A stretch of DNA of 64,000 bases, from positions 62,001 through 126,000 of the forward strand of contig LJZR01000004.1 in the NCBI GenBank assembly GCA_001314865.1. The letters are read 5' to 3'. Both the position numbers and the translations under genes were made by a program. The notes below the pieces were generated by a model. It worked only from the letters and a program-made list of their open reading frames with translations. It made no database searches and was not told the DNA's origin. The DNA comes from Phormidesmis priestleyi Ana. GTDB lineage: Bacteria > Cyanobacteriota > Cyanobacteriia > Phormidesmidales > Phormidesmidaceae. This document shows positions 1 to 64,000 of the stretch, piece after piece (within the stretch, counting starts at the first letter, position 1; every line of letters starts with the position of its first letter).

Positions 1-3000
1 CAATAGGCCCAACCGGAGCAAACTGAAGCCCGACATCATAACCCCATCGCCGACCTGGCGGACCATAGTAGCCAATACGTTCCGCAGCCGCTGGGACGTC
101 ACCAGGCTCCCAAGCGTCAAGGTCAAACGGGCCTGTTCCAGATGTGCTGAAGTTCAGCTGTAAAAAGGCACCTTGAATAAAGAGATTACCATTCCAATTT
201 TCTAAAAATCTAGGAAAGTTATGTAAGCCGCCATAGCCCTGCCTATTTCGTGAAGGCACTAAACCAGAAATGATGGTAGCATTCATGCGCTCTGGTACGA
301 GAGCGGTGATTTGCCCGCCGCCGCGTTCATCGGGTAAATCAAAGTTGTTATCATCTGAAGCCTCAATAAAATCGCGATTGCTGCCGTCTGGGCGGCGTAC
401 TCTAGACTCTCCATTACGACCAACCCAAATAGGAATTGTAGAATCGCCACCACTGCTACCCAGTCCACCGTCTATTCTAAACCAATCGTTAGCCCCACCC
501 CAGGCGTCACCACCATTTTGAGCAGGTTTTTGCTGATTGTGGAACGAAGTCCGAGAAAGAGCACCCGCTGCATTTCGGAATTCTGTAGAGTTAGCGGAGC
601 GGTTTCTGATAAAGCCCTCTTGAACAGCTCCATCGACAAAATTGTCAGAAAGAAGGTATACAGCATCTGCCAGAACTTCCGCAACACGCCAGCGGTCACC
701 ACTGGTAGTCGCAAACGCACCTAAGTTTGGAGTGGTACGATTGTTGTAAAACCGCGCGCCAAAGGCAACGGTATTATCGAATAGTGTTTGTGTAAATTCT
801 TCTAGGGTATTGGTACCGTTAGAAGTGTGTGGATTAAACTCACCTTTGATATAGGCGAGGTTGTCAGTAACAAAAGTGAGGCCTCGCTCGCGATTGGTGC
901 GATCGCTTAAGTCACCGTTATTGCCATTTAATGCCGCATTCAGTCGAAACCCATAAGGCCGACGATCAGGATCTGGGAGAAAGTCCACTGGCTTTACGCT
1001 AATGCCCACAAAGCTGCCAGCGCCCGCACCATTGTCACCGCGTCGGCTCAAAGGTGGATCGGTAGGGCCGCCACTTGCAGCTGTGCGGTTGGCGCGCATC
1101 CAGCAAGCATTGGTGAGGAGTTCATCAAAGGAGTCGCAGCTAGTCCAATTTGCGGTGGAAGCCGGACGGGTAATGCTGTCTTCTCGGGCGGCATCCTCAC
1201 GAACCGCATAAAAAATGCCGTTATTGGTGTCTCTGTTGTCAGAAATCCAGTAGTCGGTGCCAGCTCTATTACGAGTGAGCTTCTCTAAATCAACATCTAA
1301 CACGCGCACGGCCATTTCTTCGCGACCGTTGTACATCACCTTATCTAGCAAGGCGAGCGCCACATTAACGTTGCTAGCACCATTAATGACCTTAATATCC
1401 ATTGACTCAGGGTTCAAAGCGCCAGCCGGAGAAGCCGCCGAGATTGTCGCTGGTAGCGCCCACCGGTCGGTTCCGGTCGCAGTCGGATTGCTAGCACGAG
1501 GCGCAAAAGCGATCGCAGCAATGCCCAAATCATTTTCATCTTCTATATCGGCAGGTGCAGCATTGTCACCGACAACACCGTATGCAACCAATTGATTGAC
1601 GCCGTTAGTCGCATCTGTCAGGTAATTCTGATTAATGTACTCTTCAGCGGTTGGCTGTAAGTAAGGAGCAACACCTAACTGATCATGAGTTCTTGTGGGA
1701 AACAGATAATGTAAAGAGGGATACCTGGGGCCTTGAGTCACTGAGCAAAAGGCCATTGCCAGCCCTAACTGCGCCTCCTCTGAGTTACCCCCGGATGCTG
1801 CAAAACTCGTAGGGTCACAAGCCACTCGAAAACTTTGGCTGGCAAAAGAACCGCCTGATCCCTGATAAGCATAGGTCGCCGTCGCAGCGGTGTACCCTAC
1901 ACCTGCACCTGGTAACCCAACCAATGTCCCTGCTGGCAAAAACCCTAGTGTTCTATCTCGCGCTATTTGTTGAGCTTCTGAGATAACTTGAGCACGGTAG
2001 ATAGCAATAGGTAAATTCGCACCCAACGCACCATCATTTTCTAAAGCGTTGAGCCACTGCGCCGCAGTAAACTGCTGGTAATAGCCAGGACTATAAGTGA
2101 CAGGGGGACAGCCCGCAGAACCTGCGCTACCTGTACATAAGTTAGTGGTTGGGTTAGTTCCAATCTCACCATTGGGAATGTTGCCATCCATTAGTTTAGC
2201 AAGCTGTACTCCCAGTGCATTCAACCCAGCAGTACCAGTGGTTGGAACGGCTGCATATTCAGCTGCATTTGCATTTAGGTTATAAGCTAATAGCCCCAAG
2301 GTACAAGCCGCTGAGTGTAAAGAAGACTTGTCAGCTGGGCTTAAGGCAGCATAGCGGGCAGCCATATTAGTCTGCGCTGGTCGCCATGCTGGAATCGCCG
2401 ATCTGTTGGTTGTTGCGGCAGTCGCAAAAATTGCATCTAAGCGTTCATCAAAGATCCGTCTTAGCACAGAAAAATCGCCCCACATCGCTTGATGAGGAAA
2501 AGGATGCACTGTGTTGTCTTGTACGGGTGTGAATGAAGGTGAGCCGCCATTAGGGTCACCAGCAAAATAGGCTAAATTGCGCAAAGCAGTGCCCAATGGC
2601 TGGTTACTTTCTAGCTGGGCTCCAAACTCTGCTTCGGTATCAAACGCAGTTGGGAAAGAAAACTCCCAACCGTTAGTGCCTTGTCCCGTCAAAAAGTCTG
2701 TTTTTACAGCGCCAGTTTCGGTGTAGTGATTAAATGTACGACTATTCCTGATGGTTTGCAGGGTGCCTGGGTGAGCAGTCGTGGCAATGCAAGCGCGTGG
2801 GCTCATGCCATTATTAGATTGATAGTGGTACACCACCATGCCTTGCACCGCAGCTAAATTATCTCGTAAGGTAACCCGCTGTTTTTGCCTATGAGTCATC
2901 GTATCGCTGGGCTGGGGCGGGTATAGTGGATCGCTTGTGCCGCTGATCGTAGTGTTCCACCCTAGGTGATTGCCTAGCTCCAAGCGCTGACCAACCACCA

Positions 3001-4696
3001 CACGCATTCCGTTAGCAATGGCCTTACGCTCCCAATAGCCATCTAAGCCATCAGTGTTATTAGTCAGCCCGTCAGCCCGTGGATCACTCTCAATAATCTC
3101 GTCTCCTAGGCGTTTGTCATAAGCAGGATCATTACGAGTTGTATTAATGCCAGCACCGGGGCCACCAGAAGGGCTGTCATCCCTATCTGTATCAGTTACC
3201 CAGTTATAAGTTGCGTAGTTAGGGCTAGGACCATAGCGATTATCAGCCCGATAAAAGTCGTCTAAGAACGGCTGATTTTGGTTTTGGTTAAAAACTCTTC
3301 CGCCCGCGTTAAAAGGATTCGTAGCCCAGTTGGTCGCTCGTTGCCAAGTTCCTGTGCGACGGTGGCGTGAAATGTTGCGAGTAAACAATGCTACAGGATC
3401 TAAGGCGAGATCTAATAAATGGTTGTAAGTGGTTCCTTGTACAGAGTCATTGGCCGTTGTTAAGCCAGTGCCGATAGTGGGGGCATTATTTAGGTTGGTA
3501 AAAATGTGAAAGTCAGGATTACCCCGAGCATTTAGGTCTCCATAAGTAGGCGCTCCAGCGATCAGCTGACCCTGAAAATCGGGACTGCCAGCAGCTGTGA
3601 CGTTAATAACACCATCGTCGTTACCATCTACTTGAGCCATCGTCACCTCAGACGCATTTCGGGTGTAGAGGCAAGAATTGTGCGAGCTAATCATATGCGC
3701 TCTCAAGTTGTTGGTAACCATCAGGTTGCCATCAGTATGAATAGCACCATTCCAGTTGAACTCAGGGCCTGGATGCACTTCCATATCGTACTTAAACCAA
3801 GCGCCCCAGGTATTTCCTCTTTGCGCAATGCGCACCTGCTGTAGCTCAAAGGCGCTGTTAGCACGGGCGGCGCTATTGCCATTTTTTACAAATGCAGTGA
3901 GCTGAAAATTTTTCTCTAAAGTTGCGTTATTAACCGTAAGCCAGCCTTGCGCAGGGACTCGTGACCCGCCGCAGTTAGAAATTAAGTTGTTGGTGTTGAT
4001 GGGGCCGTTACGAGTGACTAAAGCATTGGCTTTGTCAACATTGCTGGAATTTTCGATTGTGATATCGTCGTCTCTAGTGGGTGTTGGGACAGCATTTTGA
4101 TCAACTGAATCATCCATGAGCAGTGAGTAAGCAATGACTTCGTCAGGAGCATTTATGCCATCTCCGTTGAGGTCGAAAGAGAATGACCAAGCATTATCAA
4201 CAGTGCCATCATTATTAATATCAAGCCGCGTTTCGTCAGGCAGGGTGTAGGGATCTGTTCCTAGCGCGGTAATGCCTAAGTTGCCACCAGTACTTGCATT
4301 GTTGTCTATATTTAGCATGAGAGTCGCGAGCACATCACTAGCGGGCGTGCTAGTACCCGGCATTCGCGTATCTTTAGAAAACAGGTACTCTAGTTTTGCC
4401 TTGCCCCTATCGGCTGCGGGCGCTGCCATGTTTTCAATTAACTGCTGCTCGCGATCTAATATGGCCGATTGGGTACGGCTAACTGAGCGAAAAGTTAAAG
4501 CCCCGACCGTTAGGGTCATCACCAACAGCAACAGTACGGTTGTCGGCAGAACAAAGCCTGCGCGGCTATAGCGAGTAGATCTGTTGAGCAAAAATAAGCT
4601 TCTTAGCGCACTGCTCATAAAGCGACGGCTAAGCCGCTGAAAGTCTGAAGGTGGCTTACGAAGATTTTGATTGCGAGTCTGCTTGTTGGCGGACAT
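1..4696 (-). CDS. hpsA: Hormogonium polysaccharide protein HpsA, 3' end outside the window
   Basis: One frame is open from an ATG at 4696 to the window edge, giving about 1565 residues with the C-terminus missing. Residues 1-30 are basic. A pilin-like stretch (GFVLPTTVLLLLVMTLTVGA) follows at about residues 46-65, resembling a type IV prepilin methylation/anchor segment. Two acidic loops near residues 145-170 (DINNDGTVD and DLNGDGIN) look like EF-hand or dockerin calcium loops. The rest is Asn/Thr/Gly-rich and low in Lys, as in secreted proteins. HpsA is the first gene of the hormogonium polysaccharide locus that serves gliding motility in filamentous cyanobacteria; its biochemical role is unknown. 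An AGGA lies upstream of the ATG. The assignment rests on the N-terminal pattern and overall architecture; the companion hps genes would lie beyond position 1. Confidence 0.75.
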   Translation of the reverse strand, partial: MSANKQTRNQNLRKPPSDFQRLSRRFMSSALRSLFLLNRSTRYSRAGFVLPTTVLLLLVMTLTVGALTFRSVSRTQSAILDREQQLIENMAAPAADRGKAKLEYLFSKDTRMPGTSTPASDVLATLMLNIDNNASTGGNLGITALGTDPYTLPDETRLDINNDGTVDNAWSFSFDLNGDGINAPDEVIAYSLLMDDSVDQNAVPTPTRDDDITIENSSNVDKANALVTRNGPINTNNLISNCGGSRVPAQGWLTVNNATLEKNFQLTAFVKNGNSAARANSAFELQQVRIAQRGNTWGAWFKYDMEVHPGPEFNWNGAIHTDGNLMVTNNLRAHMISSHNSCLYTRNASEVTMAQVDGNDDGVINVTAAGSPDFQGQLIAGAPTYGDLNARGNPDFHIFTNLNNAPTIGTGLTTANDSVQGTTYNHLLDLALDPVALFTRNISRHRRTGTWQRATNWATNPFNAGGRVFNQNQNQPFLDDFYRADNRYGPSPNYATYNWVTDTDRDDSPSGGPGAGINTTRNDPAYDKRLGDEIIESDPRADGLTNNTDGLDGYWERKAIANGMRVVVGQRLELGNHLGWNTTISGTSDPLYPPQPSDTMTHRQKQRVTLRDNLAAVQGMVVYHYQSNNGMSPRACIATTAHPGTLQTIRNSRTFNHYTETGAVKTDFLTGQGTNGWEFSFPTAFDTEAEFGAQLESNQPLGTALRNLAYFAGDPNGGSPSFTPVQDNTVHPFPHQAMWGDFSVLRRIFDERLDAIFATAATTNRSAIPAWRPAQTNMAARYAALSPADKSSLHSAACTLGLLAYNLNANAAEYAAVPTTGTAGLNALGVQLAKLMDGNIPNGEIGTNPTTNLCTGSAGSAGCPPVTYSPGYYQQFTAAQWLNALENDGALGANLPIAIYRAQVISEAQQIARDRTLGFLPAGTLVGLPGAGVGYTAATATYAYQGSGGSFASQSFRVACDPTSFAASGGNSEEAQLGLAMAFCSVTQGPRYPSLHYLFPTRTHDQLGVAPYLQPTAEEYINQNYLTDATNGVNQLVAYGVVGDNAAPADIEDENDLGIAAIAFAPRASNPTATGTDRWALPATISAASPAGALNPESMDIKVINGASNVNVALALLDKVMYNGREEMAVRVLDVDLEKLTRNRAGTDYWISDNRDTNNGIFYAVREDAAREDSITRPASTANWTSCDSFDELLTNACWMRANRTAASGGPTDPPLSRRGDNGAGAGSFVGISVKPVDFLPDPDRRPYGFRLNAALNGNNGDLSDRTNRERGLTFVTDNLAYIKGEFNPHTSNGTNTLEEFTQTLFDNTVAFGARFYNNRTTPNLGAFATTSGDRWRVAEVLADAVYLLSDNFVDGAVQEGFIRNRSANSTEFRNAAGALSRTSFHNQQKPAQNGGDAWGGANDWFRIDGGLGSSGGDSTIPIWVGRNGESRVRRPDGSNRDFIEASDDNNFDLPDERGGGQITALVPERMNATIISGLVPSRNRQGYGGLHNFPRFLENWNGNLFIQGAFLQLNFSTSGTGPFDLDAWEPGDVPAAAERIGYYGPPGRRWGYDVGLQFAPVGPI

Positions 4697-5015
4697 GGCT
4701 AGATTCCTAACGGGGTAAGGAGATGCAAAAGTGCGCGGGGTGCTTGCACGCTCAGCGCTTAATAGGGCTGAGAGGCTAAGTGCGTGAAGTAACTGGCTTT
4801 TCCCAATACTTTTAGCGATGTTACGTAACCAGATTACCCAAGAGAACTAACAGAGATAATCCGTAGGCCTACCCATCTAGAAACAATGAATCATAAAGCT
4901 TTCAGCCGTAGAGCATAATTCCTTGTGAAACCTATGAACAGCCATAAAAAAATCCCTCCGTGATAACACAGAGAGATTTTTTAATTCAAGTTAAGAGCTT
5001 TATCAGCGCTTGTTT
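4697..5015. other. Intergenic stretch hpsA-rpmB
   Basis: This region carries the hpsA upstream sequence and, at its right end, the rpmB terminator. I see no further gene or RNA. Confidence 0.6.
4947..4982 (-). terminator. Intrinsic terminator of rpmB
   Basis: A 16-bp stem (4947-4962 with 4967-4982) encloses the loop ATAA. Two positions pair as G-U only when read on the minus strand; on the plus strand they would be C-A mismatches. The stem ends in A/T hexamers that give a U-tract downstream of rpmB. Confidence 0.85.
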
Positions 5016-5252
5016 TTAGTACTTGTTTAGGTCGATGCCAGCTTCACGAGCCATAGCTGCTAAGCCTTTCTTTTCAAGCGTTTTTAAAGCTTTGGTAGAA
5101 ACCCGGAGCTTAACAAATCGGTTGCCTTGAGGCCACCAAATGCGCTTGTCCTGAAGGTTAGCTTCTTGCAGGCGCTTGGTGCGGCGGTGAGAGTGAGATA
5201 CGGCAAAAGCGTTATTGGCCTTTTTGCCGGTGAGGTCGCAGGTTTTAGACAT
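5016..5252 (-). CDS. rpmB: 50S ribosomal protein L28
   Basis: The 78-residue protein starts [12 protein letters not shown], continues with SHSHRRTK and [14 protein letters not shown], and ends DLNKY. This matches cyanobacterial and plastid L28 along the full length. L28 is a late-assembling component of the large ribosomal subunit. The gene lies downstream of htpG on the same strand. A 19-bp inverted repeat lies between the two genes and a strong terminator follows, so it is probably transcribed alone. Confidence 0.97.
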
Positions 5253-5327
5253 GGGTGTTTTACGCTAACAGAGCTATCTATTATAGACAGCAATGGTCAT
5301 AAGGACAAAGATCATTGAAACGAGTGG

Positions 5328-5381
5328 GCTTTGGACTATTTCTGCCGCAAAGGCTGCGCTATCGGCAGAAATAGTCAAAGC
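5328..5381. repeat. Long inverted repeat between htpG and rpmB
   Basis: GCTTTG plus ACTATTTCTGCCG (5328-5347, one bulged G) is complementary to 5363-5381 across a 15-nt loop. It starts 15 bases past the htpG stop. There is no U-tract, so it may stabilise an mRNA 3' end or terminate by another route. Confidence 0.7.
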
Positions 5382-5395
5382 AATCAGGTTTCGTC

Positions 5396-7369
5396 TTAAC
5401 GCTCGGTGAGCTTGGTGAGCAGGTTGGTAGAACGCTCGGTAAAGGCTTTCATACCGTCGGCGTCGAAGCCTTTTTGAGCCATGAGGGCCAGGTCATATAC
5501 CTGCTCGCAAATGAGCGAGGCGAGCTGTTCGGCAGGAGATGGGCTACCGTCGGGCTGGACAATGCTGCCTTGGTCTAGCTTGGCCAGGTTTTGAATGAGC
5601 GGGTGGGCGGTGTTGACTAGCAGCGTGTGTGATTCAGGGAACTGGACGCCCTGCTGCTGCAAAAATGCGCTCATTTCTTGCATGCGACGAAGCTCTTCGG
5701 GCACCAGTACCATCGCAGGTGGTGCTGACTGGTCAACTGACTTTAGGGCCTCAGTACGAATGGTGATTTGCGGACGGTTGAGCGACTTGGTAAAGACGTC
5801 TTTGATTTGTTCGCTGCGAGTTTTGTTGGTCGTAGCATCTACAATTTCGGCTTCTTTATCACTGTCTATTAGGGTGTCGTCAAGGTCGGCATCTACACGA
5901 GAAAATTTTACATCTGAGTATTCTTGCTCTAAGAAGGAAACGAAGTGGGTGTCGATGAAGGAGTCCATGAACAGCACTTCGAGATCTTGGTTTTTGAGCA
6001 GGCTGATGTAAGTTGATTGAGAAACCTCGTCGGTCGCGTAGTAAATTCGGTTTTCGTGCTTTTCTTTGTTGCGCTCTAGATACTCTTTAATAGTGGTGTA
6101 AGACGCGCCGTTGGCATCGACTGCGGATTTTTTGTTAACATCTGCCCATTCGTCGCTCTCTTCGGTTTGAACTTCTACCGTGGGCTCGTCAGACTTGGCG
6201 AGGTCTGAAGTGCTACGGAAAATGACGTAGTCCTGAATTTGCTTTTTGAATTTGTCGTCGTTGAGTGAGCCAAATTTGGCGAAGGTGCCGAGATCTTGCC
6301 AGATGCGAACATATTCGGAGAGGTCGTCACGGTATAGCTCTTTGAGGCGATCGCCCACCTTTTTCGCAACATAGTCGGCAATTCGCTTAACCGTACGATC
6401 TGCCTGCAAAAAGCTGCGCGATACATTCAACGGGATGTCGGTGCTATCAATGACACCGCGCAAAGGCGTTAAAAACTTAGGAATGATTTCTTCGCAGTTA
6501 TCGCTTACGAAGACCTGGTTGCAGAAGAGCTTGATTTGCCCCTTGTTGAGCTCTACATCTGGCTTGAGTTTAGGGAAGTAAAGAATGCCATTTACTACAA
6601 AGGGGTAGTCGGTGTTGAGATGTACCCACAGCAGAGGCTCTTCCTCAAAGGGATATAAATAGCGATATAGGTTGAGATAGTCCTCGTCGGTGAGGTCACT
6701 GGGCGACTTTTTCCACAGGGCTTCCTGCTTGTTGATGGCATCATCGCCTAGCTTAATCGGCACGGGCATGAAGTCGCAGTAGGTTTTTACTAGCTGCTTA
6801 ATGCGGGCTTCTTCGAGGTACTCCTGCTCGTCGTCGTTGAGGTGCAGGGTTACAGTTGTGCCGCGCGTGGTGCGATCGCTTTGACTGAGCTCAAACGAAG
6901 TGCTGCCATCACAAGACCAATGCACCGCCTCAGCACCTTCTTGCCAAGAAAGCGTGTCGATATCAACTCGGTCAGCCACCATAAAAGACGAATAAAAGCC
7001 CAAACCAAAGTGACCAATGATCTGCTGGTCGTCATTGTCTTTGAACTTGGTAATAAATTCTTCGGCGCTAGAAAAAGCCACCTGATTAATGTATTTTTTA
7101 ATTTCATCAGCGGTCATGCCGATACCGCTATCAGTGATGCTGAGCGTTTTTGCCTCTTTGTCGATGGCAATTGTAATTTCTGAGGTGACTTCGCCTTGAT
7201 ACTCACCCGAGCGAGAGATCATACTCAGCTTACTAATGGCATCTACACCGTTGGATACCAACTCACGGATAAAAATTTCATGGTCAGAATATAGCCACTT
7301 TTTAATAATGGGGAAAATATTCTCGGTATGGATACTGATGTTGCCTTTTTCCAAAACCGTTGCTGTCAT
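5396..7369 (-). CDS. htpG: Molecular chaperone HtpG (Hsp90)
   Basis: The 657-residue protein is a bacterial Hsp90, a cytosolic homodimeric ATP-dependent chaperone. The GHKL ATP site is visible as ELVSNGVDAISKL, DSGIGMT and GHFGLGFYSSFMV within the first 120 residues. The middle domain has the conserved GVIDSTDIPLNVSR stretch, and the C-terminal dimerisation region ends LLTKLTER. Reading could extend upstream to 7435, but the ATG at 7369 gives the family N-terminus (MTATVLEKGNISIHTENIF) and has GGAG about 11 bases upstream, so I chose it. Length and motifs are normal. The gene is probably monocistronic. Confidence 0.97.
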   Translation of the reverse strand: MTATVLEKGNISIHTENIFPIIKKWLYSDHEIFIRELVSNGVDAISKLSMISRSGEYQGEVTSEITIAIDKEAKTLSITDSGIGMTADEIKKYINQVAFSSAEEFITKFKDNDDQQIIGHFGLGFYSSFMVADRVDIDTLSWQEGAEAVHWSCDGSTSFELSQSDRTTRGTTVTLHLNDDEQEYLEEARIKQLVKTYCDFMPVPIKLGDDAINKQEALWKKSPSDLTDEDYLNLYRYLYPFEEEPLLWVHLNTDYPFVVNGILYFPKLKPDVELNKGQIKLFCNQVFVSDNCEEIIPKFLTPLRGVIDSTDIPLNVSRSFLQADRTVKRIADYVAKKVGDRLKELYRDDLSEYVRIWQDLGTFAKFGSLNDDKFKKQIQDYVIFRSTSDLAKSDEPTVEVQTEESDEWADVNKKSAVDANGASYTTIKEYLERNKEKHENRIYYATDEVSQSTYISLLKNQDLEVLFMDSFIDTHFVSFLEQEYSDVKFSRVDADLDDTLIDSDKEAEIVDATTNKTRSEQIKDVFTKSLNRPQITIRTEALKSVDQSAPPAMVLVPEELRRMQEMSAFLQQQGVQFPESHTLLVNTAHPLIQNLAKLDQGSIVQPDGSPSPAEQLASLICEQVYDLALMAQKGFDADGMKAFTERSTNLLTKLTER

Positions 7370-7608
7370 AGAAATATGCTCCGTCACTAAGTACGCTAAA
7401 CAAAGAGTAAGTACGCTAAAAAAAGTACGCTGCAAAAATTTGCACTTCTTAAGACTTATTTTGTTTGATTTTGGGACAACTGCAATAGAGGAAAGCTAAT
7501 CACCGTGAGTTCGGCTTTCCCTACCGCAGGGCAAAGTTCGGGTGTATCTGTAGCTGAGTTGTGGCTGAGTTTAGTAGAGACTGCTGGTTAGCCACTCACT
7601 CACTCACT

Positions 7609-7652
7609 GGACAGAACACTGGGCAGAACACTGGGCAGAACACTGGGCAGAA
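7609..7652. repeat. 12-bp tandem repeat, 3.7 copies
   Basis: The unit GGGCAGAACACT (first copy GGACAGAACACT) repeats between htpG and the glycosyltransferase gene, just after a CACT run at about 7594-7607. It ends 7 bases before the glycosyltransferase stop codon. Confidence 0.95.
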
Positions 7653-7659
7653 GCGGCTA

Positions 7660-8964
7660 TTAAGCGGTTATTAATTGTTGATAAAGCCGTTTGTACTGCT
7701 TGGCTTGGTGAGTAACTGAAAATTTTGCTTCGACCGTTTGACGAGCGTTTTGAGATAGGCGCTCTTGACGATTACAGTCTACAGCAGCGTCACCAACACC
7801 TTCGGATAAAACCCAGGCAATCCCTTTTGCTAAGTCGGCGGCATCAAAACTGGTGGCCGCGTAGCCGTTGTGTTTATGGACAACGCAGTCTTTAAAGCCT
7901 GTACTGTTGAATCCGACCACAGGCGTGCCGCAAGCCATGGCTTCAATCGTTGTTTTGGCAAAATTATCCTGAATGGAGGGCATGACCATCACATCGGCGG
8001 CGGCATAGGCCAGAGCAAGCGTCGTATCGTCGTGCAAGCGGCCCAGAAAGGTCGCAGGAAGGCCCATATCAGGGTCTTTGGTGGGTTTGTCGGCACCGAA
8101 AATGACGACTTCAAAGTGAGCATGATTGGGATGTGAGGCCAGCTGATGCAGCGCCTCGCGAAGGTAGCGGAACCCTTTGCGACGATCGGCAGTGGGGCTC
8201 AGGGCACCAAAGAGAATGAGCTTTTTGGCCTTTGGCAGGTTGAGAAGGTCGCGAGCGATCGCCTGATCAATTGGTCGATAAACTGCTGTATCCACAGCAT
8301 TCGGAATCACTTGAATAGACTGATGGGCAAACAGGCTACTTTGCCGAGCGCAGTCGGCCAGCCAATGGCTGAGCGGCACAATGGTCAGGCTGATGTTGGT
8401 CAGGCTGATGTTGCGTAAAGCAGATTGCTTGTTTCGCCAGCCTTGGTAGGCCAGGTCGCGGGCTTTTGTGGAGCCTAACGCCGGACATTGGCCGCAAACC
8501 GTTTGATATGCCTGGCACTCGCCTGCGTAGTGGCAGCCGCCTGTAAAAGGCCACATATCACGCAAGGTCCATACGATAGGCCGCCGCCGTTTTCCGGCCA
8601 ATTTGGGAATGTCGGCGGGTCTGAGCATGCCGCCTGCGACCCAGTGCAAATTGATAATATCTGGGTCAATAGCTTCAACCTGGGCAACGATTTTGCTGGG
8701 GTAGATAGCCGGGGAAAACGCGCCGGATGGCTTATTTTTATAGCGTTTGAGGGGCCAGTATTCTACGGTTTGGCGAAGACCTCTGAATATTTTTTCGGAG
8801 CCGGTGATGCCAGTAGGGCCAATGACAGTAGGGTCAGTGGTGTATTTTTCGGCGACGAGCATCCAAGAATCTATGCCCGATTGGCGCAGAGCTTTATGCA
8901 TCGAGTAGGCGCCGCGAGCAGCGCCGCCATTAGCATCTGCGGTGCTGATATGCAGTACTTTCAT
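7660..8964 (-). CDS. GT4-type (group 1) glycosyltransferase
   Basis: The 434-residue protein has the two-Rossmann GT-B fold typical of sugar transfer from a nucleotide sugar. The N-terminus is MKVLHISTADANGGAARGAY. A central Cys-rich patch (GGCHYAGECQAY and CGQCPALGS, residues about 145-165) is shared by some polysaccharide glycosyltransferases. The GT4 signature near residue 350 reads SIQDNFAKTTIEAMACGTPVV. The start at 8964 overlaps the upstream gene's TGA as ATGA, which implies translational coupling; an in-frame ATG at 8976 is the alternative. A 15-bp duplication (8383-8412) gives NISLTNISLT. Donor and acceptor cannot be told from sequence. Surface polysaccharide synthesis is likely given the neighbouring GT2. 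Confidence 0.9.
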   Translation of the reverse strand: MKVLHISTADANGGAARGAYSMHKALRQSGIDSWMLVAEKYTTDPTVIGPTGITGSEKIFRGLRQTVEYWPLKRYKNKPSGAFSPAIYPSKIVAQVEAIDPDIINLHWVAGGMLRPADIPKLAGKRRRPIVWTLRDMWPFTGGCHYAGECQAYQTVCGQCPALGSTKARDLAYQGWRNKQSALRNISLTNISLTIVPLSHWLADCARQSSLFAHQSIQVIPNAVDTAVYRPIDQAIARDLLNLPKAKKLILFGALSPTADRRKGFRYLREALHQLASHPNHAHFEVVIFGADKPTKDPDMGLPATFLGRLHDDTTLALAYAAADVMVMPSIQDNFAKTTIEAMACGTPVVGFNSTGFKDCVVHKHNGYAATSFDAADLAKGIAWVLSEGVGDAAVDCNRQERLSQNARQTVEAKFSVTHQAKQYKRLYQQLITA

Positions 8965-9995
8965 GGCTGGTTCCAAACGGCTTGAATGATGTCGTCAGGA
9001 ATGTTTTGTCGCTGAAAATAGGCTTGAATGCGACGCTGCTTTATAGGCCACGGGATGAATTCGCTGCCAATGATTTTGACGAGTTTACGGCAGTAAAAGC
9101 TGAGGTATTTCCATTTTGGCACGGTCGGTTTGGCGCGGTGGATGCTGTTGACCATGTGCTCAACGTTGTGGGGCGATCGCCGACAAGAAAGGTTCTGCAA
9201 AACGCGCCATTTATCTACCAGCCGCGGGCTGATTGCCCACTGAATCCAAAGGGGCATATAGCGAATGACATCGGTTGGGCGATACTCAGTGGTTGCATGC
9301 AAAGCTTTAGAGAGCTGAACGCGGTAGCCATTGCGCTTAGCGCGGCAGATATATTCAAAGTCGCCGCCGTAATGACGAAAGCGCTGAACATCTGGTAGGC
9401 CAATATCGGTAATGATCTGAGTTGGCAAGATGGCGATGTTGCCGTTGAGCGTATCGACCCCTAAAACCGGCTGCTCAAACTGCTTAATGTCATTAATGAG
9501 CTGGCCAGCAATCACGCCGCCAAAGACAATCCAGTGAGGATGCTGCTGGTCGCAGACAATGCCACCGATGAGGGTTTTATTATTGGGTTGATCATTGGGT
9601 TGATCATTGAGTTGACCATTGGGTTGACCATTGAGCGATAGACAGTGCTGAATGACTTGAGCGATAAAGTCGTCGGCTAGGGTGATGTCATCATTAAGCC
9701 AGATGATGTAGTCGGTATGAAGCTCGCTAGCAGCGTAGGTCATGGCTTGGGCGATCGCACCTGTCCACCACAAGTTGCCATCGCCGCGCAGCAGATGCAC
9801 CTTAGGAAATCGCTGCTGAATCAGCTCTGGTGTGCCGTCATGAGAGCCGTCGTCTACCACAATGATTTGAATATCGGCAGGCTGCACGCTGTGAGTCGGA
9901 ACCTGCTGAGCAACCTGATCGGTAAGCTGCTGCAAAATCGCGGTCGTAAAGGCTTTGCGATTACGAACTGGCAGAGTGATGCCAAAGCTAGGCAT
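8961..9995 (-). CDS. GT2-family glycosyltransferase
   Basis: The 344-residue GT-A protein has ITLPVRNR at its start, the nucleotide-sugar site IIVVDDGSHDGT near residue 48, GDGNLWWTGAI near residue 72 and a WLNDD metal-binding motif near residue 100. The WWTGA variant is common in rhamnosyltransferase-like GT2 enzymes of O-antigen and exopolysaccharide loci. Right after the WLNDD helix the protein carries an array of four (G/D)Q(P/L)N units encoded by 12-bp repeats at 9582-9635, which other family members should lack. It overlaps the GT4 gene by four bases, so the pair forms a coupled operon. Function beyond sugar transfer is inference. Confidence 0.9.
   Translation of the reverse strand: MPSFGITLPVRNRKAFTTAILQQLTDQVAQQVPTHSVQPADIQIIVVDDGSHDGTPELIQQRFPKVHLLRGDGNLWWTGAIAQAMTYAASELHTDYIIWLNDDITLADDFIAQVIQHCLSLNGQPNGQLNDQPNDQPNNKTLIGGIVCDQQHPHWIVFGGVIAGQLINDIKQFEQPVLGVDTLNGNIAILPTQIITDIGLPDVQRFRHYGGDFEYICRAKRNGYRVQLSKALHATTEYRPTDVIRYMPLWIQWAISPRLVDKWRVLQNLSCRRSPHNVEHMVNSIHRAKPTVPKWKYLSFYCRKLVKIIGSEFIPWPIKQRRIQAYFQRQNIPDDIIQAVWNQP
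9582..9635. repeat. In-frame 12-bp tandem repeat, 4.5 copies, inside the GT2 gene
   Basis: The unit ATTGGGTTGATC and its variants encode (G/D)Q(P/L)N on the minus strand. The array sits in a loop between the catalytic core and the next strand. Confidence 0.95.
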
Positions 9996-10033
9996 AGCGG
10001 CTGTTGAGAAAGATCACGACAATTCATCACTTT

Positions 10034-10065
10034 AATGCACTGGGCTAGTTGTGCCCAAATGCATT
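10034..10065. repeat. Imperfect hairpin upstream of nrdJ
   Basis: AATGCA/TGCATT and GGGC/GCCC stems (10034-10045 with 10053-10065) enclose a 7-nt loop. No U-tract follows. It lies 39 bases past the divergent GT2 start and about 180 bases before nrdJ. Confidence 0.5.
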
Positions 10066-10245
10066 CTAAAAAGTTTAAACCCGTGAGAAGGGTGGAAATA
10101 TACGGATTAAAATGCTAGGCTCTATCACTATGAAGACTACATGTAGCGTTTTCAAGGTGTGATTCAGCACTAGAAACACTACGCCAACAAAATTCATCAA
10201 CCAAATTTTCTCGCCCTAATTACTCCTAGCGGTTTTCCTAAAGCC

Positions 10246-12435
10246 ATGGTTCAAGAACTCGAACGTACTCGGTTGAAAAGTCCTTTTCCTGAAACCGCGC
10301 CTGCGGCTTATCCGGTGTTTTATCGTACTTATAGCCGTCGGTTTGAAGGGGGGCGCAGAGAGGCTTGGCAGGAAGTGTGCGATCGCACTCTCAAAGGCTT
10401 AGTAGAACTTGGCAAACTCACCGACGAAGAGCATGCCTTAGTTTCTAAAATGCAGCGCAACCTCAAGGCCATGCCATCAGGTCGCTGGCTGTGGGTGGGC
10501 GGCACCGAATGGAGCAAAAAGCCTCAGAACTTTTCGGGGGCCTACAACTGCACCAGTACAAACGTGGTGGACTGGCGTGCCTTTGGCCTGATGATGGACT
10601 TGGCGATGATGGGCTGCGGCACGGGCGCAGTGCTTGAACCCAAGTACATTAATCAGCTGCCTGAGATTCGGAACAAAATTACGGTGACGATGCGCGGCGA
10701 TGTGGGAATGACCATTGCTAGCCAGCGCCGAGAAGAGGCTGAGGTAAAAATTGATGCTGACCAAAATCGGGTCGAAATTATTGCCGGTGACAGCCGTCAG
10801 GGCTGGGTGAAGTCGTATCAGACGCTGCTGGAGGTTTCTAGCGATGAGCGATTTGATGGCGAAGTAGAAGTGATTGTGGATTTGAGCGATGTGCGCCCGG
10901 CGGGTGAGCGGCTCAATGGGTTTGGCGGCATGGCAAACCCGGTGAAGCTACCTGAGCTGTATGAGCGCTGCGCCAATATTTTGAACAACGCAATTGGGCG
11001 GCGGCTAAATTCTATCGAATGCTGTTTGCTCATTGACGAGGCGGCGGCTTGTGTGGTGGCCGGAAATATTAGGCGCAGTGCGGGCATGCGTCAGTTTGAC
11101 AGTCAGGATGATGTGGCGACAGGTGCCAAGGAAAACCTATGGCAGCAAGATGAAGCGGGGAATTGGCGCATTGACCCTACGCGCGATGCATTGCGGATGG
11201 CAAACCATACTCGGGTGTATCACCAGAAGCCTGCTAAAGAAGATGTGCTGATGGCGGTGCGGAAGCAGTTTCACTCGGGTGAAGGGGCGATTCAATGGGC
11301 GGGCGAAGCTGAGCGCCGGGCACAGGGTAAGGGCCGCTATGGTTTGAATCCTTGTGGGGAGATCATTGGTCAAGATTTTCACTGTAATTTGGCTGAGATT
11401 CATTTGAACCGGATTTCACCCAAGGATGAGCAGGCGCAGCATGATGCGTTTAAGGCTGGCGCGATCGCAGTAGCCGCTCTTTTAAACCACCAATTTCAAG
11501 AGCCGCGCTACCAGCAGTCTCGCGAAGAAGATCCAATCGTTGGGGTGTCTTTCACCGGCTTTTTTGACTTCTGTGTAAAAGCGTTTGGGGTGGAATGGCT
11601 GCAATGGTTTGAGGCAGGTCGCCCGAATACAATGCAAGGTTTGGAATTTAAAGAACAGGAAGCGGCTTATTTAAGCCGGTGGAAGCAGGTTGTGCACGAA
11701 ACCGTTTGGGAGTATTGCGATCGCCACGGCATCCATCGCCCCAACCGCTGCACCACCGTGCAACCAGCTGGAACCAAAAGCTTACTTACGGGCGCATCGT
11801 CTGGCTGGCACCCGCCCAAGGCGCAGCGATTTATCCGCCGCATTACCTTCCGTAAGGATGATCCGGTAGCACTCGCCTGCATTGACTACGGCTATTCAGT
11901 GATTCCCTCTCAGGCCGATAAGGATGAAAAGGGCAATTTGCTCAATGATCCATTTGATCCACGCTGTACGGAATGGCTAGTAGAGCTGCCGGTAGAGGTA
12001 GACTGGGCCAACCTACCCGGCGCCGATGAAGTCGCCATTGAAAAGTTCTCGGCTCTGGCTCAGTTTGACTTTTATATGCAGGTGCAGAAGCACTACACCG
12101 CTCACAATACCTCTGCCACAGTGGAGCTACGCGAGCATGAGGTAGAGCCTCTCGCTGAGCGCATTTATGCGGCCATTGAAAATGATGAGGGCTACATTTC
12201 GGCGGCGCTGCTGGCGCGGTTTGACGATGTGCAGACCTTTCCTAGACTGCCGTTTGAGCCAATTACGAAAGCGCGGTATGAGGAAATGTTAGAAGAGGTG
12301 CGATCGCGCAGAGTGACTGAAAACTTCCATGCAGCGCTAGAAAAGCATGATGCGGGCGAGCTAATGGAAGCAGGCCCCGCAGGCTGTGATTCTGACAAAT
12401 GCCTGATGCCAGAGAAAACGCCGAATGCACGATAG
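10246..12435 (+). CDS. nrdJ: Adenosylcobalamin-dependent ribonucleoside-triphosphate reductase (class II)
   Basis: The 729-residue monomeric enzyme reduces ribonucleoside triphosphates to deoxyribonucleotides with coenzyme B12 as radical source. The catalytic cysteines are visible: Cys102 in NCTSTNV, Cys370 in GLNPCGEI (the thiyl radical site) and Cys380 in FHCNLAEI. The C-terminal redox pair is Cys714/Cys719 in CDSDKC. Length matches the Lactobacillus leichmannii type (about 740). No intein interrupts the motifs, although this family often carries them in cyanobacteria. The ATG at 10246 follows a leader with no recognisable cobalamin riboswitch. A strong terminator follows, so it is a single-gene unit. 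It makes DNA synthesis depend on B12, consistent with cbiD and cobN in the same window. Confidence 0.96.
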   Translation: MVQELERTRLKSPFPETAPAAYPVFYRTYSRRFEGGRREAWQEVCDRTLKGLVELGKLTDEEHALVSKMQRNLKAMPSGRWLWVGGTEWSKKPQNFSGAYNCTSTNVVDWRAFGLMMDLAMMGCGTGAVLEPKYINQLPEIRNKITVTMRGDVGMTIASQRREEAEVKIDADQNRVEIIAGDSRQGWVKSYQTLLEVSSDERFDGEVEVIVDLSDVRPAGERLNGFGGMANPVKLPELYERCANILNNAIGRRLNSIECCLLIDEAAACVVAGNIRRSAGMRQFDSQDDVATGAKENLWQQDEAGNWRIDPTRDALRMANHTRVYHQKPAKEDVLMAVRKQFHSGEGAIQWAGEAERRAQGKGRYGLNPCGEIIGQDFHCNLAEIHLNRISPKDEQAQHDAFKAGAIAVAALLNHQFQEPRYQQSREEDPIVGVSFTGFFDFCVKAFGVEWLQWFEAGRPNTMQGLEFKEQEAAYLSRWKQVVHETVWEYCDRHGIHRPNRCTTVQPAGTKSLLTGASSGWHPPKAQRFIRRITFRKDDPVALACIDYGYSVIPSQADKDEKGNLLNDPFDPRCTEWLVELPVEVDWANLPGADEVAIEKFSALAQFDFYMQVQKHYTAHNTSATVELREHEVEPLAERIYAAIENDEGYISAALLARFDDVQTFPRLPFEPITKARYEEMLEEVRSRRVTENFHAALEKHDAGELMEAGPAGCDSDKCLMPEKTPNAR

Positions 12436-12543
12436 GTTCGGGATAGATACGTGATAGATGCGCAGTGCAATTAAGTAAGGGCAGAAAATCCGAAAATTCC
12501 AGAATATAACAATCCAACAAGTTAGATTAATTTGAAGAACGGG

Positions 12544-12579
12544 AAGGGGAATGCTCTACAGGAGGGCGTTCCCCTTTTT
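12544..12579 (+). terminator. Intrinsic terminator of nrdJ
   Basis: A 13-bp stem (12544-12556 with 12564-12576, with G-U pairs) carries a 7-nt loop and is followed by a T5 run, about 110 bases after the nrdJ stop. Confidence 0.85.
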
Positions 12580-12775
12580 GCCTTCTTCTTATAAATTTTT
12601 CAGGAATTAGGCCAATCTTTGCGGTATCTGCTTACACGATAGAGTGAGATTTTTTGATATCAACAGCAAATCTTAAAGGGTTTGAAGACCCTTAAGAACA
12701 TCTAGAGCATCTTTCAGAACATCTCTTAGAACATCTCTCAATCGTGCTACTCGTTCAACTCTTGAGAGCAACCTT
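12580..12775. other. Leader of the NfeD-flotillin cluster
   Basis: The nrdJ-nfeD gap is 340 bases. After the nrdJ terminator it holds only imperfect repeats of AGAACATCTCT around 12690-12740. No gene is seen. Confidence 0.5.
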
Positions 12776-13519
12776 GTGCAGTCAGTTTATTGGTTTTGTT
12801 TCATTATTGGCAGCATTTTTGTAGCCCTGTCCGTCTTCGGCGGTAGCGACTTACTCGATGCCGATAGCGATTTTGACGCGGATCTAAGCGTGGATCTAGA
12901 TGCGGATCTAGAGATAGATCTAGATGCGGATCTGGACGCCGACTTGGACGCTGATATCGACGCTGATAGCAGCACAGATATGCAGATAGACACCGATGTG
13001 GATCTGCTACGAAATAATCGGCGAAGGCGAATACCCGGCTGGATCTCTATTCTGACTAGCTTCAAATTCTGGACGTTTGGGGGCTGCTTTTTTGGGCTTA
13101 CGGGCTTGGTGATTAGCGCCACTGAGCCAGCATTGCCAGCGGGGATAGTATTGGCGATCGCGATCGCGATGGGCTTGGTTTGTGGTGGCGCATTGGTCAG
13201 CGCCCTACGTAGCCTCAAGGGTCGCCAGGTCAGTAGCCTGGTGCGCAACGAAGATTTTGCCGGACTCGTGGGCAAAGTGGAGCTGCCATTTGACGAGAAC
13301 AGCAAAGGGAAAGTGATTTTAGAAGTTGGCGGCAGCACGCTGCACCTAGTAGCCCAAACCGATGAGAAAAAAGCCTTTGGAGTTGGCGAGTCTGTTTTGG
13401 TAGTAGGCCGTACGAACAACCGGCTTTGGGTGGTTTCATCCGAAGGCAGCTTTGATTCTGACCATACCTCTGGCAATACCTCGGGCAATACCTCGGGCAA
13501 TACCTCGGGCAATACCTGA
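12776..13519 (+). CDS. NfeD-like membrane protein with Asp repeats, partner of flotillins
   Basis: The 247-residue protein starts at GTG. It has a membrane segment at residues 4-22, a highly acidic region of alternating Asp and Leu/Ala (residues about 28-75), two further membrane segments (about 95-115 and 122-145) and a C-terminal beta domain resembling the NfeD OB fold (GLVGKVELPF, GKVILEVGG, VGESVLVVG). NfeD proteins are encoded next to flotillins and are thought to help organise membrane microdomains. Here two flotillin genes follow directly. The last 17 residues are four TSGN units plus Thr, from a 12-bp array that ends at the stop codon. Assignment rests on topology plus context. Confidence 0.75.
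   Translation: MQSVYWFCFIIGSIFVALSVFGGSDLLDADSDFDADLSVDLDADLEIDLDADLDADLDADIDADSSTDMQIDTDVDLLRNNRRRRIPGWISILTSFKFWTFGGCFFGLTGLVISATEPALPAGIVLAIAIAMGLVCGGALVSALRSLKGRQVSSLVRNEDFAGLVGKVELPFDENSKGKVILEVGGSTLHLVAQTDEKKAFGVGESVLVVGRTNNRLWVVSSEGSFDSDHTSGNTSGNTSGNTSGNT
13466..13513 (+). repeat. In-frame 12-bp tandem repeat, 4 copies, at the nfeD-like C-terminus
   Basis: The unit ACCTCGGGCAAT encodes TSGN. Copies 2-4 are identical and the next codons are ACC TGA, so the array forms the whole tail. Confidence 0.97.
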
Positions 13520-13606
13520 TACACCCACAAGCGAGTCATCCAATTTGCTCGCAGCCTCAATCATGCTTTTTACATACGCAATTAGCCGCAAAAGGATAGA
13601 TATACG

Positions 13607-15076
13607 ATGAGTCAACCTATTTTTGAGAGCCGTCCTGATCTGGAGTTTAACCAGCCCAGCCAGCTCAACAACCAGCAGATAGCTTCTCTGCCCGTAACGC
13701 AAACAGAGCAAATTGTGGATGCTGTTACCGTTTTGCAGCCAATGAATGCGACGGCCTCAATTGGCCTAGGAACCGTAGGTGCAGTCACCGTTAGCCTGAT
13801 TGTGCTGGGGTCTGCATTTGCTCTGATTAAGTCCTCTTTGAGAATTTGTCAGCCCAATGAGATTTTGATTGTTTCGGGGCGTAAGTACAAACAGGAAAAT
13901 GGCAAAGAGGTGGGCTATCGGGTGATTTTTGGCGGCAGAGCTTTTGTGATGCCCATTATTGAGCAGGTGGAGAAAATGGATATGACCACCATGCCGATTC
14001 CGGTAGAGGTGAAAAACTCTTACGCAAAAGGGGGCACGCCGCTGAATATTCAGGCGATCGCGACCGTCAAAATCTCTAGCCAGCGCAACATTGTCGGCAA
14101 TGCCATTGAGCGCTTTTTGGGCCGCAATCGTTCAGAAATTGAACGGGTAGTACGCGAAACCTTAGAAGGAAATCTACGCGGCGTGGTGGCTAACCTCACA
14201 CCTGAGCAAGTTAACGAAGACCGGCTAAACTTTGCCGAGCGCATTGCCGACGATGTGGCCCGCGACCTCAACAAGCTAGGGCTTCACTTGGACACGCTAA
14301 AAGTTCAGAGTGTAACCGACGATGTAGACTACCTAAGCTCCATTGGTCGCCGCCAAATTGCGAACATTATCCGCGATGCCGAGATTGCTGAAGCCGTAGC
14401 ATTGGGCGAAGCAGAACGCATAGAATCTGACTGTCAGCGGCGAGCAGAGGTGTTTAAATCGCAGGCGCTGACGATTATTCAAGAGAAACAAAACCAGCTA
14501 CGTAAAATTAAAGCCGAGCTAGATCAGCGATCTAAATCTGAAGAGGAGCGCACAGCAGCAGCGGCGAAAGAAGCCAGTGCTAGAGCCGAGCAACAGCTGC
14601 AAACGGTGCGGGCTAAGCTAGAGCGTTTGCGGTTAGAAGCCGAGCAGGTGCTGCCGGCAGAAGCGGCCCGAGAAGCCCAGGCTTTGTACGCTAAGGGAGC
14701 CGCTGCCGAAGTTGCCGAAAATGCGAAGGCTGCGGCTGAAGTGAATGAAATGCTGGCCCAGGTGTGGAAAAAGACTGGCCGCGATGCGACTCAGATCTTT
14801 TTGCTTCAGCAAATTGACATGGTGCTTAAAGAAGCGGCCACCATTCCTCACAAGATGCATTTGCAGAATATCAATGTGATTGATAACGGCGATGGCAAGT
14901 CGATTGCGAGCCTTGCGAACATGTATCCCGAGGTGGTGCGGCAGTTCTTATTGCAGATAGAACAAATATTAGGAATTGATGTGGCAGGAACGCTGAGCCA
15001 GCGAAGTGCAGCAGTTAATGGCTCAGTTGGTACCGCCGTGCAGGCCATACCGACTTCATTACCTCCGGCGGCATAG
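13607..15076 (+). CDS. Flotillin-family SPFH/band 7 protein
   Basis: The 489-residue protein has an unusually long N-terminal tail of about 45 residues, a membrane segment at about 47-70, then the flotillin start RICQPNEILIVSGRK and an SPFH domain to about residue 250 (ETLEGNLRGVVANLTPEQVNEDR). A long Ala/Glu/Arg-rich coiled coil at about 255-385 and a C-terminal oligomerisation region follow. Flotillins form membrane microdomain scaffolds. An AAGGA precedes the ATG. It lies between the NfeD-like gene and a second flotillin, so a three-gene operon is likely. The 110-residue coiled coil includes KSEEERTAAAAKEASARAE. Confidence 0.93.
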   Translation: MSQPIFESRPDLEFNQPSQLNNQQIASLPVTQTEQIVDAVTVLQPMNATASIGLGTVGAVTVSLIVLGSAFALIKSSLRICQPNEILIVSGRKYKQENGKEVGYRVIFGGRAFVMPIIEQVEKMDMTTMPIPVEVKNSYAKGGTPLNIQAIATVKISSQRNIVGNAIERFLGRNRSEIERVVRETLEGNLRGVVANLTPEQVNEDRLNFAERIADDVARDLNKLGLHLDTLKVQSVTDDVDYLSSIGRRQIANIIRDAEIAEAVALGEAERIESDCQRRAEVFKSQALTIIQEKQNQLRKIKAELDQRSKSEEERTAAAAKEASARAEQQLQTVRAKLERLRLEAEQVLPAEAAREAQALYAKGAAAEVAENAKAAAEVNEMLAQVWKKTGRDATQIFLLQQIDMVLKEAATIPHKMHLQNINVIDNGDGKSIASLANMYPEVVRQFLLQIEQILGIDVAGTLSQRSAAVNGSVGTAVQAIPTSLPPAA

Positions 15077-15188
15077 CGTGGCTCTGGCTGGCTATGGCCC
15101 GGCTATGGCTGGTTATGGCCCCGACAAGTCTTATGGATTTTCCCGTGATTGATTGTTGTTTAGAACGCTCATTTAGGAGTATTTGACG

Positions 15189-16490
15189 ATGCCTTTTTTA
15201 ATTGTCCTGCTGGCCATTTTGGGATCTGCTGCGGGATTGGGTTCTTTTATTATCAAAAACCTGTACTACGTTTGTCAGCCTAACGAGATTTTGATTTTTG
15301 CGGGTAGTAAGCAGCGATCGGGCGATCGCGAACTAGGCTACCGATTGATTAAAGGCGGCAACAGCATTCGCACGCCCCTGCTAGAAAAAGTCATGCGCAT
15401 GAACCTAACCAATATGATTATTGAGCTGAAGGTTTCTAATTCCTACTCTAAAGGCGGCATTCCACTCCAGGTAGAAGGCGTTGCCAATATTAAAATTGCG
15501 GGCGAAGAGCCAACCATTCACAACGCCATTGAGCGGTTGCTCGGCAAGCCTCGTAAAGAAATTGAAAAAATTGCGAAGGAAACCCTAGAAGGCAATCTGC
15601 GCGGTGTGCTCGCTAGCCTAACGCCTGAGCAGGTAAACCAGGACAAAATTGCTTTTGCCAAAAGCTTGCTAGATGAAGCCGAAGAAGACCTCGAAAAGCT
15701 CGGCTTGGTGCTAGACACCCTCCAGATTCAAAACATTTCTGACGATGTGCGCTATCTGGATTCGCTCGGTCGCAAGCAGCAGGCCGATTTGCAGCGAGAC
15801 GCGCGGATTGCTGAGGCCGAGGCCAATGCTGAGTCGGCAGTGCAAACCGCTGAGAACAAAAAGATTACAGCCGTTCGTCGCCTAGAACGTGATATTGGGA
15901 TTGCCCAAGCCGCTGCCGAACAGCGAACGCAAGATGCCCTAACCGCGCGAGCGGCCGTCATTGCCGAAGCAGAAGCTGAAATTGCCGCTGAGCTAGCCAG
16001 AATTCAGGCGGATGTGCCCGTGCAAGAGGAGCGGATTAAGCAGGTAGCACAGCAGCTACAGGCCGATGTGATTGCTCCGGCTGAGGCCGACTGTAAGCGG
16101 GCGATCGCCCAAGCCAAAGGAAATGCCTCGACTATTTTAGAAGACGGCAAAGCCCAAGCAGAAGGAACGTTGCGTCTTGCCGAGTCATGGGTTGCCGCAG
16201 GCGATAGCGCTCGCGATATCTTCCTATTACAAAAGCTAGAGGGGCTGCTGAAAACGCTCGCCTCTACCGTCCCAGAGGTTTCGGTTAAAAACGTCACAGT
16301 CATTGACACGCAGTCGGGTAATTTGGGCACTCAGGCAGCGGCCTTTATGGCTCAGCTTAAGCAGACATCCGGCGTTGACTTAGCAGGGGCTATTAACGGC
16401 CTTGGCGGCCTTAGCAGCAGTGCCAATGCAGCGATTAATCAAAGCCACGCAGAAGGACTCAAAGAAGTGCATATAGAAGAGAAAATCTAA
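15189..16490 (+). CDS. Second flotillin-family SPFH/band 7 protein
   Basis: The 433-residue paralog has a membrane segment at residues 2-22, the same YVCQPNEILIFAGSK start, an SPFH domain with ETLEGNLRGVLASLTPEQVNQDK, and an Ala/Glu-rich coiled coil (about 205-330). The ATG at 15189 is preceded by AGGAG at 9 bases, so I prefer it to the in-frame TTG at 15183. It lacks the 45-residue N-terminal tail of its neighbour. The pair probably forms hetero-oligomers, as many tandem flotillins do; that is inference. The 112-base gap contains imperfect GGCTATGGC repeats. Confidence 0.93.
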   Translation: MPFLIVLLAILGSAAGLGSFIIKNLYYVCQPNEILIFAGSKQRSGDRELGYRLIKGGNSIRTPLLEKVMRMNLTNMIIELKVSNSYSKGGIPLQVEGVANIKIAGEEPTIHNAIERLLGKPRKEIEKIAKETLEGNLRGVLASLTPEQVNQDKIAFAKSLLDEAEEDLEKLGLVLDTLQIQNISDDVRYLDSLGRKQQADLQRDARIAEAEANAESAVQTAENKKITAVRRLERDIGIAQAAAEQRTQDALTARAAVIAEAEAEIAAELARIQADVPVQEERIKQVAQQLQADVIAPAEADCKRAIAQAKGNASTILEDGKAQAEGTLRLAESWVAAGDSARDIFLLQKLEGLLKTLASTVPEVSVKNVTVIDTQSGNLGTQAAAFMAQLKQTSGVDLAGAINGLGGLSSSANAAINQSHAEGLKEVHIEEKI

Positions 16491-16606
16491 TCTAGCGGTA
16501 GATAAAGAGCGATCGCTAATTGTAGCCTCGGTATCATAAAGGGTCTCAACCAAAACGATAGGATGGGAGTTCGTCGTTTTTTTGTTCTCCTTTTTACCGT
16601 TCTTCT

Positions 16607-17425
16607 ATGAGACTTTCTCCTGCCGGTCAGCGCTTTTATCAAGAGGTTCAAAAGGCGGATGGACGGATTAATTTGGCGCTAGCGGCGCTATACATTGCCC
16701 AGGAAGAATACTGGGACATGGAGCCAGCAGGATACTTAGAGAAGCTAGATAAAATGGCGGCAGCAGTGCGATCGCGCCTACCTGCGCGCCGCTACCCGCT
16801 TAAAGTGATTCAAGTCATGAATCAGTATTTGTTTGAAGAGCTACAGTTTGCGGGCAATCGTCAGAACTACTACGAACCCGACAATAGCCACTTAAACTGC
16901 GTGATTGATAGAAGGCTGGGCATTCCCATTACCCTATCGCTGGTGTATTTAGAGATTGCCGCGCGGATTAATTTCCCCATGGTGGGCGTGGGCATTCCGG
17001 GTCATTTTTTAATCCGTCCAGTGGTAGACGATATGGCGATATTCGTCGATCCGTTTCAGCAGGGCGAGGTGATGTTTTTAGAGGACTGCCAGGAAAGATT
17101 TTATCGCCAGTACGGCGCAGATACCGTTTGGCAAGATGATTTTTTAAACGCCGTCACGCCGAAAGCTTTGTTGGGCCGGATGCTAATGAACCTAAAGGCG
17201 GTTTATTTGAGTTTGGAAGATTTTAAAAACACGGTTTTGACCTTGGACAAACTGCTGCTGTTGATGCCGGGAGAGCCTCAGCAGTTGCGCGATCGCGGCC
17301 TTTTACACTACGAGCTCAAAAATTACGATTTGGCCCAGCAGGATTTGAAGGCGTACTTGCGATCGCATCCCAAAGCCCCCGATTCTCAAAACATTCAAAA
17401 AATTCTAGAAAGAATCGGACGATAG
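16607..17425 (+). CDS. SirB1-family transglutaminase-like protein with TPR tail
   Basis: The 272-residue protein has a transglutaminase-like core: NCVIDRRLGIPITLSLVYLE (about 98-117), GVGIPGHFLIRP (about 126-137) and VDPFQQGE. A C-terminal TPR pair follows (KAVYLSLEDFKNTVLTLDKL; LHYELKNYDLAQQDLKAYL). This is the SirB1/YchA family, widespread in bacteria and without an established reaction. Candidate catalytic residues are Cys in NCVI, His in GHF and Asp in VDP. The gene follows the flotillins by 116 bases and converges on the lipoxygenase gene. Confidence 0.85.
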   Translation: MRLSPAGQRFYQEVQKADGRINLALAALYIAQEEYWDMEPAGYLEKLDKMAAAVRSRLPARRYPLKVIQVMNQYLFEELQFAGNRQNYYEPDNSHLNCVIDRRLGIPITLSLVYLEIAARINFPMVGVGIPGHFLIRPVVDDMAIFVDPFQQGEVMFLEDCQERFYRQYGADTVWQDDFLNAVTPKALLGRMLMNLKAVYLSLEDFKNTVLTLDKLLLLMPGEPQQLRDRGLLHYELKNYDLAQQDLKAYLRSHPKAPDSQNIQKILERIGR

Positions 17426-17452
17426 GATGAGCCCGATTCAATCACCCAGTTC

Positions 17453-17495
17453 AATCAAGCTAAATCAAGCTAAATCAAGCTAAATCAAGCTAAAT
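17453..17495. repeat. 10-bp tandem repeat, 4.3 copies, over the lipoxygenase stop codon
   Basis: The unit AATCAAGCTA repeats from 17453 and its last partial copy contains the lipoxygenase TAG (17490-17492). A period of 10 could not be tolerated inside a gene; here it lies immediately 3' of the stop. Confidence 0.95.
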
Positions 17496-19688
17496 ATTGA
17501 TGCTTTGAGGAATTTTATCCGGGTGGAGAAAGTTGTAAAACGTAGGCCGCTCAGCATTTCGCTCATCGATTGTGATTTCGATTTCAGCCAAGCGGTGCTG
17601 AAACTTTTGCAACGGCGCGCTCACATTAGGATCTACAAAATGATCCTGGCAATAGGCGCCCAACCGAGTGTAGTACAGCGAACCCAACGGATAGGTCATA
17701 TTCATTTGCACCTCCGCCTGATCGAGCGGCGGCAGCAAATTGAGATAGTCCTGAACCGTTGCATCTGTAGCCGTTTCAGGCGCGGGGCCATAGCCTGCTA
17801 GCGGCATGTTGGGGCTATAGGTCATCAGTGCAGACTGCGGAAAGTTAACCGCTGCATGTTGGGCGCTGCTGGTAAAAATGACCAGCGTAAGGGCATCGGT
17901 GAGGTAATCGAGAGTTGCGATCGCAGGCTTGGCGGAACCGGCCATCCATTCTCCAATACCTTGAATATTGCCCCCGTCAGCAGCGGTCAAATCGGCCAGC
18001 CAGCTTTGCAGCTCGCCATCTCGCAAAACCGCATTATCACCGGCATTACCGCCGTCGTAATACAGCGCTAAGTAATCGGCTACCCATTGATGAATCGCCT
18101 CCCAAATCAGCAGCGCATCGTCCCGGTAGGGGTAGTCCGGCAGCTGATCCACATTGTCAACGCCTCTTAAAGCAAAGGTTTTTGGCACCATAGAGTCATT
18201 AAAGCTGAAGGGATAGCCCTGAACACCCTTTGCTGTCAGGCGTAGCGACTCGGCAAGAGAACCGCCTAGCACCTTATCAACCGTTCCCCCTGGGTTAATG
18301 AGTCCGGTCAGCGCCGCCGAGTTGATAAACAGCGTGCCTTCAAAATGGGGACGCAGCAGTAGGCCCACCGGGTGGTTGGGCGCTAGCTGGCGCTCGGTCG
18401 CGATCGCAAAAGCCTCTATGAGTAAATGGGTGCGACCCAAATGCGAAATCAGCTCGTGGTAGTTGCCATCAGCGATTTGCACAATGGTTTTGGCCATCAT
18501 CCATGACCACTTGCAAGACTGAGGCGTCCCGGCTGGCGGCGGGGTAAAAATAGGATTGTTTGAACCAGGCTGCTGGTGACACTGAATGGCCACCGGCACC
18601 AGTGACGATTTGTTGCCGCCGTATCGGGGCTTAGCATCTTGACTCGGCACAGCAACTTGACTCGGCACGGCAAACAGAGCCAAAGGCGCACACACATACT
18701 TTTGGCCGCCCGGAAAATCACTGGTTTCAAGACCGTCTAGCACAGCATAATCAGCCATATATAGCCGCCCTTCACTACCTGCCCTAGCAAGCGAATCCTG
18801 CTGGCCCATCACTGCCTGAAACTGGGCCTCTGTCACCGGAAAGTGGCTAGGCAGGGTTTCTACCTTCTCTATTACTAAAGGATTGGCTCCGGCCACTCGC
18901 TGAGCCGCAAACGCTTTATCTTGGTAGAAATTTTGGCTAATGCAAGGCAAATCGAGCAGCTGAAAAAGATCGTCGTAAATTTTAAACAGTGCTTGATAGT
19001 CGCTGATGCTCGCTGTAGACATGCTCACCATAGGCTCATCAGCGAGCAGGCTATCAACGGAGCCCACCTCGACCTCAGGAGAGCGAGCCGCCTGTAGGGG
19101 CATCAGCTTAGAGGGCTGCCTGATACGCTCAATTTTCGCAAGATGCTTCGTTGGCTTTTGCAACTTAGTCACCAGGCTATCGATTCGGCCTTCTACAAGG
19201 TCAGTTTTGCCCGCTTTGGCATCTGTCTCAATATCTTCAGACTTAGGCTGACTACCCAACAACCGCTGGAGCTTTTGCACCACCGAGAGCAGCCGTCTAA
19301 GCTGCCTTAGCCAAAACCCGGCTTCTTGGCGATCGCGCAAAAGCCGGTACAGCCCAACCGAAGTCAGCAGCCGCCAAATCCTCCCTAAGCTCAGCCCCCG
19401 CCCGTTAATTTCCTGCAAACTCTGATTAGAGCGAACCCGCAGCAACAAAGAAATCACATCTCTTGACCAAACAAATTTGTTCAGAGACTTGTCCGACTGC
19501 GGCACTTCGTTAACCACAGCAATGCCGGGAAGCTTGTTAAGGTTGTACTGATAGCGCTGTCGCTGTTGTGCCAACGCCGCCCGGCGTTGGCCAGGGTTAG
19601 GATCGTTCTGCGGCAGCACCACAGCAGAAACAGCAGCAGCCACTAAAAATGAGTCATTGGTCACAGAAGCATCAAGTGAATCTTTCAT
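17490..19688 (-). CDS. Lipoxygenase with complete iron ligands
   Basis: The 732-residue protein matches the lipoxygenase catalytic domain. His416 and His421 (HLGRTH, the H-x4-H motif) precede NHPVGLLLRPHFEGT. His611 and Asn615 follow in SAQHAAVNFPQ, and the chain ends in isoleucine (IPQSINI), whose carboxylate is the fifth iron ligand in this family. All five ligands are therefore present, so an active dioxygenase acting on polyunsaturated fatty acids is expected. No PLAT domain is apparent. The N-terminal 200 residues are Arg/Leu/Gln-rich and poorly conserved to my eye. It is the only oxylipin-type gene here. Upstream lies an 8-bp repeat array. Regiospecificity cannot be read from the sequence. 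Confidence 0.92.
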   Translation of the reverse strand: MKDSLDASVTNDSFLVAAAVSAVVLPQNDPNPGQRRAALAQQRQRYQYNLNKLPGIAVVNEVPQSDKSLNKFVWSRDVISLLLRVRSNQSLQEINGRGLSLGRIWRLLTSVGLYRLLRDRQEAGFWLRQLRRLLSVVQKLQRLLGSQPKSEDIETDAKAGKTDLVEGRIDSLVTKLQKPTKHLAKIERIRQPSKLMPLQAARSPEVEVGSVDSLLADEPMVSMSTASISDYQALFKIYDDLFQLLDLPCISQNFYQDKAFAAQRVAGANPLVIEKVETLPSHFPVTEAQFQAVMGQQDSLARAGSEGRLYMADYAVLDGLETSDFPGGQKYVCAPLALFAVPSQVAVPSQDAKPRYGGNKSSLVPVAIQCHQQPGSNNPIFTPPPAGTPQSCKWSWMMAKTIVQIADGNYHELISHLGRTHLLIEAFAIATERQLAPNHPVGLLLRPHFEGTLFINSAALTGLINPGGTVDKVLGGSLAESLRLTAKGVQGYPFSFNDSMVPKTFALRGVDNVDQLPDYPYRDDALLIWEAIHQWVADYLALYYDGGNAGDNAVLRDGELQSWLADLTAADGGNIQGIGEWMAGSAKPAIATLDYLTDALTLVIFTSSAQHAAVNFPQSALMTYSPNMPLAGYGPAPETATDATVQDYLNLLPPLDQAEVQMNMTYPLGSLYYTRLGAYCQDHFVDPNVSAPLQKFQHRLAEIEITIDERNAERPTFYNFLHPDKIPQSINI

Positions 19689-19698
19689 GACAGTTCTA

Positions 19699-19734
19699 GC
19701 TATTTGGCTATTTTGGCTATTTGGCTATTTGGCT
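19699..19734. repeat. 8-9-bp tandem repeat upstream of the lipoxygenase gene
   Basis: Four copies of TATTTGGC (one with an extra T) sit within 50 bases upstream of the lipoxygenase ATG, where they fall in the 5' leader or promoter. Confidence 0.9.
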
Positions 19735-20001
19735 CTATCGAACTCTCAAACTCTATTTAGCTCAGGTTAAAAGCTGCCTCCCATAAACGCACGTAAATTT
19801 ATGAAAGTTAAGCTAAACCCATGCCTATCCGTAGACATTTAACAGTCATTGCTTGATTGCAGGTGGGAACCCTAAAACCAGTAACCTCAACACCCTAGAT
19901 GTTGAATTACGCCTTAATACACATTTTCAAAGACCTGCGCTGTTAAGCATGGGTCTTTTTTTATTGATACAATCGTAAGCCTTGCTTGATGGACAAAACG
20001 A
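19735..20001. other. Gap between lipoxygenase and hisA, with an orphan terminator
   Basis: The full gene-less stretch is 19689-20001. It has no gene, yet a plus-strand terminator lies at 19929-19962, with no plus-strand gene between 17425 and that point. A small RNA or a hisA leader attenuator is possible. Confidence 0.45.
19929..19962 (+). terminator. Orphan intrinsic terminator upstream of hisA
   Basis: AAAGACC/GGTCTTT plus TGC/GCA stems (19929-19938 with 19947-19958, 2-nt bulge) are followed by seven T residues. The minus-strand reading has no U-tract. Confidence 0.75.
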
Positions 20002-20775
20002 ATGGATGTTATCCCCGCGATTGACCTGCTCGAAGGGCGCTGCGTACGACTGTTTCAAGGTGACTATGAGCAGTCTCAGGTATTTAACGAAAACCCTGTA
20101 GAAGTCGCGCGGCAGTGGGAAGCCGAAGGCGCAACCCGGCTGCATCTTGTCGATTTAGACGGGGCAAAGGCCGGAAAGCCCGAAAACTGGAAGGCCATCG
20201 AGGCGATCGCCCAAGCGGTTAGTTTACCGATTGAAGTCGGCGGCGGCCTACGCGATGCAGACCGCGTGAGCGCCTTGTTTGATTTGGGCGTGCATTATGC
20301 AATTTTGGGCACAGTCGCTGTTGAAAAGCCAGAACTAGTTGGCGAACTGTGCAAACAGTTTCCTGGTCAAATTATTGTGGGCATTGACGCTCGCGAAGGA
20401 AAAGTCGCCACCCGTGGCTGGCTAGAAACCTCTGAAGTGATGGCCGTTGACCTCGCCAAACGGATGGGCGATATGGGCGCAGCAGAAATTATTTACACCG
20501 ATATTAAACGGGACGGTACATTGCAGGGGCCAAATATAGAAGCGCTCAGAGAATTAGCGACCGCTATCGACACGCCTGTGATTGCATCGGGCGGCGTGAG
20601 TGCCGTTTCGGATTTACTCAAGCTACTCACGCTCGTGCCGTCTGGCGTTTCGGGTGTGATTGTCGGGAAGGCGCTATATACCGGTGATGTTTCTTTAAAA
20701 GAGGCGATTCGGGCGGTAGGGCCAGGACGGTGGCAGGATGTACCGCCAGCAGGCAGCGGCCCAGCTATCTGCTAA
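20002..20775 (+). CDS. hisA: ProFAR isomerase HisA (histidine biosynthesis)
   Basis: The 257-residue (beta-alpha)8 barrel catalyses the Amadori-type isomerisation of ProFAR to PRFAR, the fourth step of the histidine pathway. The catalytic Asp8 is in [20 protein letters not shown] and the second, near residue 130, is in [14 protein letters not shown]. Phosphate-binding loops are VGGGLRD (about 77-83) and ASGGVSA (about 195-201). The C-terminus runs about 10 residues beyond the usual end. An orphan terminator lies 40 bases upstream of the start, which could attenuate transcription. No other his gene is in the window. Confidence 0.97.
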
Positions 20776-20782
20776 AAAAAAT

Positions 20783-20831
20783 GCCGCCGCATATCGCACC
20801 GGACGCCTCGTCTAGTGCGATATGCGGGGCA
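20783..20831 (-). terminator. Strong intrinsic terminator of the 20886-21287 gene
   Basis: A perfect 13-bp stem (20787-20799 with 20815-20827) is extended by four more pairs around one bulge. Read on the minus strand it is followed by T8 (20774-20781). The plus-strand side has no U-tract. Confidence 0.88.
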
Positions 20832-20885
20832 GTATTTAGCACGCGATGTCTAATACGGTAAGCGCAACGCTAGCGTTTTTTAACC

Positions 20886-21287
20886 TTAGCTATCTTTCTG
20901 CTTAAGCTCGTCAATTTCTTTGCGCATCGCCACCAACTCAGCCGTCAGCGACTCAACTTCAGCTTGCAGACTTGCATCCACCACAGGCGTTGCCACAGTC
21001 GTCACCGTTTTAGGCGAATTAGACGCCTGGCCAAAACTCGTCGAAACACTGCGGAACGGTTCAGGGAGCTGGCTAGCAACACCTTCTACAAAGTCGCGAG
21101 CTTCCTTTTCAGTCAGAGCGCCGCGTACTTCTAGCTTGTCAGCCAGTTGCTGAAAATCGGTTCCTACTGCCGAAAATTCATCCGCCGCTCGCTGCGGGTC
21201 TTGAACGGCCTCAACTGCCGAGGAAGCAGCACCAAGGGTGACGCGATATCCTTTTTGAAAGAGTTCGAGTAATGTGTCGGTGTTCAT
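20886..21287 (-). CDS. Small coiled-coil protein, phasin-like (unknown function)
   Basis: I do not recognise a named family with certainty. The 133-residue soluble protein has an amphipathic N-terminal helix (MNTDTLLELFQKGYRVTLGA), an Ala/Glu-rich middle, a Ser/Thr/Val linker at about 85-105 and a C-terminal coiled coil (SLQAEVESLTAELVAMRKEI) ending KQKDS. This layout resembles phasin-like granule or membrane surface proteins conserved in cyanobacteria. No catalytic motif is visible. It has its own strong terminator and is 76 bases from guaA on the same strand, so it may be cotranscribed with guaA. Confidence 0.7.
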   Translation of the reverse strand: MNTDTLLELFQKGYRVTLGAASSAVEAVQDPQRAADEFSAVGTDFQQLADKLEVRGALTEKEARDFVEGVASQLPEPFRSVSTSFGQASNSPKTVTTVATPVVDASLQAEVESLTAELVAMRKEIDELKQKDS

Positions 21288-21363
21288 AGGTTGCTTGGCT
21301 CATTTTGTTGTTCTATATTGTGCCGCAAACGCCTCCACTCGGCCATAATCCGTAGACAGAAAG

Positions 21364-22974
21364 CTATTCCCACTCAATTGTCCCCGGTGGCTTGGAGGTA
21401 ATGTCGTACACGACCCGGTTGACGCCTTCGACCTCATTCACCACCCGGTTAGAAATGCTCTCTAGCAGCTCATAAGGGGCGCGTGACCAGTCGGCGGTCA
21501 TGCCGTCTTCGCTGCTCACCAAGCGCAAGACAATGGGATAGGCATAGGTGCGCTGGTCGCCCATCACGCCCACGCTCCGAACCGGCAGCAGTACCCCAAA
21601 GGCTTGCCAAAAGTCGTGATACTTATCGCTGCGACGAATCTCCTGACGAATGATGTAGTCGGCCTCGCGCAGAATATGCAACCGCTCGGGCGTCACTTCA
21701 CCCAAAATTCTGATCGCTAAGCCGGGGCCAGGAAACGGATGGCGACGAACAATTTCATCGGGCAGGTTGACTGCTTGGCCAACCTTGCGGACTTCATCTT
21801 TAAAGAGCTTGCGTAAAGGCTCGACAAGCTTAAACCGTAGATCTTCCGGCAGACCACCGACGTTGTGATGGCTTTTGATTTTAACCGCAACCCGCTCTCC
21901 AGTTTGGGGATCGACATTGGTATCAGCCGATTCGATCACATCGGGATACAGCGTTCCTTGGGCAAGGTAGTCAAAGGGGCCGAGCCTTGCCGACTCTTCT
22001 TCAAATACGCTAATGAACTCGTGACCAATAATCTTTCGTTTTTCTTCAGGATCGGTGATGCCTTTGATCTTTTCTAGGAAGCGATCGCGCGCATCAATAT
22101 ACTCAACGTTGATATGAAACTGATTTTCAAAAATTTCAATCAGCCGTTCGGGTTCGCGCTTGCGCATAAACCCTTGGTCAATAAACATGCAGGTGAGCTG
22201 ATCGCCAATGGCCTCATGCAGCAAAAAGGCCAGCGTAGAAGAATCAACACCGCCCGAAAGCGCCAGCAAAACGCGCTCTTTGCCGACCTTAGCGCGCACT
22301 TCGCGAATGGCTTCTTCCACAAATGCCTCCGTGGTCCAAGTAGGCTCGCATTTGCAGATGCTGTATACAAAATTGCGAATGAGGGCGCTGCCGCCTTTGG
22401 AATGGACGACTTCGGGGTGAAATTGGACGCCGTAGAAATTTTTGATCGGGTTGGCGATCGCAGCCTGAGGCGTATTTTCAGTGTGCGCCAAAATCTCAAA
22501 GCCTTCGGGCAGCTCAGTCACCGAGTCACCGTGGCTCATCCACATCGTCGAGGCATGTTCAACATCGGCCAGCAGGCCCGTTGCAGAGTCAATTAAAAGC
22601 GCTGCCTTACCATATTCGCCGCGCTCGGCTTGCTCAACCTGTCCGCCTAGCTGCTGCACCATCAGCTGCATCCCGTAACACACACCCAACACCGGAATGC
22701 CTAGATTCCAAATTTCGGGATCGCAAATAGGCGCGCCCTCGGCATAGACGGAGTTAGGCCCGCCCGACAGGATAATGCCCTGCGGATTGAGCTGACGCAG
22801 TTGCTCTGCGGTCGTTCGGTAGGAGAGGACTTCTGAATAAACCTCGGTCTCACGAATACGTCGGGCAATTAGCTCAGAATACTGAGAGCCAAAATCTAAA
22901 ATGGCCAGCATTTGGCGGCTAATAGAAGCGGAAGCAGAAGTAGAAGAAGCCAAGGCGGCCGCAGGTGTTGACAT
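21364..22974 (-). CDS. guaA: GMP synthase (glutamine-hydrolysing)
   Basis: The enzyme converts XMP, glutamine and ATP to GMP in the last step of guanine nucleotide synthesis. The class I glutamine amidotransferase domain ([18 protein letters not shown]; nucleophile Cys in [12 protein letters not shown]) is followed by the ATP pyrophosphatase P-loop [13 protein letters not shown]. The C-terminal dimerisation domain ends [18 protein letters not shown], as expected. Reading is open to a TTG at 23025, but the ATG at 22974 with AAGG upstream gives a normal 536-residue protein. The first 35 residues are Ser/Ala-rich and not part of the fold, as in other cyanobacterial GuaA. Confidence 0.97.
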
Positions 22975-23556
22975 TGAACCTTGAGAAGTTTCTAGAGAAG
23001 TTTGGGTTGGAGAAGCCACAATCAATCCTTAATATTCGAGTTTGCAAGCGTATAAGTGTCGCTACGCTGAACGTTCGTATGCTGATTAGTGACGTCTTAG
23101 AAAAGGATTCAGAATTTGGGAGCGATTAAAACCGTATGACTGAAGCAGAATCAACGCCACGCTTTGCTGTTGAAGACTTTCAACAATGCCGCCAACAATG
23201 CCGCTAACAATGCCGTCTACTAGCGGATATCGGTAATAAAACGGGGGATGAATGAGGCTGAACTGAAACAGCAAATGGATGAACGGACTGTAGATAACGG
23301 ACTGTAGATATTGAAAGATTTTAGCTGAATTTTACTAAGGAGGTCTAAATAAGATTTAAACGAAATTAAACAAGATCTGTCTAAATCTGTCTAAACAAAA
23401 TCTGTCTAAACAAGATCTAAAGAACTAACCGCGCTAGACAGCTGGGTAATAGCCAGGTAAATAGCCAAGTAAATAGCCACTAGCTAACCGAATGCCTTCA
23501 CGCAGCTGAGCCAGTAGAGTGATTTCACTTATTTGCTTTCAAATACAGTAGCAAAC
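22975..23556. other. Repeat-rich gap between guaA and cbiD
   Basis: No gene is convincing. It holds three 12-bp AACAATGCCGCC-type repeats (23182-23217), two copies of ACGGACTGTAGATA near 23282-23310, AAACAAGATCTGTCT-type repeats (about 23370-23420) and AAATAGCCAAGT-type repeats (about 23448-23480). The guaA promoter presumably lies at the left end. Confidence 0.55.
23182..23217. repeat. 12-bp tandem repeat, 3 copies
   Basis: The unit AACAATGCCGCC, with its last two bases varying, lies in the guaA-cbiD gap. Confidence 0.95.
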
Positions 23557-24654
23557 CTAGGACAGCATTTTTTGGCCTGCTTCACTCTTCAAAATGATTT
23601 GGCGCTGCCGGTCAAACAGCACGCTACCAACTTGAACCTGAGGCGCACCATGGGTTTGGATATAGGCTTGCGATCGCACATCAATCCGATCGCTCACAAT
23701 GCCATATACCCGCGCGACCCAATCATTCGCCTCTGCATGATCCAACTTTCTCAAGATCTCCAGCCCTGCCTCGGTAGTTGCACTGGCTAACACCTGCTGC
23801 ACCATAGGCGTCTCTAGCCCGGCCTCAGCGCAGCAAGCCGCCATAATTTCCTGACGCGCATCGGCCACATGATGATGGGTATGAAAAATTCCACCCGCCA
23901 GCTTAATCAACTTACCGTGATAGCCAAACAGCAAAATAGAGCGCACACCGAGCAACCCCGCTTCCACCAGCAAAGGCCCAATCCAGTTAGCCGTTTTCAG
24001 CCGTCGCTCGGGCTCAATGCCTAGCTTCAGCGCTAAGTCCAGGCCATTTTCGCCCAGGCAAAAAACCAAATTGTCGTAAATAGCAGCTTTTTGCTTGAGC
24101 GTCTGACGATAGTCTTCTAGCTGATCGGGTGCGCTTAAAGGCTGAGCAACACCGCTAGTCCCTAGCAACGAGAGACCGTCAACCACGCCAAAAGCAGCAT
24201 TGGAGGTTCGTAGTGCAAGCTGCTGGCCTTCTGGCAAGATAATCGTGACCTTAATTTTTTGATCAGCAGACAGTTCTCCAGACAGATTCGTTTGAATGAG
24301 CTGCCGCGCGTAGGCATAAATCGCTGGCCCTTCAGCATGACGCCCCAAACCTTCACCTCCCTCAATCACAATTTGATCACCCTGCGCTGGGTCTGCCCAG
24401 CTCACTAAAGACCAGATGGGCGTGTTGCGTGTTAGGTCTAAGTTATCGCCCGGATCGCTGCGGGTGATGGCCAGGGCTGCACTTTCAGTCAGTCGAGCAG
24501 AGTGCTCTATGGGGATCTCTGCTGTTTTAGCAGGATTGATCAGATCGAGGGCAATAGGGCTAGTAACAGGTGTGTGCTTAAGGTGGCGAAGGGCTGCGAT
24601 CGCGCCTGCACAAGCAAACACTGGCAGAGTATAGCCACTTTTGGCTTCACGCAT
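23557..24654 (-). CDS. cbiD: Cobalt-precorrin-5B C1-methyltransferase CbiD
   Basis: The 365-residue protein is the S-adenosylmethionine-dependent CbiD family, which methylates C-1 of cobalt-precorrin-5B in the anaerobic branch of cobalamin synthesis. Visible marks are SGYTLPVFACAGAIAALRHL (the CbiD substrate loop near residues 6-25), IEGGEGLGR, LPEG, GTSGVAQPLS near residue 165 and GGIFHTHHHVADAR near residue 254. The ATG at 24654 has a near-perfect GGAGG six bases upstream, so I chose it over the in-frame 24684 start. It stands apart from other cbi genes, as is usual in cyanobacteria. It diverges from moaA across a 148-base region with a 13-bp duplication. Confidence 0.95.
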   Translation of the reverse strand: MREAKSGYTLPVFACAGAIAALRHLKHTPVTSPIALDLINPAKTAEIPIEHSARLTESAALAITRSDPGDNLDLTRNTPIWSLVSWADPAQGDQIVIEGGEGLGRHAEGPAIYAYARQLIQTNLSGELSADQKIKVTIILPEGQQLALRTSNAAFGVVDGLSLLGTSGVAQPLSAPDQLEDYRQTLKQKAAIYDNLVFCLGENGLDLALKLGIEPERRLKTANWIGPLLVEAGLLGVRSILLFGYHGKLIKLAGGIFHTHHHVADARQEIMAACCAEAGLETPMVQQVLASATTEAGLEILRKLDHAEANDWVARVYGIVSDRIDVRSQAYIQTHGAPQVQVGSVLFDRQRQIILKSEAGQKMLS

Positions 24655-24682
24655 TGAGCACCTCCAAAAATGCGGCTTTCTC

Positions 24683-24715
24683 ACTCACGGTATCCACTCA
24701 CGGTATCCGCTCACG
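24683..24715. repeat. 13-bp tandem repeat, 2.5 copies
   Basis: The unit ACTCACGGTATCC lies in the divergent cbiD-moaA promoter region. Confidence 0.9.
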
Positions 24716-24802
24716 ATGCATGTTAATGCTTAGCGGGTTAAAAACCGTTGTTCTCTTGTAGAAGTCATACCCTATAAGAAGGACTTTCTCTAGACCTTTC
24801 TT

Positions 24803-25813
24803 ATGACCGCCCCCAACGCACCGTCGGCAAATCGTATCGACTACCTGCGCATTAGCCTGATTGATCGCTGCAACTTCCAGTGCGTGTACTGTATGCCAGA
24901 AGGCGCTGACCTTCAGTATGCGCTGCGTGAGCATTGGTTGACCCATGATGAGATTTTGCTATTGCTACGTGAGGTGTTTATCCCTCTTGGCTTTACGCGG
25001 TTTCGGCTAACGGGAGGAGAGCCTTTGTTAAGGCCAGGGATTGTGGAATTGGTAAGTGCGATCGCTCGCCTCCCGCAAACCGAGGATCTTGCACTCACCA
25101 CCAATGGCTTCCGCCTCAAAAAACTCGCTCAGCCCCTCTACGATGCAGGCTTAAGCCGCATCAACATCAGCCTAGACTCTCTCAACCCCGACACCTTTCA
25201 AAAAATCATTGGCAAACGCGGACAGTCTCAGTGGCAAGATGTTTGGCAAGGCATTCAATCCGCCCACCGCGTCGGCTTTTCTCCACTCAAGCTCAACGTT
25301 GTCGTCATCCCCGGCATCAACGATCACGAAGTGCCCGACCTAGCCGCCCTCACCCTCGATCAAGAGTGGCATGTGCGCTTCATCGAATTCATGCCAATTG
25401 GGAACAGCGACTTATTTGACCACAAAGGCTGGATAGACAGTGAAACCATCCGAACTCAAATTTCTGAAAAGTGGGGACTCAGCAAAGGCCAAGTCAAAGG
25501 CAATGGCCCCGCAGATGTCTTTCGCATTCCCGGCGCAAAAGGAACACTCGGCTTCATCAGCCAAATGTCTGAGTGCTTTTGCGACCGATGCAATCGAATG
25601 CGCCTTTCTGCCGATGGCCTCTTACGCCCTTGCTTGCTTAACGAAACCGGCCAAATAGACCTGCGTACGAGCCTACGTAGCGGCACTTCTTTGACAACCC
25701 TGCGCGATCAAGTCGGCGTGTTAGTCAACCAAAAACCAGAGATCAACTTCAAAATGCGTGAATCCGGCGCTACTGGCGCTTATAGCCGCACCATGTCACA
25801 AATTGGGGGATAA
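24803..25813 (+). CDS. moaA: GTP 3',8-cyclase MoaA (molybdenum cofactor step 1)
   Basis: This 336-residue radical-SAM enzyme converts GTP to 3',8-cyclo-GTP. The N-terminal cluster motif is CNFQCVYC (C-x3-C-x2-C, about residues 24-31), followed by [11 protein letters not shown] and TTNG. The second [4Fe-4S] site at the substrate end is CFCDRCN plus a later Cys in LLRPCLLN. The C-terminal double glycine (MSQIGG), needed for catalysis in MoaA, is intact. No other moa gene is nearby, and the leader shows no recognisable Moco riboswitch. The gene ends before a bidirectional terminator shared with rpsD. Confidence 0.97.
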
Positions 25814-25902
25814 ACCGCTAGCTGTAGCGGTAGACAATATAAACAGAAGTGTAAGTCACCTTAAAAAATAGACAACAAGAGTAACCAACAAAACTAGACA
25901 AC

Positions 25903-25938
25903 AAAAAGCTCTTCTACGAAAAGGCCGAAGAGCTTTTT
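25903..25938. terminator. Bidirectional terminator between moaA and rpsD
   Basis: A perfect 12-bp stem (25903-25914 with 25927-25938) starts with A5 and ends with T5 and has a 12-nt loop. It can serve both convergent genes. Confidence 0.9.
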
Positions 25939-26025
25939 GAGTAGAAAAAGACATGCTTACAAAACGCAAACCTGATTCAAGTGTCGTAACTTATGAAACG
26001 TAGCTTATGCCTGATGAAACAGGGC

Positions 26026-26634
26026 TTATGCCTGACGTGAGTAATACTCAACAACCAGCAGCTCATTGACGTTCAGGGCAACCCATTCACGCTCAATTAC
26101 ACCATTGACGGTCGCTTCCAATTTAGACTTGTCAAATGACAAATGAGCTGGAATGTTCGCCAAACCTGGAAACTCCAAGTTCGCTTCTACCAGCTTCTTA
26201 GAAGCATCTCTACCGCGTACCCCAATTACATCACCAGGACGACACTGATAGCTAGGAATGCTAACCACACGGCCATTAACCGTGATGTGACCATGATTGA
26301 CAACCTGACGAGCTGCGGGAATCGTTGGCCCCATACCCAAGCGGAAGCAGGTATTGTCCAACCGCATCTCCAGTTGTTGCAAAATCACTTGTCCGGTAGA
26401 ACCTCCGGCCCGACGTGCTTTTTTCACGTAGCGGAGGAGCTGGCGCTCGGTAACACCATAGTTGTAACGAAGCTTCTGCTTCTCTTCTAGACGAATGCAG
26501 TACTCAGACTTCTTTTTACGAGCCTGACCATGCTGTCCAGGGGGATACGCTTTCCGAGCCGATTTGCGGGTTAAACCCGGCAGGTCGCCCAAGCGGCGCA
26601 CCACTCTTAGGCGAGGACCTCTATATCGAGACAT
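26026..26634 (-). CDS. rpsD: 30S ribosomal protein S4
   Basis: The 202-residue protein is S4 throughout: [20 protein letters not shown], the AYPPGQHGQ segment, the S4 RNA-binding motif ([24 protein letters not shown]) and the C-terminal VEYYSR. S4 nucleates 30S assembly on 16S rRNA. A GGAG lies 7 bases before the ATG. As in most cyanobacteria it stands alone, away from the main ribosomal operons. Confidence 0.98.
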
Positions 26635-26983
26635 TATTTCTCCAACTAACTATTTTTGCAGGCTCAACATTATACCGTATGAACTGCTAACAGCGCTTTT
26701 ACTAAGATCAACTTAGGTAACTAAGCTTTTGTACTTGGAAACCACTTCACAGCAAATACTGCGTAAATTTCCGTAAATTTTATCTGAAGTTTAAGAAGAT
26801 GCGTTTTTAGCCCGTCACTTATAGAGCGAGAGGGTTAGACTAGGCTAGATAATGCGTCTTAATTCACACGTCTTAATTCACACGTCTTACATTCACCATG
26901 TCTGCTTCTGACATATCTGCTTCTGAAAATTTAATTCATACCGCCCATCTAAACTAACGCCTACTTATAACTTATAAAGTGTA
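26635..26983. other. Divergent promoter region rpsD-ftsH
   Basis: No gene is seen. Short duplications are present (TTAATTCACACGTC twice at about 26858-26885; TCTGCTTCTGA twice near 26905). Promoters of both genes presumably lie here. Confidence 0.55.
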
Positions 26984-29110
26984 ATGACCCGTGCGACCAC
27001 TCGTAAGATGACCAAACCCACTTCACCGAAATCTCAGATGTCTATCGGCCAACCTTCTGATTTGAAGCATTCCCCTCAGCAGCGCCCAAGGCGGGCCTCT
27101 CGGCTGTCCAGGCTGGGTGCGATTTCGGTTGGGACTTTGGTCGCAACAATTCTGCTGAGCCAAGGCGGCATACTCGGACAATCAGCAGCGATCGCGCAAG
27201 CAACAGCTAACATTTCCAACCAATTAGCCAACTATTCCACCAACAGTCAGCTGATTGCACAGAATGCCGATACGCCTGAACCCAGCGAGGCTGAAACGCA
27301 GGCACCAGCGACGGAGACCAACGAGACAGAAGAAGAGTCCCTCAGCTACGGCGAGCTGCTAAGAAAAATTGATAACGGTGAAGTTGAGACGGTTTCGCTC
27401 GATCAGGTTAACGGGGTAGCTAGCGTTGTCCTCAAGGCTGATCCGAGCGAGGCCGATCCTCAAACAGTCAAAATATTTGCCAACGATAAAAATCTGGACT
27501 TACAAGAGCGTTTGCAAGCCAACAACGTTGACTGGGATGTTGAAAAGGCAACTGATAACAGTGCGGTCACCAGTTTTGTAACGACGGCCTTTATCGGCAT
27601 GCTGATCATTTTTGCAATGCTGATGCTGCTGCGCAAGTCGGCGGCTTCGGGCGGCGGTGCCATGAGCTTTGGCAAGTCCAAGGCCCGTTTTCAAATGGAA
27701 GCAAAAACCGGCGTGATGTTCAACGATGTTGCCGGAATTGATGAAGCCAAAGAAGAACTACAGGAAGTCGTCACCTTTCTTAAAAATCCTGAGCGATTTA
27801 CCGCTATTGGGGCACGAATTCCTAAAGGGGTACTACTCGTAGGCCCACCTGGAACGGGTAAGACGCTTTTGGCTAAGGCGATCGCAGGCGAAGCGGGCAC
27901 CCCGTTCTTCAGCATTTCCGGCTCCGAATTTGTCGAAATGTTTGTGGGCGTCGGTGCATCTCGCGTTCGCGACCTGTTCAAAAAAGCCAAAGAAAGTGCG
28001 CCCTGCATTGTCTTTATCGATGAGATTGACGCGGTGGGCCGCCAGCGAGGCACGGGCATTGGCGGCGGTAACGACGAGCGTGAGCAAACCCTGAACCAAC
28101 TGCTGACCGAGATGGATGGCTTTGAAGGAAACAGTGGCATTATTGTCATTGCCGCCACCAACCGCCCGGACGTATTGGACTCAGCACTGCTACGTCCCGG
28201 TCGTTTTGACCGCCAAGTCACGGTAGACCTACCCGGATACAAAGGTCGGCTAGGCATTCTAGAAGTTCACGCTCGGGACAAAAAAATTGCCGAAGAAGTG
28301 AAAATGGAGGCGATCGCCCGTCGCACGCCCGGATTTTCGGGCGCACAGCTGGCAAACCTGCTGAATGAAGCGGCCATTATGACAGCGCGGCGACGCAAAG
28401 ACGCTGTCACCATGCTAGAAGTGAACGACGCCATTGACCGACTGACCATGGGCCTGAGCCTGACTCCACTGCTCGATAGCAAAAAGAAACGGCTAGTCGC
28501 CTATCACGAAGTCGGCCATGCGCTCACCGCAACGCTGAGCAAACATGCCAATCCGCTTAACAAGGTGACCATTATTCCTCGATCCGGTGGCGTAGGTGGT
28601 TTTGCGAGCTTTTTACCCAAAGAAGAGCAGGTAGATGACGGTCTGGTTTCGTACGGTGAAATTGTTGATCAGCTAGTGGTTGCCCTAGGCGGGCGGGCCG
28701 CCGAAGAAGTGATCTTTGGCCATGATGAAGTCACCGTAGGGGCCAGCAGCGATATTCAGCAGGTGAGCCGAATTGCCAGGCAAATGGTGACTCGGTTCGG
28801 GATGTCTGAGCTAGGCTCATTTGCCTTAGAGAGCGAGAACTCTCAGCCCTTTTTGGGACAGAGCAATCTGATGGGCGGCGGCCATGAGTACTCTGATGAG
28901 CTTGCCAATAAGATCGATCAAAAAGTAAGGGAGATCGCCCAAACAAGCCTGAATAAAGCCATTGAAATTATCAGCAACAACCGCCAGTTGGTTGATCGAC
29001 TGGTGGACACGTTGATTGAAAAAGAAACCATTGATGGCGATGAATTCCGTGACATCGTGAGTGAGTACACTCAGCTACCGGAGAAAGTTCCAGCGAAAAT
29101 AGGCAGCTAA
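26984..29110 (+). CDS. ftsH: ATP-dependent zinc metalloprotease FtsH
   Basis: The 708-residue membrane-anchored AAA+ protease has a basic N-terminus, a first membrane segment at about 45-65, a lumenal/periplasmic domain with an acidic Thr/Glu linker (about 95-115) and a second membrane segment at about 200-218. The AAA module has Walker A GPPGTGKT, Walker [14 protein letters not shown] and [20 protein letters not shown]. The protease site is HEVGH with zinc ligands. FtsH degrades damaged membrane proteins, including photosystem II subunits in cyanobacteria. Which of the usual four paralogs this is cannot be decided here. Start sites at codons 9 and 19 are also possible. Confidence 0.96.
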
Positions 29111-29160
29111 TACTCGCTGGTCCAGAGCTTTAGGCAAATCAATATAAAGTAAAACAAAGT

Positions 29161-29197
29161 AAACCCCCTACAAATCACTGGAATTCGTAGGGGGTTT
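29161..29197 (+). terminator. Probable terminator of ftsH
   Basis: A perfect 11-bp stem (29161-29171 with 29187-29197) of AAACCCCCTAC and its complement encloses a 15-nt loop. Only a short T3 follows. Confidence 0.65.
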
Positions 29198-29328
29198 ATG
29201 GTTATACCGAAGCCTTACTACAGCTGGCTGCTGGCTTAATCCATAAGTGATAGATAAGAGCCGTTATGCGCTGCGAGATCAATAGTTAGCCGCTGTGTCA
29301 ATATATCTGGCAACGGCTATCAAAAAGA

Positions 29329-29997
29329 CTAACGGCCCGGTACAGATGCTTGACGCTGACCGTCGGCCATGGCCTGAAGCACTAACCCTGGATCTACCCA
29401 GTCGCCCTGATAGCGCATCCCCCAGTGGAGATGAGGCCCGGTTGTCCGACCGGTCATACCCACTCGGCCAATGCGATCGCCTGTAAGCACTGTCTGTCCT
29501 TCAGCCAAACGCAAACCACCGCCATCATCAACAAAAGTCCGCCGACCCCCGTCATTGGTGACATAGCCCTGCATATGACAGTAAATATGTGTCCAATCGC
29601 CAGACTCTACAATGACAGAAGTACCACAGGCACTATCATCAGAGACCTCAACAATCTGACCGTCCCACCAGTTACGAATGTAGCTACCCGTTGGCGCAGC
29701 AATATCAATACCGTAGTGAAACCCCGAACCGCGATAGCCGTAAGGTGAAGTGTAGGCCTGAAAACCCTCTACCGGGAAAGAAGCCACCTGCCAAGGCTCG
29801 CTCGCGCGGGCCAGCTGAGCATTGCCTGTGGCGGGTAGAGCTGTTGCAGGCAACCGCAGCGCGCTAGGTACAATCTCGCTAAGCCCGGCAAACATTAGAG
29901 TACCTGCGAGTAGCAAACCCAGATAGGAAAGCTTCCGCTGCCGTAAAGAGACGGCAAAAGACCGACAGAGCGAGGAAAAGGGAAAAAATCGCTTCAT
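29329..29997 (-). CDS. M23-family (LytM) metallopeptidase, secreted
   Basis: The 222-residue protein has an N-terminal membrane segment or signal peptide at about 24-42 (YLGLLLAGTLMFAGLSEIV). A compact M23 domain follows with zinc ligands in HYGIDIAAPTG (His and Asp, near residues 94-98) and GPHLHWG (the HxH motif near residue 190). M23 enzymes cut peptidoglycan cross-links or act in division and envelope remodelling. The catalytic residues are all present. Two Cys (DSACG and IYCHM) could form a disulfide. The gene has a long structured-looking 5' leader. Confidence 0.93.
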   Translation of the reverse strand: MKRFFPFSSLCRSFAVSLRQRKLSYLGLLLAGTLMFAGLSEIVPSALRLPATALPATGNAQLARASEPWQVASFPVEGFQAYTSPYGYRGSGFHYGIDIAAPTGSYIRNWWDGQIVEVSDDSACGTSVIVESGDWTHIYCHMQGYVTNDGGRRTFVDDGGGLRLAEGQTVLTGDRIGRVGMTGRTTGPHLHWGMRYQGDWVDPGLVLQAMADGQRQASVPGR

Positions 29998-30476
29998 ACA
30001 GAAAGTTAATAAGTGTGTGAGGAAACAAACTAAGTATTTTTACTGAGAAATCAGTTCTCTTTCCCGAGCCGTGGTCCCATATTTTTGGGCTCGAATAAGA
30101 TTCCCGCTAACTCAACACAAGCGAGGTATGTGAGGTAATGTACCCCGAAACTCTTGTCAATTAGGGTAAAGCCGCACCTTATAAGAATTCCTGATTCAAA
30201 TAAACTTGATTCATTAAGAAATGATTGCAAAAAACAGTCGAAATTGTTATTTCGATTACAAATATATGCTTGACGTATTTTTTTATAGTAAAAACCTGAA
30301 ATAACTTACATTAAAATACTGAGACCAAAGAGGATATTCCGGCTTCTTCCTGAAAAAGATCTTCCCAAAAAAGATCTTCATAAAAAAGACCTTCATAAAA
30401 AAGACCTTCATAAAAGACCTTCATAAAAGAGCTGTTATCACCCAGATATCGCTCAAATATCACTCAAAAACGCGCG
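29998..30476. other. Leader of the M23 gene and repeat-rich gap
   Basis: Near the M23 gene lies a hairpin (30065-30070 with 30088-30093) and GC-rich elements to about 30165 that suggest a structured 5' leader on the minus strand. Farther out is an AT-rich stretch and a 13-15-bp repeat array (30352-30430). No gene is seen. Confidence 0.5.
30352..30430. repeat. 13-15-bp tandem repeat, about 5 copies, downstream of cikA
   Basis: The unit AAAAAAGACCTTCAT and its variants repeat in the 3' region of the kinase gene, ending 47 bases before its stop. Confidence 0.93.
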
Positions 30477-33290
30477 CTAGCTAATGCGTGCTAGCTGCCG
30501 CACTTTTTCTAGCAGCACTTTAGGGTCAATGGGTTTACATAAGGTGTCGTGGTGAGCCATTGCAGAAGACGCAGACTCTGAGGGAGCCGTTAGTGCGAGT
30601 ACTTTTGCGCTTAAGCCAGTTACCGCCAGCTGAATGGATTTGATGTTGCTGACCTCAGTATCAATTAAAGAAAGATCAGCAATGAGCATCATAGGTCGCA
30701 GCAGTTCAAGCTGAGCGACTAACCCATCGGATTCTACTAACCAGATAACTTCATAGCCAGCTGCTGTCAGCATTTCACAGACAATAGCGGCGTTTTCTTC
30801 ATCGGTTTCGAGTAAAACAATGCGTTTGGGGGCGGATTCTATAACGGTGGGAAGGTCATGCTTAGGCGCAACTCGCTCGCTGGGCATTGGCAACCGAACG
30901 ATGAAAGTAGACCCTTCGCCCACCTGAGAGTCCACCTCAATAGAGCCCCCATGGAGATCAACAACTCGCTTAGTCATGGCGAGGCCTAACCCAGTTCCGG
31001 AATACTGCCTTTGAATGGGGGGCTCTAGCTGCTTGAAGGTTTCAAACAGCGCATCTTTTTGCGACTCTGGAATGCCGATACCCGTATCTTCTATTTGAAA
31101 AACGGCGGTTTGAGACTCTCGCCATACGCGCACATTCACCTGTCCGCCTGCGCCTGTGAACTTAATCGCATTGTGAACCAGGTTCGACAAGATTTGCTGA
31201 AGCCTTCTGGCATCGGCTATGAAGCGATTGTTATTTGCGTTGATTTCTGAATGTAGGGTCAGCGTAATGTCTTGGGCTTGAGCCATTTTTTGATGGTGAG
31301 CAACGGTACTTGTCACGAGCTGATCCAGTGCAATCTCGCTTAGGTCTAAGATTGAGCGGCCTGACTCTACGCTGGCAAACTCTAAAATGCCGTTAATCAC
31401 ATTTAGCAGCTGCTCGCCGCTATGGTTAATGGTGTTGAGATAGCTGCGCTGCCGTTCGTTCAGGTCGCCAAACGACCATCGCAGCAGCGTTGCTGACATG
31501 CCAATAATGTAGGTGAGCGGTGTTCGCAGCTCATGACTCATGGTAGAGAGAAATTCGCCTTTGGTAATATTGGCTGACTCGGCGGCAATCAGCGCATCAT
31601 GCAAGCTTTGGGTTCGCTCGATCACACAGCTCTCTAGGCTGACTGTCTGCTGCCGCAGCTGCTGATACAAAGAGGCCTGAGAGATCGCAACGGAGAGATG
31701 ATCGGCGATATGTTGCAAAAATATGGCTTCGGTTTTTTCCCATTGGCGATAGCGATCGCACTGATGCGCAATCAGCAGTCCCCACAGCTGACCTTGCACA
31801 ACGATGGGGGCGATAATTTTTGACTTGATGTTTGCTTGCTGTAAAAACTTAAGTAGACAATGGATGCTGTCGTACTGTTTATCAACATTGTCTATGGCAA
31901 TGGGCTGACCGTTTAAATAGCGCGATCGCATCGCGACCGAAGGTGCAAAGCACTCCCCTTCGGAAAAGTGAAGCACCGAAGAAATCTCTTGGCTGGCCTT
32001 GGACTCATAGGTGACATGACCGATATGCGATCGCAATCCAACCCCGTCAGCGGTTGAACTGGCCCGTGAATTAACGGGTGAATTAATGGGTGGAATAACC
32101 GGTGAATTAACGGGGAAATTGATCGGTGGACTAATGGGCGAACTGTAATGAAAGCCGCTGGAGGGCGATCGCTGTAACGGTCTCTCAATTTGCCGAGCCG
32201 CTGAATAATTAACCGGCGAGTCATCATTTGCTGAGTGATCGTCGAGTGACAGCGACTTCAGCGCAGCAGCCAATTGGCTAGAGAGCACATCGTCTGCTGG
32301 CAGATTCGCTAGCAGCGGCGTTTCAGCAGCATTAAAGCTGTCAAACTGGTATAGAACCAAACGATCCACAGCGAGGAACTCGCGAATCTGGGCAACCGTT
32401 GTTTTAAGAATATCGGAGAGATCAAAGCCATGATGAATGCGGGTAATGACCTGATCGAGCAAGAGAATTTGCTTTAGCTGATTGTCCAGGGTCTTTGGCG
32501 AAGCCTGAGCCTCCCCTTGGGGAGAAGTCGCTAGGTTTTTGGCCCAAGAAAGGACAAATTTCTTTTGCGCAATTAGCCTCTCGTTATTAGAGATGTTTTT
32601 ACTAGCAGCATTGCCCTTCGCCTTAGGATTTGCTCTGGCCTTGCCTTTTGACTTTTTAGCAGCAGCTTTAATCTTTTTGGCTTGCAGGGTTTGATGTCCA
32701 GACAAATCTTGAGGATACCGGGGGGTGATTGATGTTTCAGAGAGGTTCCCAGACAGGTGCTCAGATAAATGCTCAGATAGGTGCTCAGGCATAAAGAAAC
32801 GATCGCGCTTGTCAGAGCAATCGGGCGTATTGTTTAACCGGTCTACAAAAACAGCGATCGCTCTATCGTCGAACGTCAGCCCGACTCGATACTCACTCGT
32901 TAGCCGCGCATCCATTGAAAGACGCGCCTGAATGCCCTGATTCTCTGGGCTCTGGTTCTCTGGGCTCTGGTTCTCTCGGTTCTGGTTCTCTCGGCTCTGG
33001 TTCTCCGGGCTCTGGAGTTCTAAACGCTCTGAGCACTTGATAGGCACAGCGGTTAGCAGCACATTTAACATAGGAGAAGACATCAAAACAAAAGCTTCAT
33101 CTTCTCCACCCGCACCAAAACCTACGCGCAGATCTCTCCCTTCTTGCAGCAGTTCATCGCCAGTGACTGTTTGAGCATCGGTAATCACCGTCTTAAACAC
33201 ATGCGTTTGCTGCATCAAAGTTTCTCTTAGGCGCTGATAAGCTGCGAAAGAAACTGTTTGATAAGCAATGAGATGTTCAGAAGTTTGCAT
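30477..33290 (-). CDS. cikA: CikA-like hybrid histidine kinase (circadian input)
   Basis: The 937-residue protein has the CikA order. An N-terminal domain (1-165) is followed by a linker, a GAF domain (about 275-550), HisKA with His586 in MSHELRTP, a HATPase domain (NLVHNAIKF, DTGIGIP, GTGLGLA) and a receiver (about 825-937). The phrase PLTYIIGMSATLLRWSFG after the phospho-His is characteristic of CikA. The GAF keeps Cys478 (SIHCLLKFL) where bilin-binding GAFs have their chromophore Cys. The receiver has Asp872, a Thr and Lys919, whereas Synechococcus CikA has a pseudo-receiver. Three repeat arrays (about residues 93-118, 168-184, 382-408) and a Lys-rich linker explain the extra length over the 750-residue relatives. 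Confidence 0.75.
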   Translation of the reverse strand: MQTSEHLIAYQTVSFAAYQRLRETLMQQTHVFKTVITDAQTVTGDELLQEGRDLRVGFGAGGEDEAFVLMSSPMLNVLLTAVPIKCSERLELQSPENQSRENQNRENQSPENQSPENQGIQARLSMDARLTSEYRVGLTFDDRAIAVFVDRLNNTPDCSDKRDRFFMPEHLSEHLSEHLSGNLSETSITPRYPQDLSGHQTLQAKKIKAAAKKSKGKARANPKAKGNAASKNISNNERLIAQKKFVLSWAKNLATSPQGEAQASPKTLDNQLKQILLLDQVITRIHHGFDLSDILKTTVAQIREFLAVDRLVLYQFDSFNAAETPLLANLPADDVLSSQLAAALKSLSLDDHSANDDSPVNYSAARQIERPLQRSPSSGFHYSSPISPPINFPVNSPVIPPINSPVNSRASSTADGVGLRSHIGHVTYESKASQEISSVLHFSEGECFAPSVAMRSRYLNGQPIAIDNVDKQYDSIHCLLKFLQQANIKSKIIAPIVVQGQLWGLLIAHQCDRYRQWEKTEAIFLQHIADHLSVAISQASLYQQLRQQTVSLESCVIERTQSLHDALIAAESANITKGEFLSTMSHELRTPLTYIIGMSATLLRWSFGDLNERQRSYLNTINHSGEQLLNVINGILEFASVESGRSILDLSEIALDQLVTSTVAHHQKMAQAQDITLTLHSEINANNNRFIADARRLQQILSNLVHNAIKFTGAGGQVNVRVWRESQTAVFQIEDTGIGIPESQKDALFETFKQLEPPIQRQYSGTGLGLAMTKRVVDLHGGSIEVDSQVGEGSTFIVRLPMPSERVAPKHDLPTVIESAPKRIVLLETDEENAAIVCEMLTAAGYEVIWLVESDGLVAQLELLRPMMLIADLSLIDTEVSNIKSIQLAVTGLSAKVLALTAPSESASSAMAHHDTLCKPIDPKVLLEKVRQLARIS
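32068..32145. repeat. In-frame 12-bp degenerate tandem repeat in cikA
   Basis: About 6-7 copies of GAATTAACGGGT-like units encode Pro/Val/Asn/Ser tetrapeptides inserted within the GAF domain. Confidence 0.85.
32739..32786. repeat. In-frame 12-bp tandem repeat, 4 copies, in cikA
   Basis: Units of the form AGATAAATGCTC encode EHLS (last copy GNLS) in the linker before the GAF domain. Confidence 0.92.
32938..33012. repeat. In-frame 15-bp tandem repeat, 5 copies, in cikA
   Basis: Units of the form TGGTTCTCTGGGCTC encode ENQ(S/N)(P/R) in the N-terminal domain, between two predicted strands. Confidence 0.95.
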
Positions 33291-33836
33291 TCTTGGTGTT
33301 ACACAGAGAAGGAGTATTGCACAGCAGAAAAACGAGAACTTAAGCTAAGTTTTGGAGCCAAATCGGCAATTACAAAGAGGTGATTGAAAGCCAAGACGAC
33401 TTCGCCTACGCAATTTAGGACATAGCCGTGAGCAAGATGTGCTACCAGTTTTGCAGCGCAACAATGACTAGCGATATCCTATAAAAGAGCGTTAAAAAGC
33501 TTTATCAACGCTTAAACAATTAAGTGATTTAATCTGCTTAAAAAATTCTGGAAAAAATTGAGGAAACAAAAAACTGAGAACATATAAAGCTATCAGCGAT
33601 CTGGCAGCGATCTGGCAATAGCCATTAGCTTTAACCTCTTTAGTAACCTTTTTAGTAACTTTTCTGACAACCTTTCTGATTTGCAAAGGCGCTATCCTAT
33701 TCACCTTGTGCATGTCTTAGAAGCGTGTTTTTTGAATTGTATTTTTGAGTTGTATTTTTGAGTTGTCCAAATCCTAACGCCTGTTTATCTCCATATTCGA
33801 TTATCCCAATAGTTCTTTTATATTTGCGGTCTTTTT
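33291..33836. other. Divergent region cikA-cobN
   Basis: No credible gene. It contains AGCGATCTGGC duplications (about 33594-33617) and TATTTTTGAGTTG duplications (about 33738-33765). A 73-codon minus-strand reading at 33492-33713 is Lys/Val-repetitive and judged spurious. Promoters for both genes are presumed here. Confidence 0.5.
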
Positions 33837-36800
33837 ATGCATCGTTTAGCAGCCACTCCAGGCGGATGGGATAGCAGCACAGAAGGCGTTGTTTTTATTG
33901 ATCAAACGCCAGCACCAATCGTATTACTGACCGCCGCCGATACCGATATTTCAACTTTAAATCAGGCCCTTACGCAGCTCCCTAAAGGCTTTAGCCCTAT
34001 CCGATGCATTAATTTACTTCAGCTTCAGCAGCAGCTCACTATTGATACCTATGCAGAAGATGTTTTGCGTTATGCCCAAATAGTCATTGTGAGGGTATTA
34101 GGCGGTAGAGCTTACTGGTCGTATGGGCTAGAGGTGGTTAAAGAAACGGTTGAAAATACAGGTGCTGCGCTCATTGTGATGCCCGGTGACGATCGCCCGG
34201 ATTTAGACCTAATGGGCCACTCTACCGTGCCTTTGGCGGTGGTCAATCAGCTATGGCAGTACTTTAATCAAGGCGGTATTCATAATCTATACAATGCCAT
34301 GCTGTATGTGAGCGATCGCATCCTAAACACGCAATACCAGCCAATCGCACCGCAAAGCGTTCCTAAAATAGGCATATATACCCAAGCGAATGCCTATAAT
34401 TCACAAATAACAAACTTTTCAAATAGCCAATCAAATAGCCAATCAAATAGCCAATTGAAAACCCAATCAAGCCTTCAGGCCGAGGCTACTTCAAAAAACA
34501 ATATTCCGCTTTCCTTAACAACTAAAAACAAACTGTTATCTTCACCGAATATTCAGCCTCAACTGTTAAGAAAAGAGACTATTAACAAATCAGTTGATGA
34601 ACAAATATTGCGACCTTCTCAACAAAGCTCAAACTATTCGGAAAATCGACATTTATTAAGTAATAAACAGCCGCAAAATAAGCTAAAAAATAATTCAAAA
34701 AATCGTCCAATTATTGGCAGAGTCGGTATTCTTTTTTACCGAGCGCATTATCTGGCCGGAAATACCCGAGTTATTGATGCTTTGAGTGATGCACTGACCG
34801 ACTATGGCCTGCATCCAGTCCCTATTTACGTCTCTTCTTTAAAGGATGCTGAAATTCAGCAGCAGCTGGTGAAATATTGTCAGCATGATATAGAAACGGG
34901 CGAAGCACAGCCTGTCGATTTGTTGATTAATACAACGAGCTTTGCCGTAGCCAGCCTTCAGCTGTCGTCTGCCAAGCAAAACCAGCAACGGTCTTTAGAA
35001 AGCTTTAACCTGTGGCAAACGCTAGATATACCAGTGCTTCAGGCCATTTGTAGCGGTAGCCCCATAGAACACTGGCAGCAGCACTCACAAGGGCTCACGC
35101 CCCGAGACATTGCGATGAACGTGGCGTTGCCCGAAGTAGATGGCAGAATTATTACGCGAGCGGTCTCTTTTAAGGCGGAGCAGCCCAAAGCAGATGCATC
35201 GCCAGAGGGGCTCCAGACGGCGGTGGTGATGTATGAGCCGTTGCGCGATCGCATTCACTTTGTCGCGCAGCTTGCCGCCCACTGGGTTCAGCTCAAACAC
35301 ACCTCAGTGCCAGATCGTAAAATTGCCCTCATTTTGGCTAACTATCCCAATCGCGATGGCCGCATGGCCAATGGTGTAGGGCTAGACACGCCTGCCAGCT
35401 GTCTAGCGATATTAAAGGCACTACAAACAGCCGGATATACCGTTCGCGATCTGCCCCAAACCGGAGACGAGCTGATGGCTCGACTCGCCCGAGGGACAAC
35501 GAATGATCCAGAAGGCTACGGTCTGCGGTCGGTTCGTCAGCACCTGAGTGAGCAAGCCTATCAAACATTTTTTGCAGCGCTGCCCGCAGCCGTTCAGCAG
35601 GGCATTACTCAACGGTGGGGAACTCCGGCTGATGAATGGCAGCGCTTTTCACCCCTGTCGTTGACGAACTCGGCTGAAGCCGTAGAACTGCCCTTAGAAC
35701 TGCCCATTGCCGGGATGCAGTTTGGGAATGTCTTTGTAGGTATCCAGCCGAGTCGCGGCTACGATATTGACCCTAGCTTGAACTACCATGCGCCTGACTT
35801 AGAACCCACCCATGCCTATTTGGGCTTTTATCACTGGCTGCGAAGCCACTTTGGCGCTCATGCAATGGTTCATGTGGGCAAGCATGGCAATTTAGAATGG
35901 CTTCCGGGCAAAGGCATCGCCCTTTCTGAGCAGTGCTATCCCGAAGCGGCATTTGGCCCGATGCCGCATTTTTATCCTTTTATCGTGAATGACCCTGGAG
36001 AGGGCGCACAGGCAAAGAGGCGATCGCAAGCGGTCATTCTCGATCACCTCACGCCGCCGATGACCCGCGCCGAACTCTACGGCCCTTTGCAGCAGCTCGA
36101 AAGCCTGGTGGATGAATATTACGAAGCGCAAAATTTAGACCCGACCCGGCTACCGATTATTGCGAGCAAAATAATGGCTTTGCTTCAAGACACTCAGCTC
36201 CAGCAAGATTTAAATCTATTGCCAGTCAATTCGCCAGCCAGTTCGCCAGCCAGTTCGCCAGTCAATTTGCCAGTCAATTTGCCAGTCAATTTGCCAGTCA
36301 GATCGTCATTGAATGGCCAGCCTACTCCAGCTGTTTTAGGTGCTAACCCGTCTGAAAATCTCCAAACCTGGCTGCCGCAGATAGATGGCTACCTATGTGA
36401 ACTGAAAGAAGCGCAAATTCGAGATGGTCTGCATATTTATGGTCAGTGCCCTCAAGGACAGCAGTTAAGGGATTTGATTGTAGCGATCGCCCGGCATCCC
36501 AATGCTGAACATATTGGGCTCTCAAGAGCGATCGCCCAAGCCTGGCGTTTAGACCTTGATCCACTCATTGCAGAAGTTGGTCAGCCTTGGAGTGCCAGCC
36601 CTGATCAAACACAGCTGCGTCAATGTCGCACCGTGGGCGATGTGATCGAACAAATTGAGATTTACGCAGCTAGGCTCGTTGATGATCTGCTGGGCCAAAT
36701 TTCTCCTGCCGATATCTCTGCTGATATCTCTGCCGAAGAACATGGCAATGCCAACGCCCCCAGCGGGTCAGCTGTAGATTTGCCCCTGCAACAAACGCTC

Positions 36801-38189
36801 GATTGGATTGCGCACACGCTGCTGCCGAATCTTGAGAGTACGACCGATGAAATTAAAAATTTGCTCCATGGTTTAGAGGGACGCTATGTTCCGCCAGGGC
36901 CTTCCGGCGCACCCACTCGCAACCGACCGGAGGTTTTGCCAACGGGGCGTAACTTTTATTCGGTCGATATTCGAGCGATTCCTACTGAAAGCGCGTGGGA
37001 TGTCGGGCGCAAGGCGGCTGAGGTGTTAATTGAAAACTACACCCAACAACATGGCGAGTATCCCCGGACGCTGGGCCTTTCAATGTGGGGCACGGCGGCC
37101 ATGCGAACGGGCGGCGATGATATGTCAGAAGCACTGGCGCTAATGGGTGTGCGTCCAGTTTGGGATGGGCCTAGCAGAAGAGTAATCGACTTTGAGATTT
37201 TGCCGCTGTCGCTATTAGGACGGCCCCGAGTAGATGTGACACTGCGTATATCAGGATTTTTTCGCGATGCCTTTCCCAATTTGGTGTCTTTGTTTAACCA
37301 AGCGGTAACGGCAGTCGCAGCCCTAGATGAACCAGCTGATCAAAATCCGCTGGCAGCCCAAGCCCAACAAGATTTTGAATATTGGCAGCAGCAGGGATTG
37401 GATAGCGCGCAAAGTGTGGCGCGATCGCGCTACCGAGTTTTTGGCTCCAAACCAGGAGCCTACGGCGCTGGCTTACAAGGGCTCATTGAAGCCCAAAACT
37501 GGGAGAGCGACGACGATCTCGCTCGTGCGTATATAAACTGGAGCAGCTACGCCTATGTAGGGTCTTCTGTAGGATCTTCGGGCGGCCAAACAGACGGGCA
37601 CAGTGCGCCCGAAGCGTTTAAGCAGCGCCTATCGCAAATGCAAATTGTGCTGCAAAACCAGGATAACCGCGAACATGATCTCCTCGATTCTGACGACTAT
37701 TACCAGTTTCAAGGAGGGCTAACAGCGGCGGTGAAGTCGCAAAAAGGGGAAGCGCCTACGACTTATTTTGGCGACAATGCAGTGCCAGAAAATCCAAAGG
37801 TGCGATCGCTCAAATCCGAAATTGCCCGCGTTTACCGCTCGCGCGTCGTCAATCCTAAATGGATAGCAGGGGTCATGCGCCATGGCTACAAAGGCGCATT
37901 TGAAATGTCAGCCACCGTCGATTACCTGTTTGCCTACGATGCAACCACACATTGCGTAGAAAATCACATGTACGAAGGCGTTGCGAAGGCTTATATATTT
38001 GACCCAACAGTGCGCGAATTTATTGAGCAGTCAAATCCTTGGGCCTTACGAGATATGGCTGAACGACTGTTGGAAGCCAATCAACGAGGGCTATGGAAAG
38101 GAGCCAGTGAGGAAGTCGTGGATGGGTTAAGGGCGATCGCACATGAAGCAGAAGGTCAAATTGAAGCGGGCCTCTCTAGCCATCTGTAA
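33837..38189 (+). CDS. cobN: Cobaltochelatase subunit CobN (CobN/BchH-type large chelatase)
   Basis: The 1450-residue protein begins MHRLAATPGGWDSSTEGVVF and carries CobN marks: VHVGKHGNLEWLPGKG near residue 680, PTGRNFYSVDIRAIPTESAW near 1040, WGTAAMRTGGDD near 1085 and a conserved C-terminus (PWALRDMAERLLEA). CobN inserts cobalt into the corrin ring with an AAA+ partner; in cyanobacteria ChlI/ChlD may serve. ChlH, the Mg-chelatase paralog, has a different N-terminus. It is about 200 residues longer than usual because of a Ser/Asn/Gln-rich insert (residues about 180-297) with three SNSQ units, seven 4-residue units at about 796-823, and a small ADIS duplication near 958. The gene converges tightly on the DUF2993 gene (11 bases). 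Confidence 0.9.
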   Translation: MHRLAATPGGWDSSTEGVVFIDQTPAPIVLLTAADTDISTLNQALTQLPKGFSPIRCINLLQLQQQLTIDTYAEDVLRYAQIVIVRVLGGRAYWSYGLEVVKETVENTGAALIVMPGDDRPDLDLMGHSTVPLAVVNQLWQYFNQGGIHNLYNAMLYVSDRILNTQYQPIAPQSVPKIGIYTQANAYNSQITNFSNSQSNSQSNSQLKTQSSLQAEATSKNNIPLSLTTKNKLLSSPNIQPQLLRKETINKSVDEQILRPSQQSSNYSENRHLLSNKQPQNKLKNNSKNRPIIGRVGILFYRAHYLAGNTRVIDALSDALTDYGLHPVPIYVSSLKDAEIQQQLVKYCQHDIETGEAQPVDLLINTTSFAVASLQLSSAKQNQQRSLESFNLWQTLDIPVLQAICSGSPIEHWQQHSQGLTPRDIAMNVALPEVDGRIITRAVSFKAEQPKADASPEGLQTAVVMYEPLRDRIHFVAQLAAHWVQLKHTSVPDRKIALILANYPNRDGRMANGVGLDTPASCLAILKALQTAGYTVRDLPQTGDELMARLARGTTNDPEGYGLRSVRQHLSEQAYQTFFAALPAAVQQGITQRWGTPADEWQRFSPLSLTNSAEAVELPLELPIAGMQFGNVFVGIQPSRGYDIDPSLNYHAPDLEPTHAYLGFYHWLRSHFGAHAMVHVGKHGNLEWLPGKGIALSEQCYPEAAFGPMPHFYPFIVNDPGEGAQAKRRSQAVILDHLTPPMTRAELYGPLQQLESLVDEYYEAQNLDPTRLPIIASKIMALLQDTQLQQDLNLLPVNSPASSPASSPVNLPVNLPVNLPVRSSLNGQPTPAVLGANPSENLQTWLPQIDGYLCELKEAQIRDGLHIYGQCPQGQQLRDLIVAIARHPNAEHIGLSRAIAQAWRLDLDPLIAEVGQPWSASPDQTQLRQCRTVGDVIEQIEIYAARLVDDLLGQISPADISADISAEEHGNANAPSGSAVDLPLQQTLDWIAHTLLPNLESTTDEIKNLLHGLEGRYVPPGPSGAPTRNRPEVLPTGRNFYSVDIRAIPTESAWDVGRKAAEVLIENYTQQHGEYPRTLGLSMWGTAAMRTGGDDMSEALALMGVRPVWDGPSRRVIDFEILPLSLLGRPRVDVTLRISGFFRDAFPNLVSLFNQAVTAVAALDEPADQNPLAAQAQQDFEYWQQQGLDSAQSVARSRYRVFGSKPGAYGAGLQGLIEAQNWESDDDLARAYINWSSYAYVGSSVGSSGGQTDGHSAPEAFKQRLSQMQIVLQNQDNREHDLLDSDDYYQFQGGLTAAVKSQKGEAPTTYFGDNAVPENPKVRSLKSEIARVYRSRVVNPKWIAGVMRHGYKGAFEMSATVDYLFAYDATTHCVENHMYEGVAKAYIFDPTVREFIEQSNPWALRDMAERLLEANQRGLWKGASEEVVDGLRAIAHEAEGQIEAGLSSHL
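34419..34454 (+). repeat. In-frame 12-bp tandem repeat, 3 copies, in cobN
   Basis: The unit TCAAATAGCCAA, three identical copies, encodes SNSQ inside an AT-rich low-complexity insert. Confidence 0.95.
36222..36305 (+). repeat. In-frame 12-bp tandem repeat, 7 copies, in cobN
   Basis: Units of CCAGTCAATTTG and variants encode PVNS, PASS (twice), PVNL (three times) and PVRS. Identical copies are adjacent, which indicates stepwise duplication. Confidence 0.97.
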
Positions 38190-38200
38190 GATGATTTGAA

Positions 38201-39061
38201 CTATCTGTAAGATGGATTGGCCAGGAGCAACAGAGGCGACTCTAAAGCCTCTACTTCAGCTGAAGCTGTACCGGGCGCAGTCACACTGGGGTCTACTCGC
38301 ACCCAAAGCGCCAAATCCAATCCTTCTGGCTGCACCGCTAGGTTAATCACCCTGGCTGTTAGGCCGCGATTTTCTAGTCGCTGTAAGCTCAGCTGGTTAT
38401 TGACATCAGCTAGCAGCCCATTCACCAGTCGATCAGGCGCTGGCTGGCCATTCACCTTAATCACCGGATCGACCAGCATCAAACGATCGCCCGCCGAAAT
38501 ACTTAACCCCGACTGCGCTTCAATTTGCAGCGCGCCTTCTTGAACTAAATCTTCTAGCTCCAAGGAAATCTGCACGCGGTTATCTGCCAAAAAATCAATC
38601 GCCGGATTGTTGATTTGGTAGCGTTCCCGCTCCCGAGCTTGAGCCTGATTCAAAGAACCAATCTTGAGCTCACTCAGCTGCTTGGTGACCGTTGGCGATC
38701 GCAAAAAAGCATTCACATCGGCCTCAGACAATACCAAATGCAGCGCGCCTTGTAGCGGCGCATCAAGCACCACCTTACCCTGCCGCAGCTGATTAAACGC
38801 CAAATCAATGGGGTCAGTCTCTAGCTCAGCGACCTCAAGGCGCAAGTCAGCCGTTGGGTAAATCCCCCGCCCGGCAATTCGCACTTTATCTATCCGTCCT
38901 TGCAGCAGCTGAAAAGACGGCCCACTATCCACCCGCACATCCAAGCTTTCCGCACTGACCAGTCGAGAGCGAATGGCATCTTCGGCCACCTGATCGACCA
39001 CAATACCGACCGGTGAAATCACCAGCAGCAAACCCGATAGCAAAACAGTCAGAAATTCCAT
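38201..39061 (-). CDS. LmeA/DUF2993-family lipid-binding protein
   Basis: The 286-residue protein has an N-terminal hydrophobic anchor or signal (residues 3-20) and the DUF2993 pattern: VDSGPSFQLLQGRIDKVRIAGRGIY (about 45-70), LSEADVNAFLRS (about 111-122) and a C-terminal half of predicted beta strands. Relatives include mycobacterial LmeA, a phospholipid-binding periplasmic protein. In cyanobacteria the family is common with no fixed role. It follows proS on the same strand across a 75-base gap with an 11-bp repeat, so cotranscription is possible. Confidence 0.85.
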   Translation of the reverse strand: MEFLTVLLSGLLLVISPVGIVVDQVAEDAIRSRLVSAESLDVRVDSGPSFQLLQGRIDKVRIAGRGIYPTADLRLEVAELETDPIDLAFNQLRQGKVVLDAPLQGALHLVLSEADVNAFLRSPTVTKQLSELKIGSLNQAQARERERYQINNPAIDFLADNRVQISLELEDLVQEGALQIEAQSGLSISAGDRLMLVDPVIKVNGQPAPDRLVNGLLADVNNQLSLQRLENRGLTARVINLAVQPEGLDLALWVRVDPSVTAPGTASAEVEALESPLLLLANPSYR

Positions 39062-39091
39062 ACCGGCGCTACTCCATGAGGCTCTATTTTA

Positions 39092-39122
39092 TATGGCGCT
39101 TCTATGGCGCTTCTATGGCGCT
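39092..39122. repeat. 11-bp tandem repeat, 2.8 copies
   Basis: The unit TATGGCGCTTC repeats between proS and the DUF2993 gene. Confidence 0.93.
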
Positions 39123-39136
39123 ATTTCATAACAGCG

Positions 39137-40942
39137 CTACTGAATGGCCTCTTGTACCCAGCCTTTCAGCGTTGCCACAACATCTGCTAAAGCAATATCA
39201 GCCGCCTCACCATCGGCGCGTTTTACCACTTCTACCTTGCCATCTTTAAGCGATCGCCCCGTCACAACCCGAAACGGAATCCCAATCAGCTCGGCATCTT
39301 TAAACTTCACCCCGGCTCGCTCTTTACGGTCATCTAGCAAGGTCTCTACACCGGCTGCATTCAACTCAGCATATAGCTTTTCAGCTGCGGCCATTTGGGC
39401 TTCATCGCCAATGTTGGGCACTACCACAATTGCGTGATAGGGCGCGATCGCCACTGGCCAAATAATCCCGTTTTTGTCGTAAGACTGCTCCACCGCCGCC
39501 TGCGCTAGCCGCGAAACACCTACCCCATAGCAGCCCATCTCCAGCGGAGCCTCTGTGCCGTCTTCTTGGGTATAGGTCGCCCCGAGCGCCGCCGAATATT
39601 TATTGCCCAGCTGAAAAATATGGCCAATTTCAATGCCTCTAGCCGTTTTCAGAATTTGGCTAGCGTCGTGAATTGCGCGATCGCCTGCCACCGCCGTCCG
39701 CACATCCAAACGAATCTGCGGCAACTCAAACTCCTTGCCCCAGTTCGCCCCCACCACATGAAAGCCACTCTCATTAGAACCCGTCGCAAAATTCTTGAGC
39801 GGCACCGCCGTCTCATCGACAATGCGCAAAAACTTAGGCGCCAAATTCTCCCCCTTCCCGATATAGTCATCCGCCAAATCAGGCGCAATATAGCCCAGCG
39901 GCAACGGCTTAGTTGCCCACTTGCTCTGCGCCTCCTCATCCGGCACTTCCAACGCCAGCACAGTAGACCCGCCATACTCGCCTGCCAAATTAGTCAGCGC
40001 GTTTTGCAGCTTCGTCTCATTCACATCTTGATCAGCCCGAATGCTCACAATCACCAGCACCTGCCGTCCATTGTCGTAAGTCACCTGATACAGCACGTCT
40101 TTAACAACCTGCGTCGGCGAACATTTCAAAAAATCCACCATAGCGGCAATAGTGGCCGTATTGGGCGTCTCTAGCTTTTGATAAGCGGTAAACGGAGAAG
40201 GCTCAGCCTCTGGCGGCAGCGAAACTGCTTTTTCTACATTCGCGGCATACCGACCATCTTCGGTGTATAGCACCTCATCTTCACCGGCCTCAGCCAGCAC
40301 CATAAACTCAGTTGAACCCGAGCCACCAATTGCGCCTGAGTCAGCCTCAACAGCCCGAAACGCGAGCCCAGTACGCCGCAAAATATTGCTGTACGCCTGA
40401 TACATATCGTCGTAGGTTTGCTTGAGGCTAGCTGCATCAGCATGAAACGAATAGCCGTCTTTCATAATGAATTCGCGCCCCCGCAGCAGCCCAAAACGTG
40501 GCCGAATTTCATCCCGAAACTTTGTCTGAATTTGGTACAAGTGAACTGGCAGCTGACGATAAGAGCGAATCGTCTCGCGGGCAACCGCTGTAATCACTTC
40601 CTCGTGAGTGGGGCCAAGCGCTAATTCCTGCTGACGGCGATCGCCCAGCGTAAACATAATCCCCTCAGCTTTGGTGTAAGTATCCCAGCGCCCCGACTCC
40701 TGCCACAGCGACGCAGGCTGAAGCTGTGGCAGCAAGCACTCCTGTGCCCCCGTCGCGTCCATTTCAGAGCGCACAATATCCGATATTTTATTGAGCACCC
40801 GAAATAGCAACGGCAAATAAGCATACAGTCCGCTAGAAATGCGGCGCATATAGCCCGCTCGTAGCAGCAGCTTGTGGCTAGGGATTTCAGCCTCCGCTGG
40901 ATCTTCACGCAGCGTGACAAATAACATCTGAGACAATCGCAT
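39137..40942 (-). CDS. proS: Prolyl-tRNA synthetase (bacterial type with editing domain)
   Basis: The 601-residue class II synthetase charges tRNA-Pro. Motif 2 ([23 protein letters not shown], about 140-162) and motif 3 ([17 protein letters not shown] near 462) are present, along with the INS editing domain (about 225-400) that clears mischarged Ala. The C-terminal anticodon domain ends [15 protein letters not shown]. The ATG has AAGGA six bases upstream. A YbaK-type deacylase, which edits Cys-tRNA-Pro that ProRS cannot clear, lies 1.4 kb away, a reasonable functional pairing though not an operon. Confidence 0.97.
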
Positions 40943-41641
40943 GGGTCTTCCTTAACAACGAGGTGCTTAAACAACGAGGGCTTACTCGGATTTCTCAAAC
41001 AAGTCTAAAGCATCAAGCCACAGGCAAACCCTACCTATCTCAATCTTTTCCGCCTATCTCAATCTCCAAAATCCGCTGACTCATCCACTGGCGTGAAGTC
41101 GGCGCGACATAATAATTAAGTAGATGCCCGTCAGTTTACTTAAGTAAGTTTTGCTAATACTTATAATAATGATCGGTTATATATTTACATTGCTAAAGGA
41201 ATCTAAAAAGAGCTTTAGCACCGAATAAACGACAGACGTATAAACTACAAACGTAAATTGCAGTGGTAAGAGATGAGTCTGCATTGAGAGCCAACCTTTA
41301 GAGCAGGCTTTTGACTCTAGCGATCGCACAAGTATAGGTGGCTAAAGCGCTGCCTAGCAAAAGTTCCCAATACAACCCGCATCTTAAAGCCGTATCGATG
41401 TGCAACGGCGCGGCTGAGATGCTATCAATTTCACTGTTTTCATCATTTTTATTCAGCAGTTTTAGCAGCGCAGAAAATTTTAGCCCTGTGGAAAAGGTGT
41501 CTTTTCACCTCTATCACTTCACCTCTATCACTTCACCTCTCACTTCGTAGCAGCGTGATGAGACCAGGCTTTGCAAGCACCTGTTTTCAAAAAATTTTCT
41601 TCTTCAAAACCTTTTTAAAAAATAATTATCCAAGATCCCTA
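40943..41641. other. Gap between proS and the response regulator
   Basis: This holds a short CTATCTCAATCT duplication (about 41033-41065), an AT-rich probable promoter zone (about 41140-41210) and a 14-bp repeat (41504-41543). A 70-codon Ser/Phe-rich reading at 41338-41550 is not credible. Translation of the regulator could start as early as 41555. Confidence 0.5.
41504..41543. repeat. 14-bp tandem repeat, 2.8 copies
   Basis: The unit TTCACCTCTATCAC lies upstream of the response regulator gene. Confidence 0.9.
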
Positions 41642-42373
41642 GTGAGTAATCCAAGTTACACAATTCTCGTTGCTGAAGATGACAGCCGTACTCGTAAAGC
41701 CCTGGCTCACAGCCTAGAAGCCGCTGGCTATAAAGTCATCATCGCCATAGATGGGCAAGAAGCGTTAGACCAGTTTCAAGCTACAGAAAAGATTGATCTA
41801 GTTGTTCTCGACGTGATGATGCCTCGTTTAGATGGCTTTCAGGTGTGCCAAATACTCAGAGAAACCTCTGATATTCCGATTATTATGGCCACCGTACTGG
41901 GCAACTCTGCTGATCGCATCGTGGGCTTGGAAATGGGCGCCACTGACTATATCGTTAAGCCCTTCTCAACCCAAGAACTCATTGCACGCATCCGTTCTAT
42001 TCTGCGACGTACGCTACCTCATCGCACTGACAACCTTGTGGCTACCGCGCCGCCGCGCCAGCAGGTTTTAATAGTTGGGCCGTTAAGGCTCGATCCAAGC
42101 ACTCACAGAGCTTATCGCAAAGATCACCCGCTGCAACTGACAGAAATTGAGTTTCGCCTACTCGAACTGCTAGCTAGTAAGCCGGGGCATCTTTTTTCAC
42201 GAGGCGATATTTTAGCAGCGCTATGGGGCTACGATGCCAGCAGCGCTGCTGATACCAAGACGGTCGATGTACATATCTCTCGGCTGCGCATCAAGCTTAA
42301 TGACAACACTAGCGATCCAGAGTTCATTTCGACTATTCGAGGGCGGGGCTATATGTTTTTGGTACAGCGCTAA
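41642..42373 (+). CDS. OmpR/PhoB-family response regulator, RpaB-like
   Basis: From the GTG at 41642 the protein has about 243 residues. The receiver starts YTILVAEDDSRTRKAL. The phospho-Asp is in LVVLDVMMPRLDG, the switch Thr in MATVLGN and the Lys in YIVKPFS. The winged-helix DNA-binding domain has the typical LTEIEFRLLELLASKPGHLFSR and VDVHISRLRIKL and ends TIRGRGYMFLVQR. It resembles RpaB (Ycf27) but diverges in the beta4 region and N-terminus, so I do not name it. The frame opens at 41555, adding a Phe/Lys-rich extension that I consider unlikely. No kinase is adjacent. Its last 41 bases overlap the convergent YbaK gene. Confidence 0.85.
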   Translation: MSNPSYTILVAEDDSRTRKALAHSLEAAGYKVIIAIDGQEALDQFQATEKIDLVVLDVMMPRLDGFQVCQILRETSDIPIIMATVLGNSADRIVGLEMGATDYIVKPFSTQELIARIRSILRRTLPHRTDNLVATAPPRQQVLIVGPLRLDPSTHRAYRKDHPLQLTEIEFRLLELLASKPGHLFSRGDILAALWGYDASSAADTKTVDVHISRLRIKLNDNTSDPEFISTIRGRGYMFLVQR

Positions 42374-42806
42374 TCGCCCCTACGCTTGCCCCAGTAGCCT
42401 TCACATAATCAGCTGTTTGCAGCATTAGCATTTGCCCTCGCAGCCCTGCTGATACAGCGATGCGATCATACAGTTGTGACCACTCATCTAAATAGGTGGG
42501 GTAGGGCTTTTTGCAGGCCAACGCTGTAACGCCGCCCCGAATATAGCCAGTTAGCGGCTGCACTTGCTTAAGTGAGACGGTCTCTATTTTGCGATCACCA
42601 CTGAGCTGCGCTAACGCCTTTAGATCAAGCTGATAGCTGCCCGGAATCACGGCCAAAGCGACCCCATGGCGATCGCCCTTAACAACCAATGTCTTAAAGA
42701 CCTGATCTGCCGGTAGCCCCAGCTTTTGCGCAGTCGAAGTTGCCGCCAAGTCGTCAGCATCCACCTCGTAACTCAGCAGCGTATACTCAATACCCAACCT
42801 GTCCAA
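42333..42806 (-). CDS. ybaK: YbaK/EbsC-type Cys-tRNA(Pro) deacylase
   Basis: The protein hydrolyses Cys-tRNA-Pro (and related mischarged tRNAs) in trans. The fold shows SYEVDADDLAATSTAQKLGL, QVFKTLVVKGD with the key Lys, VIPGSYQLDLKALA and GGVTALACKKPYPTYLDE. The only ordinary start codon is TTG at 42806, but family members normally begin with MKTNAARxLD, and codons just upstream (42807-42845) encode KNKSTKTNAART. That upstream part begins after TGA 42849-42851, the stop of the in-frame diguanylate cyclase gene. An ATC at 42843-42845 has GAGG eight bases upstream and may be the true start (170 residues). The 3' end overlaps the response regulator gene by 41 bases. Confidence 0.85.
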   Translation of the reverse strand: MDRLGIEYTLLSYEVDADDLAATSTAQKLGLPADQVFKTLVVKGDRHGVALAVIPGSYQLDLKALAQLSGDRKIETVSLKQVQPLTGYIRGGVTALACKKPYPTYLDEWSQLYDRIAVSAGLRGQMLMLQTADYVKATGASVGAISAVPKTYSPALE

Positions 42807-42848
42807 AGTCCGAGCAGCGTTGGTTTTTGTAGACTTGTTTTTGATCGA

Positions 42849-44540
42849 TCAAACCTCTTCTAACTTGGCAAGGCAAAAGCGATCGCGACCTTCATACTTA
42901 GCCTGATACAAGCCCTGATCAGCCGCTGCGACCAACATATCACGATGCCTTCCTTTCGTGCAGCTCACCGCCGCAATGCCCAGGCTCACAGTAATGCAGT
43001 GGCTAATCTCTGAGCAGCTATGCGGAATTTCTAGCTGCTGAATCTCGCGCTGAATCTCGCGGGCAACTTGCTCTACGCCTGCCACGCTCGTATTGGGCAG
43101 CACCACCGCAAATTCTTCACCGCCGTAGCGAGCGACCAAGTCAGTACTGCGCTTCACAGCTCTTTCTATTGCTTGAGCGACCTGACGCAGGCACACGTCT
43201 CCAGCCTGGTGTCCGTAGGTGTCATTGTAGTTTTTAAAGTAGTCAATATCGCACAAAATCAGCGATAGAGACGATCGACCCGAGCCCACATTCTCCCACT
43301 CCTTCTCCAAATACTGATCAAACGAGCGGCGGTTGGCCACTTTGGTCAGGCCATCCATACTTGCTAAACGCGACAGCTCTTGATTAATTTCCTTGAGCGC
43401 GACCTCGGCATGCTTATGCTTGGTAATATCCGTGGCGGTGCCAAAAACTTGCGTCGGCTGGCCCTCGCTATCCCGCTGAAAAACTGTCTCACGGCACAAT
43501 AACCAGCGCCAGTTACCCTGCCGATGCCGAAAGCGATATTCATTTTCAACGACTTCCCCATCGTTAATGGCCGCGAGCTTACTGCGCTCTGTGGCCATAT
43601 ATTTTTTCTCATCGGCATGCACCAACTGCTCTAAATACCGAGGACCGAGCTTTTGTACTTCGCTTGGCTCGTAGCCCAACACGTTTTTTATCCAACGGCT
43701 GATATAAAAGTTGCTGCCATCAGCAAAGCTATCTACATACAAAATATTGGTGCTAGCATCAATAATGCCTTGAATAAATCGCTGGCTTTCTTGCCAAGCC
43801 TGTTCTGCCTGCTCACGTTCAATCGTTTCGCGTTTTAGCTGCCGGCTATGATTGGCTAGCAATGCCGATAGCGATTGCTGCTGTTGAGAATCAATCGCCG
43901 TTGCCGCTAGTAAAGCAATCGCCAAGGCAGTCGATTGCTCTAGCTCGCTCCAGCAATGAGCATCGGCCAACTCGTACCACAGTACACCTGCTACTTTCCC
44001 CTGCCGTCTAATGGGCATTTCTAAAAATGCGCCAGGCGTGTGAAAAATTAAATCGTTCTGGATAAAGTTGCCTAGCCAGGGGATGGCCTCAGCTTTGCTA
44101 ACATTTTCTAGGGTTAAAGGAGAGCGATTATCTATCCCTTGCAAGTAATCAGTACAGTCGGTCAAACGACCATCCGTGATCTCACCCGTACGGCTTTCCA
44201 CCGTCAACACAATCCCTGCTGAGTGCTTATCTTTAGAGCGGTTATAGCTATCTAGCTGCTTAAGCTGCCGTTCAGTGGCCTCATATATCCACAAGGTCAC
44301 TCTATCAACGCATAGCATCGTCGCGGCTGTGCTTGTGAGTGTCATCGCGGCGGTTGCTAAGTCGCCGCTGTAAATAGAAGGATGCTGAGAAAGTAAATAT
44401 AAGCCCTGCTGCATCGCCTGCTGATTAAACGCAGATTTCTCAAGCACCTGATGTGTAGAACTTGGAAGCGACCCATCGGATCGCTCCTGCAATGTTTTAG
44501 CGGCAGATCGCATAACAGATTGCTCTGAGAGAATTGACAT
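42849..44540 (-). CDS. GAF-PAS-GGDEF diguanylate cyclase
   Basis: The 563-residue protein has an N-terminal GAF domain (about 50-210), a coiled linker (RQLKRETIEREQAEQAWQES), a PAS/PAC domain (about 255-385; ILYVDSFADG, EYRFRHRQGNWRWLLCRE) and a C-terminal GGDEF domain (about 395-560). The active-site loop reads RYGGEEF, a functional variant. LILCDIDYFKNYNDTYGH is the metal and nucleotide-binding region. It should make cyclic di-GMP from two GTP in response to GAF/PAS signals. No EAL domain is present. The C-terminus (CLAKLEEV) is followed by one TGA and then, in the same frame, by YbaK. Confidence 0.94.
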   Translation of the reverse strand: MSILSEQSVMRSAAKTLQERSDGSLPSSTHQVLEKSAFNQQAMQQGLYLLSQHPSIYSGDLATAAMTLTSTAATMLCVDRVTLWIYEATERQLKQLDSYNRSKDKHSAGIVLTVESRTGEITDGRLTDCTDYLQGIDNRSPLTLENVSKAEAIPWLGNFIQNDLIFHTPGAFLEMPIRRQGKVAGVLWYELADAHCWSELEQSTALAIALLAATAIDSQQQQSLSALLANHSRQLKRETIEREQAEQAWQESQRFIQGIIDASTNILYVDSFADGSNFYISRWIKNVLGYEPSEVQKLGPRYLEQLVHADEKKYMATERSKLAAINDGEVVENEYRFRHRQGNWRWLLCRETVFQRDSEGQPTQVFGTATDITKHKHAEVALKEINQELSRLASMDGLTKVANRRSFDQYLEKEWENVGSGRSSLSLILCDIDYFKNYNDTYGHQAGDVCLRQVAQAIERAVKRSTDLVARYGGEEFAVVLPNTSVAGVEQVAREIQREIQQLEIPHSCSEISHCITVSLGIAAVSCTKGRHRDMLVAAADQGLYQAKYEGRDRFCLAKLEEV

Positions 44541-44649
44541 TCTATTTACTTAAAAGCAACCATGCCCAATGCTAATTTCCTATGTTCAGAATGCCCCGAG
44601 ACCTGATGAAACGTTCAAAGGATGAGTATGACAGCTCAATAGCGACCAA

Positions 44650-44674
44650 TCCGACAGAGGAAACCCTCGTCGGA
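44650..44674. repeat. Short hairpin between sufS and the diguanylate cyclase gene
   Basis: TCCGAC-GAGG pairs with CCTC-GTCGGA (one bulged A) around AAAC. It lies upstream of the cyclase and downstream of sufS. There is no U-tract. Confidence 0.5.
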
Positions 44675-44787
44675 CTGATGGTAGTAAAAAAACATCTGGT
44701 AATCTTTTGTTTGGCTTATTTGGGCCTGCCCCTGCGCAAATCCGCAGTGGTTTGTATACTCACTCGTAATACCCTTCGATCCACAAG

Positions 44788-46062
44788 CTACTCGTAAACG
44801 CTATTAAAGAAGTCAATCGTTTCTTTGAGCGCTTTGATAAAAGCATCTATTTCAGATGGCGTATTGTAAAAGTACAGGCTGGCTCTAGCAGTAGAACTGA
44901 CCCCAAGCACAGTATGTAGTGGCTGGGTACAATGATGCCCTGAGCGAATAGCCACACCAGACTGATCTAAAAAGGTGGAGAGATCTTGAGCGTGAATGCC
45001 TTCTACGGTAAAGGTCGCGATCGCCGCGCGGCCACTCCCATCGGCATTCGGCTTTGGACCATACAGGGTTACCTGAGGCACTTGGCTCAGCTGCTCATAT
45101 AGATAGGCCGTGAGCTGATGCTCGTAGTCAGCAATACGATCCATACCAATTTGGCTTAGGTAGTCTACGGCTGCGCCTAATGTAATAGCTTCAGCGATCG
45201 CAGGCGTACCCGCCTCAAACTTGTGCGGCAGTTCAGCGTAAGTAGAATGATCTAAAAATACGTCTTGAATCATCTCGCCACCGCCTAAGAAGGGCGGCAT
45301 CGCCTGAAGCACATCTAACTTGCCGTACAAAAAGCCCGCGCCCGTTGGCCCGCACATTTTGTGGCCCGAAGCGACCAGCCAGTCACAGCCCAATGCCTGC
45401 ACATCTACTCGCATATGCGGTACGCTCTGGCAGGCATCAATCAAAACATGAGCACCGTACTGGTGAGCGGTTTCGACAATCTGTTGAACCGGATTGATAC
45501 AGCCCAGCACGTTAGAAACATGACTCACCGCTACCAGCTTGGTTTTATCTGTGACTAGCTGATTAAAAGCAGCCAGATCAAACTCTTGTGTATCGGTCAG
45601 CGGTACGTACTTGAGTACCGCACCCGTGCGCTGAGCAATTAACTGCCAGGACACCAAATTGCTGTGATGCTCCATCACAGATAGCACTATCTCATCGCCC
45701 TGTTGCAGCGTACTAAGCCCCCAGGCATAGGCCACCAAATTAATCGCCTCGCTGGCATTGCGGGTAAAAATAATTTCATCCCGAGAAGCCGCATTGACAA
45801 AAGCAGCCACCTTATCGCGAGCGCCTTCATAGGCATCAGTCGCGCGAGCGCTTAGCGCATGAACGCCTCGATGGACATTGGCGTTATTTGCCGCGTAGTA
45901 ATTCACCATCGCGTCAATCACCACTTGGGGCTTTTGAGAGGTCGCTGCATTGTCGAGATAAACTAGCGGCTGACCGTTGACTTGTTGGTGAAGAATAGGA
46001 AAATCACCACGAACAATATCTGCTAGGAGAACAGGCTTAGTAGGGGCAGTGGTTGGCGTCAT
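44788..46062 (-). CDS. sufS: Cysteine desulfurase SufS
   Basis: The 424-residue PLP enzyme takes sulfur from cysteine for Fe-S cluster assembly. PLP is bound by Lys235 in [10 protein letters not shown], with supporting motifs [22 protein letters not shown] and IDACQSVPH. The persulfide Cys378 lies in RSGHHCTQP, the group II (SufS) signature. It is the last gene of the ftrC-sufB-sufC-sufD-sufS unit, 143 bases after sufD; this gap holds a 14-bp repeat array. No SufE is in the window. Confidence 0.97.
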
Positions 46063-46141
46063 TGTCGAGCGATGAGGGGGTGAGGGGCGTAAGGAAGGAA
46101 GCCTGTTTTATTTGACCTGTTTTATTTGACCTGTCTTAGCT

Positions 46142-46211
46142 GGCTTGTGTTAGTTGGCTTGTGTTAGTTGGCTTGTGTTAGTTGGCTTGTGTTAGTTGGC
46201 TTGTGTTAGTT
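46142..46211. repeat. 14-bp tandem repeat, 5 copies, over the sufD stop codon
   Basis: The unit GGCTTGTGTTAGTT is exact in five copies. The copy nearest sufD contains its stop TAA (46206-46208), so each further copy repeats the Asn-stop end outside the gene. A 14-bp period could not have expanded inside the coding part. Confidence 0.97.
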
Positions 46212-47765
46212 GGCCCAGTGAGTGATGCGATCGCCTAAAACCTGTCGCAAGGGCTCAACCGAAATCTTTTCGACTATCTCCATAGCAAAGCCATACAGCA
46301 ACAACCTTTGGGCTTGCTCTGCCGAAATGCCTCGGCTCTGGAGATAGAAAACTTCGTCAGCCTGTAGCTGGCTTACAGTCGCACCATGAGCGCATTTCAC
46401 ATTGTCAGCCACAATATCTAGCTCGGGCTTAGTATCAATCCGCGCTTTGCTAGAGAGCATTAAGTTGCGATTGAGCTGAGCAGCATCGGTAAACTGCGCC
46501 GCCTGAGAGACATAAACCTTGCCGTTGAACACCGCATGAGCACGATCATCAACGACATTTTTTTGAACTTGAGTAGCCGTGCTGTGAGGATAAGTGAGCG
46601 CGAGCAGGCTGTGGGTATCTGCTAGCTGCTTACCTTGCAAAGCGCTAAGCCCATACAGATGAGTATCAGTCTGAGGCCCGGCCTGATAAACCTCCAAATG
46701 ATGGCGTGACAGCTGCCCGCCCAGGTCAATCGCAGTACAGCTGTAGCGGCTGTTAGCGGCTTGAGAAACTGCCGTTTTGGCAATATGGAAGGTCTGCAAA
46801 CCTTCATCCTGCAAGCGAATATGATTAATCTGCGCGCCTTCTGCCAGGACGATTTCGGTGACGCTATTGTTACAGCGAGGCTGCAAGTGATCTGCGCTAT
46901 TTCCAATAAAAGACTCTACCAACGTGCAGCTCGAATGGGGCTCAGCAATCACCAGCGTTCGCAGATGGCTGATCGACTCGCCTACCGAAGTGCGAACGAT
47001 ATGAATGGGCTGTTCCACTTTTTGGTCGGCCTTGAGCCAAATAACCATCACATCTGAAAAACCAGCCGTATTAAGCGCAGTAAAGACCTCGCCACTGCCC
47101 TGCACCTGAGCGAGCTTATCGGTCACTATTTGGCTAATTTGCGGGCCATAGGCAGCATCAGAGATCAGCTGGGAGAGCGGCGCAATTACAACACCTTCTG
47201 ATTGCGCTGAGTCGTCTGAGCCGTCTGAGCCATCTGAGCCGTCTGAGCCATCTGAGCGTACCGGCGCGTGGTCAGAGCGGCTTTCAATCGAAAGTGCTGA
47301 GACATAGTGGCCGTTGATGGTCGTGAGTCGATAGCTATCTTCTATTTGGGCCAGGCCAGATTGAGTCAGGCCAGATTGAGTCAGGCCAGATTGAGTCAGG
47401 CCAGATTGAGTTGACCCGGCTGAGGCCAGATCTACTGAAGTCAGATCTAAAGGCGTCGAAGCCGATTCGCTGATAGATTCATTGATTTTTGCAGCCTGCT
47501 CAGCATGAGCCCTTTCAAAAGGTAACTTTAGCATGTCAGAGAGGTCAGTAAAGCGCCATTCTTCGTCGCGACCAGCCGGGAAGGAACGCGCATTGACCTG
47601 AGCGATCGCCTTCTCTCTAAGGTGCTTAAGACCCAAGCCAGACTCGTCAGCAGCGGCAGATGCCTGCGTTAGCAAATGCTTAAGATAAGTTGCTCGCTGG
47701 GTTGCGATCACCGAAGTTGCCATTCCGCTTTTCGGGCTTGTTCCCGTACTCATATCAGCACTCAT
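46206..47765 (-). CDS. sufD: Fe-S assembly scaffold subunit SufD
   Basis: SufD pairs with SufB in the SufBC2D scaffold that builds and transfers Fe-S clusters. The C-terminal half shows the SufB/D beta-helix (KNVVDDRAHAVFNGKVYVSQ, SKARIDTKPELDIVADNVKC, CAHGATVSQLQADEVFYLQS). The N-terminal part includes ARSFPAGRDEEWRFTDLS. Two arrays enlarge the loop between them: four TQSGL units (15-bp repeats, 47353-47412) and about five GSD units (9-bp repeats, about 47213-47258). I place the start at ATG 47765, one base after the sufC stop; an open frame reaches 47801 and ATG 47753 and 47723 are alternatives. Confidence 0.95.
   Translation of the reverse strand: MSADMSTGTSPKSGMATSVIATQRATYLKHLLTQASAAADESGLGLKHLREKAIAQVNARSFPAGRDEEWRFTDLSDMLKLPFERAHAEQAAKINESISESASTPLDLTSVDLASAGSTQSGLTQSGLTQSGLTQSGLAQIEDSYRLTTINGHYVSALSIESRSDHAPVRSDGSDGSDGSDGSDDSAQSEGVVIAPLSQLISDAAYGPQISQIVTDKLAQVQGSGEVFTALNTAGFSDVMVIWLKADQKVEQPIHIVRTSVGESISHLRTLVIAEPHSSCTLVESFIGNSADHLQPRCNNSVTEIVLAEGAQINHIRLQDEGLQTFHIAKTAVSQAANSRYSCTAIDLGGQLSRHHLEVYQAGPQTDTHLYGLSALQGKQLADTHSLLALTYPHSTATQVQKNVVDDRAHAVFNGKVYVSQAAQFTDAAQLNRNLMLSSKARIDTKPELDIVADNVKCAHGATVSQLQADEVFYLQSRGISAEQAQRLLLYGFAMEIVEKISVEPLRQVLGDRITHWAN
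47213..47258. repeat. In-frame 9-bp tandem repeat, about 5 copies, in sufD
   Basis: The unit GTCTGAGCC/GTCTGAGCCAT encodes GSD, alternating slightly in third bases. It lies in a loop before a conserved segment. Confidence 0.9.
47353..47412. repeat. In-frame 15-bp tandem repeat, 4 copies, in sufD
   Basis: The unit AGGCCAGATTGAGTC, almost identical in all copies, encodes TQSGL. Confidence 0.97.
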
Positions 47766-47766
47766 C

Positions 47767-48546
47767 TCAGACCACCGCCTCCTCAGGCACAATCCAGTCA
47801 TAGCCGCGAGACTCTAGCTCAAGCGCTAGCTCCTTACCACCCGTCTTCACAATGCGGCCCTGAGCCATCACATGCACATAGTCAGGCACAATATAGTTCA
47901 ACAGCCTTTGGTAATGGGTAATCAGCACCGTTGCATTATCAGGCGTACTGAGCTGATTCACCCCACTCGACACCGTCTTGAGCGCATCAATATCAAGCCC
48001 CGAATCGGTTTCATCTAAAATTGCCAAATCAGGCTGGAGCAAAGCCATTTGAAGAATCTCATTGCGTTTTTTTTCACCGCCTGAAAATCCTTCATTGACA
48101 CTGCGGTCTAAAAAGCTCACATCCATTTTGACAATTTCAGAGCGTTCTTCTATGAGATCGTCAAAGTCAAAAACATCTATTTCTTCCTCATCTCTCGCCT
48201 TGCGATGAGCATTGTAAGCGACTCGCAAAAAGTCGCGATTGCTCACACCCGGAATTTCTAGCGGGTACTGAAAGGCTAAAAACACACCAGAATTTGCCCG
48301 CTCATGCGGCTCCAACGCTAGCAAGTCTTGGCCCTGAAAAATCACCTCACCAGCGGTCACTGTATAGTCAGGATGGCCCGCAAGCACCTTTGAAAAAGTA
48401 CTTTTGCCAGAACCATTAAGACCCATAATGGCGTGAATTTCGCCAGCCTTTACCTCAAAGTTCAAACCTTTGAGAATTTCGGTGCCTTCAACGCTGGCAT
48501 GAAGATTGCGAACAGAGAGAATCGTTTTTGCGTTTTCGTTAATCAT
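47767..48546 (-). CDS. sufC: Fe-S assembly ATPase SufC
   Basis: This 259-residue ABC-type ATPase powers the SufBCD complex. Walker A is [12 protein letters not shown], the signature is [13 protein letters not shown], Walker B is [12 protein letters not shown] (SufC-type with Asp-Glu-Thr-Asp), and H-loop LITHYQRLL. It is normal in length and free of repeats. It lies one base upstream of the preferred sufD start, so the two are translationally coupled. It follows sufB by 147 bases. Confidence 0.98.
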
Positions 48547-48693
48547 TTCACTGAACAGGAAAGGGGCTGTAGGGACATCAGCATTGCTGCACCCGCCGCA
48601 GAGTTAGGAGCTTAAAGAGATCCGGAGAATTTGAGAACTAGGGAATTTGAAGATGGGAAAATTTAGAAAGATTAGCGCAACAATAGCGAAAAC

Positions 48694-50133
48694 CTAACCC
48701 ACAGAATTTTCAAGCTTTAGGCTCAGCAGTTTGTCAGCCTCAGCAGCAAACTCTAGGGGCAATTCGTTAAATACATCCCGACAAAAACCGCTAATGATCA
48801 TTGAAACCGCATCTTCAGGGGAAATTCCGCGCTGTGCAAAGTAAAATAGCTGATCTTCACCAATTTTGGATGTGGAGGCTTCGTGCTCTACCTGAGCAGT
48901 GCTATTTTGCACCTGAATATAGGGGAAAGTATTGGCATTCGAGGTATCCCCCAACAGCATAGAGTCGCACTGCGAGTAGTTGCGAGCACCGTCGGCTTTA
49001 GGATTCACCTGAACCAATCCGCGATAGCTGTTTTTAGAATTTCCTGCTGAAATTCCCTTAGAAATAATCGTACTGCGGGTATTTTTGCCCACATGCACCA
49101 TTTTGGTACCGGTGTCAGCCTGCTGATAGTGATTGGTTAGGGCAACCGAATAGAACTCACCCACAGAATTATCGCCAACCAGTACGCAGCTAGGATATTT
49201 CCAAGTAATGGCTGAGCCTGTTTCTACCTGAGTCCAAGAAATTTTAGAGTTGACGCCTTTGCACAGGCCGCGCTTAGTCACAAAATTATAAATACCGCCT
49301 TTTCCATTCTCATCACCGGCATACCAGTTTTGTACTGTGGAGTATTTAATCTCGGCGTTGTCTAGCGCGACTAGCTCTACAACAGCAGCATGCAGCTGAT
49401 TGCTGTCATACATCGGTGCGGTGCAGCCTTCCAAATAAGTCACGGAACTGGCTTCTTCAGCCACAATCAGCGTGCGCTCAAACTGACCGGAGTCACCGTT
49501 GTTGATTCGAAAGTAAGTGGATAGATCCATAGGGCATTTCACACCCTTGGGAATATAAACAAACGAACCGTCGGTAAAGACTGCCGAATTGAGCGCGGTG
49601 AAGTAGTTGTCACCCACTGGAATCACAGAGCCCATATACTTTTCAACTAGCTCTGGATGCTCTTGAATCGCCTCTGAGATCGAGCAAAAAATGATGCCAT
49701 GTTTTGCTAGATCTGCTTTAAAGGTAGTTGCGATAGAAACGCTGTCAAAAATAACGTCAACAGCTACATTGGCCAACCGCTTTTGTTCGTTTAATGAGAT
49801 TCCTAGCTTGTCAAAAGTCTCTAACAGGGCAGGATCAACTTCATCAAGGCTGTCTAATTTTTTCTCAGCCTGTTTAGGCGCTGAGTAGTAAACAATGTCG
49901 TTGTAGTCAATGGGGGGGTACTTGACGTTTGGCCAAGCAGGCTCTTCTAGCTGAAGCCAACGCTGGTAGGCTTTGAGCCGAAAATCAAGCATGAATTCTG
50001 GTTCGTTCTTTTTGGCTGAGATAGCGCGTACCACATCCTCGCTAAGACCACGAGGAAGCGCGTCGGATTCGATATCGGTGACGAAGCCGTACTTGTAAGG
50101 CTGACTAACGACAGACTGAACGCTGGAGACCAT
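48694..50133 (-). CDS. sufB: Fe-S assembly scaffold SufB
   Basis: The 479-residue scaffold protein is the site of nascent cluster assembly. It has the conserved [60 protein letters not shown] and CDSMLLGD segments, and ends [20 protein letters not shown]. No intein is present, although sufB is a common intein site in cyanobacteria. It is first of the sufBCDS genes, 131 bases downstream of ftrC. Confidence 0.98.
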
Positions 50134-50264
50134 GGGTATGAGTAAGTGGGTGTGAGTAGGGGGTCAGTTAACGACGCTGAGCAAAGAACTTAGGAAAAAG
50201 TTGTAGAAAGATTCCAAACAGATCTGGAAATGCTGTGATGAGAGCAAAACCAGCACTTAGGAAG

Positions 50265-50633
50265 CTATGAACTACTAACCGCGTTGGTTTCAGATCGAAT
50301 TTTCTCAAAACTGATAGCTTGCTCTGTGCCAGAGAAGGGGTTGTCCTCAGTCAGAAAGAGCATGCAGTGACATTCTTGACGTTCTTGCATGGGCACACAG
50401 GGGCAATTCCAATAGGAGGCCTTGACCTCTGCTTCTTTGTCTTCGTAGTGGCGACAGGGACATAAGGGGGCACCCAAGTCATCTTTATGCTTGGCGAGCC
50501 CTTCGAGCACAACTGCCGTAACACCTAAGTCTTGACAGAAATAAGTGCCAGTACGCTTCGCGTAGCTCTGGGCAAAATTCCGCATGATTTCGAGACTTTT
50601 GTCGGAGCCTTGATTAGGGTTAGGGGTGCTCAT
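50265..50633 (-). CDS. ftrC: Ferredoxin-thioredoxin reductase catalytic subunit
   Basis: The 122-residue protein contains the [4Fe-4S]/disulfide site: CPCRHYEDK (about 58-66) and NCPCVPMQERQECHCMLFL (about 77-95), giving the CPCR...CPC...CHC pattern of FTR-beta. It passes electrons from ferredoxin to thioredoxins to control Calvin-cycle enzymes in the light. Its place between sufR and sufB, just downstream of the two SufR-like operators, suggests coordination with Fe-S status. Whether it is cotranscribed with sufB is inferred from strand and the 131-base gap. Confidence 0.97.
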   Translation of the reverse strand: MSTPNPNQGSDKSLEIMRNFAQSYAKRTGTYFCQDLGVTAVVLEGLAKHKDDLGAPLCPCRHYEDKEAEVKASYWNCPCVPMQERQECHCMLFLTEDNPFSGTEQAISFEKIRSETNAVSSS

Positions 50634-50693
50634 GTGCTTGTAAGGGGGGTGTACTTATAAAAGTGTTTTTGGTCTAAGATAAGACCAGTTAAA

Positions 50694-50707
50694 CAACCGT
50701 TGCGTTG
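50694..50707. promoter_or_regulatory. Candidate SufR operator 1 (CAAC-N6-GTTG)
   Basis: CAACCGTTGCGTTG matches the CAAC-N6-GTTG palindrome known for SufR in Synechocystis exactly. It lies 60 bases upstream of ftrC and about 200 bases upstream of sufR. Confidence 0.75.
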
Positions 50708-50746
50708 CTTAACTAATTAAAGGTTACTTTAATCTCAATACTTTAG

Positions 50747-50760
50747 CAACCAAAGTGTTT
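50747..50760. promoter_or_regulatory. Candidate SufR operator 2 (one mismatch)
   Basis: CAACCAAAGTGTTT fits CAAC-N6-GTTG with one mismatch at the last base. Its centre is 53 bases (five helical turns) from operator 1, on the same face of the helix. Confidence 0.55.
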
Positions 50761-50908
50761 CCAAAGTATTGTAAACGAATCGTTGCAAACAGCGCTCTCT
50801 ACCCTTAGGCATCTACTCCTATTTGGCTGCTTTGCTGTCATTCTTTCGTCGCTACTCAATCACTACTTAATCGCTACTCAAACTTATACAGATACGCATC
50901 GTTACACA

Positions 50909-51568
50909 ATGACTTCTCAACAGACATCATCTATCAGAGAGGACATTTTACGCTTTTTGTTAAAGCGTGGAACGGCAACAGCGGCCTCTATGGCCCACCA
51001 CTTGGAGGTGACGCCGCAGGCCATTCGTCGCCACTTAAAAAATTTAGAAGCCAGTGAGCTGATTGAGCACCAGCGCAGTCAGGAGGGGATCGGTCGCCCT
51101 AATCATATGTATCAGCTGAGTCGTAAAGGTCGCGAACATTTTCCAGCTCAGTACGACCAGTTTGCGCTCTCGCTGCTCAATACGGTGGCCGATACCTTGG
51201 GGCCAGAACAGGTGAGTAAGCTGCTGAAGCATCAGTGGCAGCTCAAGGCCAAGGAGTATAGAGAAAAACTGGGCGAGGCACCGCTAAAGGATCGGATGCA
51301 GGCGCTCGTGAAGCTGCGGCAGGCAGAAGGCTATATGGCCGAGTACTATCCAGCCAAAGATTCGGTGGAACAGCCTGCGTTTGTGATTACTGAATATAAC
51401 TGTGCGATCGCTCACATTGCCGAGTCTTACCCAACCGTTTGCGGTCATGAATTAGCGATGTTTGCGATCGCCCTACCCGACTGCTCGGTAGAACGCACTC
51501 ACTGGCTGGTCAACGGCGAACACCAATGCGGCTACCTGGTAAAAACCAAAAAACACGCTGAATCCTAA
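50909..51568 (+). CDS. sufR: Fe-S cluster-binding repressor SufR
   Basis: The 219-residue protein is a DeoR/ArsR-like winged helix (ATAASMAHHLEVTPQAIRRHLKNLEASELIEHQRSQ) followed by a C-terminal cluster domain. SufR represses the suf operon when it carries its [4Fe-4S] cluster. The likely ligand Cys are in EYNCAIAHIAESYPTVCGHE and in LPDC and HQCGY. The frame opens at 50783, but the family start is MTSQQTSSIREDILRFLLKR at 50909. It is divergent from ftrC-sufBCDS with the operator pair between them, the arrangement known in Synechocystis. Confidence 0.95.
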   Translation: MTSQQTSSIREDILRFLLKRGTATAASMAHHLEVTPQAIRRHLKNLEASELIEHQRSQEGIGRPNHMYQLSRKGREHFPAQYDQFALSLLNTVADTLGPEQVSKLLKHQWQLKAKEYREKLGEAPLKDRMQALVKLRQAEGYMAEYYPAKDSVEQPAFVITEYNCAIAHIAESYPTVCGHELAMFAIALPDCSVERTHWLVNGEHQCGYLVKTKKHAES

Positions 51569-51579
51569 CTGCTTGAACC

Positions 51580-51870
51580 ATGCTACCCCAGTTTTTAACC
51601 GCCGAAGAATCCGCCGCTGTGGACGCCGCCCTGCTGACGACGCCTGAAAAGTTTCTCACTCGGCTAACAATTTCTACAGGCAAACTACTAATTTATATTG
51701 CTAAAGATTTAAATATTTCTGTCGAGGCATTGACCAATGAGCAGATTATTGCCTGGTTTGAGGCAGACTCTAAACGCAAGCAAACCGAGGGTGTAGAAGC
51801 CTCTGTGCTGAAATGGGAGGCACAAGACTTAACCGATTTGCCTACAGAAGATTTGCCTAAGGAAAAATAA
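51580..51870 (+). CDS. Small conserved protein downstream of sufR (DUF3571-like)
   Basis: The 96-residue protein starts MLPQFLTAEESAAVDAALLT, follows sufR by 11 bases and is probably cotranscribed. It is helical and acidic with a C-terminal Asp/Leu/Pro/Glu repeat (DLTDLPTEDLPKEK). From memory, cyanobacterial sufR is often accompanied by a small DUF3571-type gene, and I think this is one. No function is known, and no Cys that could bind a cluster is present. Confidence 0.7.
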   Translation: MLPQFLTAEESAAVDAALLTTPEKFLTRLTISTGKLLIYIAKDLNISVEALTNEQIIAWFEADSKRKQTEGVEASVLKWEAQDLTDLPTEDLPKEK

Positions 51871-52310
51871 TCATCACAGAAAAGCCCCTCTGTTAAATTT
51901 CTTCTGATGAGCGCTTGTCAGCAGCGTAAGAGTCGTCAAGGTAATGTGGTGAGGCGCACGAAAGCTCAATTATGACAGCGTAATCACGACAGCTCAATCA
52001 ATCACGACAGCTCAATATTGAGATAACTTGTTACAGCAAAGTCAGATTTGGGCAAGTCTATAGATCACAAGTCTATGAGATCAATTATTGAAGATCGTTT
52101 TAGATCTAAAAGTCATTTAGATTAGATCATTTAGATTAGATCATTTAGATCATTCCTATAGATGAGTGGAAGGGAGCCCACCGGATAGATGAGATAATTG
52201 TTCAAGCTTAACTGCTGTTACTGGCTTACTGCCTGTAACATTCGCAAAGAGCAAGATTTATCTCTTTTGATACAGTCTCCTTATTGTTATTGTCCTAACA
52301 AGGTAACCCT
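51871..52310. other. Gap after the sufR operon
   Basis: No gene is seen. It carries GACAGCTCAAT duplications (about 51975-52017) and a 14-bp repeat at 52114-52152. The right end is the promoter region of the next gene. Confidence 0.5.
52114..52152. repeat. 14-bp tandem repeat, 2.8 copies
   Basis: The unit CATTTAGATTAGAT lies upstream of the periplasmic protein gene. Confidence 0.92.
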
Positions 52311-52823
52311 ATGAAACGGAAATTCCTGCGTAGCACTTTGCCCTTACTTGCAGCTGTGGGCATGGTTGCAATTCCCACCAAAGCGCTGGCCCATCAAGTT
52401 CAAAGCAGCTACATTTTGAAACCGCAAATCGGCAACCCAACCGAAGAAACTCTAGAAATTCGCTCAGCCTTTAGCAATAATCAGCCCTTAAAAGGCGCCA
52501 AGGTGACCGTATATGCGCCTGATCAGTCTTTTCGTCCTCACACCACAGGTGTAACCGACAGCCAGGGTCGGTTTAGCTTCAACCCTGACCAGACGATTAC
52601 TGGCGAGTGGGAAGTCAAAATTAAACAGGGCGGACATAGCGACATGTTGCGGGTGCCTGTAACCGCAGCAGGCATTGATGAGAATGCCGTAGCCAAAGGC
52701 CCTGAAATCGAAGACATCCACTACGCGAGCTCGCCGTTGCCCGTGGTAGCGGTTGGAAGTCTTGCGATCGCAGCAGCCTGCATTGGCGTTGTGGGCATTG
52801 GCCGTTTACAGCGCAAAGCATAG
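52311..52823 (+). CDS. Secreted beta-sandwich protein, CbiM/NikM-associated type
   Basis: The 170-residue protein has a signal peptide (residues 1-27, cut near KALA|HQV), a carboxypeptidase-regulatory/Ig-like domain (EIRSAFSNNQPLKGAKVTVYAP, TGVTDSQGRFSFNPD, GEWEVKIKQGGH) and a C-terminal membrane anchor (about 142-164). This pattern (His right after the signal, GxPxxGAxV, TDxxGxFxF) is seen in accessory periplasmic proteins of ECF-type nickel/cobalt importers. No transporter subunit is next to it, so the link is inference. A well-formed terminator follows. Confidence 0.65.
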   Translation: MKRKFLRSTLPLLAAVGMVAIPTKALAHQVQSSYILKPQIGNPTEETLEIRSAFSNNQPLKGAKVTVYAPDQSFRPHTTGVTDSQGRFSFNPDQTITGEWEVKIKQGGHSDMLRVPVTAAGIDENAVAKGPEIEDIHYASSPLPVVAVGSLAIAAACIGVVGIGRLQRKA

Positions 52824-52920
52824 CAATAGAGCGAGTCGGGCTCAGGTCTATTAAGCTCAGGCCCATCAGACTCAGCCTGATTAGGCTAAAAGCTTGATTA
52901 GGTAAAAGAAAGCGAGTAGA

Positions 52921-52960
52921 AAAATCCCTGGCTCAACTGTAATAGAGCCGGGGATTTTTT
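52921..52960 (+). terminator. Intrinsic terminator of the periplasmic protein gene
   Basis: A 14-bp stem (52921-52934 with 52945-52958, one G-U pair) has a 10-nt loop and leads into T6. Confidence 0.9.
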
Positions 52961-53063
52961 ATGGGATTTGACCTACCTCTCACAGTTTTTCTCGTCTCTA
53001 TCTTCTCGCCTCTATCTTTTTGCCCTATCTTGTCGCCTCCAGCATTGGGGCTTTTCGCATCTT

Positions 53064-53924
53064 TTAGCGCTTGATCTCGTCACGTAGCTCAGCTAGGTCT
53101 GTGTACGAATCGGCTAGGTCGATTAAGCTATCGCTGGTCATAGACTGGAGGCTAACCACTTCGATAGAGGTGCCGCGCTGGGAGAGTACTTCGAGGGCAT
53201 AGGCTAAGTTGCCATCGCCGCCGAGCAGCGTCAGGGTTGAGCAGTATTCTGAAATACGCATCATATCGACAGCCATTTCGACATGCATGTTAGCCTTGCG
53301 AGAGCCATCCGGCAGCAGAGCGAGTTCTTTGCTGACGACGCGATGGCCATGACGGTTTAGCCACAGCAAAAAGCCGCGCTGCTTTTCATTTTGAGGATCT
53401 ACGCCCGTGTAAAAGTAGGCACGCAAGAGACGGCGACCCCGGACAAGAGTGGTCAGCAGGCGGCGGTAGTCTACTTCTATGTTGAGGTGAGATGCCGCAT
53501 AAAAAAGATTGGAGCCGTCGATGAAAATCGCGATGCGATCGCTAGAAAGGTTCACAGGCGGATAGCTGGTCTGAAAACTAGGGGCTCGATTAATGGTGTG
53601 ACGTCGAATACTGGTAGTAGATGGTTCAGTCGGCATATGCCCATCACCAAGGTGGGGGGTAGCTGTCGTCCTCTCTGGAGAATTAGCCACTTCGGTAGAT
53701 TGAGGGTGGTCAACGACGTCGCTATTGGTTGTTTCCTGAGAAACTTCTGTCCTAGCTGTTTTTTTGGCTTTGGGACCATCAGTGGCGCTGCTACTGGCAT
53801 TAGTACTGGCATTAGTACTGGCATTAACACTGGTATTGGCACTGGCTTTTTTCATAGCAGATTCTGGAGCCATAGACTCTGGAGCTACAGATTTCTGGTT
53901 TGATGGGGAGTCAGAAGTCTTCAA
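53064..53924 (-). CDS. NYN-domain protein, LabA/DUF88 family
   Basis: The 286-residue protein has a low-complexity N-terminal 100 residues (Asn/Thr/Ala/Ser-rich, with NAST-type units from a 12-bp array at about 53789-53845). The NYN domain then runs from about residue 130 to 275: IAIFIDGSNLFYA, RAYFYTGVDPQNEKQ, DMMRISE and LLGGDGNLAYALEVLSQRG. The Asp residues in FIDGSN, VDMM and GGDGN form a PIN-like metal site, so RNA cleavage or binding is possible. LabA of Synechococcus elongatus belongs to this family and acts in circadian output repression. This gene may be a clock-related or general NYN protein; the family has several members per genome. Confidence 0.8.
   Translation of the reverse strand: MKTSDSPSNQKSVAPESMAPESAMKKASANTSVNASTNASTNASSSATDGPKAKKTARTEVSQETTNSDVVDHPQSTEVANSPERTTATPHLGDGHMPTEPSTTSIRRHTINRAPSFQTSYPPVNLSSDRIAIFIDGSNLFYAASHLNIEVDYRRLLTTLVRGRRLLRAYFYTGVDPQNEKQRGFLLWLNRHGHRVVSKELALLPDGSRKANMHVEMAVDMMRISEYCSTLTLLGGDGNLAYALEVLSQRGTSIEVVSLQSMTSDSLIDLADSYTDLAELRDEIKR
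53789..53845. repeat. In-frame 12-bp tandem repeat, about 5 copies, in the NYN gene
   Basis: Units like CTGGCATTAGTA encode the Thr/Asn/Ala/Ser tetrapeptides of the N-terminal tail. Confidence 0.9.
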
Positions 53925-54112
53925 TGGAGTAACGTATCAGAATGTTGCGAACTTTAACATCCTAATGTGTGACTACCCATATTTCGTAAATATCCGCAAA
54001 TAATTTAATGAATAGCTACAAGGATACCGAACAAAACTTATCAGAGTAAGTTTTAGTCCAACCTAGATCGGCGTCTAGTGGCAAGGCTGCAAGTGAACAA
54101 TCTCAAGCTTTT

Positions 54113-55903
54113 ATGAAACATTTTACCGAGCTTTTTCAAGCAGTAGATGCGACGACCTCTACGAATGAAAAAGTTAAAGCCCTACAGCGATATTTTGCGA
54201 AGGAAGATCCCGCAGATGCCGTGTGGGCGCTTTATTTACTGCTGGGTAAAACGAGAAAACGGCTGATAACCTCGCGGAGCTTAAGAGAGATTTTTTTGCA
54301 GATTTCAGATATTCCAGAGTGGCTGTTTGAAGAGAGTGCCGCGCATGTGGGCGACTCGGCTGAAACAATTGCGCTGCTGCTGCGAGACATGCCCATTGAG
54401 CCCACGGGGGCATCGGGAGCAGGCAGTAACACGCCGCTGCATGTATGGATGGAAGAGATTATTCCCCAGGTAAAAAATCTTCAAAAAGAACATGAGGATC
54501 AGCTAAAAAGTTTGGTGATTGACTGGTGGGCAAGTCTCTCGGAGAGCGAGATATTTGTCTTAAATAAAGTTTTAACGGGAGCATTTAGGGTAGGAGTTAG
54601 TAACAAGCTGGTCATTAAGGCGCTAGCGGCTGAATATGAGCTATCGCCAGAGGTTTTGGCTCATCGCTTGATGGGAGAGATGATACCCACCGCAAATTTT
54701 TATGAGGCGCTGATCAACACAGATAAAGCAGATACCCAGCCCAGCCAACCCTATCCTTTCTTTTTGGCTTCGCCGATTGATGTTGAGAAGTTTTCAACCG
54801 AGTTGATGGGCTTAGCTGGCGAGCGAGACCGGCCCGAATGGCAGGACCAAGGGCAGGACCAAGGGCAGGACCAAGGGCAGGACCAAGGGCAGGACCAAGG
54901 GCAGGACCAAGGGCAGGCTGAATGGCAGGCTGAATGGAAGTGGGACGGCATTCGCGCTCAGCTGATTCAGCGATCGCAGCAAGCGTTTATTTGGTCTCGG
55001 GGGGAAGATTTGGTAACTCACCAGTTTCCTGAAATTGAGGCGGCGATCGCACAGCTGCCTGAAGGCACCGTCCTAGATGGTGAACTGGTGTGCTGGGATG
55101 GCCATCGTGTGAGCCCAGATGGCACGATGCGACCCCTGGACTTTAACTATTTGCAAAAGCGGCTCGGGCGCAAACGGGTCAGCAAAAAGCTGCTGGTGGA
55201 AAATCCGGTATATTTTTTAGCCTATGACCTGCTAGAAGCGGGTGGGGAAGATATTAGAGATCAGCCTTTGCGATCGCGCCGTGCCCGTTTAACCCAAATC
55301 ATTGACCGCCTCAGCCCCGAACAAGCCGCGACAAAAAATCGTATCAGCTACGCTAAACCGCTACCCTTTCAAACCTTTGAAGATATCCAGCATTGGCGAT
55401 CGCAATCTCGCCAGTATGGCGCTGAAGGACTGATGCTAAAAGCCACGGGCAGTCCATATTTGGTAGGTCGCAAGCGGGGCTATTGGTGGAAGCACAAGGT
55501 TGATCCCATGACGCTAGATGCCGTTCTAATTTATGCGCAGGCAGGAACAGGAAAACGAGCCAATCTTTTTACGGACTATACCTTTGCGCTCTGGAAAGAA
55601 ACGGCTGATGAAAAAATTCTCGTCCCCTTTACCAAGGCTTATTCCGGCCTAGATAACCCAGAAATTGAAAAACTAGACCGCTGGATTCGACGTCACACGG
55701 TTGAAAAATTTGGCCCGGTGCGGTCAGTAGAGCCGCTCCATGTCTTTGAAATTGGCTTTGAAGGAATTGCTGAGTCTACACGGCATAAGTCGGGCATTGC
55801 AGTTCGATTTCCTCGCATTTTGCGCTGGCGCGAAGACAAACCCGCAGCAGAGGCCGATACACTGGAGAATGCGATCGCATTGCTAAACAGTTATCAGTCA
55901 TGA
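54113..55903 (+). CDS. ATP-dependent DNA ligase (PP_1105-type, bacterial)
   Basis: The 596-residue protein joins nicks in DNA through an AMP-lysine intermediate. It has an N-terminal helical domain (about 1-200) typical of bacterial repair ligases and the nucleotidyltransferase motifs: catalytic Lys276 in EWKWDGIRAQL, FIWSRGEDL, VLDGELVCWD, FLAYDLLE and AEGLMLKA. The OB domain follows (WWKHKVDPMTLDAVLIYAQ). Immediately before the Lys is a 32-residue array (QDQG six times, QAEW twice) that duplicates the natural EWQAEWKWDG junction. Relatives are usually encoded with a partner exonuclease and Lhr-type helicase; none is present here. It is not NHEJ LigD (no polymerase or nuclease domain). Confidence 0.93.
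   Translation: MKHFTELFQAVDATTSTNEKVKALQRYFAKEDPADAVWALYLLLGKTRKRLITSRSLREIFLQISDIPEWLFEESAAHVGDSAETIALLLRDMPIEPTGASGAGSNTPLHVWMEEIIPQVKNLQKEHEDQLKSLVIDWWASLSESEIFVLNKVLTGAFRVGVSNKLVIKALAAEYELSPEVLAHRLMGEMIPTANFYEALINTDKADTQPSQPYPFFLASPIDVEKFSTELMGLAGERDRPEWQDQGQDQGQDQGQDQGQDQGQDQGQAEWQAEWKWDGIRAQLIQRSQQAFIWSRGEDLVTHQFPEIEAAIAQLPEGTVLDGELVCWDGHRVSPDGTMRPLDFNYLQKRLGRKRVSKKLLVENPVYFLAYDLLEAGGEDIRDQPLRSRRARLTQIIDRLSPEQAATKNRISYAKPLPFQTFEDIQHWRSQSRQYGAEGLMLKATGSPYLVGRKRGYWWKHKVDPMTLDAVLIYAQAGTGKRANLFTDYTFALWKETADEKILVPFTKAYSGLDNPEIEKLDRWIRRHTVEKFGPVRSVEPLHVFEIGFEGIAESTRHKSGIAVRFPRILRWREDKPAAEADTLENAIALLNSYQS
54842..54937 (+). repeat. In-frame 12-bp tandem repeat (6+2 copies) next to the ligase active site
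   Basis: Six exact copies of CAGGACCAAGGG are followed by two of CAGGCTGAATGG. The catalytic AAG codon starts at 54938, directly after the array. Confidence 0.98.
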
Positions 55904-55995
55904 TCAGCCATGATCAGTCATGATCAGCCATGCAATTGCCAGAAATTATCAGCTATCAGTCATAATCAGTCGTGATCCCCACAAAAAGCCTTTTT

Positions 55996-56394
55996 CTAGC
56001 GAATGCCGATATTGACCCGCTCTGTAAGCTGACTAGACCGCTTTGGAGTCGTGAGTTGGCATATCCAGTCGCCCGTTTTGCCCGTGAGGAAGGGGACGCG
56101 GGTGCTGTCACTCGCTAGGGTGCGAGTGCGATCGCGACAGTTATAAAGCTCTAACGGCTGCTTAACCCCATCAATACTGACAACCGTCCGATATTCCCAA
56201 TAGCGCGCTGCGCTGCGCCGAATGCTCATTGCACACACTTCATGACCGCTAAACAGCCGGCAAGCAGTAGCTTCAGGCGATGGATTAAAAAAGCTCACGG
56301 CCCACACCGCAAAAGGAAGCGCCAGCAATAGGATGACCACAGCCCACCAAACAGACAAAAACTTATCGACAATAAAAGATTTTATAGAAAGCAT
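55996..56394 (-). CDS. Small membrane-anchored protein of unknown function
   Basis: I do not recognise this 132-residue protein. It has one N-terminal membrane helix (about 14-36, VWWAVVILLLALPFAVWAV) and an extracytoplasmic part with four Cys (ATACRLF, HEVCAM, LYNCRDR, DWICQL), which could form two disulfides. Strand-forming segments (YWEYRTVVSIDGVKQPLEL) suggest a small beta domain. It converges on the ligase gene across a repeat-like ATCAGTCATG stretch at about 55900-55975. Confidence 0.65.
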   Translation of the reverse strand: MLSIKSFIVDKFLSVWWAVVILLLALPFAVWAVSFFNPSPEATACRLFSGHEVCAMSIRRSAARYWEYRTVVSIDGVKQPLELYNCRDRTRTLASDSTRVPFLTGKTGDWICQLTTPKRSSQLTERVNIGIR

Positions 56395-56878
56395 TAAGGC
56401 GGGGCTAAAAAACTAGCAGAGCAATCAACAGTAAAATTCACAACACTTAAAGCGACAAAGCATACAAACTTTAAGCAACAAAGCATACAAACTTTCGTAA
56501 ATTCTACCGCTTCCGCGAACACGATGCCGCTACAGCTAGAGGCATGAGCGTCTCTGCGATCGTTTTGGCTGCCATTCTGACGACTGTATAAAAGCGAGCA
56601 AAAGCGAGCTAATCCGTATCGATAAACCCATAAAATGTGATATTTGTTACATTGTCTCGGCGTAATAGCTGTGTAATAGCTGTGTAATAGCTATCAGTTC
56701 GCTGGGAATGCAGCTGCTAAGATGGCTTTTCAAAAACTGATAGCTTTTCAAAAACTTGCAGCCTCTAGTTTCAAACTGCACACTCTCAAACTGCACACTT
56801 CACCTAAATACAGGCATTTTCAACAACAGCGACTTTCCGAAAAGGTCTCTTCCAACCTTCCGAATCACCCTACATGCT
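56395..56878. other. Gap upstream of the 2OG oxygenase gene
   Basis: This holds duplications only: CAAAGCATACAAACTTT twice (about 56457-56494), GTAATAGCTGT three times (about 56662-56692), GCTTTTCAAAAACT twice (about 56724-56757) and CAAACTGCACACT twice (about 56772-56800). No gene is credible. Confidence 0.5.
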
Positions 56879-57844
56879 ATGGCCATGACAGCTCAAACCA
56901 TTCCCGTTTTAGACCTTAAAGACTTTGTCGGCGACGTTGCTACCGCTCAAACCTCCAAGGTCTTTGTCCAATCTATGGGGACGGCGCTTTGTGAGCTTGG
57001 CTTTTTTGCCTTGATCAACCACGGGATTGAGCAGCGTATTATTAACGCAGCCTATGGCGCAGCCGAAGCCTTTTTTGCCCTGCCAGAGGACAGTAAAACG
57101 CAGTACGAAATCGCTGAGCTAAATGGGCAGAGAGGATTTACTCGGTTTGGCAAAGAACATGCTAAAGATAGCCAAACCCCAGACCTAAAAGAATTTTGGC
57201 ATGTTGGTAGAGTTAACACGACTCACATCGCCAGCAGCCAACCAGATAATGTCTGGCCGCGCGAGGTTCCGCAGTTTCAGCCTGTAATGTCAACGCTATT
57301 TCAACAGCTGGAAACCTGTGCTAGCTATTTGATGGAAGCCTGCGCTCAGTATTTGCAGCAACCGCAACGCCTGTTTACCGAGCAGGTTGCCGAAGGCCAC
57401 ACTATTTTGCGCATTATTCACTATCCGCCTGTTTCTGCTGACGCTACACCCACCAGTCAAAGGGCCGCTCCTCACGAAGATATTAACCTCATTACGCTGT
57501 TGTGCGAGGCGACCACACCCGGACTAGAACTGCTCAGTCCTAAGGGCGAATGGCTGCCCATTCAAACGCTGCCAGGGCAGATCATCGTCGATACAGGCGA
57601 TATGCTTCAGTCGCTCAGCAATGGTCTGTTGAAGAGTACAACTCATCGGGTGGTGAATCCAAATAGTAGTCGCGATCGCCGGTTCTCAATGCCTTTTTTC
57701 GTCCATCCGCGCCCCGACTTCGACCTTACCCCGCTGTCTTCCTGCATAACCCAAACAGGCGGCACTCAGCTGTTTCCTAGCCAAACCGCAGGGCAATACC
57801 TCCAGCAGCGTTTAAAAGAAATCGGGCTAGCTTCAGCAACATAA
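56879..57844 (+). CDS. 2-oxoglutarate/Fe(II) oxygenase, isopenicillin-N-synthase-like
   Basis: The 321-residue protein has the DIOX_N region (IPVLDLKDF, LCELGFFALINHGIE) and the C-terminal 2OG-FeII core. Iron ligands are His and Asp in HEDINLITLL (about 199-208) and the distal His in STTHRVVNP; Arg and Ser in RRFSMPFF bind 2-oxoglutarate. So the site is complete. Substrate is unknown; this family covers ethylene-forming, flavonoid-type and amino-acid hydroxylases. The frame opens upstream at 56756 but the family start is MAMTAQTIPVLDL; 56885 is an equally good ATG. Confidence 0.9.
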   Translation: MAMTAQTIPVLDLKDFVGDVATAQTSKVFVQSMGTALCELGFFALINHGIEQRIINAAYGAAEAFFALPEDSKTQYEIAELNGQRGFTRFGKEHAKDSQTPDLKEFWHVGRVNTTHIASSQPDNVWPREVPQFQPVMSTLFQQLETCASYLMEACAQYLQQPQRLFTEQVAEGHTILRIIHYPPVSADATPTSQRAAPHEDINLITLLCEATTPGLELLSPKGEWLPIQTLPGQIIVDTGDMLQSLSNGLLKSTTHRVVNPNSSRDRRFSMPFFVHPRPDFDLTPLSSCITQTGGTQLFPSQTAGQYLQQRLKEIGLASAT

Positions 57845-57936
57845 GTCAAGCTAGGGAAACAAACCGAGTAATTCGAGCGATAATAGGCATGACTATACTT
57901 TAGATATGTACATTGCCCTCGCTGCCGAGCGCTGCC

Positions 57937-58869
57937 ATGGATTTTTCACAAGCTATCCCCACTTTTGTGATTACCCTACGTGAAGGGGTCGAAGCAGCGT
58001 TAGTCGTTGGCATTGTATTAGCCTGCCTGAGCAAGGCTAATCGCACCGAGCTGAACAAATGGGTTTATGGCGGCGTTGCCGCAGGTATTGCAGGCAGCGT
58101 TTTAATCGGGCTGTTCTTCAGCATTTTGCTCAGCCGAGTGCAGTACGCCGCGCCAACGATTCAATCAGTCGTTAAACCCTTTTTGGGCGTTACGTTTGGT
58201 AGTGTCGCAGTAGTCATGCTCAGCTGGATGCTCATTTGGATGACCCAACAGGCCAAAAGCCTGAAAGGAAACGTAGAAGGCTCGCTAAAAGATGCTTTAG
58301 CAGACTCTGAAGGCGCTAGCGTCAGCATTTTTAGCCTAGTGTGCATCGCCGTCTTGAGAGAAGGTTTTGAGACAGTACTGTTTTTGTTTAGCAACCTACA
58401 GCAGAGTGCGGCAAGCATTGTAGGGGTAGGTGGTGGCTTACTAGGCGCATTTGCTATTGGGATTGGCCTATTTAAGTTTGGGGTAAAAATAAATCTCAAA
58501 CGATTCTTTCAAGTGATGGGCACTTTTTTGCTGCTCATAGTCGCCGGGTTGGTTGTTTCAGTATTTAAAAACATAGACGCCGCCTTCGCTGCCATCAGCA
58601 CTCTTAACCAGCCCAATATAGATCTTTGCATCAGTACACGCTCCTGCATTTTAGGCCCACTGCTATGGGACGCCAGCAGCTTTTTACCAGACAAGCAATT
58701 CCCCGGCATTTTGTTTAAAACACTCTTGGGCTACCGCGACCATATTTATTTACTACAGCTCGTGGTTTATCTTGCCTTCTTAGTGGGTGTGGGCGGTCGC
58801 TACTTCCGCAGCCTAAATGCATCTTCTGAGCCAAAGTCCTCTATCACTCATCCAAACCCTCAGGCGTAG
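57937..58869 (+). CDS. FTR1-family high-affinity iron permease
   Basis: The 310-residue protein is an integral membrane protein with about seven helices. Two REGxE motifs (TLREGVEAALVVG near residue 11 and AVLREGFETVLFLF near 139) are the iron-ligand signature of FTR1/EfeU-type permeases. The TTG at 57913 gives an 8-residue extension; the ATG at 57937 is the family start. In Synechocystis a similar protein (FutB-independent FTR1) serves Fe uptake, usually with a reductase or EfeO/B; none is encoded here. It follows the 2OG oxygenase by about 90 bases, possibly a coincidence. Confidence 0.93.
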   Translation: MDFSQAIPTFVITLREGVEAALVVGIVLACLSKANRTELNKWVYGGVAAGIAGSVLIGLFFSILLSRVQYAAPTIQSVVKPFLGVTFGSVAVVMLSWMLIWMTQQAKSLKGNVEGSLKDALADSEGASVSIFSLVCIAVLREGFETVLFLFSNLQQSAASIVGVGGGLLGAFAIGIGLFKFGVKINLKRFFQVMGTFLLLIVAGLVVSVFKNIDAAFAAISTLNQPNIDLCISTRSCILGPLLWDASSFLPDKQFPGILFKTLLGYRDHIYLLQLVVYLAFLVGVGGRYFRSLNASSEPKSSITHPNPQA

Positions 58870-59065
58870 AAAAAGCATTAGAATTAGAGACTTATCAAAA
58901 GATGAGAGCTTTATCAAAAGATTCGTCAGGTTAGCCCCGCCTTACCACTCACCTGCTTACGGAACGGAACCATCACAAAGTACGGCGCCTTGGCCCTGAG
59001 CTGGCTCTATCGCTAGATATGTTGATGATTTTTTTAGTTTTTTTAGATATGTTGATGAACTTTAA

Positions 59066-59518
59066 TTAGCTGGCAAAGGCGTCTTCTTCTTCATCGTCGT
59101 CGTCACTGTCTAGGCTTTCCCTTCCGTTGTCATCCCTTATGTTGTCATCTTTATGAGATTGCTCTAGCAGCCGTTCAAAGCGTTCTTTGCTCCAGCGGTC
59201 GGTAGCGTAGGAAATGGCGCTGATTTCTTCGAGGCGAATGAGCCACACCGTACGCTGATAGGGTTCATCAGGAAGTTCTTCATCTTCAAACCCTTCAGCA
59301 ACGTCTACATCGACGACTTCTACATAGTCGGTATCTAAAAAGATAGGAATGCCGACCAAACGAGTACCAGGCATTCTAAACCAGACCTCGCTGCCGGAAT
59401 GCAGGGCTTCTTCTAGTCGGTGATACAGTCGGCTCTCGGTGGAAGCAGCGTGCGGTATGGAGCGAGCGTTGGGAGTTTGCTCTTGACGGGCGCTTGTCTT
59501 CTTAATGCCTTCTGTCAT
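59066..59518 (-). CDS. Small acidic-tail protein, possible Sm-like fold (unknown function)
   Basis: I do not recognise a named family. The 150-residue protein has a basic, flexible N-terminus (1-28) and a compact core: a helix (LYHRLEEALHSG), then EVWFRMPGTRLVGIPIFLDT, DYVEVVDVDVAE, RTVWLIRLEEISAIS and a Ser/Lys/Glu helix. The tail is highly acidic (SLDSDDDDEEEDAFAS). The strand order with a Gly-Ile/Val turn and a terminal IS recalls Sm/Hfq-like barrels. The ATG has a perfect GGAGG six bases upstream. Two hairpins lie in its leader. Confidence 0.7.
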   Translation of the reverse strand: MTEGIKKTSARQEQTPNARSIPHAASTESRLYHRLEEALHSGSEVWFRMPGTRLVGIPIFLDTDYVEVVDVDVAEGFEDEELPDEPYQRTVWLIRLEEISAISYATDRWSKERFERLLEQSHKDDNIRDDNGRESLDSDDDDEEEDAFAS

Positions 59519-59539
59519 AGTTATCCTCCTAAATACGGT

Positions 59540-59576
59540 GGGCTACGCCCAATGGCAAAAGTCCGTCCCTTTTGCC
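59540..59576 (-). promoter_or_regulatory. Double hairpin in the 5' leader of the 59066-59518 gene
   Basis: Stem GGCAAAAG/CTTTTGCC (59554-59561 with 59569-59576) and stem GGGC/GCCC (59540-59543 with 59547-59550) lie within 60 bases upstream of the ATG, just 5' of the Shine-Dalgarno sequence. Their function is unknown. Confidence 0.5.
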
Positions 59577-59781
59577 GGCGCGTGCCTTAAATGTAAAGTT
59601 ATCCTTAGTTGTCGCAGTCACTGCTGTTATTCATTAGATATTTACCTTTTTATTGACTCACGACCAGCAGCGAGAAACAGAGGGAAATATTACTAAGGTT
59701 CAATATAGCTTAGTTAATATTTGACCGTATTGTTACTTATCATTGACTGACTCGCCGTTAATGGGCTAATCACTGGCTCGC

Positions 59782-60282
59782 TTATTTCGAGAGTCGTACC
59801 CGCATTAACGGTTGACCAAACTCTACAGGTTCTGAATTTTCTACTAGGATAGCGACAATTTCGCCAGAGACTTCGGCCTCTAGTTCGTTCATTAGCTTCA
59901 TCGCTTCGATGATACAGACCGTTTGACCCGATGAAATGCGATCGCCTACTTCCACAAACGAATCTTCATCGGGGGCAGGCGACCGATAAAATGTGCCCAC
60001 CATGGGCGAAGTAATTTCGACCATGGAAGTGTCAATGGTCGGCGGCGGTGGTGATGCAGACTCTATTGGAGCGGCGGGGGCCGGAGAGGGCATCGCGGCC
60101 ATGGGCACGGCTGCGGGTAAAGCTGGCGCAGCTGAGGCAGCACTCAAAACCACATCGGGTTGAAGCGCTGAAGGCTTGCGCAGGGTCAGCTCAAACTCAT
60201 TGTTTTTGAGGGTCAGTTCGGCAATGTCGGTTTGGTTGAGGGCAGCAACCAACTCACGAAGTTCGTTGAAACTAAGATTCAC
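59782..60282 (-). CDS. accB: Biotin carboxyl carrier protein of acetyl-CoA carboxylase
   Basis: The 166-residue protein has an N-terminal accessory region ([20 protein letters not shown]), a Pro/Ala linker (about 48-88) and the biotinyl domain (about 90-166). The biotinylated Lys is in [11 protein letters not shown]. It carries CO2 from biotin carboxylase to carboxyltransferase in the first committed step of fatty-acid synthesis. It starts at GTG 60282 with AGGAG upstream and follows efp by 89 bases, the conserved efp-accB order of cyanobacteria. Confidence 0.97.
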
Positions 60283-60371
60283 TTATTAAAGGCTCCTGAT
60301 TTTTAATTCATGGTGTTAATACAAAAGCGCTGACAGGCAGCAAAATACACGCGCTATTAAAGAAAGGAACC

Positions 60372-60932
60372 TTAGTTTTCGCGGCCTAAATAAGTATCGT
60401 TACGAGTGTCAATTTTAATTTTTTCGCCCTGTGAAATAAATAGTGGCACCATAACTTGAGCGCCGGTTTCTACAATCGCAGGTTTGGTTCCACCGGTCGC
60501 GGTGTCGCCTTTAACGCCCGGATCGGTTTGGGTCACTTCTAGGGTTACCGAGTTGGGTAGTTCTACTTCGAGCACCTTGTCGTTCCACATTAAAACGGTG
60601 ACTTCCATTTCCTCTTTGAGGTATTTCACGCGATCGCCAATTTGCGCCTCACTCAGACGAGACTCTTCGTATGTTTCCATATCCATAAATACGTACTGGT
60701 CTCCTTCCTTATAAGTGTGCTGCATTGTATTTTTTTCCAGCACAGCCTGGGGCATTGTCTCCCCTGCTCGGAAGGTTTTGTCTACTGTGCTGCCAGTTTG
60801 TACGTTTTTTAGCTTCGTCCGAACAAATGCCGAGCCTTTACCGGGTTTTACGTGCAAAAACTCAATGACGCGCCACACGGAGCCATCTAGCTCAATGCTG
60901 GTGCCGGTGCGAAAATCATTGCTTGAAATCAT
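60372..60932 (-). CDS. efp: Elongation factor P
   Basis: The 186-residue protein relieves ribosome stalling at polyproline. It has the three-domain EF-P fold, with the tip Lys of the first domain in [12 protein letters not shown] (about residues 28-39), and ends [14 protein letters not shown], as expected. Lys rather than Arg at the tip points to a lysylated, other or unmodified type; no epmA or earP is nearby. It lies upstream of accB and is probably cotranscribed. Confidence 0.98.
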
Positions 60933-61143
60933 GGTGACAGCGAAGAAAGTGCTAGTGCAATCGGCACTTATTGTACCGCTCGAAGGTAAATTGCCTATGC
61001 ATTGACAAAGGACTTGATAGATAACGTTAGACCATATTCCCCCCGGAGTATGAGCCAGATTGTGGCAAGATCAAGATATCTATGCCATGAACGCTCACTC
61101 CACGCCTCTCTAAATATATTTATCCATGAATTTGCGAAAGCTC

Positions 61144-61235
61144 CTACTTACACAGTTCCTACCCACACAGGGCCTACCCACACAGGGCCTATCCCCAAAA
61201 CGCTTACCCATACAGGGCCTACTCACACAGCGCCT
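61144..61235. repeat. 15-bp degenerate repeat upstream of the cyclophilin gene
   Basis: About six CACACAGGGCCTACC-like units lie just 5' of ATG 61246. They can be read in frame as LPTQG from an upstream ATG at 61126, but the unit spacing varies and a coding role is doubtful. Confidence 0.85.
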
Positions 61236-61245
61236 ATCCACCTTG

Positions 61246-62385
61246 ATGCGTCGCGTTACTCACGCACCAATGCTCAAAAAAACATTCTTCACAATAGCAC
61301 TCGGATTGACGCTATCTTATGCCGTTTCAGCGGCCATTTTACTGGTCGGACTCGTTGGCATGGCCGCGCCTGCTGAAGCGGGTCTGCCGCCGGGAAATGC
61401 CCTCACCGATGGAGCAGCCCTGCTGCGCTATTCACTGCCGATTGACAATCCAGAGATTCGGCAGGTTCAAGGGGAACTAGAAGGCTTGTCTGAATGGCTG
61501 CGCAGCAAGCGCTTTGGCCCCATCAAAAAAGACATTACAAAGGTAGAGCGAATTTTAGATCGCAAGCGGGCTGCTATTTTAGGGGCAGTTCCTACTGAGA
61601 AACAGGCGCAGGCCGAGGAGCTCATTGACGCGATCGCCGCAGGCATTGAGCCATTGCGAGCTGCTGCTGAAATTAAAGACAAAGAAGGCGTGTGGGTTGC
61701 CCGCAAAGACCTGCTAGATAAAGTCGGCGAACTTGAAGAGCTGATGGTCAATGGCTTTCCCTTTGAAGTGCCTGAAGAATATGACAACCTGCCTCAGCTC
61801 AAAGGTCGTGCCACTATTGAGTTCACCACAACGCAGGGTGATATCACCGTCATCGCCGATGGCTATAGCGCCCCGGTGACCGCTGGCAATTTTGTAGACT
61901 TGGTTAACAAAAAGTTTTATGACGGCCTACCGTTTATCCGAGCTGAAGATTTTTATGTTCTCCAAACGGGCGACCCCAACGGCCCCGAAGAAGGCTATAT
62001 CGATCCTAACACCAAGGAATATCGAGCCATTCCGATGGAGATTTTGGTAAAGGGTGACGATGCGCCAACCTATGGCGTCACCCTAGAGGAAATTGGCCGC
62101 TATATGGATGACCCTATTTTACCTTTCAACTCGTTTGGCAGTTTGGCGCTGGCGCGTCCGGGTAATGACAACAATGGCGGCTCATCGCAGTTTTTCTTTT
62201 TCCTGTTTGAAGCAGAGCTGACACCCGCAGGGCGCAATATGCTAGACGGTCGCTACGCCGTGTTTGGCTACACGATTGAAGGGAAAGACGTGCTGCGAAA
62301 ACTCAGCGCAGATGACAAAATTATCTCGGCTAGAGTGATTGAGGGGCTTGACAACCTACAGCAGCCCAAGGGTTCTAAGGCATAG
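61246..62385 (+). CDS. CYP38-type lumenal cyclophilin (peptidyl-prolyl isomerase-like)
   Basis: From ATG 61246 the 379-residue protein has a signal peptide (FFTIALGLTLSYAVSAAILL to AAPAEA|GLPPG), a helical N-terminal domain (about 60-185) and a C-terminal cyclophilin-like domain (GRATIEFTTTQGDITVIADG onward; ARPGNDNNGGSSQFFFFLFE; LDGRYAVFGYTIEGKDVL). It matches Synechocystis sll0408 and plant CYP38/TLP40, which act in photosystem II assembly in the lumen; catalytic activity of that group is weak. Three starts are possible (61126, 61246, 61270). The extension from 61126 translates a repeat array, so I do not include it. Overlap with thiL is nil; the stop and the thiL ATG are one base apart. 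Confidence 0.93.
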   Translation: MRRVTHAPMLKKTFFTIALGLTLSYAVSAAILLVGLVGMAAPAEAGLPPGNALTDGAALLRYSLPIDNPEIRQVQGELEGLSEWLRSKRFGPIKKDITKVERILDRKRAAILGAVPTEKQAQAEELIDAIAAGIEPLRAAAEIKDKEGVWVARKDLLDKVGELEELMVNGFPFEVPEEYDNLPQLKGRATIEFTTTQGDITVIADGYSAPVTAGNFVDLVNKKFYDGLPFIRAEDFYVLQTGDPNGPEEGYIDPNTKEYRAIPMEILVKGDDAPTYGVTLEEIGRYMDDPILPFNSFGSLALARPGNDNNGGSSQFFFFLFEAELTPAGRNMLDGRYAVFGYTIEGKDVLRKLSADDKIISARVIEGLDNLQQPKGSKA

Positions 62386-62386
62386 G

Positions 62387-63478
62387 ATGGTGCTGCCGCC
62401 CGACGAAACGTCTGAACCCAAGGAAACGGTTGACTCCGAAGAAGCGGCTGAACCTGAAGGAAAGGCTGAAACGGTTGCAGACCTCGGCGAGCTAGCGCTA
62501 ATTGAGCGGCTGAGTGCCTTTTGTACGGCAGGGATGGTCGGTGATGATGCGGCGCTGCTCACGGTGCGATCGGGGCATCAGCTGGTGGTCACTACCGATA
62601 TGCTCACGGAAGGGGTTCATTTTAGCGATCGCACCACGCCCCCTGAAACTGTCGGCTGGCGGGCCACCGCAGCGAACCTGTCAGATCTAGCCGCCATGGG
62701 CGCGAGTCCACTGGGGATTACCCTGGCTTTAGGCTTACCGGCCAAGACCCCTTGGAACTGGGTAGAAGCGCTTTATCAGGGCGTTGCAGACTGCCTCAAG
62801 CAGCATGGCGGCATGATTTTAGGCGGCGATGTCTGTAGGGCTGCTCAACGCACTGTGTCGATTACAGCGCTGGGCGAAGTTATTGATCAGCAGGCCGTTC
62901 GGCGCGATTCGGCAAGCGCAGGAATGGCGGTGGTGGTGACTGGGCCTCACGGCGGTTCGCGGGCGGGATTGGCGGTGCTGCTAGGGGAGTTAACCGCAGA
63001 GGATAACAGCGATTACCACGCGCATTGGATTCAAGCCCATCAAAAGCCCGTGCCTCGGTTTGATGCGATCGCCCAACTCCGGCAGCTGATCGATCGGCAG
63101 CTGATTGAGTCGCGCAGTGAGACCCCCTATCCAACAATTGCAGGCATGGACAGTAGCGATGGCCTGGCCAATGCCCTCTTGCAAATCAGCAGCAGTAGTC
63201 AAATTGGGATAGATGTTGTGCGATCGCAAATTCCGCTGCCGCTTGGCCTTAAAGCGACTGTCGGAGCAGACACCGCCCTAGAATGGGCGCTCTACGGCGG
63301 AGAAGACTTTGAGCTGGTGCTGTGTCTGTCGTTTGAGCTAGCCAAAGAACTCGCAAAAGCAGGCGTTGTTAGCATCATTGGCACAACGACCCATGACAGT
63401 AACGTTGTACAGCTGTTAGACGCCCAAAACAGTTCCGCAAGCGTACAGGTGGTCCATAAAAGTTTCCAGCATTTTTAG
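62387..63478 (+). CDS. thiL: Thiamine-monophosphate kinase
   Basis: The 363-residue protein phosphorylates thiamine monophosphate to the diphosphate. Motifs are GDDAALLTV, TTDMLTEGVHF (both metal/ATP site), AANLSDLAAMGASP and GGDVCRAA, IAGMDSSDGLAN and YGGEDFELV at the C-terminal end. The N-terminal 40 residues are Glu/Ala-rich and unusual, extending beyond the family start ELALIERL. The ATG at 62387 follows the cyclophilin stop by one base; an earlier start at 62339 would overlap that gene. Confidence 0.95.
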   Translation: MVLPPDETSEPKETVDSEEAAEPEGKAETVADLGELALIERLSAFCTAGMVGDDAALLTVRSGHQLVVTTDMLTEGVHFSDRTTPPETVGWRATAANLSDLAAMGASPLGITLALGLPAKTPWNWVEALYQGVADCLKQHGGMILGGDVCRAAQRTVSITALGEVIDQQAVRRDSASAGMAVVVTGPHGGSRAGLAVLLGELTAEDNSDYHAHWIQAHQKPVPRFDAIAQLRQLIDRQLIESRSETPYPTIAGMDSSDGLANALLQISSSSQIGIDVVRSQIPLPLGLKATVGADTALEWALYGGEDFELVLCLSFELAKELAKAGVVSIIGTTTHDSNVVQLLDAQNSSASVQVVHKSFQHF

Positions 63479-63607
63479 TCATAGACCAATGCCAGAGACT
63501 TTAATTTTGGGCAGTATTTTAGGCATTTTTTGACATAGCGCCTTTCGCCCCTTTCAAAAATGAACTACACTGACAAGGTTGTTTCAATACTATAAGCAAG
63601 TACGCTC

Positions 63608-63784
63608 ATGGCGGTTCCTAAGAAGAAAACCTCAAAATCCAAGCGGGACAGTCGCAGAGCAACCTGGAATCGCAAGGCAGCTATTCAAGCTCAGCGCGCG
63701 CTTTCTCTCGGTAAATCTGTACTGACTAACCAATCGAACAGCTTCGAGTATCCGTCGAAAGATGACGAAGATGACGACGAGTAA
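63608..63784 (+). CDS. rpmF: 50S ribosomal protein L32
   Basis: The 58-residue protein begins [20 protein letters not shown], the L32 start of cyanobacteria and plastids, and ends in an acidic tail (KDDEDDDE). The Cys pair seen in zinc-binding L32 is absent, as is usual for this lineage. It lies 129 bases after thiL with its own leader, and a 14-bp-stem terminator follows. Confidence 0.97.
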
Positions 63785-63810
63785 ATAGGCTTTTGTCAAA
63801 CAATCAAGCG

Positions 63811-63841
63811 AAGAAAGCGGAGCAGTTTGCTCCGCTTTCTT
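63811..63841 (+). terminator. Intrinsic terminator of rpmF
   Basis: A perfect 14-bp stem (63811-63824 with 63828-63841) carries a 3-nt loop. T residues are interrupted (TTGTGGG) by the following repeat array. Confidence 0.8.
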
Positions 63842-63882
63842 GTGGGACCTTTTTGTGGGACCTTTTTGTGGGACTTTTTTTA
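63841..63882 (+). repeat. 13-bp tandem repeat, about 3 copies, after rpmF
   Basis: The unit TTGTGGGACCTTT repeats right after the terminator stem, extending its T-rich 3' side. The remainder of the window to 64000 shows no complete gene. Confidence 0.93.
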
Positions 63883-64000
63883 GATTTTTCCATGCCGATT
63901 CAGGCCAAAAGCTCGGCCCTAGATAAAATCATGCAAGATATATCCATGCTGGCTATTTCGAGCGTCCTTTAGCTTTAAAACTCACAACATGCGTTTATCC

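Follow-up and report, generated by a model that had tools for sequence, protein, structure and literature searches.

An AUC codon as a possible start of ybaK in a cyanobacterium, in the same sequence context as the start of infC

Control of near-cognate start codons by initiation factor IF3 has been described for infC, which starts with ATT in E. coli and with ATC in Streptomyces and is subject to IF3 autoregulation, and for Streptomyces sigR, which starts with GTC and is repressed by IF3 (PMC5472188). The sigR start was investigated by mutational analysis and Western blotting, and the codon is reported as GTC in 32 of 34 species and as GTT in the other two (PMC5472188). Expression of an rny-lacZ fusion of B. 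subtilis is described as persisting, at a much lower level, with an engineered AUC start (PMC10303841), and switches from AUG to AUN starts are very rare, with 1 AUU in 61,358 according to the report consulted (PMC5622118). A published account of an AUC-started ybaK or of near-cognate starts in cyanobacteria was not found in the open-licence PMC literature. If AUC is indeed used, the ybaK gene of Phormidesmis priestleyi Ana would be an added case of what is already known from infC and Streptomyces sigR, that is, near-cognate starts under IF3 control.

ProRS makes the Cys-tRNA(Pro) errors that YbaK corrects. The gene examined here is the sole copy of ybaK in the genome and is located in a stretch of DNA of 64,000 nucleotides, called the window below. 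Its product is a predicted Cys-tRNA(Pro) deacylase of the YbaK/EbsC type: the open frame matches Pfam PF04073 and, in a profile search, TIGR00011, with the latter match beginning at the T of the KTN motif, and the E. coli YbaK protein (PDB 2dxa_A) is alike in sequence over nearly its full length (query residues 6-156 of 171, E 3.5e-21). The frame runs uninterrupted to its usual end and is 73-78% identical to that of five genus-mates. A confident AlphaFold2 model was obtained for the product starting at ATC, with a mean pLDDT of 93.8 (36-row alignment). Compared to known YbaK/EbsC proteins the protein is ordinary-looking, and only the start codon stands out.

Read 5' to 3' on the minus strand, the sequence at the junction of the cyclase gene and ybaK is TTA GAA GAG GTT TGA TCG ATC AAA AAC AAG TCT ACA AAA ACC AAC GCT GCT CGG ACT TTG (features are listed in Table 1). 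The YbaK frame opens at the codon after the cyclase TGA, in the same phase, and comprises 171 codons without stop (42333-42848 including the stop codon), of which TTG 42806 is the first ATG, GTG or TTG. The in-frame codons between TGA and the KTNAART segment are TCG ATC AAA AAC AAG TCT ACA; ahead of the conserved YbaK N-terminus the window has no ATG, GTG or TTG as far back as the in-frame stop. A putative Shine-Dalgarno sequence lies at a usable distance from the AUN codon, GAGG (42854-42857) ending 8 nt before ATC. The first-pass annotation had described the TGA as being in phase with YbaK, TTG 42806 as the only ordinary start and the ATC as following GAGG by 8 bases, and both coordinates and spacing were correct. 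Gene callers restricted to ATG, GTG and TTG would probably pick TTG 42806, which would truncate YbaK inside its first helix. Predicted RNA folding around the ybaK start is weak (-8.7 kcal/mol, z 1.62), with values of -7.3 kcal/mol and z 0.11 for infC, and does not discriminate among starts.

Table 1. Features at the junction of the cyclase gene and ybaK; positions are those of the window.
Feature	Position	Strand	Remarks
ATC, proposed ybaK start codon	42843..42845	-	second codon after cyclase stop; 8 nt after GAGG; layout as in infC of the same genome
AAGAGG, putative Shine-Dalgarno sequence	42854..42859	-	within last cyclase codons; same hexamer and spacing before infC ATC
TGA, diguanylate cyclase stop	42849..42851	-	in phase with ybaK here, in 0/6 genus-mates
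ybaK (predicted Cys-tRNA(Pro) deacylase, YbaK/EbsC)	42333..42845, stop included	-	170 residues from ATC; TIGR00011, Pfam PF04073 (open frame), AlphaFold2
TTG, first canonical start of ybaK open frame	42804..42806	-	encodes helix-1 leucine, nearly invariant in 36-row alignment
KTNAART codons, N-terminus of family	42807..42827	-	upstream of first canonical start
GAF-PAS-GGDEF diguanylate cyclase gene	42849..44540	-	Pfam GAF, PAS_3, GGDEF; upstream of ybaK in 6/6 genus-mates

Relatives in the family appear to start ybaK in an ordinary way. Searching 62 other genomes gave a ybaK match in 56, and the loci of 50 were inspected (the matches outside this set are in G008, G010, G018, G024, G046 and G047). 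The nearest canonical codon before KTN, present in all 50, is ATG in 32 and GTG in 18 and lies 1-6 codons from the K of KTN (25 at 1, 17 at 2, 1 at 3, 4 at 5 and 3 at 6 codons); we infer that it is the actual ybaK start in each of these relatives. Absence of a canonical start before KTN is therefore confined to the window (0/50 relatives), and an AUN start codon of ybaK is not conserved. Among the six genus-mates, KTN is immediately preceded by ATG in four and by ATG CCG in two. The codon aligned to the ATG of the four is ACA (42828-42830), five codons downstream of ATC; it was set aside as a start since two of its three bases do not match ATG. AAG (42834-42836), which aligns to the ATG of another relative (L043, MPTKTN), was also rejected, with GAGG 17 nt away. 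As a start codon AAG is a near-cognate and among the poorest. The first-pass annotation had proposed to look in relatives for ATG at the codon corresponding to ATC. It is found there in none of the six genus-mates, which start one or two codons before KTN, but the offset of six codons between ATC and KTN recurs for the nearest canonical start in three of the 50 family members, which are more distant. In two genus-mates (L001 and L004) an ATT precedes the ATG by five codons, at the offset that ATC has from ACA; this ATT was considered as a conserved near-cognate site and is taken as a chance occurrence, given a base rate of 29% and the ATG directly before KTN in both.

The closest parallel is found in the same genome. 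Its infC gene (G000:C82) reads TAA GAG GAA AAT ACA ATC GCT AAA AAA CCA, and from its stop up to the conserved IF3 sequence it contains no canonical codon. The hexamer AAGAGG, the spacing and the ATC codon are identical in ybaK and infC of this genome, and in all seven genomes of the genus infC has ATC after AAGAGG-N8 and lacks an upstream canonical codon in its frame; the leader of one (L071) has AAA instead of AAT. This arrangement of infC, in the same genome and in six genus-mates, provides the strongest support for AUC as the start of ybaK. At the level of the family, 21 infC loci of a divergent type (the seven of the genus included) and 15 of a canonical type were compared. The divergent type has ATC in 20 loci and ATT in one, and 18 of the 21 lack any upstream canonical codon in their frame; the start is less certain in L239, L241 and L242, where a TTG precedes it by a few codons. 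In the canonical type ATG is in frame in 13 of 15, out of frame in L226, and the L228 locus is incomplete. One infC was found in each of the seven genus genomes (L067-L073; here L068, G000:C82:14216-14665), each with ATC as its apparent start and encoding a divergent IF3-like protein that scores about 150 bits, while 15 of the 62 genomes in the family that gave a match, representing 8 of 14 genera, have a copy of the canonical type, which scores about 190-245 bits; the genus may rely on the divergent IF3 alone. The likeness has a limit, in that the ATC of infC is conserved across the genus whereas the ATC of ybaK occurs in one genome only. We know of no role of YbaK in translation initiation.

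The presence of an ATC by itself means little because in-frame AT[CTA] codons often arise by chance. A survey of 770 kb of the genome (13%, window included) in six frames gave 34,121 stops after which seven codons contain neither a stop nor a canonical start, and an in-frame AT[CTA] was found within seven codons of 9,824 of them (28.8%). The number decreases to 664 (1.95%) when a Shine-Dalgarno 4-mer at 5-10 nt is included, and ATC with such a 4-mer follows 0.78% of the stops. The arrangement GAGG-N8-ATC occurs seven times; the recognised genes among these are ybaK (170 codons) and infC (161 codons), the other frames being open for 75, 29, 7, 13 and 21 codons. Since the pattern was picked after both genes had been seen, these counts are a description and not a clean test. 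In 1.6 Mb of genome G003 there are 16 GAGG-N8-ATC sites, with infC as the sole recognised gene and another frame of 143 codons that looks repetitive.

An ortholog sample of reciprocal best hits between the 770 kb and the 1.6 Mb of G003 contained 267 pairs, 186 of them without overlapping frames. In 32 rows, by which 20 of the 186 pairs were flagged, conserved residues precede the first canonical start of either genome; 11 of these 20 lie over a longer ORF that is read in a different frame. Sorted by inspection, the other nine are infC (in both genomes), ybaK (in this genome only), two pairs flagged only on the G003 side, four with few leader residues before ATG in both genomes, and the pair L137/L157. 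Among these nine, a canonical start before the conserved N-terminus is absent in this genome for ybaK and infC, with L137/L157 unsettled. In the latter pair nine codons separate the in-frame stop from a shared GTG, and eight of them are conserved as protein (L137 is on the plus strand, with the ORF from offset 10568), so there is either a start further up at a non-canonical codon or a conserved leader DNA. No frameshift was recognised in the sample of this genome (161 pairs of at least 100 amino acids, 54,458 aligned residues compared to G003). Six rows were split in the comparison, two by a break in G003 and four by a break here, the latter four being antisense to longer ORFs, and C-terminal lengths were unequal in 5 of 161 pairs.

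The best single reading is that ybaK is translated from the AUC codon, to which we assign a probability of about 0.48. This reading is favoured because it explains both the conserved N-terminus and the Shine-Dalgarno sequence without assuming an error, and confidence stays just under one half because it concerns one genome and is predicted from sequence. Ribosomes would bind AAGAGG in the last cyclase codons, 8 nt before AUC, and initiation with fMet at this codon would give a protein beginning with M-KNKST-KTNAARTLDRLG... Ribosomes that have just terminated at UGA, three bases upstream of AUC, could assist by coupling. The old start may have been removed or altered when the distance between the cyclase stop and KTN contracted to 21 nt (40-455 nt in genus-mates), and low, IF3-sensitive expression of ybaK would be a consequence of AUC use. 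Such IF3 sensitivity would follow by analogy from the reports on sigR and infC. Streptomyces sigR resembles the proposed case of ybaK: it is not part of the initiation machinery, and its non-canonical start is accompanied by a Shine-Dalgarno sequence. The sigR start was studied by experiment, however, whereas that of ybaK is deduced from sequence (PMC5472188). Doubt about the AUC start comes from the rarity of AUG-to-AUN switches, from the dependence on one base in one draft genome, and from the apparent dispensability of ybaK in the family. The wider proposal, that ybaK recently took on an infC-type start (AAGAGG-N8-AUC) behind the cyclase stop, by which tRNA proofreading would now be under the influence of IF3 level and cyclase translation, is doubtful.

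Several explanations that do not involve AUC were weighed. A recent mutation, the third option of the first-pass annotation, may apply here, since the species is represented by one genome. A wrong or private base, by which the canonical start of the species was altered here through a substitution error or a culture-specific change, is rather unlikely. ATG is one substitution away from ATC as well as from AAG (42834-42836), canonical starts occur in all 50 relatives inspected, and one genome per species was compared, but a random error is not expected to yield the exact infC layout. The lack of a recognised frameshift in the sample compared to G003 also argues for a sound sequence, although that sample does not bear on substitution errors. 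It is unlikely that YbaK begins at TTG 42806 as a shorter protein that lacks KTNAART and is still functional. This codon is the first canonical start, and its product still matches TIGR00011 (3.1e-43), yet with 147.1 bits it falls below the curated cut-off of 153.25, whereas the product from ATC is above it with 156.5 bits. In the AlphaFold2 model of the ATC product the first helix comprises residues 9-17 and the TTG codon corresponds to residue 14, so the TTG product would lack five of nine residues of this helix; T8 and L14 occur in at least 90% of 36 aligned YbaK sequences. Furthermore, no Shine-Dalgarno-like sequence is seen before TTG 42806, a start at this codon is needed in none of the 50 relatives, and the KTNAAR codons are conserved as protein: compared to the six genus-mates, silent changes number 2, 3, 3, 2, 4 and 4 among the six codons and amino acid changes 0, 1, 0, 0, 0 and 1, respectively, leaving the segment unchanged in four and with one replacement in two. 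A recent loss of the start, with ybaK now decaying or silent, is quite unlikely. It would agree with the ACA in place of the ATG of four genus-mates, with the shrunken spacer, with the missing ybaK match in 6 of 62 family genomes and with a 56-codon ybaK remnant with a normal ATG in the genus-mate G001 (L030:2507-2677). Because the frame ends after 56 codons in G001, the gene can be lost within the genus, and judging from these genomes the family can evidently do without ybaK. In this genome, however, the frame has remained open and well conserved, and no second copy is available.

The remaining alternatives concern the junction with the cyclase gene. Stop-start overlaps are common in bacteria, and the TTG overlapping the cyclase stop (TTGA, 42850-42852) could be a start in another frame, with a one-base difference or a slip in an A5 run restoring the YbaK frame. 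Two runs of five A are indeed present, but GAGG is just 1 nt from that TTG and the genome sample gave no recognised frameshift, which makes this explanation very unlikely. Read-through of UGA to produce a cyclase-YbaK fusion, which the first-pass annotation had listed beside an AUC start, is extremely improbable. A single TGA separates the two frames, which share one phase, and the genes are neighbours in all six genus-mates, but a shared phase between two adjacent genes has a chance of one in three, and it occurs in none of the six. The spacers between cyclase stop and KTN in L001, L002, L003, L004, L030 and L041 are 40, 124, 232, 50, 455 and 212 nt, respectively, all out of phase, and the one in the window is the shortest among the seven genus members. 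Read-through is without comparative support because, of the seven genomes, only this one has both genes in one frame. The AUC start is the better supported of the two options, with no canonical start here as compared to canonical starts in all 50 relatives, and with the layout of infC.

If the infC-type start of ybaK is real, a cyanobacterial gene that is not part of the initiation machinery would be sensitive to IF3. Use of AUC would add one more gene besides infC to a short list, would mean that a canonical start was swapped within a genus for one that IF3 should repress, and would make infC and ybaK, with the same Shine-Dalgarno sequence and spacing, a natural pair for examining IF3 discrimination in cyanobacteria. 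If AUC is not used, the locus illustrates well how a single base of a draft genome may mimic exotic initiation.

The putative Shine-Dalgarno sequence is possibly old coding sequence, because it is located within the cyclase gene and GAGG is also present in the L004 cyclase tail at a similar place; the motif before ybaK may thus be inherited from the cyclase. The leaders of L004 and the window have AAAAACAAG in common, which hints at a homologous leader and settles nothing. In G001, the match to a convergent response regulator gene starts where the ybaK match of L030 ends, as if a deletion had joined both. The proS gene is found 3' of ybaK on the same strand (window 39137-42373 region), and in L001, L003 and L004 the proS match starts about 120-350 nt past ybaK. 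The proS match of L003 (3213-5004) is in three overlapping pieces, as if frameshifted, and is likely an assembly error because sequencing coverage is about 3. Between ybaK and proS the window has a response regulator gene (41555-42373, plus strand) whose end overlaps that of ybaK by 41 nt.
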